NCBI RefSeq assembly: GCF_000499845.2
Contig: NC_023754.2
Span: forward strand, 22,136,111 to 22,200,110
Source of the DNA: Phaseolus vulgaris
Taxonomy: Eukaryota; Streptophyta; Magnoliopsida; Fabales; Fabaceae
Direction: 5' to 3'
DNA length: 64,000 nt
Shown here: positions 1 to 64,000 of the stretch, piece by piece
Layout: every line of letters begins with the position of its first letter
How positions within the stretch are numbered: position 1 is the first letter of the stretch
The notes under the pieces: generated by a model
The model's input: the letters and a program-made list of their open reading frames with translations, nothing else
Databases searched by the model: none
What the model was told of the DNA's origin: nothing
Made by a program: the position numbers and the translations under genes

Positions 1-162
1 TTAGTAATGTTAATTCGGATGCCGAACGAGGCATAAATTGAGAGTAATAAAAGGAGTAGGAGACTGATTTTAATTTATAGTGCCTCGTTAAAACCTTCTC
101 GGTCGTAAACCCTCCTTAGGGAAAAACCGACCGAGCGAGAAAAGAGTACACTTTTATTAAGT

Positions 163-3100
163 TCAACTGTAATAAAATTTGAGATGCGTGGCATTCCACG
201 TTCTCGGTATGTCCTTCCCAGATAAATGTTCTAAGTAATAGGCTCCACCGGCTGCCGTATCTGCTATGCGGAATGGTTCTTCCCAATTGCTAGAGAACTT
301 GCCTCCTTCCTTCCGGGCGCTGCTCCGCATTCGCCATACTAAGTCGCCTTTGTGGAACAATCTTGGTTTGACTTTGGAGTTGTATCGTCTGGCCGCCCGA
401 ATTTTGCATGCTTCCTCTCTAATTCTACACTTGTCCCGAAGTTCGTTGATGAGATCGAGGCCGACCGAGAGGCTTTCCTTGTTTATATCAAGATCAAGGG
501 TTTATCGGCGGAGAGAGGGTTCTCCAATCTCGACGGGGATCATAGCTTCAGTGCCATACGTTAGGCTGTACGGCGTTTCTTGTGTAGTCGTCTGAGGAGT
601 ACAGCGATATGCCCATAAGACCTCTAAGAGTTCTTCGGTCCAGTTGCCCTTTGCTGGGCCGAGACGTTTCTTTAGTTCGTTCAAGATGACCTTGTTTGCA
701 GCTTCTGCTTGTCCGTTTGTTTGTGGATGTTCGACTGAACTAGCGATGTGTTTGATGTGGAGCTTCTCGTAAAATTCAGCTAACGTCCGGTCGGTGAATT
801 GCCGACTGTTATCGGTGATGATGATCTGTGGAAGCCCGAAGCGGCAAACGATATTTTTCCATACGAAATTTTGAACATTGCGGGCGGTGATTGCAGTCAG
901 AGGCTCGGCTTCGATCCACTTGGTGAAGTAATCAATGCCGACTAGTAAGAATTTACACTGGCCTTTACCGGGGGCGAAAGGACCAATGATGTCCATACCC
1001 CATTGGACGAACGACCAAGGTGATAACATAAAATGGAGTTCCTCAAGTTTTTGATGGGACAAAGTGCCAAACTCTTGGCATTTAAGACATTTTTGGACGA
1101 AATTGGTGCAGTCACCTTGGACGGTCGGCCAGTAGTATCCGGCCTGGAATACTTTGGCAGCCATTGTTCGTGCGCCGGAGTGAGTTCCGCAAATTCCTTC
1201 GTGCAACTCTTGGACGACATAGGAAGCTTGGTCGGGTGTTAAACATTTAAGGAGTGGTTGGGTATAACCTCGACGATAAAGGTCGTCGCCAATTAAGACA
1301 AAACGGGCGGCCTGCAGCTTCATGGTTTTTTCGTCGAGAGGACTACATGTGCCGTCGAGTAAATATTGCTTGATTGGGGTAATCCAAGTAGATTCTGCGT
1401 CGGTTGTTAGGCATTCCTGTAGGTCGATGCTTGGGCGTGCAAGCGTAACATGGATGACCGACCTATGCATTCCTTTACACTTCGTGGTTGCTAACCGGGA
1501 CAAGGCGTCCGCGCGAGTATTGTGATCGCGTCGAACGTGCTGCATAGAAATTTCAGAAAAGGTGCTCATCGATTGTTTGACTAAGTGATAGTATCGCTGT
1601 AAAAAGCTTTATCGGACTTCATATTCGTCATTAAGTTGACCGATGACTAGCCTGGAATCACTTTTACAAATTAACTTAGTGATTTCCAATTCTTGAGCGA
1701 GGCGTAGACCGACTAAAATGGCTTCATATTCGGCCTGATTGTTTGAAGTTTTGAAGTCGAATTTTAGGGCTTGCTCGATGACAATCTCGCCGGGGCCTTC
1801 CAAAACGACTCCAGCGCCGCACAACTTTTCATTGGAGGAGCCGTCCACGTATAGGATCCACGATGAGTGTTCAGTCTCGGCTGAGGAAGGAGTGAGTTCG
1901 GCTGCGAAATCAGCAAGAGCTTGCGATTTGATGGCCCCTCGTGGTTGGTACTGAATATGGAATTCGGATAGTTCTATCGTCCATCCGATCATTCGTCCGG
2001 CTAAATCTGGTTTAGTGAGAATCTTTACTATGGGGTAATTTGTCCGAACAATAATACGATGATTTTGAAAATACATCCGCATTCGTCGGGTGGTAATAAC
2101 GAGAGCCATAGCTACTTTTTCGATCGTTTGGTATCGGATTTCGGCGCCATGGAGGGCGCGGCTGACGAAATAAACTGGCCGTTCATCAAAATTAATTTCT
2201 TGCACTAAGACTGAACTGACGGCTTCGTGTGAAAGGGCGAGGTAGACTATAATGGGCTCTCGGGCGTCCGGTTTCTGGATGACCGGCGGGGAAGATAGAA
2301 AAGTTTTCAATTGGAGGAAAATTTCTTCGCATTCGGTCGACCACTCAAAGCGGGATGCTTTTTTCAATAGTCGGACGATGGGTCTCGTTCGTTCGGCAAG
2401 TTTAGGAACAAATCTGGATAGAGCGGTGAGTCGGCCGATAAGTCTCTGAATTTCCTGAATGGAGTTGGGACTTCTCATTTCGGAGATAGCTTTACATTTC
2501 TCGGGGTTAGCTTCGATGCCTCTATGAGTTAGCATAAAACCTAAGAACTTCCCCCCCTCAACGCCGAACGCACACTTGTCAGGATTGAGTCGCATCTGGT
2601 GTTGGCGAAGGGCCTGAAAAACTTCTTTTAGGTCAGCAGTATGTTGTTTGCATGAGTCGGACTTGACGACAATGTCATCAACATAGACTTCAACATTCCT
2701 GCCGATCATGTCGTGGAATACATGGTCCATTAGTCTTTGATAAGTGGCCCCGGCATTTTTGAGTCCGAAGGGCATAACTTCATAGTAGAAATTATTAGAA
2801 TCAGTCATGAAGGCTGTCTTCTTTCGGTCGGCCGGGTGCATTTGGATTTGATTATAACCTGAATAGGCGTCAAGGAAGCTGAGGATGTGATGTCCGACCG
2901 CTCCATCAACGAGACGATCAATGGTAGGTAGAGGGTAAGAGTCTTTTGGGCATGCCTTATTGAGGTCCTTGTAATCAACGCACATTCGCCATTTTCCGTT
3001 CGCTTTCTTTACCATAACCACGTTGGTGAGCCATGTGGTGTAATGGGCTTTTCGAATGAATCCAGCTTGTAATAATTTATCCGCTTCGTCACGTGCGGCT

Positions 3101-4632
3101 TGACGTCGTTCCTCGCCTAGATGTCTTTTCTTTTGAGCTATTGGCCTAGCCTCTTTATACAGTGATAGTCGGTGAGTGATAACCTGTGGGTCTACGCCAG
3201 GCATATCAGCGGCCGTCCAGGCGAACAGATCGGCATTTTTAACAAGTGTCGTTCCGATGGCCATTCGGTCGTCCGGTTTCAGCGAAGTGCCGATGTGCGT
3301 AGTGTGGCGATCATCGTGAAGCGGGAATGGATGCAAGTCTTCTCCTGCTTCCATACGGGGATCGTCCATACGAGGGTCGAGGTCAACAAGGGCTATCATC
3401 TTACGACGGGACATGTGCCGTCCGGAACGCCGAGTGGGGGATCGTCCTCGTTTTTGTGGGACTCGGTCGTCCGGATTGGTTGTGTAGAGTCGTCGAGTTG
3501 GCTCACTTTTCAAACTTGCGACATAACATTCTCTAGCGGTTTTTTGATCAACATGGATGGTTGCAATGTCGTTAGTGGCCGAAGGGAATTTCATGGCTAA
3601 GTGTGGGGTGGAGATAATGGCTTTTAATCTGTTGATAGACGGTCGGCCGAGCAGGATGTTGTAGGAAGTCTGGGCGTTAACCAACAGATATCGTACGTTT
3701 ATTGTTTTGTGGAGACCGTCTTCCTCACCAAAGGTTGTATATAAGTCTATATACCCCTTAGTGTCGACCCGTTCACCTGAGAACCCTACAATTTGTTCGT
3801 TATAGGGTTGAATATCTGATTCTGGGATGCGCATTTTCTTGAAAATTTCCCAGTATAATATGTCGACTGAGCTACCTTGGTCGACCAAGGTCTTGGCAAT
3901 TGCGAACTTGTCAATTTCTACAGTGATTACCATAGGGTCGTCCTGGGCTGGATCTATAGCTGTAAAGTCATCGTCAGTGAAGGTGATCGGAGGTATGTGT
4001 GGACGCCTCCTTGTGGTAGCATGAGCGGACTGGATGTCCCAGAGATGTTTCTTTCGGGCGGAATTTGAGCACCCGCCACCGGCAAAGCCCCCGGCTATAT
4101 AATTTGCTTCGTGGTTCGGTTCGCCCAAGTTAACGAGTCCAGCAATCATGTTGATGACTTCGTGGACTCGTTGGCGAGGGCGAGTGTTTCGGTCGGGACT
4201 TGTGCTGCCGGCGCGTGTACGCCGAACGGGGCTTTCACTGCGTTTCCGCGAAGCCTGGTTATGGTCGGTTCGGCGTTTGTAATCGTTACGGTATGACCGG
4301 TTGACACCACGAGATGGACGGTCGGTACTCCGTGGTGGGGATCTTGAATTTCTTGTCCTCTTAACGAACTGCCTCAAATGACCAGCCTGGATGAGCTCTT
4401 CGATTTTGTCCTTCAACGCCTGACATCCTTTGGTCGTGTGGCCGAAGTTTCGATGGTATTGACAATGCTTAGCGGTGTCTGCATTCGGTGGCATTTGATA
4501 TTGCTTCAATATCGGGATTAAGTCTGTTTGTAGTGCTTCATCTAGGGCTCGTCCCCTCGGCACAGTTAAGGGGGTGTAACTGTTAAACCTGGGGATTCGG
4601 CCTCCTCTGCTCCGGTCGGACCTTGGAGTGGT
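163..4632 (-). pseudogene. Gypsy gag C-terminus and pol polyprotein, two in-frame stops
   Basis: One frame runs from 4632 to the stop at 163-165, broken only by stops at 1609-1611 and 502-504. In order it shows a gag zinc-knuckle-like segment (CQYHRNFGHTTKGC, about 4430-4475) and a protease motif (VDQGSS, near 3880). Reverse transcriptase follows, with FLDAYSGYNQ and YVDDIVV (near 2675). An RNase H, then a second RNase H begins at YVDGSS (near 1850) and ends at RADALSRLA. Integrase has an HHCC finger (KCLKCQ) and the D, D, E residues in MDIIGPF, TDNSRQF and NGQAEAANK. The C-terminal tail lies at 163-360. Canonical TDNG reads TDNS here. Both stops look recent, since similarity continues on either side. 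Confidence 0.92.
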
Positions 4633-5823
4633 TGATGAGCATATATTTATTCACACTCACTAGCCTTATTCATAGATTATTGGACTATAATAATAAATAA
4701 ATCCATTGTTTTAATTAATATTCTTATAATTGGGTTTATTTGGGCCTTAACTATTATTATTGTTAATTTTGTCTTTTTAGAGTAAATTATCCAGAGGAAG
4801 CATCTACCTTTGTGAATGGGCCAAATATGCAAAAGTCCAAGTTGCTTCTTGAACCAAAATAGAAAAATATTCTGAGGAGAAGAAAGAGAAAATAAAAGCT
4901 ACAAGATTCCAGAAACAGAATTGGAAGCAAATCTTCTGCAAAATAAAAAGAATTATGGAAAGTAAAACTGTTTACAAAATCTAAACTGCAATATTTTCCC
5001 AAGATCCTTGGAGCAGAAAAGCCTATAAAAGGACACAAGCATCAAGGAGAAAAGAGAGAGCTTTATAGGGTTTTCTTAGTTTATTTTCTTCTTAGTAATT
5101 CTTTTGTTTTGCCTCCGCATGGAAGGCTAAGTCTTTTTGGTTGATTCTTTTGTAATTCCCCATTGAGTTCTGAGGTTTTGTTCAATAAAAGTTTCGATTT
5201 TTAATTCTCTATAGCAGTTGTTTTTATTGTCTAATCTCCTGGAAAACTGGTTTTTGTGAGAGGTTGTACTTGAACGCATGATTGAGAGTCTTCCTTATCT
5301 TGAACTTTGGTTTCTTAGTTAGTTCACATTGTTCTAATTAATTTCTTGGGCGCATGATTCAAGGGAGAGGAGGTAAGCATTCCCATGGAGTATACGCATG
5401 GAACAAAGTGGGTATTGATTAAACCAGTAGACGCATGCTTTACTGGTGAGTTTCAGTTGAATCAGATCGGCGCATGTTCAATCTGGTTTAGCTCTGTTAG
5501 AGGATTGAGAAAAGATTAATCTTTAGAGAACCTGTGAAGAATTCAATGGTGGAAGAACTTGGGATCAACCGCTTTTTATTTGTTATTTTAATCTTTTTTA
5601 TATTTTCTGCACAACTATCTCAAACCCCCTTTTTATCTTTATTGTTATTGCTAACTTTTATTGCTTGCAGATAGATTTTAAACCCTGATCAACTGATTTT
5701 ACTATTGGATTCGTTTGGGAGACGACTTGGGGACATTTGTCCACAATTATACTATCATATCTCTAGTGTTAGACAAGTCTACGCTAGAATCATATTAATT
5801 TGATAGCAAAACGACAGCTATCA
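4633..5823 (+). repeat. 5' LTR of nested element
   Basis: It starts TGATGAGCATATATTTATTC directly after interrupted gag codons and ends CTATCA four bases before the primer site. The length is 1191 bp. Repeated short segments containing 'gcatg' occur at 5100-5480. The boundary is supported by gag homology on the left and the primer site on the right, but there is no second LTR to compare. Confidence 0.65.
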
Positions 5824-5827
5824 AATT

Positions 5828-5845
5828 TGGCGCCGTTGCCGGGGA
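5828..5845 (+). other. Primer binding site, tRNA-Asp type
   Basis: TGGCGCCGTTGCCGGGGA is complementary to the 3' end of plant tRNA-Asp including CCA, and is a common primer site of plant LTR elements. It fixes the orientation of the nested element as plus. Confidence 0.85.
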
Positions 5846-5879
5846 ATCCAATTTGATTTTGGTTATCAGGTTTTTCTTT

Positions 5880-6470
5880 CTTATCTGCATAATTTTTTTT
5901 TCCTAATTTTTTTCTGCATATTTAACCTGTGTTCTCTTCCTTTTAGTTTTTATTTATTTATTATAGCAATAAAAAAACGAAAAAAAAATAAAAATCTAAT
6001 ATTTAGGATATCTCTTCCCTTTATTTTATTTTGATTTGTTTTTATTTTCTTTCTATATATCTTTTATCTTTATTTTGTTTTTATTTTCTTTCTATATATC
6101 TTTTATCTTTATTTTGTTTTGATTTGTTTTTATTTTCTTTCTTTATATTTTTATCTTTATTTTGTTTTGATTTAATTTATTTTCTTTCTTTATATCTTTT
6201 ATCTTTATTTTATTTTTATTTTATTTTATTTATCTCATATATCTTTTATCTTTACTATTTTTTTATTTTATTCCTTTATATCTTTTATCTCTATCTTATT
6301 TTGTCTTTATTTTATATATTTTATGTTTTTAGTTATTTCTTTTGTTTTGTTTTGTCATCTTTATTTATTTCTATTTTTGTTTTTGTTTACTGTTTTTATT
6401 TTCTATATTTTATTTATTTTTACATAATATTTTTTCTTTTTTTTTCTCTCTAACTTTTTTTTAAAGCATT
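5880..6470 (+). repeat. T-rich leader with degenerate tandem repeats
   Basis: Repeats of a unit like tttattttctttctatatatc (about 40 bp, degenerate) fill the element's untranslated leader. The 140-residue open frame here (6031-6453) is only Phe/Leu/Tyr/Ser low complexity and is not a gene. Confidence 0.7.
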
Positions 6471-6742
6471 AAGTGTAGCATTTGCATTAGTTTTTATTTT
6501 TATAGGATTTTGCATTTAGGGTAGACACTTCAGTTGCTACTCTTTAAGTTTTTAAATTGAAAGCAATTTAGGGAAGACTCTGGCTAGGAAAGACTTGGTT
6601 TTTAAGTTTGTCCGCTTGTGACTCACCTCTCTTTCCTGGGAGTTTACTTGGTTTGCTTTTCAATTAAAAAAAAAAAGTTTGCTCTGAGGCGTCTAATAGG
6701 TGTTGGTGTCCATTACATATCTCCCATGTTTTCAATTCTAAA

Positions 6743-7780
6743 ATGGAACGGAAATTAGCTGAACAAATTTACAATTATGATAATCATTGTGAGTCATATT
6801 TGCAGCAATCTTCACAGTTTTATAAGCAGCTTTTACAACATTGTGAACCCTACTTTCAACAGCCTCAAAATTATAATTCATATTATCCACAATGTGAGCA
6901 GCCTTTGCAGCAATGTGAACCCTACTTTCAACCGCCTCAACATTATAATTCATATTATCAACAATATGAACAGCCTCTACAGCAATGTGAACCTCACTTT
7001 TAGTAGCCTCAACGTTATAATCCATATTGTCAACCGTCTTATGAGCAACCTCAACAGCAACCATATTATCAGCAATACTATTTTGATGAAAGTCAAACAT
7101 CTTTTCAACCATTTGTGCAAACTGATAATACTCCTCGTAATCTTGAAGAACCAACTTTAGAGGAGTTGATGAGGAAAATGACGGAGAGTAACACAAAATT
7201 TCAAGAATGGACGGCTGAAAAATTTGCAATTCAAAAGGAAGAACCAAGGAAAATAAAGGAGGTCAACATGAAATATGATCAAGAATGGGCGGCTAACAAA
7301 ATTGCAATTCCAAAGGAAGAACCAACTTTAGAAGAGTTGATGAGGCAAATGACGGAGATTAACATAAAATTTCAAGAATGGGCAGATGAAAAAATTCAAG
7401 AGGCTGATGTTGTAGCAAGAAGAGAGAAAACTGATCAAATGATTGGAGAGATTGCAAATTATGTTCAAGAGATGAAATCACCTCGTGATCCAGATATAAC
7501 TCTTGATCCAGGCATTGAAGCACCTACCTCTGCCATAGACACTCTCGAAAAGAAGTGGGGCATATCAACTGTTTTTAAAGCTAATCTGAATGATTTGCAT
7601 GAAGCTGAGCTGGCTGAACCTAAGATTGTTACACCATTGACTGCTATTGTCCAACCTCTACTGATGGAGGAGAAATCATTGCTAAATCATGAGGGATTAA
7701 AAGTTGTGACATGTGAAGATCATTTAGTGCATCACATAAACACTAAGGATGAAAATGTACTTGAGTTTCTAGGAGTTTAA
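6743..7780 (+). pseudogene. Gag-like ORF of nested element with two adjacent stops
   Basis: From ATG 6743 the frame encodes Gln/Tyr-rich repeats (units with QPLQQCEPYF and HYNSYY). It meets TAG TAG at 7001-7006, where the earlier repeat units have CAG CAG. It then continues open to 7780. The later part is acidic and repeats EEPTLEELMR at two places. Translation in the same frame across the stops shows one ancestral gene. The final residues run up to the junction with gypsy gag. I do not recognise the protein beyond being the coding part of a legume-type non-autonomous LTR element. Confidence 0.6.
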
Positions 7781-8159
7781 TAGCGAGACCTCTCCATTTG
7801 TCAGGAAGTGGTGTGGTGATAATTTCGTCTGTAAAAGGATGACCCCTTTTACTTGACTTTCTTTCGACTGTTTCAGCTCTGGAAGCAGGATTGGTATTGG
7901 CCGGTGTAGGTATGCGAGAGGCGGTTCGGTCGGCCATATGGGATTGGCCTTCTCGTTCGGGATTATCGACCTGTTGTTGGAGTCGTGCATTCTGCTCTCT
8001 TAATAAGGCGATTTCTTCTTCTTGGCGGCGTCTATCTTCTTCAGGTTGACGATGGTCTTCCATCCCCTTTTGTCGCAGTTCCTCCATCTGAGCTTGGAGG
8101 GTTTGAATCATAGTAATCTGTTCTGCCATAGCGTCGTTGTTGTTTCTTGTCGCAACCAT
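7774..8159 (-). pseudogene. N-terminal gag fragment of the same gypsy element
   Basis: The reading frame begins at the ATG at 8157-8159 (MVATRNNNDAMAEQ). It continues through a charged, Glu/Arg/Gln-rich coiled-coil-like stretch to HPFTDEIITTPLPDKW and LAIKL, the usual lead-in to the gag domain. At about 7774 the frame passes into unrelated DNA of the nested element. The central gag domain is absent. The C-terminal gag resumes at 4632, on the other side of the insertion. So this is one gag gene split by an insertion plus a deletion. Confidence 0.82.
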
Positions 8160-8189
8160 TATAGCTTCAAAAATTGAAGATTTGCCTTG

Positions 8190-8208
8190 GCCCCACGGTG
8201 GGCACCAA
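8190..8208 (-). other. Primer binding site of the gypsy element
   Basis: On the minus strand TTGGTGCCCACCGTGGGG lies one base inside the LTR end. Position and the TGG start fit a tRNA primer site. I did not assign the tRNA. Confidence 0.55.
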
Positions 8209-8209
8209 T

Positions 8210-8657
8210 TGTACTTGAGTGGAGAGATGGGGCCCAGGCACGGTCGGTTGATGTAGTATAGTTGCTGACGTGTCGATCTTCTTCTCTTTCGGTCGGTCGC
8301 TCCTTCTTGGTGTCTCCTTCGGTCGGGCGGGGGAGGGTACCTGCGAAGGCACTCCGACGCTCAAGTAAGTATGAGATTCTAAGTGTGTTTTAGTAAGTGA
8401 ATAAAAAACGTACCTTTCTCTGGCTTGAGCACATATTTATAGGATTGCCTAATGGGCTTTCTATCCCTTGGGCTCAGGGTGGTTGTGGATAGGTCTTGCC
8501 AATCGTGCTCCGGAATGCCCGGGGAACATATCTTCTTTAAACGCGTATTCCTTATTCTTCGGAGGTGTATCTTAACCACTTTAGCTTTGTCACACATGCC
8601 TCACATTTATTATGGGTTCGGTCGGTCGGCCACGTTCGTCCGGTGCCTACCGATACA
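8210..8657 (-). repeat. 5' LTR of the gypsy element
   Basis: Read on the minus strand the segment starts TGTATCGG at 8657 and ends TACA at 8210, the TG...CA rule of LTRs. It is followed within one base by a primer-binding-like site. The length is 448 bp. The boundary is inferred because the partner LTR is outside the window. The flank at 8658-8662 (taaat) is the candidate target site duplication. Confidence 0.7.
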
Positions 8658-9358
8658 TAAATTATTATGTAGTAATTACTATTTTAGAAAGATTATAATT
8701 TACAAGTTAATTTATCAAAATTTAGTATAATTAGAAATTATGAAATGATAATAATATTATAGTTTAAGTTACAGTCTTAACTAATAGTTTAAGTTACATT
8801 TTTAAATAAAAAGAGTTACGTTCTTATGAGTTATAGTTTATTGAATATTCAATTTTTATTTAAAACAATTGTTGAATGGAAGATTAATGCAAAATAACAG
8901 AGTAGATAATTGATGTATGTTATACTGATACGAGGTGTTACAATATCAATTTTAAATTTATGTTGTTAATTTCAATCATTATTATAGATAAAAAAAATAA
9001 CTAAATTAACTACATTAAAATTCATATTAATACAATTTCAAGTTATTTAGAATTTTAATGTATGTTAGTGACATTTAATTTCATCCAATCATTTCTTCTC
9101 ACTGTATTTTTATTTCGTGCTTTAATGTATTGTCTTAGGTTTATTTACTCCAAATGCAATTAACTAAACATGTCATTTAACTTGTAGGATATTTCATATA
9201 TGAGATAAATTAAGTTTAATATTTTTTTACATTTTCCATATAATGTTGAAAAACATAATTAAAATTTAAAAATCACATCTTTATTTGTTTTCATATTTAA
9301 ACTATTTTTCATCTTGTAAGAAGGCATTAAAGTAAAGTAAATGTAAAAACTATATAGA

Positions 9359-9393
<35 letters not shown>

Positions 9394-9487
9394 CTCATTC
9401 AAGATTTATTTTCTCATCGACATCATAAATTTTGCTTATATTTTATTTTATAGAAATAATAAAATAACTTATCTCACAAGAGTAATA
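8658..9487. repeat. AT-rich spacer containing duplicated block A1
   Basis: There is no gene here. From about 8935 to 9480 the sequence matches 20132-20640, with shared phrases such as gtgacatttaatttcatcc and ctttaatgtattgtcttagg. This marks the left end of the segment duplicated with the RNase gene. An (AT)n run lies at 9364-9391. Confidence 0.65.
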
Positions 9488-10352
9488 CACTACAAGAAAT
9501 TTGTTATTCACATACCGGTTATTACATACAAATTCAAATTCATATGTAAAGTGAGCATTACATACGGATTTTACATACGAATTTGGATTTAGGTCCATAT
9601 GTAAAGTAAGTGTTACATACCGATTTTTACATGCAGATCCAGATTCGTATGTAAAGTAAGTGTTACATACCGATTTTTACATACGGGTCCAGATCCATAT
9701 ATAAAGTGAACGTTACATATGGATTTTTACATACGAATTTAAATTCGTATAGTTCTTTATGGGAATTAAAAGCAATGAACAAACGAAAATAAAAATGAAA
9801 ATATAAAAGAAGGTTATAGGGAATTGAAACAATTTTAATATTTATTATGTTGTTATAATTAAATTAGAAAATTAATTTGAGTTTAATTATTTTTAAAATT
9901 TAATTAAACAAAAATTTATAATATTAAAATTAAATATATATATATATATAAATATTAGTATCAATAATAATATTTCATATTGATCGTCTCTATCTAAATT
10001 CAATTAGAATAATAACATTTTTTTTCTAATTGGGCCATATGTGTTGCGGCCCATTAAAAAACTAAAAATAAAATTAGGTGTTGCATGAAGCGTATGAAGC
10101 GAAAATAATTATTACGGATTGTATCCGTATATATATAAAGTATTACATACATAATATTTTTAATAATTGTAATAATAATAATATTGATATTAATGATAAT
10201 ATTGATATTAGTATTAATAATAACAATATTAATATTAATAATATCATTAATATTAATGATAATATTAATATTAATATTAATAATAATAATATTATTAATA
10301 ATAATAATAAGTATAATAAAAATTATAATATAACAAAAGAACTTGTATAGTG
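9488..10352. mobile_element. CACTA-like non-autonomous element
   Basis: The left end is CACTACAAGAAATTTGTTAT. The reverse complement of the right end begins CACTATACAAG and also continues into TTTTGTTAT. Subterminal repeats of about 50 bp (ttacataccgatttttacat ... gtatgtaaagtaagtg) occupy 9565-9750, with inverted partners near 10115-10150. Such repeats are usual near CACTA ends. No transposase frame was found. The element is missing from the matching duplicated segment at 20.6 kb. No convincing 3-bp target duplication was seen. Confidence 0.6.
10145..10330. repeat. AAT/ATT microsatellite
   Basis: Nearly pure aat/att/gat trinucleotides. The open frame 10078-10350 translates to Asn/Ile/Asp repeats and is not considered a gene. 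Confidence 0.85.
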
Positions 10353-11413
10353 TTGTTCACTAAACTATAAATCCAACAAAAGATTTGTATAAAGTATAAT
10401 GTATTTTAAATTAAAACTTAAAAATTCATAAAATACATATATGCATACACATATTTACAAAAGAAAAAGATAAAATAAAGTTTTTATTATCCTTTAGATA
10501 TTGTTTCTACACTTGTTTTTATATATTTTTGTCAATTCACAGTATAAACAAGATATTCAAAAATGAGTTATTGAAATAAATTTTCAACATAAGAAAAGTA
10601 TATAAAAAAAAAGACACTTTAATCAACAGATCTCAATCATTCACCAACGAACAACAACAATATAGATCTTACATGGATTTATACATTAATATCAACTAAC
10701 GTCTTTCAGAATACTAATATTAGTCTATCATATGCTAAGATTTGATTAAATACAACTTAGATTTACAATTGAACCTAAGAGAATGGACCAAGGTAATTTC
10801 ATTACAGTCCAAATCGTGCATCTACATATGGTCACCGTGTGTAAAACTTCCCCCTTAGCTTCTTATCACCTGATATCATAATTTATGTGACTTAAATCAT
10901 TAGTGAAGTAAGAGGATCTTTGTTACAACATAATTGTCGATACTTAAGTAATACATAAATAAAATAATAGTCCACATATAATCTCAAACATGTGACCACA
11001 AATTCATATTCTTATCGAATTTTCATATAAAGTACACAATTTTTTTTTTAAAAAACATAATCAATTAAATATACAACTTCACATCTAAATCGTATATCCT
11101 AAGATTCTATCAAAGCATAAATAATTTTCCTTACCTGCAATGTCTATCTTCAAAACAAATTTACTAATTCAAACATTAAAGTTATACAAAATTTGGGTAC
11201 CCATAACACGAATCCAAACATAACAAAAATTCAGTATAAGGTTGATCAAGTTCATATAATCATTTTTATCAATGGATCCCACCAAGACTGATGACAAAAT
11301 CATTAAAAGCAGAAGATGACAAAGATTCTATTGAGTAAATATAAACTTACTCTTTTGAAAATCTGATCAGATAGGAATGATCTTTCACTGCTTAATTACA
11401 TTACATTCTAAAA
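10353..11413. other. Intergenic, no gene seen
   Basis: AT-rich sequence without a supported frame. The stretch at about 11100-11190 matches 20940-21040 (tctatcaa-gcataaat and caatgtctatcttcaaa), so it belongs to the segment duplicated with the RNase gene. Confidence 0.5.
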
Positions 11414-12470
11414 CACTACAAGAAAATAATTAAATATAAACTAATTTTAGAGACCAAAATAATTAGTCACTATATTGACTAAATTATAAATAATTTTATA
11501 AATTAAAAAAATATTGGTATCTAAAATAGTTTATATTATTAATAAAAATTTATAAAGTGGTATCTAACCATTAGCTACCAAGGTTTTAACTACTAGATGC
11601 TAGGGGATATCCTGGTCTTGCTACTTGTGGAGGTATTTTTCGTGGGAGTATGGAGGAATTTATTGGAGCTTTCTCTGCGTTTCTTGAAGTTCAAACTGTT
11701 TTACTGAGTTTTATGGGGTTATACATGTTATGGAGGAAGCTTAAAAGATGAGGCTTACTGATGTCTAGCTAGAATGTGATTCTGCTTTGGTTTGTGTTGC
11801 GTTTACTGATAGGACCAATGTTCCTTGGATGCTTCGTAATCAATGAAATACTTGTCTTAATTACTGTGGAAAAATCAGGTTAAAGATTACTCATATTTTT
11901 CGTGAAGGGGATGCATGTGCTGATAAGTTGGCTAATTTATGATTTATTCATAGAAAATCTTTTCATTGGTATAATATACTACCATCTAGTCTGTTCTTAG
12001 AATTCTTTATGAATAGGTATAGTCTACCTATGTATCGTTTTTGTTAATATATGGATTTTGGTCTAATCCTTCAATATTTTTGTATTTTTTTTCTTTTTTA
12101 ATAATATTTTTTTTCATGCGATGACAAATGATTGTTGTTACTTGAGGTATCAACATAACTGAGATGTCAAATTGCATAGTAATGTCTAACATGAAAGCTT
12201 TTATTTAAAAGTAAAAACTACTAACTACTTTATATTCTAAATTAGTATCTATCCGTCTTCTAGAGACTAATTTAGAATATAAAATATTAGTGACTAAAAT
12301 CTTGATAGTTAATTTAGATATCAATTTAAAAATTATTTTATAAATTTTTATTATTAATAGAATCACTCTATATATCAATAATTTTTTAGTCTAAAATAAT
12401 ATATAATTTAGTTAATATGGTGACTAATTATTTTTTTTTTCTTCTAAATTTGATTGCTATTAAATAAAAA
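11414..12470. mobile_element. CACTA-end inverted-repeat element carrying a LINE RNase H remnant
   Basis: It starts CACTACAAGAAAATAATT. The left arm (about 11440-11590) and the right arm (about 12290-12440) are inverted copies, with phrases such as aataattagtcac on the left and gtgactaattatt on the right. Between the arms lies a decayed non-LTR RNase H segment. A second copy of the left arm plus the RNase H core is at 21828-22555, upstream of the third RNase T2 gene, so the element was present before that duplication. The right limit is approximate. Confidence 0.55.
11605..11942 (+). pseudogene. LINE-type RNase H domain remnant
   Basis: Translation with one frame change gives GYPGLATCGGIFRGSM, then EFYGVIHVMEEA, LECDSALVCVAF and REGDACADKLANL. 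These are the blocks of the RNase H domain found at the C-terminus of plant LINE polyproteins. Stops TAA, TAG and TGA interrupt it. Confidence 0.7.
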
Positions 12471-12649
12471 TATTTTTATAATTATTATTTTGTATTGTTT
12501 TAGCACTATTAAAAGTAGATTTAATTATCTTGAAATATAGTTACTAATTAGAAGAGTTTTAAAATGAAAGTGATTAATTAAGGTCTACGTTCAATATTAA
12601 AGTTGATATGCTTCAATAAATCTGTTTGTCTTCCTATAATCTCAGTTCC

Positions 12650-12657
12650 TATAAATA
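12650..12657 (+). promoter_or_regulatory. TATA box of RNase T2 copy 1
   Basis: TATAAATA lies 44 bp before the ATG. The same sequence at the same spacing precedes copies 2 and 3. A start site about 30 bp downstream would leave a leader of only about 12-15 nt. Confidence 0.6.
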
Positions 12658-12693
12658 TCATTTAACTTCTCAACTTCTAAATCAAACTAATTC

Positions 12694-13468
12694 ATGATAT
12701 TTAGTCTTCACTTCAATATCATGTCTATACTTTTTGTTTTCTCTCTCTTTCTTCTCCTAAATGTACCCAAGTCGTGTATTGCTGAAAAAGATTACGAGTT
12801 TTTCATGTTAGCTCAACAATGGCCAAAAGGCTATTGTAATAGGATGGGTGTTCAGTGTAAATCGAGACCAAATAAATTCACTATTCATGGACTATGGCCA
12901 CAAGGATTGAATGGTCAATTATTAACTAATTGCGACGCTTCCAGCAGTCTTAGTCACGATGTGAGTATATTTCAATTTGTTATGGTTAGAATGAAGTTAT
13001 TTTATATGCTATAATGTTTAATGTTTGCCCTGTTTTGTATTTATCTAGGATATAAAAACCGTGGAAAAACAACTTTATTCGAATTGGCCAAGTTTAATTG
13101 GCAGGGATTTTGACTTTTGGTCTAGTGAGTGGAAGAAGCATGGAACATGTTCAGAGAAAGAGTTTTCAAAACTAGAATATTTCGAGACAGCGTTGCATAA
13201 TCATGCTCAAAACGACCTAATGGGTATCCTTAAAAGGGCAAATATTGTCCCAAATAAAAAACAACTTTATAATATAAGTTCTGTTGTTGCTGCAGTTCAC
13301 CAACACACTCAGCATCAGCCTCATCTTGTTTGCTATTTCGATGCACTACGAAATGTTAGCGCTCTTTATGAAATAGGTATTTGTTATGAGGAGGATGGAA
13401 AATCATACAAAAATTGTTTGGATCCTCATGGCACTTGTTATGGCACTGAATTAATATACCCAAAATGA
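12694..13468 (+). CDS. RNase T2, S-RNase-lineage type, copy 1 (228 aa)
   Basis: Exons are 12694-12960 and 13049-13468, with an 88-bp GT-AG intron in phase 0. The product is a secreted endoribonuclease. A hydrophobic signal peptide (ILFVFSLFLLL) ends near SCIA, about residue 30. CAS I is FTIHGLWP with catalytic His65. CAS II is EWKKHGTC with Glu116, Lys119 and His120, so it should be active. N-glycosylation sites are NIS and NVS. The single intron in the hypervariable region after HGLWP is the layout of S-RNases and their relatives; stylar S-RNases are the best known members. My count of the mature chain gives 21 Lys+Arg and 22 Asp+Glu, unlike the clearly basic S-RNases. A second in-frame ATG at 12721 would still leave a signal peptide. 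Tissue and role are unknown; self-incompatibility, defence and nutrition roles remain open. Confidence 0.92.
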
Positions 13469-14428
13469 TGTATTTGTTTATGCACCAATGATAATAAAGG
13501 CAATACAAGGATTCATTTTCCTTTAATTCTTGTTTGTGTGATGTGTGATGTGGTTACGCTCTTAGATATGGATTTTAAATACATATATACAAATAAAGAA
13601 CCATAAATAATATAATATCATAATATCTTTGATTGAATTGATTATGACATACTGGAATTGGATTAGTTCACTCATATAATTAAGATAGTAGATTTTTTAT
13701 GTACTTAAAATTGAAAAATAAACATTCAAAGGTGAGGTAACAAATACTTCATTACATGACTATGTGAGAATTACATACAATAAAAATTGTAAAGGAGGAA
13801 TTCAATGTAATAACAATTTAAATTGATAAATAAAAATGTAAATATCTGAAAAATAAATGCAAATTAAACTTGATTAATACTTATTATATCAAGTCATTTA
13901 ACACTATATAAAAAAAATAATATTATCTATGGATTTTCATCTACGAATTCAAATTTTGAATTTGTAGGTAAATTCAACCTTACTTATCTATATTATCTAC
14001 AAATTATTATCCACAAATTTATATTAAAAAATAAATTTAATAATATTATTAATAAAAATATTTTTATTAACAATATTAATAACTAAAAATATAAATAATT
14101 TTAATAGTTTTAAAATCTTAATAATATACATAATATTAATCATAGTAGTTATATACATAATATTAAAAATATTATTATAATATAAATAATTATAAAATTA
14201 TAATTAATATTTATAAATAATAATAATAAATAATAATAATCATAACTAATATATATATATATGCTAACATTATAAAATTAATAATATTAATATAATATCA
14301 TGAATAAGATAAATAACATTAATAATAATATTATTAATACTATTAATGACATTAATAATAGTATTAATAACAATAATATTAATAATATTAATTTTTTTAT
14401 TAATATTATTGATAATATTAATAATTTA
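13469..14428. other. Intergenic, AT-rich, ATT/AAT repeats
   Basis: The first 110 bases are 3' flank conserved with copy 3 (gctcttagatatg at 13559 and 24019). From about 14030 to 14428 there are dense taa/att repeats. No gene was seen. Confidence 0.55.
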
Positions 14429-15869
14429 TCTATACTTACTATATATAAAGGGGATTCCCCTCTTAACTGCTCTTGATTTTTTTTTTCTATTTTATCCTTA
14501 TATTAATATTTAATTTTATTATTGTATTATGGTCATTGTGTCATTTCTTATTCCCCTCTTAACTACTCTTAATTTTTTTTCCATTTTATCCTTACTTAAT
14601 AATTTATTGTATTAATTTATTTTGGTTATTTGGACATTTTATAATTTTAAAAATTAATAAAATAATTTTTTAATTTATTTTATTTGTTATTATTTAACTG
14701 GAAAGTGGAGAGAATAGAGAGAGTTGAGAGATTGATTAGTTACTTTTCTGTTTTAAATCTTCTTCTCTATTAAATAAAAAATTAAAGATATTTGTAATAT
14801 TTTGTGGATCACGGAAAGTTTTTAAATTGATATTTTTTTTATTAAATTGATTTAAGAAACAGATTTTATGATTCTCCACTACACATAACCCACATATCCT
14901 ACTTTCCACTTTTTCTCTCCTAGGTACCTACTTCCCACTTTCTCTCTCCACTACTCTTTATCTCATTTTAATGTTATTAAGAGAAATTGTTTTTGAAAAA
15001 TAAAAAAATACTAAAGAAATAAAAAATGCGGATACACAGTCACGTACGTTAGTGCGTGCCTGTGTTCCGCTAGTACCTATAAAGAAAATTCTCCATTATA
15101 ACTGTTTCTTTTTCTCTTTTTGGTATTCACTTTTTTCTTTTCACTCACAATATACTGTTGCATTCATTCTTCTTATATTATTAGGTAAATTCCTCCACCT
15201 TAGAACCTATGATATGCATCCAGTTTTTTTAAAATTACCATTCAATTTATTAAAAAAAAATACATTTAAAAAAATCAAATTCGAAATAGAATTAAAAAAA
15301 TGATAAAATATATTGTATATTATGTATTATAGCTCTTTTTAGTAAACTGAAATACACATATAACAATGATAAAATAAATAAATAAATGTGAATACACATG
15401 TTAATATTTAAAAAAATACAAATACACATAAATTTACGATGAATTAAAATATTATAATATGATTTTATAGTTCATTTTAATAAATACAAGTACACATATA
15501 ATAATGATAAAACTAAAAAATGCAGATATACAGTTTGATATTTAAAAAAAAATACAAAAACACATAAATTTATGATGAATTAGAATGTTTGAGTATGAGT
15601 TTATAATTCATTTTAATAAATACAAATACATATATAATAATGATAAAAATAAAAAATATGAATACATAATAATGATAAAAATAAAAAATATGGATACATA
15701 ATGATAATAATAAAAGATACACACTAATAGCAAAAATAAAAAATACAGATACACAATAATGGTAGAAATAAAATATTGGATACATTATATTAATAAAAAA
15801 ATATTGATATACATTAAAAACAAAAATAAAAAAATGCGGATATACAGGTGCAACGCTTATTCCCGCTAG
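14429..15869 (+). mobile_element. Non-autonomous Helitron with two possible 3' ends
   Basis: The 5' end TCTATACTTACTATATATAA follows an A. The 3' end CTAG at 15866-15869 is followed by T, as expected for insertion between A and T. An earlier end at 15070-15073 (CTAG then T) is preceded by a strong hairpin: gcggatacacag pairs with ctgtgttccgc around a smaller stem. The short form would be 645 bp. The extra 0.8 kb is made of AT-rich repeats that resemble the terminal region (gcggatacaca units). No Rep/helicase frame is present. Confidence 0.7.
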
Positions 15870-16229
15870 TATATTAATACTATTTAGAATATTAATAATA
15901 TTTAATATTGATCATTATAATAATAAATATAATAATAATCATCATAACATGACAACAAAGATCATGACTTCGAGTCCCACCCGCTACAGTTTATTTCTAA
16001 TATTAATTAATAATCATTGTAATAACATATGTAACAATTTTTCAATAATAATCCTAAAAATGAAAATAAATAATATTTGAAAATAATAAACAAATTCAAA
16101 TAATAATTTAAAATTTAAAAATAAAATTGATGAATTATCATGGATTTACTCAGATATTAAAGTTATGGAGTTAGTAGGTAACTCTCGTGTCAGTTACCAC
16201 ATACACTCGAAGATAAATTACCTACGGAT
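15870..16229. other. Intergenic, no gene seen
   Basis: AT-rich sequence with no recognisable frame or repeat boundary. Confidence 0.4.
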
Positions 16230-16669
16230 TTTGGATAAGCTAAGAGTTAGTTAACAATCACCTAGTTTATTTTCTAAAATCTAGTTTATATGTTATCAAA
16301 TAATTTATCAACTAGTTTTTTTCAAACGGATCAAATATCTAGAATGTGTTAGATGATAATCTCTAATAAAACATATTTAATACAATTTTTTCAAAAAGCA
16401 TTTTCTTTTACGTGTCATCTTATATTTATTTGGAATTTTGTAAATTTTATATATTTGAATTAGGATTTTCTTGTATAATGGTTTTGCACAAATTTAAATA
16501 ATTAGCATGCGTAAAAACACACATATATAAACAATCATTACATTTATTATTTATATTTATTAATTATATTGTATTTACTATTTCAACTAATCATTTTAAA
16601 TAAATCAAGAAATACTAGTTGAAGTTAATAAAATATATATAACTTTTTTTTTTCATTTATATATGTCAC
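16230..16669. repeat. Duplicated block B1 (downstream of RNase copy 1)
   Basis: It matches 18720-19290 and 25130-25460 in the same orientation. Shared phrases are taagctaagagtt, ttatcaactagtttt, gataat-tctaataaaacat and gtgtcatctta. One copy follows each of the three RNase genes. Part of it resembles common plant MITE sequence, so a dispersed repeat origin is possible. Confidence 0.6.
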
Positions 16670-16865
16670 AGTTAATCAATGTAAACTAATTAATAATTAA
16701 ATGAATGCTAAAAGAAACAGTTAATCAATGTAAACTAATTAATAATTAAATGAATGCTAAAAGAAACAGTTAATCAATGTAAACTAATTAATAATTAAAT
16801 GAATGCTAAAAGAAACAGTTAATCAATGTAAACTAATTAATAATTAGATGAATGCTAAAAGAAAT
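16670..16865. repeat. 49-bp tandem array, four copies
   Basis: The unit begins agttaatcaatgtaaactaa and ends gctaaaagaaac. Copies start at 16670, 16719, 16768 and 16817. The first three are identical and the fourth has only a couple of changes. The homologous place after copy 2 (about 19245) has a single degenerate unit, so the array grew after the blocks split. Confidence 0.95.
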
Positions 16866-17640
16866 AATGATGGTAGAGTTCACAAAAAAGCGACGCAAAG
16901 AGTAAAAAAAAAAGACTATTCCTGAGACTAGTGTGGACTTAACATCCCAATAGAAATGGAAACTAATGTTTTGATGGCTATGCATTAGAGAGAACCTCCA
17001 ATTAGACACAAATTTACAAGGTAGTATCGACTAAGCCTACATAAAGAAAAATATATTATTTAACTATAACGTAGGTTTGAAGGATACTAAAATGACTATA
17101 AAATTAAATAATTATTAAGAAGTGGAATTTAAGTCTTTCCACCCACTTATATACTATAAAATGGTCATAATATCTATATATAGTCTCGTGCGTGAGACTA
17201 TATATTATGTGTGGGTTATGACTCACCTTAAACCGTTTTCTTGGCATAATTGGGAGGTTACTTGTCACACTTAATTGCAATCAAAGGGAGGTTACTCACC
17301 ACAATTAATTGTAATCAAATGGAGGTTTCTTACTACAATTAATTGTCATTAAAGGAAGGTTAATTACCATTAATTGTCTTTATTATTGTTGTCTCCTATA
17401 ACCACTATATATAGTGGCTTCCTTCAAACAATGTAACACACAAAAACAGCAACACACATTTCTGGTATCATTTCTTTAGTTGAAATTATTACGCTTCCGC
17501 ACACGATATCCCTACATTATGAGTGGTCCGATAACAAGTGACTTGATAAGCCCAATAAACAATTGTTAGGATAGACTCAAAATGATCCTGATATCAACTT
17601 AGAAGGTAAGGTTTACACCCACTTATATAACTCTTTTTGT
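16866..17640. other. Spacer with LTR-like promoter region and short tandem repeats
   Basis: About four degenerate copies of a 34-bp unit (ggaggttact...cacaattaattg) lie at 17250-17380. A TATA-like ctatatatagtgg at 17405 and a sequence rich in 'aacacac' follow. The look is that of a solo copia-type LTR, but I cannot fix TG...CA ends or a target duplication. No gene was seen. Confidence 0.35.
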
Positions 17641-17660
17641 CTTCTTATAATCTCAGTTCC

Positions 17661-17668
17661 TATAAATA
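17661..17668 (+). promoter_or_regulatory. TATA box of RNase T2 copy 2
   Basis: TATAAATA is 44 bp before the ATG, as in the other copies. Similarity to copy 1 upstream extends only to about 17625, so this copy kept little more than the core promoter. Confidence 0.6.
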
Positions 17669-17704
17669 TCATTTAACTTCTCCACTTCTAAATCAAACTG
17701 ATTC

Positions 17705-18485
17705 ATGATATTTAGTCTTCACTTCAATATCATGTCTGTGCTTTTTGTTTTCTCTCTCTTTCTTCTCCTAAATGTACCCAATTCCTGTATTGCTCAAAAA
17801 AATTACAGTTCTTTCGTTTTAATTCAACAATGGCCAAAAGGCTTTTGTAGAATGATAGGTGGATTCTGTACAATGAAACCAAATAAATTCACTATTTATG
17901 GACTATGGCCACTGCGACCGAATGGTCGACCAATAAAGTATTGCAACACTGACAGCAATCTTAGTGAAGATGTGAGTATATTTCAATTTGTTATGGTTAG
18001 AATGAGTTTATTTTATATGCTTTAATGTTTAATGTTGGCCCTGTTTTGTATTTATATAGGATATAAAACCCTTGGAAAAACAACTTTCTTCGAATTGGCC
18101 AAGTTTAGGTGGCTTAGATTTTGCAGTTTGGTACGGTCAGTGGAAGGTGCATGGAACATGTTCAGAGAACGAGTTTACAAAACTAGAATATTTCCAGCTG
18201 GCGTTGGATAATTATGCTCAAAACGATCTACGGGATATCCTTAAAAAGGCAAATATTGTCCCAGATGAACAAAAACACTATAATAGAAGTTCTGTTGTTG
18301 CTGCAGTTCATCAACACACTCAGCATGATCCTCAACTTGTTTGCTATTTCGATTCAGTACGAAATGTCAGCGTTCTTTATCAAATAGCTATCTGTTATGC
18401 GGACGATGGAAAATCATACAAAAATTGTGTGTCTGATTTTATTGGCAATTGTTCTGGCACACAATTATTAATAGACCCAAAATGA
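17705..18485 (+). CDS. RNase T2 paralogue with lost catalytic residues, copy 2 (230 aa)
   Basis: Exons are 17705-17971 and 18060-18485, with an 88-bp GT-AG intron at the same site as copy 1. The signal peptide is almost identical to copy 1. CAS I reads FTIYGLWP: Tyr65 replaces the catalytic His. CAS II reads QWKVHGTC: Gln116 replaces Glu and Val119 replaces Lys, while His120 stays. The cysteine-bearing framework (QQWPKGFC, HGTC, LVCYF, NRS and NVS glycosylation sites) is kept and there is no stop or frameshift. By known T2 chemistry the protein should not cleave RNA. It could still bind RNA or a partner, or be a young pseudogene. Compared with copy 1, roughly 43 codons of exon 2 are replaced against five silent changes. 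Confidence 0.9.
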
Positions 18486-18539
18486 TGTATGAATTTATGC
18501 ACCAATAATATTTAATAAATACAAGGATTCATTTTCACC

Positions 18540-18680
18540 AGGGCTGCGCTGGCCTGGGAACGTTACAGCATTATTGAGTAGGCTTTGGTTATTTCGGATG
18601 CTGCACAATTGGCATGGCTTTCGTTATTTAAGAACATTAAAATTGAGATTTCATATATTTTGGTTTAGAAACACAAATTC
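18540..18680 (+). pseudogene. Possible copia RNase H fragment
   Basis: One frame reads ALVISDAAQLAWLSLFKNIK, which resembles the start of the copia RNase H region (the A-ASELAWL type block). The similarity is short. It abuts the truncated 3' flank of RNase copy 2. Confidence 0.35.
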
Positions 18681-18719
18681 CATTTATATAATCAAACTTA
18701 TGTAATTATATTCTTTTAT

Positions 18720-19290
18720 ATTAGTTTATATTTACCAACTAGTTTAACATTTTTTATCCGATAAATTAGTTTACCAACTCAAAACTTATATAAGATAAGC
18801 TAAGAGTTTGTTAACTATCACCTAGTTTATTATCTAAAAGCTAGTTTATCTGCTATCAAATAATTTATCAACTAGTTTTTATCTGGAATAAGTTAGATGA
18901 TAATTTCTAATAAAACATATTTATTACAAATTTTTCAAAATATATTTTTTTGTTACGTGTCATCTTATGTTTAGTTGGAATTAAATTTATTTTTGAATTT
19001 TATATTGAAATGGATCAAATTTTGATTTATATATTTGAATTAGGATTTTCTTTAATGGTTCTAGACAAATTTAAATAATTACCGTAAAGACATATATATA
19101 AACAATCATTACATTTATTATTTATATTTATTAATTGTATTGTATTTACTCTTTCAAATCATTTTAAATAAATCAATAAATACTAGTTGAAGTTAATAAA
19201 GTATATATAATTTTTTTTTCATTTTTTCATTTATATGTCACACGTTCAATCAATGCAAACTAATTAAAAATTAAATGAAAAACGAGAGGG
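18720..19290. repeat. Duplicated block B2 (downstream of RNase copy 2)
   Basis: Collinear with B1 (16230-16700) and B3 (25130-25460). It lies only about 230 bp after the stop codon of copy 2, whereas after copies 1 and 3 Helitrons separate gene and block. Confidence 0.6.
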
Positions 19291-19296
19291 TATAAG

Positions 19297-19931
19297 TAGG
19301 GATGGCAAAGCGGGGCGGGCCATGCGGGCTGGCCCGCATGTAAAAAACGCAAGGCGGGGCTAACCTTTTCAACCCGCATTAGCCCGCAGCCCGTGCAGGC
19401 CAGCAGCAGGGCGGGCTGGCCCGCTAACCCGCAAGAAAAAAAAGTGTCATTTTTTTAATGTGTGCAGATTATAATTACGAAAAAATGGATGAAAGTTCTT
19501 CTAAGGCGACATCCAATGTTATTGAAATGGAAGAATGTCAATAATGTTTATGTTTAATGTTTTTTAATTAATGTTTATGTTTATGTTTAATGTTTTAGAA
19601 TTAGGTATGTTTAATGTTTTGGAAGTGAAAGAATAGTGATATTTGATATTTATTTTAATGTTTAATTTTTTGATGTTTGACTATGTTTGAAAAGGAAGAA
19701 TTTTTTTTTTGGATTTGATAGTAATAAATATATAGGTTTAATTTGACAATTTTTTAAGAACAAAATGTAAAAAAAAAATATTTAATTTATAAAAAAAAAA
19801 AAAACGCGGGCCAACTCTTATGCGGGACGGGTCGGAAATTCTAATCCGCAATAACTTTGCGGGGCGGACCAACCTGCCCCGTATTTTTGCGGGCCAAGTG
19901 CGGGGCGGGCTGGCCCGCTTTGCCACCCCTA
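19297..19931. mobile_element. hAT-type MITE, 635 bp, perfect 8-bp target duplication
   Basis: Terminal inverted repeats are tagggatggcaaagcggg and, inverted, taggggtggcaaagcggg. Target duplication ggtataag is present at 19289-19296 and 19932-19939. The ends are GC-rich (cgggcc, gcccgc) in an otherwise AT-rich region. There is no transposase frame; the 62-residue minus-strand frame 19738-19926 is simply the GC-rich end. Confidence 0.92.
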
Positions 19932-20131
19932 GGTATAAGGATATAAATAATAAAAAAGTAATTATTGTTTTTTTTATACTTTCAAAATGACAATTTTTTA
20001 TAATTTATGACATTAATAAAACAATTGAGGAAGTATTATTTTGTAGTGTAATATTTAACTACACGAGTTAAATACTATTTTATAAACTAAAAACTTATTG
20101 ATACATAAAACAATTCTATATTTTAGTTATA

Positions 20132-21045
20132 CAAGGTGTTATAATATTAATTTTAATTTTATTATTGTTAATTTTAATTATTATTATAGATAAAAAAAAA
20201 TTAACTACATTAAAAGGCTATTAATACAATTTCTAGTTATTTAGAATTTTAATGTATGTTAGTGACATTTAATTTCATCCAAACATTTTTTCCCACTATA
20301 TTTTTATTTCGCGCTTTAATGTATTGTCTTAGGTTTATATATTTACTCCAAATGCAATTAAATGAACAATTAAATTATATTTGCCATTTAACTTGTAGGA
20401 TATTTCATATATGAGATAAATTAAGTTTAATATTTTTTTACACTGTGCATATAATGTTGAAAATTATAAGTAAAATTTAAACATGACATCTTTATTTGTT
20501 TTCATATTTAAACTATTTTTCATATTGTAAGAAGACATTAATGTAAAGTAAATGTACAAACTATATAGAATTACTATATATATAATATCTCATTAAATTT
20601 GTTTTCTTATTTTAATTGAGATATAAATTTTCTTATATTTTTATAGTTGTTGTTATGTTATTAAATTTAAAATAATTTTAGCGTAAGCTATCTAATCAGT
20701 GCTAGAATATTTTGTTAGATAGATAATATTGTGATCATATGACTCCAATTCATCTCCCAACGAATTCAATAGTAAAATCAATAAATCAATATTCATAATC
20801 TATTTGCAAACAAGAAAAGTTAGCAAAAACAATAAAGTTAGAAATAAAAATAAAAATAAGGAGAGTTGAGATGGTTGTGCAGAAGAATAAAGTAGAGATT
20901 ACAAAATAGTAAAAAATGCTTGTTGACTCCCAAATCATCTATCATAAGATTCTATCAAGGCATAAATAGTTTCCCTTGACTACAATGTCTATCTTCAAAG
21001 AAAATTTTCAAATTCAAATATAAAAGTTATATAAACTTATATATG
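20132..21045. repeat. Duplicated block A2 (upstream of RNase copy 3)
   Basis: 20132-20640 matches 8935-9480, and 20940-21045 matches 11100-11200. The CACTA-like element at 9488-10352 is absent between the matching parts. No gene was seen. Confidence 0.6.
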
Positions 21046-21205
21046 TTTATATATATAGGTTGTATTTGAGTAAGTGACCATAAAATAAAAGAGAGAAGAA
21101 TTTATGGAAAACTAAAGGATTGAAAGCATTTTTAAATTTAAAAAATGCTTAGATTAAAAATAGTTGAGAGTTTAAATATTTAGCCGTCATTAATGACATT
21201 ATTGG

Positions 21206-21712
21206 TAGGGGTGACAATGCAAGATGAGCCTTATGGGCCTGTTCGCAACCCACTATAGAAAACGCAGGACAAACTCACTATTTGGCCTACCAATCGCTTA
21301 GAATTGTCTCGCATAACTCGCACGACCTAGGGGTGGGGGCCACCAGCCCACGTAAAAATAAAAAGTTTTTTTTTTCAGCACCCCATCAAATATCTTCTTG
21401 TACCCCCATCATTTCTCGAAATCGAATTTTGAAAGTCAAAATAGTTTTTCTAGATTTTGAAGGTAAAATAATTGTTTTGAAAAGGTTATTATCAAATTTC
21501 TTTTGTATCTTCAAAATTTTCATTTATGGATTTTAGTTTTATATTATGGAAACTAATGAGGTGCATGAAAAAATTTGATGGGATGCAGAAAAAACATCAT
21601 AATAAAAAAAATACAATTTTTTCTTACGCGAATCAACTCTTATGCGGGACAAGTCAACAAATTCAACTCACATCACTTTTGCGGGACGTTCCATCCCGTA
21701 TTGTTACCCCTA
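21206..21712. mobile_element. hAT-type MITE, 507 bp, decayed
   Basis: The ends are taggggtgacaatgc and, inverted, taggggtaacaatac. Flanks attattgg and attatcat share five of eight bases. It is related to the element at 19297-19931. The 84-residue open frame inside is not considered a gene. Confidence 0.65.
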
Positions 21713-21827
21713 ATTATCATATATTAGAATAATTAAATAGGATGCAAAATTAAACAGGTATATTTTCATGATTACCATTATTATATAAAAACAAACAATA
21801 TTTATTACAAATTTAACATATGTCATT

Positions 21828-22555
21828 ACAAAAAATTCTTTAATAAAAACTAATTTTAAAGAACAAAATAATTAATCAATGTATTGACTAAATTAGAGAT
21901 CATTTCATAAACAAAAAAATTATTGATATATGATGGTAGTCCTTTGGTTAAATTGATTAAGCTTGTTGTTGTGAATGAATTATTAATTGTATTTGTATTT
22001 ATTTATTGTATCAATACACTGTATTGTATTGTCAGACTACTCTAGTTACTGAGTTTTATTTTATGGGTTATACATGCTATGGAGGAAGCTCAAAAGATGG
22101 AGCTTACTAATGTCTGGCTGAAATGTGATTCTGTTTTGGTTTGTGTTGCGTTTACTGCTAGAACAAATGTTTATTGGATCCTTCGTAATCAATGAAATAT
22201 TTGTCTTAACTACTGTGGGAAAATTAAGTTTGGGGTTACTCATAATTTTTGTGAAGGGAATGCATGTGTTGATAAGTTGGCTAATTTATGATTTATTCAT
22301 AGATAATCTTTTCATTGGTATAATAGGTTTTCATCTAGTTTATTCTTAGAATTCTTTATGAATAGGTATAGTCTACCCATGTATCTTGTTTTTGTTAACA
22401 TATGAGTTTTGGTCTAATCCCCCCATATTTTTGTAATTTTTTTAATAATACTTTTTTCATGTGATGACAAATGATTGTTGTTACTTAATGTGTTAGACTA
22501 ATTGAGATCTCAAGTTGCATAGTGATGCCTAACATGAAAGCTTTTATTTAAAATA
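21828..22555. mobile_element. Second copy of the CACTA-end element with LINE RNase H remnant
   Basis: The left arm at 21828-21935 matches 11414-11520. The RNase H core at about 22030-22292 matches 11700-11942 (EEAQKMELTNVWLKCDS, then a frame ending in ADKLANL-like sequence). The first part of the RNase H segment is missing here. Its place upstream of RNase copy 3 mirrors that upstream of copy 1. Confidence 0.55.
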
Positions 22556-22612
22556 GAGTAGTTTCTATTAGTAACAAAAAATTATAAAATAGTTTTTAAA
22601 TTGGTATCTAAT

Positions 22613-22887
22613 CACTTCAAGAAAATCATGAAATAGAAACTAAATTTTAGAGACAAAAAATAATTAGTTGTTATAGTGACTAAATTAGAGACCATTTTAG
22701 AGACTAAAATTTTTTTGGTTTCTTGTTGCTAATTAGACACCAATTTAAAAACCATTTAACAATAATATAAACTAATTTAAAAATCAAATTTTTTTAGTCT
22801 TTAAATTAATCTCTAATTTAGTCGTTATAACAACTAATTCTTTTTTGTGACTAACAATAATTTCCATTTCATGATTTTCTTATAGTG
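22613..22887. mobile_element. Palindromic CACTA-ended MITE, about 275 bp
   Basis: The left end is cacttcaagaaaatcatgaa. The inverted right end is cactataagaaaatcatgaa. Internal arms also mirror each other (gactaaattagagacc and the inverse). It lies within the right part of the larger element of copy 3. Confidence 0.7.
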
Positions 22888-23100
22888 TTAACTATTAACT
22901 ACGAAAGTTTTAACTACTAACTATCTTATATTCTAAATTCTTATAGTTATTATTTTGAATTGTTCAAAACTATAGAAAGTATATTTAATTATCCTTTAAT
23001 GAAAACAGTTTTAAAATGAATGTCATTAATTAAGGTATGCATGTAATATTAGAGTCGATGTGCTTCAACAACTCTTTTGTATTCTTACCATCTCACCTCC

Positions 23101-23108
23101 TATAAATA
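23101..23108 (+). promoter_or_regulatory. TATA box of RNase T2 copy 3
   Basis: TATAAATA is 44 bp before the ATG. A further conserved stretch (gttttaaaatgaa...attaattaaggt) lies about 100 bp upstream here and before copy 1. Confidence 0.6.
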
Positions 23109-23144
23109 TCCTTTAACTTCTCCGGTTCTAAATCAAACTAATTC

Positions 23145-23928
23145 ATGAAATTTAGTCTTCACTATCATGTCTATGCTTTTTGTTTTCTCTCTCTTTCTTC
23201 TCCTAGGTGTACCAAATTCTGTATTGCTGAAAAAAATTACACATCTTTCATGTTCGTTCAACAATGGCCTGAAGGCTTTTGTGAATACCAAGTGATAGTT
23301 GGTGGAAAGCGAAAATGCAAATCGAGACCACATAAATTCACTATTCATGGACTATGGCCACAATCGAATGGTCAATCAATTAGTGGTTGCAACGTTACCA
23401 GCGATCTTACTGAGCATGTGAGTATATTTCAATTTGTTATGGTGAGAATGAGTTTATTTTATATGCTATAATGTTTAATGTTTGCTCTGTTTTGTATTTA
23501 TCTAGGATATACATTCCATTAAAGGGAAACTTACTAAAAAGTGGCCAAATTTAATTGGTACGGATTTGAAGTTTTGGCAATTTGAGTGGACGAAGCATGG
23601 ATCATGTTCAGAGAATGAGTTCCCAAAACTAGAATATTTCCAGCTGGGGTTGGATAATTATGCTAAAAACAACCTAATGGATATCCTTACAAAGGCAGCT
23701 ATTGTCCCAAATGAAACCCACCTTTATGATACAACTGCTGTTCTTAGTGCAGTTCACCAACACACGAACCATGATGCTCAACTTGCTTGTTATGTGGATC
23801 CAACACACAATGCCAGCGCTCTTTATCAAATAGCTCTTTGTTATTCGGATGATGGAAAAACACACATAAACTGTCCCAATTCTCATGGCACTTGTCGTAA
23901 ACAGTTAATGTACCCAAAACCAAAATGA
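23145..23928 (+). CDS. RNase T2, S-RNase-lineage type, copy 3 with re-framed signal peptide (231 aa)
   Basis: Exons are 23145-23417 and 23506-23928, with an 88-bp intron. CAS I is FTIHGLWP (His68) and CAS II is EWTKHGSC (Glu118, Lys121, His122), so the active site is complete. N-glycosylation sites are NVT, NET and NAS. The variable region before CAS I is longer than in copy 1 (EYQVIVGGKRKC). Relative to copies 1 and 2, five bases are missing about 20 bp after the ATG and one base near the signal cleavage site. The total of six restores the frame, but the peptide between is read in another frame: MKFSLHYHVYAFCFLSLSS, still partly hydrophobic but weaker. Only the ATG at 23145 gives the RNase. 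Whether it is secreted is uncertain. Confidence 0.85.
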
Positions 23929-24034
23929 TGTATCAATTTATGTACCAATAATATTTAATAAATACACTACAAGTATTTATTTTCGTTTCAATTTTTTTGT
24001 TGTGTAATGTGGTTGCGCTCTTAGATATGAATTT

Positions 24035-24066
<32 letters not shown>

Positions 24067-24165
24067 CTACACGGAAAAAAACTGATAGAAAGTTATTTAA
24101 TGAGATTAATTCAGAAATTAATTTAATTAATGATTTTTTTTTTAATTTTGTTTAAGTTCATTATA
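23929..24165. other. 3' flank of RNase copy 3, (TA)n run
   Basis: The first 100 bases are conserved with the flank of copy 1. A (TA)n microsatellite lies at about 24038-24066. Confidence 0.5.
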
Positions 24166-24687
24166 AATATTAGCAGAAACACATGTGCTATTGTATCGGT
24201 GCATTCACTTTTTTATTTTTTATCATTTATATATAGTTATATTTAATATTAAAAATTAAATAAAAGATGTCAATTAAATCAAATAATAAGGTGAGATAAA
24301 AATTATAATTTTTAAGAGATGAAGATATGGAAAAAAAATTATTTCAAATGTTTCTACGCCTAATAAATTGTCTCGTTCTATGTTTGACAATCAACTCCAC
24401 ATTCACACATTCAGTTTTTTTAAAACTATTTTCAATTAATTATAAAAACAATTAGTTGTTTAGTAAATATTTAAAAAAATAAATAAATGACTGAAATGTC
24501 AAAAAAACCTGCCCCTCTACCTCTCTTTCAATTCAAAATCGTTGTATACAAAATGTTTTAGAAAAAATAGGAAATGACACAATATGTACATGATAATAAA
24601 ATAAAACCAAATATTGATATAAGAATAAAATAAGAAAAGAATTGAGAGCGGTTAAAAAGGGGAGTTCCCTTTATATATAAGTATAGA
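24166..24687 (-). mobile_element. Short Helitron-like element
   Basis: On the minus strand it starts TCTATACTTATATATAAAGG at 24687 after an A, nearly the same as the 5' end of the Helitron at 14429. The proposed 3' end is CTAA near 24166 (followed by T). That end is weaker because its hairpin is not obvious. Confidence 0.5.
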
Positions 24688-24749
24688 TTTATTCTAAAAT
24701 AAAAAAATTTGTAAAAAATAATTTTAAGAGTGTTTCATGTGTATATTTA

Positions 24750-25110
24750 ATTAATAAAGATTTTTTTAAATCTTGTTAAACTTATGTTAATTAATGTTAA
24801 AGTTTGATGGCAATTAATTTTATTAAATTTTAATATATTATTTAGTTAATTATTTTAACTATCATTAAATGGAAAATTTATCTTAATATTAAATAACTTT
24901 TAATAATTAAAAATTATTAATTCAGAAAAATAATGAAGATTTTTTTAATATTTTCATAAACATTACAAAAATAATTTTAACGAAATTTAATGTAATCTTA
25001 TATATTTATTTAATCATGAAAGTTTTTTTAACCAAGTTAAATTTATGTTAATTGATGTTAAATTTTGATGGCAATTAATTTTATTAAATTTTAGTTTTAT
25101 TGTTTAGATA
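24750..25110. repeat. AT-rich dispersed repeat, related to 27110-27420
   Basis: The phrase gatggcaattaattttattaaattt occurs twice here (about 24808 and 25068), each occurrence followed by similar DNA, and again near 27173. No coding potential. Confidence 0.5.
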
Positions 25111-25129
25111 ATTATATTATTTTATATTA

Positions 25130-25460
25130 ATTTATATTTACCAACTAGTTTAATCATTTTTAATCCAATAAATTAGTTTATGAGCTCAAAACTTATAAGC
25201 TAACAAATTTAGGATTTATTATCTATCATATCTAAAAGTTAGTTTATCAATTATCAACTAATTTATTAGTTATCAACTAATTTTGTCAAACGGATCAGAC
25301 TTATAGAATAAATCAAATATTAATATTTAGTATAACATATTTAATATAAAAATTTTAATTATCGTGTCATCTTATAAATGAATTGTACATTAATGGATCG
25401 AATATTGATTTATATATTTGAATTATGATTTTTTATATATATTTACTTGTCATTTAACTT
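25130..25460. repeat. Duplicated block B3 (downstream of RNase copy 3)
   Basis: Collinear with B2: ccaactagtttaa, ataaattagttta, gtgtcatctta and gatttatatatttgaatta. More diverged than B1 is from B2. Confidence 0.55.
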
Positions 25461-25559
25461 AATTATTTATCATTCTTGTATTTATTATGTGATTTTTATT
25501 ATAATAATGTACATTTAATAGATGAAATTATACATCCAATTAACGTGCATGCATGTGAC

Positions 25560-25600
<41 letters not shown>

Positions 25601-25810
25601 TATTAAATTCAACAAATATTTCTTGATTTATTTAGAATGAGTTGAAAGAGTAAATACAATACAATTAATAAATATAAATAATAAATGTAATGATAGTTTT
25701 ATATATATTAAATTCAACAAGTATTTCTTGATTTATTTAAAATGAGTTGAAAGAGAAATACAATATAATTAATAAATATAAACAATACATGTAATGATAT
25801 ATCTTTTCAT
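25560..25810. repeat. (AT)n run followed by a 115-bp direct duplication
   Basis: (AT)n at about 25561-25600. Then two direct copies of ttaaattcaacaa-tatttcttg (starting near 25603 and 25717), which are inverted relative to matching DNA at 16530-16630 and 19100-19200. Confidence 0.6.
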
Positions 25811-26357
25811 TTCTACGTCACAATCACAATGTTCTATTAAATATCAACAAAGTTAAAAATTAAAAATAATTAATTATTATATTAATTATATCATATACTA
25901 TTTTATAAAATAAAAATTATTAGTATTTAAATTATTTTTTTATTACTAATAAAATTTTAAAAAGTATTTTTTAAATTGGTGTGTAACATTAACTACTAAA
26001 TTAATCTTTAAGTAAATTAATGATTAATTTAAAATCTAAAGTAGTTAATAGTTAAAATCTTAGTAGCTAATGTGAGATATAAATTTATAAATTATTTTAT
26101 AAATTTGTATTAATAATACATACTACTTTGAATATCAATAATATTTTGGTTTACAAAATAGTATTTAACCTAGTTAACCTAATGAGTAATTATTTTTATG
26201 TTTAAATTAATTGATAATTAATGATTTCTTGTAATGTTATCATATATAAGAATAATTAAACAAAATTTATTAAATATGTAATTTTTCACTATTCTCTTTA
26301 TTATATGAAACAAAAACTATTTATTAGAAGTTTAATGTCTCAACATACGTTTTTCTT

Positions 26358-26970
26358 AAGGATGGCAATGTGGGTCAGTCCGTCTCGCATAGGTATGCCA
26401 TGCATAAAATATGTGGTTTTTTTATTGGTCCTCCTCGCATACGGGTTAGCTCGCAGGTCTGCAAATCGGTTTAGATAAGATTTTTTTTTTAAAAATTAAT
26501 AAAAAATAAAGTTTGAATTTTTTTTTAATTAACTTATTTTATTCTTATTTAGATGAATTAGGTAAATGATATCACAATATTATTCTCACGGCACATGCGT
26601 AATAAGATATGGGTAAAAATGTTATAATGTTGTTTTGATTTTTAGTGAAATTTGAATTTTAATCGTACTACTAAATTGATTAATAAGACACTTCATTAAA
26701 TATATACAATTTTTTAAGGTAATACACGTATTCTAAAGAAAAATAATATAAAATAATATATATATATAATAATAATAATACTATATTTAAATTTTATTAT
26801 ATAAAAGAACTAAGGTGTGCCTACTACATTTAACATTTGATGAGTATTGAAACTTAAACAATCTATGCATTTTAGAAAGACAAAAAACACTATTTAAATA
26901 TGGGGTGCAGACACATAAATTTTTAAAATATACGAGGTTATGCGGGACAATTTGTCTCACCCCATACTAC
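26358..26970. mobile_element. Decayed hAT-type MITE
   Basis: The left end taaggatggcaatgtgggtc and the right end (inverted, about tatggggtgagacaaattg) resemble the elements at 19297 and 21206. The ends are too decayed to name a target duplication. Confidence 0.4.
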
Positions 26971-28560
26971 TTAAGTTTCAAATATTTATTTCAAAACTTA
27001 AAAAAAAGAAGTTTTTATTAACCTTCCTAAGTTGATTCCAAAGTTTTATTATAAAATCTCAAGAAACACGGTAAAAATGATTTTAACGATTTTAATATAA
27101 TATTAGGTATTTATTTAATTAATGGAAGTTTTTTTTACTTTCTTCAACTTATATTAATTAATGTTAAAGTTAGATGGCAATTAGTTTTATTAAATTTTAA
27201 TTTTATTGTTTAGTTAAATTATTTTAAGTATTATTAAATAGAAAATTTATTTTAATATTAAATTATATTTAATAATTAAAAAATATTAATTCAACAAAAT
27301 AATGATTTTTTAACATTAGTTAAGTTTCAGCAAACACTAACATTATTTTAATGAAAATTAATATAATTTCATGTATTTATTTAATTAATGAAGGTTATTT
27401 TAACCTGATTAAATTTATGTTATTTATGACCTGTTTGTTTCTGGGTATCCTAAAGGAAGAGAGAGTGGCGAGTGGGTGAAATCTATGTTTGGTTCAATAT
27501 GTTTGAGGGTGTTGGTGTGAATGGAAAGCGGGATGAGTTTTTTTTTTACTCTTCGTAAAAGTGAAAAGATTTGCGATGATTACAATTTAATATCAACTTT
27601 AGAACGATATAATATTTAAAAAAATTTAAAATAATAAAACATTTTCTTTATTTAAAAATTCATCAATTAAAATTTAGTCACTAATTAATTAAGATCCGAT
27701 GAGATTTTAAAAGAGGATAAGATTTAGAAAGTTGAATATAGAAAAAAAAATAGAGATTGAGAATGCAAGTGATAGGTAAAAAAAGAAGATTTTTTACATT
27801 TTAAGTCTTTTTGTTTAGTGTAAAAAATAATTTTGTCTTACAAGAGAATTAAATTAGTTTAAGATAAAATTTTCAAATTTTTATTTAATACACATTAGCT
27901 ATCAAAATACATTAAATATAACATTAACTTAACCGTACAAACAAAACATTTATATTACCTCCAAACAATACAATTTAAAAAAAAATGTGCATTAATAACA
28001 ATTTTTTTTTATTTAATACGTAATCTTATATATAATATGGTATTATATTTGCAATGAAATGGTTTATTTTTTGAATAATGTTATAAAACACACCCTAATT
28101 TAAATTTTTATTCTGTGATTTAACTACGTTAAAATTAACACATCACCTTAAAAAAAAATTGAATTGGTTTATTCCCACACACTCTAGATCTTATGGTTAA
28201 ATTTGAATTTACAAAATGCTTTATTCAAAATTTTAAGGATAATTCTATCCCAACATATTTCTGGTGCACTCCTAAATTACCATAAAAAATAATTAATTGA
28301 TCATATAAAATTTGTCACATATTGCAAAGATTTTTTTTTTTAATGTATAGTTAAAACTAATTATAATATCGATTATGTAGTCAACATTTACAATTTTTTT
28401 TATGAAAATGTTGAGGTTATTGCTGCAGAATTTTTTACTTCAAGAAATTATTGTGTTGATCACGTGAGATGTTTCATATTAACCAAAAAAATCACTGTGA
28501 TTACATGGCCACGATATCAGAAGCTGCCAATTATCAAATCTGATTTCTGACAGCTAAATC
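26971..28560. other. Intergenic, no gene seen
   Basis: AT-rich DNA. 27110-27420 repeats the 24750 element. A less AT-rich insert-like stretch at about 27430-27950 starts cctgtttgtttctggg and ends with acaaacaaaac, perhaps another MITE. Nothing coding was seen. Confidence 0.4.
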
Positions 28561-28823
28561 TCAGCCCTTCCTTCCTTATCACACTACTCTTCTCTTCCTT
28601 TCCCTTCACTTCCCTCTATTTATCTTTTCTTGCTTCCCAACTCAATCACCACTTCACACTCCTTTCCACCTTCTCCCAACCTCTTTCACTCTTCCAACTT
28701 CCACACTAAATTTCAATTACTCATCCACTTCTACTGGTGCGTTTCTTGTTCTTCATTTTCTTCTCTTCTCTCTTCTTTTCCCTTTCTTTTTTCTCATTTC
28801 TCTTTCCCCTCTCCACAGCTTCA
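28561..28823 (+). other. Likely promoter/5' UTR of the REC1-type gene
   Basis: Strong C+T tracts (ttccttcc, ctcttctcttcc) run up to the ATG, as is common in plant leaders. The transcription start is not determined. A frame at 28630-28971 overlaps it but matches nothing. Confidence 0.4.
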
Positions 28824-31800
28824 ATGGCACCAAGATACAGTCGCGCAAAGGCCAAGGGAGAGAAGAAGAAGAAGGAAGAAAAAGGTAATAAATTCCTTAT
28901 CGCCATGCTTCTTAATTCTTATCCTATTTAGAGGCGTTTCAATATTTATTGATTACGGCTCTTTTGCTTAACGATAATGATAATGCCAAGTTTAGTAGTG
29001 TAGCAATAATTAAGTTTCATGGTATGATATTCTTTCCGTCCAATATAATCTAACATTGCATTAAAATGAGACGAATAAACACAAGGCTTTCTCAGTCTTT
29101 TAAGGCTACAAACAAATTACAAAATCGTGACGGAAGTTCTATTAACTGTAGTGATATTATCTCACACTTCTTGAAGTCCGAACAGAAATTAAATGTGATG
29201 TTATCTCATACTTCTTGAAGTCGGAACAGAAATTAGTTAAATGTGATGCTATCTCACACTGAGGTCGGAACAGAAATTAAATGTACAAAAGAGTTGCATT
29301 TAGATGATAATAATTGCATCCTCCTCACTAAGGCTTATTTTGGGAGTTTTTTCGGGCAAGATTGGCTGACTTAACAGTTTCTTCTTGCAATTATGCAGTT
29401 CTTCCTGTTGTAATGGATATCACTGTCAACCTCCCCGATGAAACACATGTTGTTCTCAAGGTTTGCTTATTTTATCTGTGAACAGATTATAATTTATTAT
29501 TAATTATATATAATTAGCAAATACGAAGTTTACTTTCGATGTTTGTCATGTCGGGTAGTTTATTTTGGTATACCGACTATTGGGAACCACCTTTCTGTCT
29601 CTTTTGTTACGACAGTGATGGGCGTGTTTTGCAACATCAATCACATTAGTATTGAACATTATACCTCGTAGATGATTAATTTATTATTATTGTAAACCCA
29701 AAAACTAGATGAACTCTATCACGAGGCTTAAAACCATCCAAGATTCTAAACCCATTATTTCTATGCATATAGCTACTCTTTTTGGGTTTGTTATATGTAT
29801 CTCACACTTTCCGTAAACATGTTAATTTGTGCCTGGAAGGAATAGAAGCGTGTGGTACTAGGTTATTATTTAGAGGATGACAAGGTTTACTAAAGAAAAA
29901 AGAGGTTCTAACTGAAACCAAAATAATTTCTAGATAAGTCTTTTTCCTCTGTAGCGTACAAGTAATTGATTTGAATATAAGATCTCAGAGGTAGCTTTCA
30001 CCACTTTCTTGATGCTATTTCTTATGTTTCTTGTGAAATTTCTGCAATATACTTGTTGGAAGTGATTGAATGTTTTTGTGAAATAGGGGATATCAACAGA
30101 CAAAATCATTGATGTTCGTCGGCTTTTATCGGTGAATACAGAGACTTGTTATATCACCAATTTTTCCCTATCTCACGAGGTAAATTTTGCACAACGTATT
30201 AATTATTTATTTTAAGCATTTTATTGTAGCAATCTGGACTCTGGAGCTTTTACTTTCTTTCTTTATAAAATCATAAGTTAATCTATGAGTTCAGCCAAGA
30301 AAGAGAATCTTTAGTAAATGATAATCTTGTCTTAAATAATTTTATTTTCAACATTCTTTTATTTCATTTTTCTTTGTTATTTTTATCTCACATTATAAGA
30401 AAAAAATATAAATTAAATAGTAAATAAAACTACTAAACGCCTCAGTATTATAGTGATAAGTTAAACAATAATCAAGCTACAAAGGAGTTAGGTAAATCAA
30501 AATTAAGATTGAATTATTGTTATCTGGGAATTTTGAGCTAGTTTAAGTTTTACAGTGTGTTTTGCTCATGTTTTTTAAAATTAATTAAAACTTATTGATA
30601 ATATGATTAATTACTCTAAAATGGTCATATTATTAAAAATAATTGGATCCTTACTACTTTAAAAATTATGCTTATATATTAAATTAATAATGTATTAAAG
30701 TTAACTTATTATCATGAATTTAATATACGCGCATTTCGTTGTAAAACTTTTTTATTACTGTCCAATATATTTTGATAAATTTATAACATCATTCAGTTCT
30801 TTTAGATAAATGATGGCCATGAATTAAATTCATGTAAAGTATTTGTGTGAAAAAGTTTTACACACATGTAAAATATTTTAAATTTACGATACACATAAAT
30901 TAAACCTTTTAATTATAAGGAATTTATTATTTGTTTTAAAGTACAAACTCTCATAAAGAAAGTAAAAAGAATCATATATTGTACATTGATTCACATGGTT
31001 TTCCTAATTATAGTTTCTATTTTTTTTTATTGGAGTTGTAAGTATAATATTTTATTCTTTGTGCATACACATTCTGGAAACAACTTTTTATGAAGAAAGA
31101 TGATAAGATTGCGGCTCGTTAATATAGTTTTAATATAAACAAAAAAGGAAAAAGGATTAGAGTAATGTATTTTTTTTTATTATAATTTTGAATATTTCTT
31201 AACGAAGGTTATGTATATAAATAAAAGGTGAGAGGACCGCAACTGAAGGACACGGTGGACGTGTTGGCACTGAAGCCATGCGTCCTCACTTTAATCGAAG
31301 GTATTTTTAAAATTATTTTTACACTAACCTATAGATTATTTTCAATTAATAAGAAATAAATGAATTAAAAACTGTACGACGTCGTGTTCTTATTTGCAGA
31401 GGATTATGACGAAGATAGAGCAGTGACCCACGTCAGACGGCTACTAGACATCGTGGCCTGCACGACGAGCTTCGGCCACTCGTCGGAGGCGAAGAATGTG
31501 AACTCTCACGCGCCGCCGCCATCGGCGGCAGCGGTTGACGGAGATGGCGAGATAAGCCACTCGTGCCCTAGGCTGGGGAGCTTCTACGAGTTTTTCTCTC
31601 TTTTGCATCTCACTCCTCCTTTCCAATGTACAATCCTCTTTCTCTTCCTTTGGGTTTCTTTTCTTCGTTTCCGTGTCTGAAGCTCCTGAGTTCGCGACAG
31701 ATATAAAGAAAACAGTGAGACGACGAGTTCCGGAGATATTAGAGGCGGATCATCTCTTCTCCTTTGATGTAAATATATTTACGCATTTGTAATTTTTGTT

Positions 31801-33959
31801 ACTTTTTCGAGCGAGAATAGAAAAATAATTAAATCTCTTCGTTTATGCTTATTAGGTGAAGCTATGTAACGGGAAAGTAGTCCACGTTGAAGCTTGCAGA
31901 AATGGATTTTGCAGTTTTGGAAAGCAGCAGATATTTAGTCATAACCTTGTTGATTTGTTAACACGGCTTAGTAGAGCTTTTGATACTGTTAGTGTTCATG
32001 CCTGTGCGTAAATGCTTACTTTGGATAGGGTTTAGGCTAGTCCTAACTTCGGTTAGTTTTACGAATTTCTTTTCTCAATTTCAGGCGTATGATGATCTAT
32101 TAAAAGCATTTTCAGAACGTAACAAGGTACCGCACACCTTTTTTATTTGTTTTTCTTATTCATTATGTTTATACCTTGCTGTAACTAGTGAATGGAAGTA
32201 CCGTAGAACAGTTTAATAACTATTTTCATGTGCTTACTTGTGCTCTGTTGTTTCCCATTTCCTTTTGTCCTTTCAGTTTGGGAATCTCCCTTATGGCTTC
32301 AGAGCCAACACATGGCTTGTTCCTCCTGCAGTGGCGCAATCACCGTCAGTTTTCCCTCCACTTCCTGTGGAGGATGAAAATTGGGGAGGAAATGGTGGCG
32401 GTCTAGGGAGGGATGGGAAATTTGATTTGATTCCTTGGGCAAAGGAGTTTTCATTTATTGCATTTATGCCTTGCAAGACAGCAGAAGAAAGGCAAATCCG
32501 TGATAGAAAAACGTTCCTTCTCCACACCTTATTTGTTGATGTAGCCATTTTGAGAGCTATTAGGGCTGTTAAACATGTAATGGAAGAGTCAGATTTACAG
32601 AGTTCTATTACAGAAAATGATATTATTTTCACCGACAGAGTAGGTGACTTGAGTATTAGAGTAATGAAGGATGCTTCTGTCGTTAACCGCAAGGTTGATT
32701 CGAAAATTGATGGAGTTGAAACTACTGGAATAAATCAAAAGGATCTAATACAGAGAAATCTTCTGAAAGGAATTACTGCTGATGAGAATACCGCAGCCCA
32801 TGTATGATAATTTTTACATAGAAAGACTGGTTGAAGTTCTTTAAAAAGCTGTTTCTTTGCCATTGTATAACTGATAAACACTCTACATTCTGCATGCAGG
32901 ATATTACCACTTTAGGTGTTGTTGTTGTGAGATATTGTGGTTATGTGGTTGCTGTGAAAGTTGAGGGGGGAGAAAATGAAAATGTCAACTCTTCATCTTA
33001 TCAAAGTATTGAATTGTTTGATCAACCAGATGGTGGTGCCAATGCACTCAACATTAACTGGTACTTCCTCTAATCTCAAATTTATGTGAAAAAAAACATC
33101 TATAGTGGACCAAGATATAAACAAATCTTAACTAATTTAACCCTATTTAATGATATCATCCCCACAATACCGTTTATTGAAGTGGGATTGTATTTTCACA
33201 GTTTGGGAAAAAATATTTTTTAAAATGAAATTAGTAAAATTTAATGATGTTAGTTTTCTGAATTAGCGTGAATTAGTTTTTTACTATTGGCTTATATATG
33301 AGCCTAGGGCAGTATTCCGTAACCATTCAATGTAGTAGTTTTACTACTTTACATTATGCTCGTGTGCTCATAAACTATGTGCTCTCTCTCCTCCTTTTTG
33401 TGTATTATGTTTGTAATTTTATCAGCTGGACCTACAGCATGAGAGAGAATTATATTTATGAATAAGATCTAACCATGGTTTTGATGTTTTTTTCTTAAAT
33501 ATAAGACTGTAAAATTAGAATCTAATTCAGTGTTTTTAAAGTTTTACTGTGTCTGTAAAGCACGGACACACATCTAGAGAATGGCATGTCTGACATTTTT
33601 CAAACACAAGCCAGGACACTTGTCCAATACACCTTGGACACATGTTGGGCACCCATGTTCTGTGTCACAATTTACTTATCTTTTGCCGTCTCGGACGGGC
33701 TAAGAGAGCGATCTGGCCTTACTTATGGCTAACATTATCATAAAAAAAGATCATTATTAAGAGTCTTCTTATATTAATATCGTGAGACTCCATATTTTCT
33801 GAGACACCATATCGTAGAACTTTACTGATTATTTGAAGAGATATGATTCATCTTATTATCTTGGGATCTTTTTTTGTAAAGGTTGCATTGTGAATCAATC
33901 CTTCTTAATTACTGTCATCATATGAAAATTGTAAAGCTTAACAACTTTGTTTTCAGAAG

Positions 33960-33995
<36 letters not shown>

Positions 33996-34038
33996 TTAAT
34001 TCTAATCAATTTAGATTTTTTGTCTTCTTGAGTGTATA

Positions 34039-34069
<31 letters not shown>

Positions 34070-37000
34070 AAGAGAGGGAGAGAGAGAGAGAGGGATACAC
34101 AGATAGATATATCTTATATTTTGGACATTAGTTGTGTCCTGTTGTTTGTGTTAGAGTTGGTGTTTCATAGTGTAGGATGTGTGATTAAGAAAGTTCCATT
34201 GGGGGTTTCTTTTGATGAAATTCATAAACTTGATTTGGTTGTTTATTCTGCTATTTCTTCTTCTTCTTCTTCTTCTGCATTTGGAGGATTTTTTGTTGTT
34301 GCTAGTTTTCATTTATGGAGCCACTCTTCAGTTTTCTTTCTAACTTGTCTGTTTTTATTTTATGGCTTTTGTTACAGTTACAGCTTTCTTTGGTTGATCC
34401 CTTGATCTAGTTCTTGTTCATCAACCATTACAAGATCTTTGGGCCTGTAATTATTTTTTATTTTTTTGCAGTTTAAGACTACTTCTCAACTCAGCACAGT
34501 TGGAGAAGAATAGACCCAATCAGATGCAAATGCCTGAGACTGAAGAGCTTGGAGTTTCTCAAGCTTTTGTGGAGAGGCTTATTAAAGAAAGCCTTTCTAA
34601 ACTTGAGGAAGAGGAACCTGGTTTGGACAATTTCATAAGATGGGAACTTGGAGCATGCTGGATACAACATTTGCAAGACCACAATACTGAAAAGGATAAA
34701 AAACCGTTGTTGGATAAGGCTAAGAATGAAATGAAGGTTGAGGGGCTAGGGAAACCCTTTAAATCCCTCAAGAATAATAAAAATAAATCTGATCTTAGTG
34801 TGAAACTGGCATCTGAAAACTCCAAATCTCATCTGGCATGTATTAATGGAGAACCTGAAAGTGCTTTGGTGCCCTCGGTAGAATCCAAACATGAAACAGC
34901 AGCAGCAGAAAATGAGCTTGTGCTAAAGGGTTTGCTATCTGAAGCAGCTTTTACTCGGTTAATAGAATCAGGAACTGGACTTCACAGCAAGGTATTTTCT
35001 TCAAGGTCTAACAAAGTATCTGTAAATTTTCCAGTATTTGAACCTAACTATTACATCAAACATCTGACCTAAATTGCTTTGTGTTATCATCAGTCAATGC
35101 AAGAGCTGATTGACTTGTCTCAGAAATATTACATGGATGTTGCTCTCCCAAAGCTGGTACTGATAGGAATTTCACGCCTAGTTCTCTGAAAAGGCATTCT
35201 GATTGATAAGATTATGATCATTCCCTTTTTAGTATTTGTAACAACAACAATAATAATAATAATAATGATTATATGCAATACAGGTTGCAGATTTTGGCTC
35301 ATTGGAACTCTCTCCTGTGGACGGACGCACCTTAACTGATTTTATGCATACTAGGGGTCTACGTATGCGTTCTCTTGGACATGTTGTTAGTGCTCTAAAC
35401 TTGTTTTCTTACTTTGTGTAGTTCTAATAAATAATGATATTGACCAAAAGAAGCTCTTTGTGTGGCCCTCTTTATGTTTGAATACTTTCTGCATTTTTCG
35501 ATAGAACTTATAGTTTGCAAGTATTTGGTTAACATCTTTCATGATATAATTACTACTCTAATTCTTAATATATGACTATAAAACACACTTGACCATCAGG
35601 TTTCTTCACAAATTATATCACTTGCTCATAGAGGTGGGTATGCAGACCCAAGTCCGCAGACCTTCATGGATAACGGACTTTTTCTTAATCTGCATGATCA
35701 CATTCTATTTACAACAGTTGGTGATCAGATTTCTTCACAAATTATATCACTTGCCCATAGGGGTGCCTATATAGACCCAGGTCCACGGACCTTCATGGAT
35801 AATAGACTATTTCCTTCTTAATCCACATAATTATATTCAATCTACTGGCCCCGTCTGTTAAACATGTTGGCTTCACAGGTTTAATCCATGTATTCGCCGA
35901 CTAGTCCACGGATTTGAAACTGTAGCATTTAGACAAAATAGTTGTGTAAGTTTATTAAATTTCAATTTAATTTTACAGATAGTAGTTTGATAGATAATTT
36001 GCTAGATATTAGTATGATAGATGATATTTTAGAAAATGAAAGAAAAAATAAATAGTTTTTTTTTAATTAGTAGATTTTTCATTTTTCTGGATCACTATTT
36101 AGGCCTGTGGACTGGTCCATTTATTTGGGCTTTTGTGGATCAGATAGAGACCTAGATGAAAAGATTGATCTGGACTTATCCAGACCATTTGAAGAGCAAG
36201 TGACTGGGTTGTAACCAGGTGGACCGGTCCGCTTACTCACCCCTATTTGCTCATAGTTTTGACATCCAGATTTCTTCTCTCACTTCTGTACTGTTTTGTT
36301 TTCCACCCTTGTTGTACTGTCTACCTCCATTCTTTTAGAAGTTTTTATATTCAAAGGCTAAACAGAGTAAAGATTTTGTGTCATGTTTAAATTTATATTG
36401 GCTTTTTCATATTGCATGACATTTGCCTCTTATAAAATTCTTTTTATAGGTCAAGCTTTCTGAAAAACTATCACATGTACAATCACTTTGTATTCATGAG
36501 ATGATAGTTCGAGCTTTCAAGCATATCCTGCAGGCAGTGATTGCAGTTGTTGACAAGGAGAAAATGGCTGCATCCATTGCTGCTGCATTGAATTTGCTGC
36601 TTGGTGTTCCTGAAAACAGAGAGTCAGATAAATCGTGCAAAATCCACCCCCTTGTATGGAAATGGCTAGAGGTATTTCTGAAGAAGCGATTTGATTGGGA
36701 TCTTAGCAGCTTGAATTACAGTGATGTGAGGAAGTTTGCGATTTTGCGTGGCTTATGTCATAAGGTATTGGAAGTAGGCTATAGAATCTGCAGTATCTGT
36801 TACATTTTAGTTTGCACGGGAATGGAGTCATACATTTACATCCTTTTCATATTTCCATTTATTAGGACTCTTTGAGCTAAATGTTATGATTCACTATGAT
36901 AATTACATGCTGAGCACCCAAGCACTTGGGGAACCTTCCCTTAAAAGCTAGCTATCAAAGGGGTAAACCAAGCCACTTAAGTACTCCTCTCTGATCATTC

Positions 37001-40000
37001 CACTTGTTGTGGGACTTAGGCACCTTATAATACCCTAGTCTCTATCAGATTAGAGGTTTAATTTGTGATCATGAAATAGAATGTATAGGTTGGCTGGATT
37101 TTCTAAGTTAAAATATCCTCTAATAATTATTTGCCTGTAACGCAGGTTTGCACAGCCATAATGTGTTGGTGTCCACATTTTCTTAGACTTTTACCCTTCA
37201 ATTGCTCTCCAAACCATCTACTACTCTCTTTCAGATTCCCACGTTAAATTAAGTATATTAAACTTCTAAAAAGATGATTTAAAAAAATCAAATTTGACAT
37301 TTTTTAAAGAAAAATGCAAAAAAGACAGGCAGTGCCTATCTTTGATAGTACTTATAAAGATGTTCATGAATCATAACGGTTTCCCCATATGCATGTGTGT
37401 ATATTGGTAATTAGGTACACTATTTACACATGTTCTGACTTAAACTAATTATAGATTGTAGTTCTTATGGTTATCTATTGAAAATGACATTCAAGTTGTT
37501 TCTTCAATGACAGTCGATTTTTGCTGTTACCTTTCATGTTAGGTTGGGATTGAGTTTGTTCCAAGGGATCTTGATATGGATTGTCCAATTCCCTTCCAGA
37601 AATCTGATATTGTAAGCTTGGTCCCAGTTCACAAGGTAATAACATAAACAAGACAAGACCATTGTAGGATCTCTTGTCTAATGGTTTGGAAATTTACTGA
37701 TATATCCAAACTTTGTAAACTGTACATCCTTTGCAGCAAGCAGCATGCTCATCCGCAGATGGCAGGCAGCTATTAGAGTCATCAAAAACAGCTTTAGACA
37801 AGGGAAAGCTAGAAGATGCAGTTTCCTATGGAACAAAGGTATCTGCCCTTTGTCAGGAAATTCTATGAACTTGTGACAATTTACTTCAAAAGCAAATGCC
37901 TTTTCATATTTTCATATGATGACTGCTATATTTCGTGGTGACAGGCTCTTGCCAGACTTGTAGCAGTTTGTGGCCCCTATCATCGGATGACAGCGGGAGC
38001 ATACAGCTTACTTGCTGTAGTTTTATATCACACTGGAGACTTCAATCAGGTCTTGTTTGTTGTCATTCTGTTTTGATTTTGAGACATTTTGCATTAGAAA
38101 CCAAAGAAGCATATATAACCTAGATAAATCAATTTTAGTTTGCAGTGTTTCACCTCTGTTGACTATAGTTCAATGTTAAATATGTAATCTAATTTTTTTT
38201 GGTTGCTGAATTCAATTCCAATTTATTGAGCTTTTTATTCCAACCACAGGCTACAATTTATCAACAAAAAGCTCTGGATATTAATGAGAGAGAGCTGGGT
38301 CTGGATCATCCAGATACTATGAAGAGTTATGGGGATCTTGCAGTTTTCTACTACAGACTTCAACATACAGAGCTGGCTCTGAAGTATGTTTTGTTCTTGC
38401 AGTGGTGATGCATAATTGTGCATGGACTTCTCATAATTAAAACTTCCCTTTGTTTTTCTTACCTTATATGACTAATCATTAATGTATTAATTGAAAATAA
38501 TAATTTATTAGGTAACAAAAGGCATTACATATAAAGGAGAGGATGTGCTATCCATCTTGTGGTGCACTGGAAAAATTATTAGGGAAAAATAGAGGAATGT
38601 ATTACTTCTAAACTGATGAAAGAATTCTATCCCTGGGTACAGAGTTGTTTACAATAGGAAAATAAGGAAAAGACAAACAAGAAAAGTCTAAGTGTTCTAG
38701 AGGCCTTGTGTCTTCCAAGGCCCCAGTTCTGTAATTCTAGCCCTCATCCCTCTCAATGATTTCCTACACTTAAATTCTTTCTCCACACATCCAACTCACA
38801 TTCCTTCTTTCCACCACTGCCAGATTGGCAGTTGGCAGGTGTACCACAACTCCTTCTCCTTACATAATACACACACCTTAGTCACATTGGGTTTTGGCTT
38901 CGGGTTCTCATCACTACTTAATTGGCTGTCTAGTCTGATATTCTTAACAGAATAAGATTAATGATAACCAGTTTAAAATAGTGGCTCTGGATTTAGAATT
39001 TTCTGAATGTTAGTCAATATTTATGATGATTTCTTTCATTTGTTTACTGATTTTGAATGTTATTACAGACATCTAGTTACCTTGGGCTTTGGCTCCAGGT
39101 TCTCATCACTACCTAATTGAGTCGTCTAGTCTGATATTCTTAATGGAATAAGATTAATGATAACCAGTTTAAAATAGTTGCCATGGATTTGTGATGATTT
39201 ATTTAATTTGTTTACTGATTGGCTCTGCAACTGTTTTCAACCAGGTATGTAAAGCGCGCTTTATATCTTCTGCATCTAACGTGTGGCCCATCTCATCCAA
39301 ACACTGCTGCAACATACATTAACGTGGCTATGATGGAGGAAGGTCTTGGAAATGTACATGTCGCTCTTAGATATCTTCACAAAGCTCTAAAGTGCAACCA
39401 AAGATTACTTGGTCCAGATCATATTCAGGTTTTATTTTCATTTTATTTCTTGCCTCTGCCAAGTTTGTTTAACTTTACCTTTATCTAAAATTTAATATTT
39501 GAATTCTCCCATGAATTTATAAAACGTGAATGCTAAAAGGTGGACTCTATTAATGAGGATTAAACTTAGGAATTTTAAAACAGAAAATCTGTACAAATAT
39601 TAGTTCCAGTACTTATTTAAAGTCATCAGAAATACCAAAATAATATCAGTTCTCATCTCTTTGTTTTAATCTGTATATTCTTAGAATTTTAATTCTGTGC
39701 AGACTGCTGCAAGTTATCATGCAATAGCAATAGCACTCTCATTGATGGAAGCATATCCTTTGAGCGTACAGCATGAGCAAACAACATTGCAAATTCTGCG
39801 GGCAAAACTTGGTCCAGATGACTTGCGGACTCAGGTATAAATAACAAAAGTACCCAGTAATTCAGAAGATGAGGAAATAACGATAATACACAACTTTGAA
39901 GTGGGTAGAGTGATGTCTTAAATGATGTGGTGAAGTTGTATATGTATTGGAAAACCACCTTACCCATAGACCGTAGCCATAATAGTTCCAGCTTCTTTGT

Positions 40001-43000
40001 TGGTTGCCTTAGTTGTATCCTCAAGAGTGGTGTTTAGTCTCACATCAACTAGAGATATGACTTAAATAGAACTAAGTTTGGGCAGTTCTCACTTTACAAG
40101 TATGTTTTGTAGACCTGAGTTAGATCTTCAGTCCAAATTTTAAGAGTTTGAGTAGTTTGTATCACAATTAAAATAATCCTATTTATCATTCTCATTAAAC
40201 TAATAGTTCATTAAGTAAGTTCCCCTTTACTGGTCTCACAAAGAATTAATACAGTTTTCCATAATCTAAATTTGTATAAAATGTCACAGGATGCTGCTGC
40301 TTGGCTTGAGTATTTTGAGTCCAAGGCTATAGAACAACAAGAAGCTGCACGGAATGGTACTCAAAAGCCAGATACATCTATTGCTAGCAAAGGCCATCTA
40401 AGGTATAATAAAACTGCCTTGGCTGTATGGATCGGGTACTTTTATAGCCACTACTCATGCATACGTGTAATTTAATCTAGTACTAATAGCTGTTACTTGT
40501 GCATAAGTGTCTTTTAATAGACCTCACATGTAGGGATGAAAATAGGTAAGGTGTGGCTTACAAGGGTCAGTGGCCTAGCCTCGAGATTAGGCAAAGGCCG
40601 GGCCTATTCTACTAAAGAAGTTAGGCCAACACCTTTTAAAAATTCTATTCAATTAAAAGGTCAGGCTTTTGACCATTTCAAAAGCTGTTTGTGCCTAATA
40701 GAATGGTTTTATTAAGTAAATATAAATAGTTTAATAATAATATTATTGTTTTTTAACTTTATTGTAATCTTTCTACATTATATACGTTTTATTGAATTAA
40801 GACGCTCGGGCCAGTTGACCCACCAAACATAGGTCCATAAACCTATATAGAGGTAGGTTTGTGGTCCTATAAAATAGATTTTTACATAGACTTTTAAATG
40901 GACTTTTAGGTCAGATTAGGCTTTTAAAAGGTCAAGCGAATCCTCAAAGAAAGGCTTATGTCAAGTAATAGACTAAGCTTGGACCTTAGGTCTGGGAGAT
41001 AGGTTAGGCCTATTAAGGGCAACCCATTTCCACCCCTACTTATGGGTGAATTTCTGTCAAGTTTTGGTTTTGGAGATTATAATATGTAATTTTATTGCAA
41101 ATTATTTGATATTTCTAGCCAATGGCTATTGATGCAACCTTTTGTTGTTCTCTTCTTGAGGTTTGACTGTCTTCTTTCTACAATGCTTCGAATCATCTGC
41201 AACATGTTCATTGTAATTGGATGAAATTCCAATTCTAAAATGTATAGATAATTAGACGCCGATTGATATAGAATATGATATGGGCTTGAACACTGTTACT
41301 AAGCAAATTTTTGAAGGTTCAGGTGTTTATTGAAGTTTGGGGTATCAGATTCCAGTATATGTCTAGCACAAACATGATTCCTTTTTCTAAATGTTTAACA
41401 TCTGCTATTCGTAGTGTGTCAAAACTTCCCATTAACATCTTCAAATTTGGAAACTGACATGTTATATGTGTATCATATACATTCTCACATAAATTTTACC
41501 CCGACTCATTATATTTACATGGAATTTGTCAGTGTGTCAGACTTGCTTGACTACATTAATCCAAGTCATGATCCCAAAGGGAGAGATATTGCACTAAGGA
41601 AAAGAAGCCAGATAACTAAGGTATAGTGCATATTTACTGATCTCAATATTTTTAACTTATATTAGTTTGAGATCTTGGTTAAAAATATACAGAATAGTTT
41701 TCTGATTGCTACTTATATACATTTTCTGATATTGCTAAAATGTTTGCATAGGTTACTTTCTTGACACCGTTGTACAATGTATTAACTGAAAAAAATATGG
41801 AATAAACTTCAGGACTAATTCAGTCTATAGTTAGAATGAAAACTGCAATGGAGGAATCTAATCGGATACCCAAGGGAGCTCTTATTTATTTTTCCCTTTA
41901 ATGTTGAACTGTTACTGCATCAGCCATGCAGGTTCACCATTTTAAATTGTTGCAGTAACTGCCTACTTGATGTTTTCTTGTATGTATTTTAATAATACTA
42001 ATTTCACAAAGAAATAATTAGCAGATGAGGATGGAATCCTGCCAGAACATTGGCTCAGCAAGTTCTGATGAGTCATGGAAAGAAACTCCAAGAGAGACTT
42101 CAGATGAAGTAATACTCATACCTGGAGCAGGTGTTGCTGTAGATACTGATCTGGAGACCAACTCAGCACCTGATTCAGAACAGCCCATTTTAGAAAAGAC
42201 CTCGGATGAAAAACAAGTTTCTGTTGAAATATTGTCTGAAGCACCTGCTGATGGTGAGGATGGATGGCAACCAGTTCAACGGCCAAGATCATCTGGTTCA
42301 AATGGCCAGCGGCTGAAGCAAAGACGAGCAACAATTGGTAAAGTTTATTATCAGAAAAAGAAAGTGGAATCTGACATAGACTATACTTATGGGAAGAGTA
42401 GTGATCAGAACAGTAGATATTATATTGTGAAGAAGAGAACAATATCCCATGGTGTTTATGCTGATGATCATAGTGTAAACATATCCCAAGGTACTAAATT
42501 TGGAAGGAAAGTGGTCAAAGCTGTTGCATACAGGGTGAAGTCCATGTCTGCATCTGATAAGACTACTGTAAAAGATTCATCAGAAATTGGTGACAAACTA
42601 ATCAGTTCTTATTCACAACTTGGTTCAGTTTCATCACCAAATGATAATAGTACTATGAAGACTTCTATAGTTAGTATTGGGAAATCTCCTTCATACAAAG
42701 AAGTGGCAGTGGCTCCTCCTGGGACAATTTCCAAGTTGCAAATCTATAATCCTCAAAGTAACATTCCTGGTTTTGGCGTGGGCAAACATGAAGAGGAAGA
42801 TTTTAGAATTCATTCAAATTCTGAACCAACCCCGGAAGAGGTAAAAAGTACATTAAAAGCGAAGGAAAAAAATTCTCTCTCAAATTCTTTGGATGATTCA
42901 AATCATACTAATGATTCTGAAAGGAAACAAACACAGTTTACTGATTCTGTTCAAGAAAATTTGGAGAGTGCTAAATGGGTTGATTCTGTGGATGTTGAGG

Positions 43001-44094
43001 TTCATGAAACAGTTGATAATATCATAATGATTGATGCAGTGGAGGATCATGTGGATTCTCATAAACTTGAGGTTGACACTAGCAACTCTGACTGTTTTGA
43101 ACTCCCTAATCATACCATCTCACAAGAAGGTGAAGATTTAAGAGTCAGTGTTTCTCCATCAAGTCAGGGTGATTCCCAGGGCATCCCATATAAGAAGTTA
43201 TCTGCATCTGCAGCTCCATTCAATCCGGCACCAGGCATTGCTCGAGCTGCACCAGTTGCCTTGAATGCAACACTTCCTTCTGCTTCTGGTGCTGTTCCGC
43301 CAATTGGCCCCTGGCCAGTAAATATGAATGTTCGCCATGGACCTGCTACCATGTTACCAGCAGTTACCCAAATGTGTTCGACTCCTCACCATGTATACCC
43401 ATCTCCTCCACCTACACCAAACATGATACAACCATTGCCATTTATGTATCCTCCTTATACTCAGCCTCAATCAATACCATCCACCAATTTTCCAGTTACT
43501 AGTAGTGCATTTCATGTCAATCAGTTCACATGGCAATGTAGTATGAACCCGACTGCATCTAATTTTGGTCCCAATGCAGTATGGCCTGGTTGTCATCCGG
43601 TGGAATTTCCTCTTCTAGCGCCTAGCACCAAACCAATCCCTGATTCCATTTTGGAGCCACAAAAACAGTGTCATGTTTCAAAAAATTCTAGCTCAGCTTT
43701 TGTTCTGCCAGAGGGCACTAATAACGTTGGTGGATACAAGAAAGAGGTGCAACCTTTAGAATCAGAGACTAGCGAGGATGAAGTGGGTAGAGTTCACACA
43801 GAAAGTGTAAAGGAAAATGGGAATCCTAATTTTCATGGGTTTGAAAATGCTGGCGACAAACCCAATAATAACATTGGCTTGAGTAAGATCAGCAGAAATG
43901 AAAAGAACATAGATGGTGAGAAAACCTTCAGTATTTTGATTAGGGGAAGAAGAAACCGGAAGCAGACACTAAGAATGCCAATAAGTTTGCTAACTAGACC
44001 CAATAGCTCACAGTCATTCAAGGTTATTTATAACCGTGTAGTTAGAGGAAGTGATGTACCCAAGTCCATCAACTTATCTTCTGGAAGAGATTAG
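28824..44094 (+). CDS. REC1: REC1-type CLU/TPR protein (chloroplast coverage), 23 exons, 1821 aa
   Basis: Exons: 28824-28884, 29399-29460, 30087-30179, 31228-31300, 31400-31627, 31701-31768, 31856-31987, 32085-32126, 32277-32801, 32900-33060, 34472-34991, 35094-35156, 35284-35385, 36450-36764, 37543-37635, 37737-37838, 37945-38049, 38250-38383, 39245-39428, 39703-39834, 40290-40402, 41533-41620, 42025-44094. All junctions keep frame and use GT-AG. The protein has a basic start ([11 protein letters not shown]), the CLU domain from about residue 254 ([13 protein letters not shown]), the central [20 protein letters not shown] block (about 677) and TPRs at about 880-1070 ([16 protein letters not shown]). 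A long Ser-rich tail ends with [20 protein letters not shown]. Relatives in Arabidopsis (REC family, including TSS) are cytosolic/nuclear and set how much of the cell chloroplasts fill. The CLU family binds mRNA for mitochondrial proteins. Order and tail fit REC1 best. The exon 22/23 junction is the least certain. Confidence 0.93.
29151..29282. repeat. Three tandem 40-48 bp repeats in REC1 intron 1
   Basis: The unit contains gtgat-ttatctca, cttcttgaagt and cggaacagaaatta. Copies start at 29151, 29195 and 29243. The third lacks part of the middle. Confidence 0.8.
33961..34095. repeat. (AT)n and (GA)n microsatellites in REC1 intron 10
   Basis: (TA)n at about 33963-33991, a second AT run near 34041 and a GA run at about 34056-34094. 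They lie well inside the 1.4-kb intron. Confidence 0.85.
35630..36246. mobile_element. hAT-type MITE in REC1 intron 13
   Basis: Target duplication ttgctcat occurs at 35622-35629 and 36247-36254. The ends are agaggtgggtatgc and, inverted, ataggggtgagtaagc. The left end plus about 30 bp of host flank is tandemly repeated: 35600 onward recurs from 35729 (tttcttcacaaattatatca). Confidence 0.8.
38887..39225. repeat. Tandem duplication in REC1 intron 18
   Basis: A segment of about 170 bp beginning ttggg-tttggct recurs 195 bp later (38887 and 39082), sharing gtctagtctgatattctta and ataaccagtttaaaatagt. The second copy runs up to the polypyrimidine tract of exon 19. Confidence 0.8.
40531..41038. mobile_element. 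hAT-type MITE in REC1 intron 21
   Basis: The ends are tagggatgaaaatagg and, inverted, taggggtggaaatggg. The interior is rich in 'aggcc/ggcct' words. The flanks ctcacatg and cttatggg match at four of eight positions, three of the differences being transitions, so the target duplication is old. Confidence 0.6.
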
Positions 44095-46176
44095 CTACTG
44101 CTTAACCCAAAGTTTCTTTGTTGTTACTAATAATGAACTGTAGAAGAATTACTGCCAATAAAGAAGAAATATCTCACAATTTCACGTGCAAAACGATGTG
44201 GTTTTCGATCATTTATGGAACTCAATCACAATTTCCCTGCCGCTAAATTATGTGGCTGCCTTGCCATTTGGAAAGTTTCTGTGAGTATTCTACTTATCCT
44301 GCAGAAATTTAACTTTTGGAAAAGTGAATACAATGTCGTATAATTTATTCATTCTGTCCATTGCCCCCAAACAACACGTGCTCTAAAAAACAATGCATAA
44401 TTTATTGTTTGAAGAAAATATGGTTGTACCAGTGAAACCTCTTACGTCATGGAATTCAGATTTGACCTTGACTGAAACATGGAGGGCAGGAGGGTTTTTT
44501 TTTTGAGGTACTTCCACTAACAAAAGCTGGAGCTATTTTATTCATTCCGTTGTCCCAGCTAGTCAGAGTTTTGAATCATCTTGAATGACTAGGGTGCATT
44601 ATTTGATGATTAGTTGCGACGTGGAAATGTTCGTGATGATTAGAGCAGCCAATAGTTTTTGTTCAGCATGCAGGGTCATCGCTATCAGTTTTGGGGTTTC
44701 AGAGGCACCTTGACGGTGAAAAACATTTATTCATTATCAAGTTAGGCAATTTTGACATGCTGAATAACAGGATTAAAGATCGTGTCTAATTTTCCTTTTG
44801 TTACATCATTGACAATATCTCTGTTAATTAATTTGGTTCTTTTGTATATACTTCCTCTGAATACTTTTCCGTGTATTGGTGGTTCTCTTTTGCTGTTTGT
44901 CTTCATATATATTTTGTTACATTTTGAATCTTGTGATAGTTCTATTAATGATGATCATTGTTTGATACAATTGAGTAGAAGTATGAACTCTATCAGACGA
45001 CAAATTTGTGTGCGCCCGTGAACAGATTTCATTTAATCACACTTATCGTGTACAGTTAAAAACAATTAGCAACATTATTTGTAATTCAGTTCAAGTATAA
45101 CAAGAAAATAAGGGACACTTAAATGTATTTAATGGAATAACCGAATAAACAAGCCTCGGCAGCAACGTTTATTTTGATTAACATCTATTTTTTTTCTTAC
45201 AAGGCCAAGAAAAATTCCATTATTTGAGTCCTGCTAACTAGTGTAAAGACTGGTTAAGGAATCGATGTATTGATTAGCATTTTCTTTCAATTTTACGAAA
45301 AAGAAAAGGTTGATGAATTGTACCTAGTTGGGATTGAGTTTTGTACAGGGAACAAGTAATGCTATTATATACGATAAGGTTCCATGGATATCATCCTAAC
45401 AAGTGTCTGCACCTGGAGAGAAAAATAATAGAATAGAAATAGATATAGTAGATGAGCGATATGATATGTTTAATCAGAGTGATAAATAAACGAGGTATTA
45501 ATCGAGTGTTCAAAAAATGATAATCTATCAATTTTAAGGTCATTTTATAGCGAGTTATTTATATTGCCAAGGTGTCAATATCTAATTTTTCTGCCAATCC
45601 ATTGTTGATTGGGAATGCAGCAAACCCTATATATTCCTGCCTGTTGAACAGATTACAAACTCGTGTTCTTGGAAAATCGACGGTTTGGGGCTATGGAACT
45701 ATGTGCTCATTTAATAAAATATTATCACTCACCAAAATCCGATCCTTAAATTTCAACACATTTTCATAGAAAAATAACAGAATATAAATGTAAACGTGGG
45801 CATCATATTCCTGATCATGAAGACCCAATAAAGAAAGCAAAAAGGTTCAATCTCAAGTAACAGGTTCAGTTGAGGAAGAAGACAAACGTTAGGATTTCCA
45901 TCTTGGCAAACTTCTAGGTGGCTAATATATCTATCTACACCAAGAAACCTCCACATCTCAGTTCACATGTAGTAGGGTGAATGAGGTTTAGTCTGAACTG
46001 AAGTTTCTGAATGCGGCAATTGACACAACTTGTACAAGTGCAAACAAAACTGTGAGCAAACACATTCACCCTGCTTCAAGGAAGTAACATACATAAAAGA
46101 TAAGCTGAGATTGATAAGTTGGCTCTTCAGCATAAATTTCAGTAAGCAGATGAAGTAGTGTGAAACAAGGGAAGCG
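44095..46176. other. Intergenic between convergent genes, no gene seen
   Basis: The first few hundred bases are presumably REC1 3' UTR (aataaag near 44158 could serve for polyadenylation). The rest lacks a supported frame. The 3' UTR of the cytochrome b561 gene lies at the right end. Confidence 0.45.
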
Positions 46177-48332
46177 TTACGTACCTTTAGCAAGATTGGT
46201 TGGAAAGGTAGCTTCTCCAACTGAGTCCATTTGGAAAGTGTGAGGAAGAGAACGCTTTTGTGACCTTTTCAAATATGCCATTACTTCGAGAACGATAACT
46301 GCCACAAGTATAATGCTAACAAGGAATCCATAGCCTATCTTCCAATTATTCCCTGCACCCGCAGCTCGCATCCCCAACACTATATTCAAGGCTGCAAAGA
46401 AAAGCGCCATTCTTCCAAACCAACTGTGATACAAATTCCAAATGTTTCTAAACTTGGAATCCTTGTCTGGCCTCAAGAAAAATGCCAATATCTGAACCCA
46501 CACCTTAAAATGTCAGTTCAATTTGTACTTTACATGGAAAGCATATATCTCAAGCATCAAGCTAAATTTTATGCTGCAAGTTAAAAATTGGAGTACTATC
46601 TCTGTCTCTATTTCTTAACTAATATAAAGACCTCCTTTACTAATTCATACAAATGTTAATTCAGTTAAGGGTCTGATAGTGATAGGTAGAAGACTGAACA
46701 TTGAGTGTGATACATGAGATGAGTCAGTGGCAGACCTGAAGAATACTTAGCACAAGGACAAAGATGCCTATGCCTCTGTGAGCTGGTATGTGGACATGCA
46801 CACTTCTATAGAGTTGTAATCCAAGAAGGACTGTGGCAAGCCCAAATGCAAATCCCACAAATTGAATGACTGAATGGAGATAGAACCATAGGGGATCCTT
46901 ATGCCTGAAGTACCTACCAATAATTGCCCCCACAGGCAGGATTAGGCCCCACCCTATTATACCCACTATTCCATGGTTCTTTCTCATCTCAACCAACCAA
47001 TTGGACACTGGGCCCGTAGAACCTGCCACAACAAGTATAATTCTCAAATTTCTTTTCTGGAAAATTTTCATCATATAGTACTCTCTACGCAAGTTATACA
47101 TCACGTCACATGAAAAAGACATCCGAATAAAGCCTAGTTCCAGTTTATGCCCATCAAATAAAATGTTCAGCACTTTGGATCCTAAAAGTAGAATTTTGGA
47201 GTGAAAAAATGGATTTGTTAAAACATCAATTAAAGCAATTTTTTCCTTCAAAAACTTGAATTAGGCTTTATTCAAGTGTCTGTGCAACAGCATAGCATAA
47301 TTAATTATGAAGTAAAGTGGGACGTCTGGTTTTGCATACCTGAAGAAAAATCAAATATAACTGCTGTTTTGTCTTCATGTTTTGATAGATGATGGTTCAG
47401 TGGACGTTTAGTACTGAAAGCCAATAAAATCGGTTGCTTCCCAAATGGAATTGTCGTTTGTAGCTGAAACGCTATATAAATTTCAGCTCCATTTGTTGCC
47501 ACTGCAGCTGGTACATTATTTAGAGGCAGTTCACCTTTCTCTACGATCACTTCTGATTGCCTCCTACCCCTTAGATAAAATTGCTTGACTTTTGCATGAC
47601 CATGTTTGTTAGTCCATCCTACCATCGCACTGGAACCAGCCATCATGCCATCCCTTGAAAATCCGATTCCCACCCATCCAACAGTGTAGGGAGCAGATAA
47701 TATGATAGTTGTTGTATCACCTGTCTTGGTGTACTGCAAAGGAACAATCATGACATTCAAATTATAAGAAATCAATCATTTGAAGCTAGATAGGTTTTAC
47801 TTTATAGAATTCGGCAGTTCTAAAATTATTTGAAACAAATTATCACAAACTAAAGAGTCTGTCAAATGGTAAATTTGTTTGTTGGTTTTCATAATAATTA
47901 TCTTTAACATTTAGCAAAGATTATTTTTTATTGATCAATGTTCATGGCTATTAAACTCAAAAAACGAGGCCACCCATTACCAAAGAAACAACAGATCATA
48001 GTAAGTTTCAACAACAGTACGGGTTCTTTAAGATAAAAAGAGGAAGTAAAGGAGTAGAACCTACAACCAAGCATTAGAATTCTAGTTCAGCTTGAACTTA
48101 CCCTCAATTCGTATGAATGCCAAACAGGTTTGCAAATGGTAGAGGATATATTCTGATACGGTGGAGGGAGGAAAATCTGATAATTTGTGTTCTTGCAGTT
48201 ACCTTCTGATACAATACTGTTGCTTCCAGTGTCATCAGCTAATGTTACGATCTTGAAGTTCAAAACAAAATTCAGAATACACACTTCGGCAATAGAACGC
48301 CATATCTGAGTCCAAGATCTTAGCTTTGCCAT
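46177..48332 (-). CDS. DOMON and cytochrome b561 domain protein (408 aa)
   Basis: Minus-strand exons: 48332-48102, 47733-47340, 47022-46736, 46491-46177. The N-terminus is a likely signal peptide. A DOMON domain (about residues 60-190, with YTVGWVGIGFSRDGMMAGS) should bind heme on the extracellular side. The b561 part has membrane helices and four His expected to hold two hemes, in KNHGIVGIIGWG, WFYLHSVIQF, IPAHRGIGIF and LYHSWFGRM. The family (plant CYBDOM proteins) passes electrons from cytosolic ascorbate across the plasma membrane. Residues 354-375 form a last helix followed by a short basic tail. The last codons AAA GGT ACG TAA overlap a perfect-looking splice donor, so another C-terminus is possible. 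The gene converges with REC1. Confidence 0.92.
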
Positions 48333-49983
48333 TCATAGACTGGATCCAAGGCTACTACAATGGTGGTTACCAAGGTCAAGAATAAGAGAGGAAATATGAA
48401 TATGAGGGTCTAACAAGACAGTTGAGAGGTGTTAGTCTCTTGCGTTTGAAGGTTGGAATTTGGTTGTTGGCTTGGTGGGTGGGGATAGTAGTTGGTACCG
48501 AGAGGTAATCATCACCCCCTTCTATTCTTGAGAACACTACATTTAACTGCATTCTTTCAAGGATTGGAGCTTTTTACTCACATTTCTATATATTCTAAAT
48601 TTCAAATTTCTGTACAACTTAACTTTTGTATAGTTATCTTATCTGAGGAAGATGGAGGCAAGGCTTTGCTTCAGAAACAAGATAAAACAGGAAAAAGTTA
48701 TCATTATTTAGCAAAATAGGAAGTAAAAGGAACTAAAAGGCTGAAGCAAGTTACCAAATAACTCAAAAAGATTTGTTGTGCTTCTCATTGGTGGAGCAAC
48801 TTGAAACTGGCCAAATTTGATGTAGATGGATAAACCTGTTCTTGACTTTTAAAATGGTGATTGGATCATTGGTCTTTACTAGGATACGCGGGATGTAAAG
48901 ACATATTTACATTCGGACATAGGTTGTGGTCCTCATAGTGATAATCTCTATAATATTATCTCTCAACATTCTTCAACTATTCATTCTCTTTTTGGATTTT
49001 GTCTACTGGGTTGCTGATGACAAAAGTTGTATAATATAATATTTATTTATGTTTCTTTTAGTTAAGACTTAAGAGACAGGGGTTTGAGGCAAACGATGAA
49101 CAAACAAACATGAAGGTAGTTTCATGATGCCTTTGCAGATGATTTAAAAGAAAACATACAAAACGGAGAATGAATCTAATGCATGGAGACACATCTCGCA
49201 GAAGCGTTTGGGAGATAAATGGATCGTCCTAGAACGCATGCAAAAAGATCTAAAAGTTATTAATTTTAATGTTTATAAAATCATGGATCATCATTTCTTG
49301 GTTTCTAAGGAAACATGTAACATGTTAATGTTTATACGGAATGCAAAGTGAGTTAGTACATAACGGTATCTTTAAGAAAAACAATTGCAAGATCGAAGAG
49401 AAACTAAAAAGCACTCACATTCCGACTCCAGATTTAGCTTTGACGTTTACGTTGAAAAATGGTGATTTATGGCTCAAATAATAAGATTCTTCCGACCATA
49501 GGAGACATGCTAAATGGGTTTAGTTCCTGTTTCATGCATACTGAATTACATTTGATTCATTAATTATGAAAAAGTTATGTTAACTCTGGCCGTCAGCTTT
49601 CTGTAGCTGTATGTGCAGGAACATTATTCGATTAACACTGTGCACTAGCCTGCTTTTAGAAGCAGTTTAATATGAACCTTTTGAAACATTTTTCTTAAAT
49701 AAACTCTTTATGTATGGGCAAATAAAGGGGATAAAGATTGCTCTAGAAGGAAAACAATAGACAACTTCATATACTATTCATGCTGATCAAATATTCAGTG
49801 TGTATTTGGATCAGCTTTATCTAAAACCACTTACAATTACTGAGACAGCTTTTGATAAAGAGCAATTTGTTTTCCTAAAAACTAATCAACAAAGCATGCA
49901 CTGTATTATTCCCATTCGCAGCATGTTAAGCACTTTGACAACAAAGCATAACTCTTTTCTAGCAGTATTTGGAAGCTGAAATG
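48333..49983. other. Intergenic, no gene seen
   Basis: The promoter of the cytochrome b561 gene should lie at its left end. No convincing frame, repeat or RNA gene was seen. Confidence 0.4.
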
Positions 49984-51167
49984 TTAATTCCACAACATGT
50001 CTATCTGGGGAACCCTGAATATGTGCTCCTCACCACTTTCCTCATCAAGCTTGGCAACCCACTTACTCTTACCCATTTTTCTGCTACTACCGTCTCTGAC
50101 CCCAGCTCTCTTGTCAGTTTCATCATTCTTGGAAAGCATAGTCACTTCCATACCTTTACCTATAGGGTGCTTCAGAGATCTCACTGCTACTTTCTCATCC
50201 TTTCTTTTTACATAGCCTCCCAACCCTTTTGTTTTCCCAACCAAATTGCTTGCCACCACTACAGATCTCATAGGGTTGAGATCTAGCAAGTTGAGCAACC
50301 TTGCAAAGTTTTCATCTTTGCAATCAACTAAAGAGAAATCAATATTTTCATAATATGGCAATATGTTTGATGGATCTTCAGTTCTAAATTCTACTTGGTC
50401 CTTTAGACCCGACTTCCTAATAACTTCTTTTGACTCGTCAAGGACCATTTCCGGGAGAATACACACCAACCTTCCACCAGTTCGTCTTGCAGCTGCTGCC
50501 AGGGCTATTGTTGATGGAGATGCTCGTGGTGCCACTTCTACTATAAGTTTTGCTTTCATACCAGCTGCTAATGCTGATACGAATTCATTGCTTCCCTGCT
50601 GTTGCACTTTCCAAGAACCATACTGTCTTTTATGGTTATTACACTGTTACAAGATAAAAGAGATTAAGGTGAGTTACATATTTTTTTATGTCATACATCG
50701 AATTACTTGATATGACATGTCAAGTTGAAGCACTTGTGAGACGTATGTTTATTTTATTTATACCTGTGATGCTTACTGCTCAATTGTATTCTTATAAAAA
50801 ATTCAAAATGCAAACCATGTAAAGCATCTAGTCTTAAAATATAGAAACATCTATTTATACTTGACTCTTAAATTGAAAATCCCAATGAAGAAGCAAATAG
50901 CAGATTTGAAAGGAAAAAAACACACATGTGAACTGTGGAATCTTCCATCAGGTCGATCCTTGATTTATGCCTTAACTTTTTCCAAGAAAAATGGAGAAGA
51001 AGATTAAAAGAAGAGGGAAATAACACGCTTGTATCAAAGAAAAATGTGAGGAATGGAAACCCAGAGATATATTAATAAGACTAGAAAAAAGAAACTGATG
51101 GAAAGGTGAATACCAGTTGAAGGGCATCAAGGTAAGCCATTGTAGCACATGTTGTGGACCATTCCAT
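49984..51167 (-). CDS. DUF1442 family protein (237 aa)
   Basis: Exons are 51167-51114 (18 codons, MEWSTTCATMAYLDALQL) and 50643-49984. The short first exon is typical of this plant family. The frame shows VSALAAGMKAKLIVEVAPRA, ALAAAARRTGGRLVCILPE and VEFRTEDPSNILPYYENIDF, then VDCKDENFARLLNLLDLNP. This is a methyltransferase-like Rossmann layout, in which DUF1442 proteins are sometimes grouped. The catalytic role is not established. The C-terminal tail is charged and ends FRVPQIDMLWN. No membrane segment or signal peptide is evident, so cytosol or nucleus is likely. Confidence 0.88.
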
Positions 51168-51962
51168 CACGGAAGCTGATGAAGATGATCAACAAACCGA
51201 AAATGTAGAGAGATTATTTTATTGCAAACTTTGAAGTAATTAACAAGGGATGAAAGGAAAGGTAAGGCAAAAGTCACAAATACATGTATTGCCTTGCATG
51301 TAACCTATTGCGGAACTTGTTTATAATCTCCAACGTTTGACGTGTTCTCATAATAAGAATGAAATTGATTGTTTCTTAAGGGATTACGCATAAACCGTAG
51401 TCAACACTGGGCATGGCCTAACATAGGGGATTCAGTTCCATTCTCATGCTAAATTTGTTACCATCACACTGTTTATGTCAGCACAAATCAGATTCACTTC
51501 TCAAACTTCCCTATAAATACGTCTTTGGGAAGTATAATTTTAAGTATAACTTTTATACATTATTAAGTGTAAATTTTTTACCCTAATTGATCATAAATCA
51601 TGTAACTTTTTGAAGTAGTTTTATGGAGTGTACTCCTCTAAAGTGCACACTGCATGTGCAGAACTATTAAATAAATAATTTAGATTATGACACCTACTTA
51701 AATTGTCAAGTGATATGTATTTTTAAAAAATAAAATATATAATAAAAATTAGGAACAAAATCATAAAAATATTATGTTCCCATTCCACAAAGACAAATTG
51801 TTCAACAATTCATTCAAACCTTCACATACCAGGTTCAAATTTGATGTTTCATAACAATCAGACACGATTTATTTGCAAATTCCAAGACAATTTTTTGCAA
51901 TATCGTATGTACAATATAAAAACTATTATTATAATTAGAAACATATTGCTGTTATCAATGTA
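51168..51962. other. Intergenic, no gene seen
   Basis: The upstream region of the DUF1442 gene. AT-rich after about 51530. Confidence 0.4.
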
Positions 51963-52035
51963 GGGGATGTAGCTCATATGGTAGAGCGCTCGCTTTGCAT
52001 GCGAGAGGCACGGGGTTCGATTCCCCGCATCTCCA
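51963..52035 (+). tRNA. tRNA-Ala(UGC)
   Basis: Acceptor GGGGATG pairs with CATCTCC (one G-U pair), with discriminator A at 52035. Anticodon stem CTCGC/GCGAG encloses loop TTTGCAT, anticodon TGC. The T arm is CGGGG TTCGATT CCCCG. The length is 73 nt, with no intron and no encoded CCA. The T-rich 3' flank suits RNA polymerase III termination. Lack of an intron separates it from plastid trnA-UGC. Confidence 0.97.
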
Positions 52036-53312
52036 TTTTATTTTTTATTCAAATTTAACAAAAAAAAGTTGTGATTTTGAGAATAAAGCTTGCAATGAAG
52101 GTAATTAATTCATATTTTTTTAATTATAACAAATAAAATTTCACCTGTCATATGGACTTTATCTTGACTGATAAGAAAGAAGTTTCATGTTCTTCTTAAA
52201 CTTCATTGCTTTTTGTAGAAAAACTATATTTTGTGTCTCTTGTGAGTACGTATTAAGGATTGAATACTTGATCAACCAAATGCCAACTTCTCTCTCCAAT
52301 GGAAAACCATTATTTGAAATCCTGCATACAGCTTAAAACATATTTCATCTGTATTTAAATATAAGCAAAAAAACCATATTAGATATAAACAATGTTTAAC
52401 TGACTAACCTATTTTTAATTTTATTATTTAAAACTATAATCATATTTATATCATCCTAATCATATGAAACGAGAAATAATAAATACCTTAACTAGTAAAA
52501 ATAGGTTATTTTTTTCATGTTTTAGATGGCAGATACTAGTAGTGTCACTATATATGGGGAAAAAAAATGGGCATTGGAACAACTTGTGCAGACTTATCTC
52601 AGTTCATGCATGGGCCTGGAGAGACCCAAATGGGACATTAGTCATATACTTGACTTGAAAGGTTAACATAGGACAATAACTTGTTTTCCATAACTGTTAT
52701 GTGATTGGTATAACTATAATTGGACAAGTTTCCATTGACATCTAGATATTTCCATTGGGTGGTTTTTGTAGTTGGGAGACTCCCAATTTCTGGAGAATTA
52801 AGAAACAACAAGTAATCTCTAGTTCCTCTTGGAATGGTCAAGTATTGTTTTATGGTGGCCAATACATGTATGTATCTGAAAAAATGTTTTTTCTAGCTTC
52901 AACATCCTTGTTACCCGAATTACAGTATCTGGTTTCTCTGACAAAATCTTTCATACTTTCAGGATGATGAAGTTATATTATTTACTTGGTTAATTTATTG
53001 TGTTTTAAAGCTTCTTATAAATAGAATTATCCTTTTACATATTTAAAGCTTAAAAGCATTTCTTATCAGGAAAGGAATATACCAAATATGTTCGTCAAAT
53101 CATTGGGAGCAGGAGATGAAACGAAAGACAAACAAAGGGTACCCTCCACTGCACGCTTTGTTATCCCCCTAAAACGGCACTTTCAAGTTTCCTCCTATGC
53201 TGTTCCTGCAAAGATGATGAAGAAGAAGAACCAATATGTTTCCTTCTTTCCCTTTCCCTCTATAACTCTCTGCAATGCTGACTGAACTGCCAAATCACAC
53301 AAACCCCAACTC
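52036..53312. other. Intergenic, no gene seen
   Basis: AT-rich DNA. Small frames here have no family resemblance. The last 200 bases carry C+T tracts and presumably the leader of the next gene. Confidence 0.4.
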
Positions 53313-56300
53313 ATGGACTCTCTCCTCTCTTTAACACCCACACTCCCACCATTCCATTGCACTCGTCCCTTCCCCTCCCTCTCCCTCTTCGCGCCCCTTT
53401 CACAGAGAAAACTTGTTCAAAGCGTAAAAAAGGTGAGTGCTTTGCAGCCCCGTAACAGCTGCCACGGAGGGTTGGGCGTGGCTCTGCTCAGTAGCGTCAC
53501 CGCCAACGCCAAGCTTCGGATTAGTCCCTTCGTCGCCACGTTGGCGGCGAACCCCACCTTCGTTTCGGGGCTGGTAGCGTGGCTCATAGCGCAGTCCGTT
53601 AAGGTGTTACTCAATTTCTTCTTCGACAGGAAATGGGATTTCAGGCTCCTGTTTGCGTCCGGGGGAATGCCCTCTTCGCACTCCGCCCTCTGCACCGCCC
53701 TCACCACCTCCGTTGCCATCTGCCACGGCGTCGCTGATTCCCTCTTTCCGGTGTGTTTGGGATTCAGTCTTATTGTCATGTATGATGCAATTGGCGTTAG
53801 GAGACATGCTGGCATGCAAGCTCAGGTAACTGTCTCCCACAATTGCTGTTTGATAGTTATTTAGTTAGCCTTTTGGGTCTGCTGATTCCTGTTCTCAAGT
53901 ACTAAATAAGAACTAACTTGTTCAATAAGGTCAAAACGACTATTCTTTTATAAACTTGTTTATGCTTAAGATAAGGTTTTTTTTTCTCCTATAAGCATTT
54001 ATGAAAATGTTTATCCAAACAAGGACGTAGCTATTAGTTTTTGTAGATTTTTATGGGAACTACATGGGTGGGGCTGTCAGGCAATGTGGTTAGGTGAACA
54101 ATAATGATTGGATTGGATTGTCCTGAATTGGCGTTTAAGTGTTGGGTATTTTATTGGTACAAATAAAAGTAAAAAAAATGTCTCTCTTAGCAACTGAAAG
54201 AGGTTTAGACCTTAACATGAATACCGAATTCCCTAGTGGCGATTGTTTATCACTTGGAATGTTGGTTAGAGTTTAGTAATTTATGGAAATGTTTTTCACT
54301 GTTCAAATAAGAGAAGAAAACAGTCAGAGTGGGAATGAAAGTGGAAGTTATTTGTAGCATCATACGATAACTTCCAATTTTCTGGCAGGAATACAGTTTA
54401 CCCACCTGGGAATGAAAACAAAGTAATGGAACATGAAAATGACATGTTCCCTAAGCTAGAAACAAATTCAGTTTTTGGAACATGATTGAATTACTGCAAA
54501 TAAGCCTCATGGGGGAAAGGGCAAAGTGAGACCACAAAATGACACTAGAAAGTACTGAAATTTATTGCGTGTTCGATGACCCATTTGTCAGCGGTAGACT
54601 CACATCGATTCAGAGGCAGATAATACTATATTGCTGTTGTCAAATTGATGTGAATATGAGATAAAATGTGAGTCAATAACACATATTTAATCACACACTT
54701 AGAGTCTCAATTGCTCAATGATATTTAGCGTCCCAACCCAATACATGGGTTATGGAATGATCGAAGTGCTGGCAGTATTTGGCCCTTGCTTGTAAACCAT
54801 TGTTAAGCTTTCTTGTATTGATGTGAGACCAAAATCACATTCGTTTTTCCCCTTCTTGATTATGCCTAGTGAAGACAAACATTTTGGCACATTCCACAGC
54901 GCATGTTTGGTCCTCACATGTGATTCAGAAAGGACCAAATAAGCTAATACCTATCCAGAAACAAACTTGGTGGATGCAAATGTATATGTTATGTTCACAT
55001 CAGACACATTATCCTCTAGTGTACCTATATTTTCTGTCGATATGGAACCTTTAACTCTAAGGGCTGAAATAATTGACTTATTGATTTGCTAATATTTGGT
55101 TTGCTGCTGTATTGGACTCTCGGTTACTGTTAACGTGAGGTTTTAGAGGATTTTGTAAGCCCAAAGCTAAGCTTAGATTGCTACAATCTAACTAGGTTTT
55201 GTTATGCCGCCGAAAATAGCTGATTCTCCATTAATGCTTGCTCTTCCAAGTTGTATACTTTTGACATTTTAAGTGTGCCACTATAATGCTACTTATTATT
55301 TTTACTTGAATTGCTAGCGAGCTGAAAGTATGGTATCATGTAGATATTTATGTCCAAATGTCCACCTCCTTATCAAGATTGTCAAATTCAAGAGTTATGT
55401 AAACTCTTCAAGTCTCCAAAAACTTGACTTGTAAGAGTTTATTTTGTATAAAAAAAATATTAAAACACCTATAAATGGCTACAAATATTATGGTTTGACA
55501 CTATCATTAGACACAAACGTAATTAGGTCATCTCCATTGCAAGGGTCATTTTATGTGGTTTTCATTTACTTTTTGTGGGTTCCTGTGTGGGACATCACTT
55601 TTAAAATCTTTTTACAACTTTTATTCCAATGCAAGAGTCTTATAAGATTCACACTCTAATTAATGTTTTATTTGGTTGTTGACGAAAAGATGTTTCTAAG
55701 AAAATTTTTGTTTTATTCTTATGACCCAACCCAAGTCTTTAGTTTTATATCATGTCAGCATACCCAGAAACCTTATGAGACCCTAGTCTTAAACTTATGA
55801 CTTTCGCCATGACCCTTGCAAGTTGCAATGGAGATGTCCTTGGTCTTCACATCAAATAGAAATTAGTGAGACACAATAAAATAAAATAAAAATTATATCA
55901 TATGCAAGAATACAATTTATATCACGCACACAGCATATCAAGCTGACATTTTAAAGTTTACAATCAGAAAAGGATGGCATTTTTTTATGTAATACACACA
56001 TAACTCAGTCCTTACAGAGTCACATAACACATTAAGCCCATTTGAGCACACCAAAATGTGAATGGATAAGAATGGTCTTATATGTGCTGAATGGGTTTGC
56101 CAAATAGTGCTTCAAGTAGTAGAAGAGAGACAAGCTTTCTAACTCACTGCCTTCAAATTCCAACAAATGAGCGAGCCTCCCTTGTTGTCCTCAAACAGGA
56201 GAGCATAGAACATAGAGAATTGTGAGAGAAGTGAGAAAATAATGTCTTTGAGTGAAGAGATGGAGACTTCAACATAGACAAGAATGGCAAAAGAGAAGTG

Positions 56301-56987
56301 ACAAAATCGTGACCTGATGTGAAGAGAGAACTGTGAGAACAATGTACTAATCCTGTGAGAGAAAAGACAATACCCACAATCGCGATTGAGTGTCACTTTT
56401 GTTCTGAAATTTTATGGCTCGTAGAAGTCTCAATTAATATTAGTATCGCGATTTTGAGCTATTCTTCACGAGCCTGTGCAAGTTTACACTAGAACGATTT
56501 TGCATGCGAGTTGGATAGATGTGATAACCATGCTCCCAAGTCATCAATTAGGTCTGAATATTTTGACCTTTTGTTAGTTTGTAAATTATCATATATGCAT
56601 CTTTTATCATTTGCATTCCATATCTGTTCTATCACAATCAGCTATTGTATTTTACACTTTTGAGTCAGCATACTCCAATGTGTTTTTATTGCTATTGTTT
56701 CGTTATATCTAACTTAATTGGAGAACTATGTCCTCATTGTTCATTATCTATGTAGTAATTTGATCGTGTTTACCTTTTGCTTTGGAAGAAAATCTTTGAC
56801 CAGAAAATTGTGTGGATCCACACAGGTGCTTAATTTGATCGTAGCTGACCTGTTTCAAGGGCATCCAATGAGTGAAAGGAAGCTCAAGGAACTTCTTGGT
56901 CACACTCCATCTCAAGTCTTTGCTGGTGCTCTGCTTGGCTTTTTAGTAGCTTGTTTCTGTTGTCAAGCTGGTGTAGTGGGAGTTTAG
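53313..56987 (+). CDS. PAP2/vanadium haloperoxidase-related membrane protein, DUF212 (224 aa)
   Basis: Exons are 53313-53825 and 56826-56987, separated by a 3000-bp intron. The N-terminal 60 residues are Ser/Pro-rich with basic residues and few acidic ones, a probable plastid transit peptide. The DUF212 core follows: NPTFVSGLVAWLIAQSVKVL (helix), FASGGMPSSHSALCTAL (phosphatase-like motif), then a helix and YDAIGVRRHAGMQAQ. Exon 2 gives LGHTPSQVFAGALLGFLVA with the last helix. The family is related to lipid phosphatases by motif; its substrate is unknown. Exon 1 is much richer in GC than the surrounding DNA. Both exons are needed for the family's full length. Confidence 0.9.
55526..55839. mobile_element. 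MITE in the DUF212 intron
   Basis: The left end ggtcatctccattgcaaggg is mirrored by gcaatggagatgtcc at the right, preceded by cccttgcaag. Flanks tta and ttg would fit a PIF/Harbinger 3-bp target but are not identical. Confidence 0.6.
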
Positions 56988-59900
56988 GTGATTCCATTGT
57001 CAGTTTTGGTCAAACTGTATTGATATCATTGTTTGCCCTGATGTTGCCTTCTGGTATATGACATGGCCTGCTTAACCAGTACACTGTATCTAAAGGACAA
57101 ATAATAAACCTGAGTAGATGTAAATGAGATTTTTTTTTTCTTCAGTCTCTTACACTTAGAAGGCTCACCATTAAATTTCCAAATGGAATAAAATTCTTGA
57201 GACATCAACCTTGCCTGAATTACTCCACTCTCTCCTTGAATGTTTACCTTCCTACTTTATACATAAAGCCCGGGTACAAGTTTTGGGAGCAAATTTATAA
57301 CCTACTCTACATAAAGCATTGTGGAGCTATGACAAGAAATTCTTAAAAACTTATTAGTTGAAAAGAGGACTTTATATCAGTTAAGAAGTCTTTTGAGAGT
57401 TGACATATTTAAGTAAATGATAACAATAATAGTGTCATTATTATCATATTAAACTTGTACACTAACTTTACAAGATAATACATTATGGTAGTATGTTGAA
57501 CTATCTTTGTTTTGTGCTTGTTTGTTCTTATGTCTTGCTGTCTGAAGTTCATTTGATAAAATAAGCAAACGAAGAATGAGTCAGCAAATGGTAGGATTGC
57601 GGATATAGGGTGATGCCTATCTGCATGTTCCCCCTTTTGTACAACTCTATCCAAAGACAGAAATTTGGAAATCAGCAAATCAATTTACAGCGAATTCTGA
57701 CACACTTTAATAGGACCACTCGACCTACCTAATTTTTCACGTCAGATAGAAGTTATTAGTTGTAATTCTTACCATTTTTAACGTATTTGATGTGATTTCT
57801 TTCTTTTTTTTTAATCTATTTTGAAACACAATTATTAATTTCCAGACTGAGTTAGTTCTAGCAAGCACCACAAAGTATTCTTCGTAATTTACTTGAGCTG
57901 AAGAATCAGTTTCATATAGCTTACAGTATATTAAAGTTTAGAGTTGAGCTAATTTTGAAGACGCATTTTAGCTTCAAAAGTTTAAAAATAATAATTATTT
58001 TTTTTAATTTTAAAAGGAATGGAATGATGTCTAAATATTCTTTGAAGTTTGCATGGAATTATTGAAATAAATTACACCTTGAAATATTACTGAAATACTT
58101 TTGTATGACATAAATTTTGCTACCCTCCAATTCCTCCTACTTCCATCAAGAATGTGTGTTTGCTTAAAATGACTAAAAATTCTATTCAATAGATGAATCG
58201 TATTGGTTAGGATTATCACTTATATTGACTCTTGTTAAGTAAGTTTAGAAAATCATTTTGATATTATTAAGAAGACAAAAACAATTGTATGTTGCCTACC
58301 AAACACTACATCATGCCCCCTTAGATTCTCAAGATAAACATTCTACTCCATCAAAACTTGCAATTGGTCTTTCAAAATAGTTCTGCAAAAAAAAAAAATA
58401 ATCAACACAAATACTGGAAGAAAAAAATGCAAAAATAATTAGAAAGTCTTTGTTTTTTTTATTTAGATTACATTGATATTAGGTTATTCTTTTTAACCTT
58501 AGTTTTTGAGAATGAATTTATTAATAAAAATAAATTTTATAATATATAAAAGAAACTAATTATAATAATCTTTTAGATTAGACGTTGTTGTAATAATTTG
58601 TATTACACCTTCTTTTAATAAGGAATCTACAAAGAATCATATTATTATTAATAAAAATTATTTTTTTCTAAATACAATTATAAGATATAGTTGGTATAAT
58701 GTATGAACTAAAATTTATAAAAAGGTAAAAAAAGTATCATATTTATTTTATGTATTATTTAATCTTATTATATAATAAAATTTGTAAATTTGTATATTAA
58801 GTGCTTAATACATAATTTATAAGTTAATTAAACATAAGTTATTGTATACATAAGTAACTACACCATATTAAAATATAAACAGTGCCTATTTATTTGTTAC
58901 TCTTCTAGAGAGATTGGTATGTGGTTCATATTTAAATAAATAAGAACAGCACAATTTTAGGCTTTTACTGTTTCAAAAATAATGAAGTAGTAAAGCCGCA
59001 ATGACATTTGTGAGTGATTTGATACAACGAAAGGAGGGATAATTTCACATTTTTTTTTATTTTTATGTAAAAGAATATCAAATAAACTTTTTCACAGTAT
59101 CATTTTTAAGCGTTTTTTATTTAGACTAGTGTATAATATATAAGTTAATTATTATTTTTCTTGTTAAAACACTGATGGAGAAGTTTATTTAAATATATGA
59201 ACATAAATTGATTATGTTAGACACTTAAGAAAGGAAGGAGGGAAGCTTCCAAAAACCTTGCTTGTTACATTCATTCACCTTCATTTTGATACTGAAATTA
59301 GGTAAGTAACTAATTATTTATTTTAAAATACTTACAAGTAGAAAGAAATACAAATACAAATACAAAAAGAAAAGAGATTGTTTCATTTCAACCCTCCAAC
59401 GCATATCCACGTCAGGTTACTCTATCAACGCGTCCATCGTTGGTTGGTTACGCCATGTCACTGTAAAGTCACTCACCAACCCATTTCATTTTCTTCCTTC
59501 TTTTCTCTCTTCTTCTTCTTTTCTGAAGCTTAGCTCTCTGTACATACGCTTACGTGTACGTATGAAAGCTAATTTGTAGTTGATGCCCACTTTTTTCTTT
59601 CCTAAAAAAACCTTGTACTCCGTATACTATACTAGGCGGCTACACGCGTTTATACGATATTCTCCCTCTCTCTCTCTCTCTTTTTCTCCTTCTGTCAGAG
59701 TCAACAGCAACCCTTTTCTGAATAATTGAGTTTGTAATTCATAATCACCACTTCTTTCTGCCTTCAATTCAAACTACAACAATTCAATAACCCATTGCAA
59801 ATTTTTTAGCTTCCTTTTGATGTTGTTACTGAAGAGCCTGTGGTCTCCGGTCTCGTTTTGATCATCTTCTGGGCGGTAAGAATCCGCCCTCTTTCTCTTT

Positions 59901-60234
59901 CTGTTTTGAGCTTTTCTTCGTTGGTTCAGATTTACACCCTCTGTCATTTGATCCGCTTTAGAAATCTTAGGGTTCTGAGATGAGGAAATGGAATTAGTGC
60001 ATTGGGGTTTTGAATCTTTTCATCTTTCCTTTCAAAAGATCGTACAATGTTGTAAAAATTTGTTGTTTGGGCTTACTTATTGACCTGGGCAGGAGTGTGT
60101 ATTCTAAACATCACTCCGGGTAGTCTATTGTACAAAAAAATGGCAGCGTTTTTGTGAAATTTGTAGGGTTTTAGTTGTTTAGTTCTTAGTTTTCTGTTTT
60201 GTATTCATTCTCCTGTTCAATACCCATAGTGAAA
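56988..60234. other. Intergenic, ending in the leader of the PI4K gene
   Basis: No gene was seen from 56988 to about 59450. A (CT)n run at 59660-59690 and C+T-rich DNA mark the leader of the kinase gene. A strong donor at 59876 (gcg|gtaagaat) with acceptor-like AGs between 60160 and 60200 suggests a 5' UTR intron. Confidence 0.45.
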
Positions 60235-62170
60235 ATGTCTTCAGCCGGTGTCACTACTCTTAGCCCGGTTCCCTCTGAACCATTGTTGTCACCAAAGGCA
60301 TTCCCTTTCCCATCACATTTGTCTTTGGAAGATAAATCCATTTTCATATATCTCTCCTTTTCGGGTTCGTTGACTCCAATCCGTGTTATGGAGTGGGATA
60401 CCATTGCGTCTGTGAAATTCAAAATCCGAAGGTGTGAAAGCCTTCCATTTTTAACAAACAAGCAGAAGTTGGTTTATGCTGGCCGAGAACTCGCGCGGAG
60501 TGATTCTCTGCTCAAGGACTATGGAGTAACCGGTGGCAATGTTTTGCATTTGATAATCAAACTGTCAGATCTTCAGGTCATCAATGTGAAAACTTCTTGC
60601 GGGAAGGAGTTCACGTTTCAGGTTGAAAGAGGTCGGGATGTTAGGTACATAAAGCGGCGGATTGCCAAAAGGGAAAAACAGTTTGATGATCCTGAGGAGC
60701 AGGAGCTTGTGTGCTATGGGGAAAGGCTTGATGACCAGAGGCTTATTGATGATATCTGCTGCAAGCATAATGATGCTGTGCTACGTCTGTTTGTGAGAAA
60801 CAAGGATGTCAAAGTTCAGAGGAGACCCCTTGAGTTGTCCATTTTAGCAACAGATTTGATTGATGAGAAAAGAAACGATGTCAATGGAGAGACGTCTAGG
60901 AGGAATTATGATGTTGGTAAAGAAGATACTATTAGAAAGTCTGATGCCATTAGAAGAACTGTGCCGAGAAAGCCTCCCGACAGAGATTTTATTTTGGAGC
61001 CAGTTATTATTAACCCTAAAATTGAATTAGCTCCAGCTATTTGGAATATGGTGAATTCTACATATGATGGAGTTGAGAGTGGAAAATATCCAATCAGATC
61101 TGCAGAGGGTACAGGAGGAGCTTACTTTATGCTTGATTCAGCAGGGCAAAAGTATGTGTCTGTTTTTAAGCCTATTGACGAAGAACCAATGGCCGTGAAT
61201 AACCCTCGAGGTCTTCCACTGTCGTTAGATGGTGAAGGCTTAAAAAAAGGTACAAGAGTTGGTCAAGGTGCATTCAGGGAAGTTGCAGCCTATGTATTAG
61301 ATCATCCATTGAGTGGGCGCCGCAAATTATTTGGTGATGAGACGGGCTATGCTGGTGTCCCTCCAACATTGATGATCAAGTGCTTGCATAAAGCATTTAA
61401 CTATCCTAGAGAATTGACTCCTAAGATTGGCTCCTTGCAAATGTTTACAGAAAATAGTGGAAGTTGTGAAGATATGGGCCCTGGGGCTTTCCCAGTAAAG
61501 GAAGTACATAAAATTTCTGTTTTGGACATAAGACTGGCGAATGCTGATAGGCATGCTGGGAATATTTTGATCTGCAAAGAGGAAGACAATAACCAGTCTG
61601 TTCTGATTCCAATTGATCATGGATACTGCTTGCCTACAAGCGTAAGCATTTTATTTTATGATCTCTTGGTTGTGTTTTAGTGCATGTAGTTATACTTCTA
61701 TATTCTTATATTTTCCCTGTCTTTGCCTGCCTTGCAACTATATATCTATATTGCATCAATTGACATATTTGTCATTACAACAGTTTGAAGATTGTACCTT
61801 TGAGTGGCTTTACTGGCCCCAAGCTTGCCAGCCATACTCCCCAGAAACTATTGAGTACATAAAGTCACTGGATGCTGAAGAAGATATTGCCCTTTTAAAG
61901 TTTCACGGGTGGGATCTGCCGGTTGAATGTGCTCGCACTCTCAGGATCTCAACCATGCTTTTGAAGAAAGGGGTAGAGAGAGGGTTGACCCCCTTTGCCA
62001 TTGGAAGCATGATGTGCAGGGAATCCTTGAACAAGGAATCTGTGATTGAAGAAATAGTACAAGCAGCCCTGGATTCTGTTCTTCCTGGCACAAGTGAAGC
62101 TACATTTCTGGATGCTGTTTCCCAAATCATGGATCTGCGCCTCGATGAGATTGTCAGATCTCGTTTGTAA
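60235..62170 (+). CDS. PI4KG4: Phosphatidylinositol 4-kinase gamma with two ubiquitin-like domains (597 aa)
   Basis: Exons are 60235-61641 and 61784-62170. Ubiquitin-like domain 1 is about residues 34-111 and domain 2 about 112-190. After a charged linker, the PI3/4-kinase-like domain starts near residue 290. It contains KYVSVFKPIDEEP (ATP-site Lys312), RLANADRHAGNIL (catalytic-loop Asp438) and PIDHGYCLP (metal-binding Asp461). In Arabidopsis this UBDK group is reported to act as a Ser/Thr protein kinase on ubiquitin-pathway proteins rather than as a lipid kinase. The subgroup (gamma 4 type) is inferred from the double ubiquitin fold and length, not proven. The start is the ATG at 60235: the open frame extends upstream to 60199 without an ATG. 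Confidence 0.93.
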
Positions 62171-63259
62171 CAGCATACATTTCTGCAATAGTAGCAGCAG
62201 GTATATACATTTGTGCATATGTTCACGTACATATGTATAGCTCAAATAATTGGATTTTTAGTTCTTGACAAAAGGAAGTCTATTTTCTTTGGTTGTAATG
62301 TAAAACCGTTCTTAGTTTAACTTCTTAGGTTTTACTGTTTGGTAGTTTCTTGACGTTAACAAATTCTTTCAAGTTTGTTGTTGATTTCTTTATTAAATTT
62401 GAATTCTAGGGATATTTGACAACCCCTGTCTTCATTTGAATTGTAGTGTAACATTCTTGTCCTGTAATGAGTGTTGTCTTGTTTCAACTGCAAGTTGTGC
62501 ATGTTAGGAGTGTGAAAAATGGAAATGTGGAAAATGAAGTGTTCTTTTTTCGGTGTTTGGATACTGAATAATTAAATGTGTTGTTATTTTCTATCCATCC
62601 GTGTGTGTATGGACATTGTTTATTGTCTTTAAATATATATTATACTCAATAAGTTTTCACAAAAGGTAAATTTTATTAATCAAATGGTTTAATTAAGATT
62701 TAATTTTATGATGATATTTTTAATGAAGTTTCTATTAAAAAAGTTATCTATTTAATAATTAAAATTTTATATTTTCCAATTGAGGTTGTACTGTTTAATT
62801 TTGTTTTAATCGGAAATAACAAGATTTATCTAGAAATATGAGATTTTGTAGTTAGTATTAAATGATATGGTTGTTAATGTGAAAGAATAAATGACTTTTA
62901 TTATTTTTATTAATATTAAATGATATTGTTGCTAATGTGATAGAATAAATGACTTTTATTACTTTTTATTAAATATGATTGTAGTTAATATTAAATGATA
63001 TTGTTGTTAATGCGAAGGAATAAATTACTTTTATTACTTTTATTAAATACGAATTAGATAAATAATTCATCGTGCTTCTTGGTACCTTCCATGTTATCGT
63101 TTATATGAATCCAATTACAGAAAAAGACAAATGATGGGAATATGGGGACAGTTAGTGATAGTCACGTGACAATTGTTTTTTTTTTTTCTTTCTTTAATCT
63201 TTTCTCTCTTATTACTTGGGTTGTTTGGAACCACTGTTACATTAGTGCTTTCTTTTATC
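62171..63259. other. 3' flank and intergenic DNA, tandem-like AT repeats
   Basis: 3' UTR of the kinase gene to perhaps 62400. From about 62850 to 63050 a unit of about 80 bp (ttaatattaaatgatat...gttgttaatg, then gaataaatgacttttatt) recurs three times. No gene was seen. Confidence 0.5.
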
Positions 63260-63732
63260 ATGGTGGAAAACACATGCTTGAAGGATCTCGCCACCAATTT
63301 AAAGCATTTGCTGGAAATGATGGAAGCTCGTGACAAGGAGTACTCTACTCATTTCGAAACTATAGAATCAAAACAATGGAGAATGTGTTGAAACGTGCCT
63401 CCTAGGTGGACTTTAGCTCTTCAAACCCACTCTTTTAGGTTCGAAATGTTAAACTGTATTTTCCCGTTTTGATGGACCTAATGTTCTCCTATGGATGTTT
63501 AAGACTAAACAATTTTTTTATTATAACCATACACCTAATGCACAATGATTGACCATAGGTAGAATATCTGGGTCACACTGTTTCTAGTGAGGTTGTGACA
63601 GTGGAGAAAGAAAAAATCCAAGCAGTGTTGAATTGGCCTGTCCCTCTAAATCTTAAGCAATTAAGATGGTTTGTGAGACTTACAAGATACTACAAAAGGT
63701 TCATCAAGCATTATGCGTCTATACCGTCCTAA
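63260..63732 (+). pseudogene. Deleted Ty3/gypsy relic: gag start fused to RT-end segment
   Basis: 63260-63391 reads MVENTCLKDLATNLKHLLEM and DKEYSTHFETIES, typical of a gag N-terminus. About 63440-63547 reads NVLLWMFKTKQFFYYNHTP, the front of the gag domain. Directly after, 63559-63732 reads VEYLGHTVSSEVVTV, then WPVPLNLKQLRWFVRLTRYY and KRFIKHYASI, the region after the RT thumb. Everything from central gag through most of RT is deleted. It is a different family from the element at the left edge. Confidence 0.75.
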
Positions 63733-64000
63733 TCGTAACCTCCAAAATCCCAGAGGTTGTTGTTAAGGGGTTTATGAACTCAGCGCAGGAATCAGGCTTG
63801 CACAAAAATTGCTCAAATTAAAGGGATACCTTGAATTAAGATTCCAATAGGGGTCTAGTTATATTTTAACATTTCTAAATAATGCTATGCAACTTAAAAC
63901 CCTTTCGCAGTATTTTCTGAAATATTTTTCATTCGCCATTGATTCTGATCCATTCCTGATTTAAATGGAAAGAGAAGTATATTTCCAAAGCACGTTGAAA
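63733..64000. other. Unassigned right edge
   Basis: Homology to gypsy pol stops at about 63732. The remaining bases show nothing recognisable and may continue a rearranged element beyond the window. Confidence 0.3.

Follow-up and report, generated by a model that had tools for sequence, protein, structure and literature searches.

Tandem RNase T2 genes on bean chromosome 6

The window (the whole stretch of DNA analyzed here, 64 kb in length) comes from chromosome 6 of Phaseolus vulgaris, the common bean, and carries a tandem trio of RNase T2 genes designated c1, c2, and c3 (Table 1). All six of their exon translations score above the curated PF00445 cutoff of 26 bits (31.9 to 99.9 bits). c1 is 100% identical to the P. 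vulgaris "ribonuclease 1-like" protein P0002 along the 178 amino acids of the latter, while c2 corresponds to PHAVU_006G112800 (P0004) from residue 10 onward. The block duplicated between c1 and c2 spans only ∼910 bp, from ∼78 bp 5' of the upstream ATG to ∼51 bp past the stop codon. Two stretches upstream of c1 recur upstream of c3 at 87.1% (481 columns) and 85.9% (516 columns) identity. Since no counterpart of these stretches before c2 was among the matches listed (>80 columns), c1 and c3 appear to share a longer duplication unit. The signal peptide of c3 has been re-framed by two deletions of 5 and 1 nucleotides (read by eye); set beside it, that of the Phaseolus coccineus protein P0005 resembles the signal peptide of c1.

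Table 1. Features of the RNase T2 trio (positions within the window)
Feature	Position	Strand	Details
c1, RNase T2 copy 1	exon 1 12694-12960, exon 2 13049-13468	+	228 aa; PF00445 in both exons
c1 intron	12961-13048	+	88 bp, GT-AG, phase 0
c2, RNase T2 copy 2	exon 1 17705-17971, exon 2 18060-18485	+	230 aa; PF00445
c2 intron	17972-18059	+	88 bp, GT-AG
c3, RNase T2 copy 3	exon 1 23145-23417, exon 2 23506-23928	+	231 aa; PF00445
c3 intron	23418-23505	+	88 bp, GT-AG
Duplicated block of c2	17627-18536	+	counterpart 12616-13520 at c1; 85.8% across 914 columns
Stretches upstream of c1 (within 8916-12210)	8916-9378, 11701-12210	+	counterparts upstream of c3: 20117-20588, 22046-22553

Both catalytic histidines are present in c3 and in c1 (His65, codon at 12886; His120, codon at 13139), and these two copies should cut RNA. 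In c2, catalytic His65 is replaced by Tyr (TAT at 17897) and Lys119 by Val (18147), with the second His retained (18150); the P. coccineus counterpart of c2 has neither catalytic His. Eight cysteines are found in each of the three copies, and an AlphaFold2 model of P0004 (c2) adopts the T2 fold with a pLDDT of 91.3. Given that the T2 fold is still present, c2 can be regarded as an RNase T2 member without an intact active site; a kept fold and eight kept cysteines alongside a lost catalytic His suggest an inactive but maintained pseudoenzyme. Secretion of all three RNases is predicted from their signal peptides.

Judged from sequence, the trio consists of T2 RNases with signal peptides that are class-III-like. 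The single 88-bp intron in each copy agrees with the one or two introns of class III, and amino acid pattern 4 is absent from all six proteins compared. The same pattern serves as a class criterion in the available text of a legume survey (PMC4451870). Two trees were computed, the first from 36 of 126 database proteins plus the 3 window proteins and the second from 23 database proteins together with 3 from the window and 4 from chromosome 4. The proteins omitted were P0002 and P0011, which represent parts of c1 and c3, P0004 (identical to c2), P0015, P0016, and P0017. The trio falls outside the fully supported class I group, with deep nodes at just 64/88 and 39/66. Each copy has a one-to-one ortholog in P. 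coccineus (ultrafast bootstrap values of 100, 98, and 100 for c1, c2, and c3), with mature identities of 86.4, 66.7, and 80.6%, respectively. As such, the trio is placed, by sequence comparison, before the split of the two species, which the available text of PMC11348429 dates to about 4.7 MYA. Outside Phaseolus, the RNase counterparts (to P0001), which are candidate orthologs, reach 46% in Sphenostylis and 40% in Flemingia, versus 83% (across 75% of the query) and 80% (across 81%) for a neighboring DUF1442 protein among the best 120 of 368 matches; this control is weak, as clustering of the database at 90% identity had been applied and neither P. coccineus nor Vigna was named among the matches listed.

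Codon counts, decayed copies, and site tests

The sequence-only reading had described c1 and c2 as differing almost entirely by replacements around a nearly unchanged intron, and a recount returned the same figures: 29 of 60 codons replaced and 0 silent in mature exon 1, 43 replaced and 5 silent among 139 aligned codons of exon 2, and differences at 5 of the 88 intron positions. Its placement of this diversification between tandem paralogues rather than alleles also holds. Replacements are densest in the loop that separates the first cysteine from the second and right after the first catalytic motif, where 13 of 20 codons are replaced in a stretch presumably corresponding to the HVa region. 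NG86 omega for c1/c2 is 2.26 in exon 1, 1.37 in exon 2, and 1.64 over the mature protein; the pairwise maximum likelihood values are 5.4 (p = 0.025), 1.09 (p = 0.85), and 1.71 (p = 0.13). The exon 2 value approaches the dN/dS near or below 1 that the sequence-only reading had itself named as telling against its claim. The excess of replacement counts in this pair exceeds chance only in part.

Decayed bean copies served as a control for these counts. Four decayed chromosome-4 copies, all with stops or frame breaks, were compared over exon 2 in six pairs (L009, L013, and L015 also entered the site test, L010 was used in pairs only, and L020 in the decay check only). Replaced-to-silent counts were 27:6, 23:3, 13:3, 27:4, 20:2, and 17:0, and omega ranged from 0.89 to 2.86, with no value significantly different from 1. 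Because unconstrained decay also yields few silent codons, the absence of silent changes from c1/c2 exon 1 is less striking than it looks, and the case is therefore carried by site-level tests. Three-sequence site tests, too, can easily mislead, as can counts of "no silent change." The fast pattern is not general in bean: omega is 0.38 for L007/L008 and 0.64 for L003/L007. A class I RNase pair, used as a further control, gives 0.10 to 0.24 in three exon pieces, where dS is high (1.1 to 2.6). L024, whose frame is broken, was left out of the codon tests along with L011 and the rest of the genome loci, and L008 entered one pair, in part.

As a whole, the chromosome-6 trio has an M0 omega of 1.34, indistinguishable from 1 (2dlnL of about 1.6). 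The ordinary M1a/M2a comparison gave a 2dlnL of 37.1; however, the same test is falsely positive on the decayed copies (p = 0.001) and was rejected as evidence, and the 14 codons with posterior >0.9, which come from this model, are not relied on. With multi-nucleotide substitutions incorporated, 2dlnL was 12.5 for the trio (p = 0.0019, 196 codons), versus 1.35 for the decayed copies (p = 0.51, 121 codons). The trio value was 9.9 (p = 0.007) once codons lying 4 or fewer from a gap had been dropped (159 of 196 codons), 17.4 (p = 0.0002) on a second alignment, and 8.7 (p = 0.013) after the addition of two rate classes, a level reached by 0 of 17 and 0 of 46 null simulations in two sets. Exons tested separately, again with multi-nucleotide substitutions, gave weak signals (p = 0.023 and 0.043), and all of these tests rest on three sequences only (c1, c2, and c3). 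Diversifying selection between paralogues is thus supported at a subset of sites; that part of the original claim stands, while a gene-wide effect does not, given the mature c1/c2 omega.

Relaxed constraint, in which the copies drifted at an omega near 1 after duplication (c2 after losing its active site) and multi-nucleotide mutations mimicked selected codons, is possible but rather unlikely. It is in line with nonsignificant pairwise omegas for c1/c3 (1.38) and c2/c3 (1.06), with the ratios and the false-positive ordinary test of the decayed copies, with the histidines lost from c2 and its P. coccineus counterpart, and with the re-framed c3 signal peptide, but the multi-nucleotide-aware tests reject it for the chromosome-6 trio and for a second trio on chromosome 4 and not for the decayed copies. 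In addition, the chromosome-6 trio contains 0 stops versus 7 to 13 expected under full neutrality (on the c2 branch alone, this absence is not decisive; P = 0.02 to 0.11). Full-length annotation of the three P. coccineus genes also argues against relaxed constraint, if weakly, since gene predictors favor open frames.

A second array and the intron as a clock

The chromosome-4 trio (L002, L003, and L006), which forms a clade separate from the chromosome-6 trio, repeats the pattern more strongly. Replaced-to-silent codons number 26:2, 52:6, and 55:4 in its three pairs, whose introns differ at 1 to 3 of 74 positions; M0 omega is 2.2 to 2.5 (p = 0.01 to 0.03), and the multi-nucleotide-aware test gave 2dlnL values of 16.1 and 18.5.

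Exons diverging faster than the intron had originally been offered as a sign of selection, an argument that we do not retain. Chromosome-6 introns differ at 4 to 5 of 88 positions in every pair (5 in c1/c2, 4 in c1/c3), versus 58 of 330 in the near flanks of c1/c3 (Fisher p = 0.001). Being slower than nearby flanks in this pair, the intron is a poor clock, and its divergence was rejected as a neutral standard; for c1/c2, the difference between intron and flanks is not significant (p = 0.32). Two chromosome-4 pairs likewise have an intron slower than the 5' flank (2/74 versus 29/187, p = 0.003; 3/74 versus 27/187, p = 0.017), the third pair showing no difference (1/74 versus 4/200, p = 1.0). 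Slow introns in both arrays would be expected if gene conversion had homogenized the intron (and 5' end) across copies while exons kept older differences, which would make the exon-intron contrast an artifact. We regard this as highly improbable, as each copy carries private intron changes (2, 3, and 2) and the signal inside the exons makes no use of the intron. Furthermore, P0015, an intron-reading protein, retains most of the intron translation (judged by eye) with exon 1 identities of just 27/58, 26/58, and 30/61 to c1, c2, and c3; a kept intron beside a diverged exon 1 points to slow intron evolution.

Known systems and the likely driver

Like the S-RNases of Rosaceae, Solanaceae, and other families, the trio has a T2 fold, one intron, and a concentration of variable positions just past the first catalytic motif. 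These likenesses would fit copies that are S-RNases, or remnants of an S locus, diversified by pollen-pistil recognition, but the trio consists of tandem paralogues, one without a catalytic His, with pI values of 6.87 to 8.14. A basic pI above 7.5, typical of S-RNases, is found in c2 (7.69) and c3 (8.14) and not in c1 (6.87), and RNase activity residues are intact in c1 and c3 and not in c2. No F-box was found in 19 scanned non-RNase open reading frames of the window (18 of 35 in one list plus 1 other), or by motif across the window. The S-RNase analogy of the sequence-only reading is not borne out by these points, and S-RNase membership was rejected on c1 pI and c2 active-site loss. Common bean is, moreover, a selfer. 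The trio lies apart from Rosaceae S-RNases in both trees, whose deep nodes are weak. In its available text, the legume survey, with Phaseolus genes outside its scope, reports no evidence for S-RNase-lineage genes determining legume self-incompatibility (PMC4451870). Bean chromosome 4 offers some points in favor: the available text of Ramanauskas and Igic places class III RNases and eight F-box loci there (PMC5598434), the second fast trio lies on the same chromosome, and an F-box/FBA-like frame scoring below Pfam cutoffs occurs ∼47 kb from L003. On balance, a self-incompatibility role is very unlikely. In the literature searched, no mention of the gene locus tags (five stems) was found, and for S-RNase, Phaseolus, and positive selection together S-RNases feature in the title of the legume survey alone.

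Several other systems resemble the trio in part. CalsepRRP (PDB entry 1jy5), a non-catalytic RNase-related protein with a storage role, is like c2 in keeping the fold without an intact set of catalytic residues, and the c2 model matches it at a TM score of 0.73; unlike CalsepRRP, c2 adjoins two His-intact copies and has a fast replacement rate. Eosinophil RNases and snake venom phospholipases have fast exons after tandem duplication and, like the trio, are secreted enzymes in tandem copies with fast mature exons and a slow intron, although their folds and organisms are unrelated. To our knowledge, no role has been assigned to many of the class III T2 RNases that take no part in self-incompatibility. 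The available text of PMC5598434 infers inactivity for 21 sequences of class III, spread over 12 clades. The Fabaceae-specific subclass III-A of class III (49 members in the available text of PMC9250077) is similar to the trio as a legume-only expansion of the T2 family, and the single intron of the trio fits class III; the main text of that paper does not contain the words "positive selection" or "Phaseolus."

Our preferred reading, to which we assign a probability of roughly 0.6, is that the trio comprises tandem secreted T2 RNases under positive selection at some sites, with c2 a pseudoenzyme and an arms race as driver. The trio would have arisen by tandem duplication before the Phaseolus split, after which the mature protein would have diversified at the selected sites; c1 and c3 would keep catalysis, whereas c2 would persist with its fold and without its catalytic His. 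The driver would most likely be a conflict between host and enemy, with extracellular RNases facing binding or inhibitory molecules from pathogens or pests, and may give the trio a role in defense. A more tentative and quite doubtful extension is that two independent bean T2 arrays, on chromosomes 6 and 4, diversify between paralogues as S-RNase alleles do, partly in the same protein stretches. The inactive chromosome-6 copy would then be kept beside the active ones to act as a decoy for, or to bind as a partner, a fast-evolving inhibitor or F-box-type receptor. Such a recognition system would descend from the S-RNase system, or have given rise to it, and would be directed at other targets. 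Two unlinked bean clusters with a replacement excess, one of them keeping an inactive copy, make the molecule being chased a testable target, and they bear on whether the S-RNase system grew from a family already under recognition pressure.

Replacement excess in the window trio

Between the tandem RNase T2 copies c1 and c2, in a window spanning 22136111-22200110 of chromosome 6, 29 of 60 codons in mature exon 1 are replaced and none is silent, exon 2 has 43 replaced and 5 silent among 139, and the 88-bp intron differs at 5 positions. These counts reproduce the sequence-only reading exactly and confirm its observation; its interpretation, diversifying selection inferred from exons outpacing the intron, is partly supported. 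Over the 198 mature codons, differences number 45, 38, and 24 at codon positions 1, 2, and 3; in constrained genes, the third position holds most of the change. Replacements are densest in an HVa-like stretch (13/20 codons) and a Cys-Cys loop (9/15); the first catalytic motif has 1/9, and the rest of the protein about one-third. An HVb-like stretch is prominent only with c3 (9/26 for c1/c2 versus 15/26 and 17/26 in the c3 pairs); the HVa and HVb labels mark what we take to be the corresponding positions in c1 to c3.

By pairwise maximum likelihood, c1/c2 has an omega (dN/dS) of 1.71 across the mature protein (p = 0.13), with 5.4 for the exon 1 part (p = 0.025) and 1.09 for exon 2 (p = 0.85); c1/c3 (1.38) and c2/c3 (1.06) are not significant, and free-branch estimates are 2.26, 1.57, and 0.99 for c1, c2, and c3. 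For a folded enzyme, a gene-wide omega around or slightly above 1 is high. With identical code, three exon pieces of a class I tandem pair from bean gave 0.10 to 0.24, albeit at high dS. An ordinary M1a/M2a comparison returned a likelihood-ratio statistic (2dlnL) of 37.1 for c1 to c3 but is untrustworthy here, because it was also positive (13.9; p = 0.001) on decayed T2 copies from chromosome 4 (L009, L013, and L015). All five copies of that decayed cluster (these three plus L010 and L020) carry stops or frame breaks. For codon tests, the cluster can serve as a neutral control. When double and triple substitutions were allowed, the statistic was 1.35 for the decayed copies (p = 0.51) and 12.5 for c1 to c3 (p = 0.0019). 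The trio remained positive when codons near gaps were dropped (9.9; p = 0.007), when a second alignment was used (17.4; p = 0.0002), and when two rate classes were added (8.7; p = 0.013). None of 17 and none of 46 null simulations, which included multi-nucleotide changes and left out rate classes, reached 8.7. Tested separately in this manner, exon 1 gave p = 0.023 and exon 2 gave p = 0.043. The trio contains no stop codon, whereas full neutrality would predict 7 to 13 (P = 0.0006 to 3e-6); for the c2 branch alone, the absence of stops has P = 0.02 to 0.11. Diversifying selection is thus favored by the multi-nucleotide-aware site tests (p = 0.0002 to 0.013) but not by c1/c2 omega overall or in exon 2, and positive selection at about one-quarter of codons in c1 to c3 has moderate support.

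A second trio and the intron as clock

Chromosome 4 carries three T2 genes with one intron each (L002, L003, and L006), which form a clade separate from c1 to c3 and are unlinked to them. Their pairs show replaced-to-silent codon counts of 26:2, 52:6, and 55:4 and introns differing at 1, 2, and 3 of 74 positions, with pairwise omega of 2.6 (p = 0.07), 2.0 (p = 0.07), and 2.7 (p = 0.009) and M0 omega of 2.2 to 2.5 (p = 0.01 to 0.03). Multi-nucleotide-aware M2a gave 18.5 (p = 0.0001), 16.1 away from gaps (p = 0.0003), and 11.7 after two rate classes were added (p = 0.003), and 0/46 null simulations reached 8.7. The replacement excess is statistically stronger here than in c1 to c3. It is not general, however: omega is 0.38 for the further T2 loci L007/L008 (p = 0.095) and 0.64 for L003/L007 (p = 0.06). 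Replaced columns common to both trios (37 shared among 182) slightly exceed chance (Fisher p = 0.034), a coincidence that could also stem from shared tolerance.

The exon-intron contrast for c1/c2 stands as a count, but the intron is not a usable clock. The introns of c1, c2, and c3 lie at window positions 12961-13048, 17972-18059, and 23418-23505. Each c1 to c3 pair differs at 4 or 5 intron positions, and the intron is less diverged than the near flanks in c1/c3 (flanks, 58/330; p = 0.001); the corresponding contrasts for c1/c2 (p = 0.32) and c2/c3 (p = 0.07) are not significant. In the chromosome 4 trio, the intron is less diverged than the 5' flank in two pairs (p = 0.003 and 0.017) but not in the third (p = 1.0). 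P0015, a database protein whose reading runs through the intron, keeps most of the intron translation (by eye), with exon 1 about half identical. From these comparisons, the intron seems slow in this T2 family, by constraint or by homogenization, making it unfit for timing.

Orthologues, active site, and possible role

Phaseolus vulgaris proteins matching the window genes are "ribonuclease 1-like," PHAVU_006G112800, and ACSQ67_012317, and PF00445 is above cutoff in 6/6 exon translations. The consecutive P. coccineus genes VNO80_29503, 29502, and 29501 are the respective one-to-one counterparts of c1, c2, and c3 (ultrafast bootstrap/SH-aLRT of 100/91, 98/94, and 100/99 in one tree and 99/95, 95/91, and 100/99 in a second). 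Mature identities are 171/198, 132/198, and 162/201. Assuming a silent rate of ∼6e-9 per site per year, orthologue omega would be very roughly 1, 3, and 1.6; the species are placed ∼4.7 million years apart in part of PMC11348429.

In c2, Tyr replaces His65 and Val replaces Lys119. Its P. coccineus counterpart has the motifs FTIYGLWP and WGMFGTC and has thus lost both catalytic His residues. An AlphaFold2 model of c2 (P0004; 29 sequences) has pLDDT 91.3 and pTM 0.85 and matches RNase NW (TM 0.81), SF11-RNase (0.76), and CalsepRRP (0.73). Cysteines number eight in each of c1, c2, and c3 and seven in P. coccineus c1.

The best reading is that these are secreted RNases whose variable stretches would be remodeled by an antagonist, c2 having probably turned pseudoenzyme within the set. 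By analogy with wound-induced PvRNS2 and animal RNases, c1 to c3 may act in defense. Wound induction of PvRNS2, a different, S-like bean gene, is described in part of PMC13306568. Self-incompatibility is unlikely for c1 to c3, whose S-RNase membership was not supported. That reading is harder to set aside for the chromosome 4 trio, because PMC5598434 reports eight F-box loci alongside class III RNases on that chromosome; these RNases may be other genes than L002, L003, and L006. Within 200 kb scanned on chromosome 4, one F-box-like frame lies ∼47 kb from L003, its F-box and FBA_1 matches below Pfam's cutoffs. Positive selection in T2 RNases and inactive class III genes are already described in parts of PMC9762611 and PMC5598434, respectively; two unlinked fast T2 trios plus a maintained inactive copy in one genome were a pairing not found in the literature searched.

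Surroundings of the window genes

Neighboring frames match eIF3-p135, DOMON (with a subthreshold cytochrome b561 match), DUF1442, DUF212, and PI3/PI4 kinase with ubiquitin domains. Retroelement-LTR-like sequence (by eye) abuts the 910-bp c2 block on its upstream side, and c2 is missing a longer upstream region common to c1 and c3; its expression may differ. The ∼500-bp repeats flanking c2 (79%) may have mediated the duplication. The P. vulgaris c3 signal peptide is jointly reframed by 5-nt and 1-nt deletions (by eye), unlike that of P. coccineus c3, which is normal; P. vulgaris c3 may no longer be secreted.

Locations of RNase T2 loci and associated features
Feature	Location	Strand
L003, single-intron T2 gene	chromosome 4, 6.31 Mb	
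L006, single-intron T2 gene	chromosome 4, 6.92 Mb	
L002, single-intron T2 gene	chromosome 4, 9.24 Mb	
Decayed T2 cluster	chromosome 4, 7.57-7.61 Mb	
F-box-like open frame	L032:3-1244	minus
Gypsy-like polyprotein frames	window 502-4650	minus
Repeat pair around c2	window 16234-16705 and 18794-19279	
Pieces related to the repeat pair	window 25.1-25.8 kb	
LTR-like sequence upstream of c2	window 17150-17620	
Reframed c3 signal peptide	window 23145-23230
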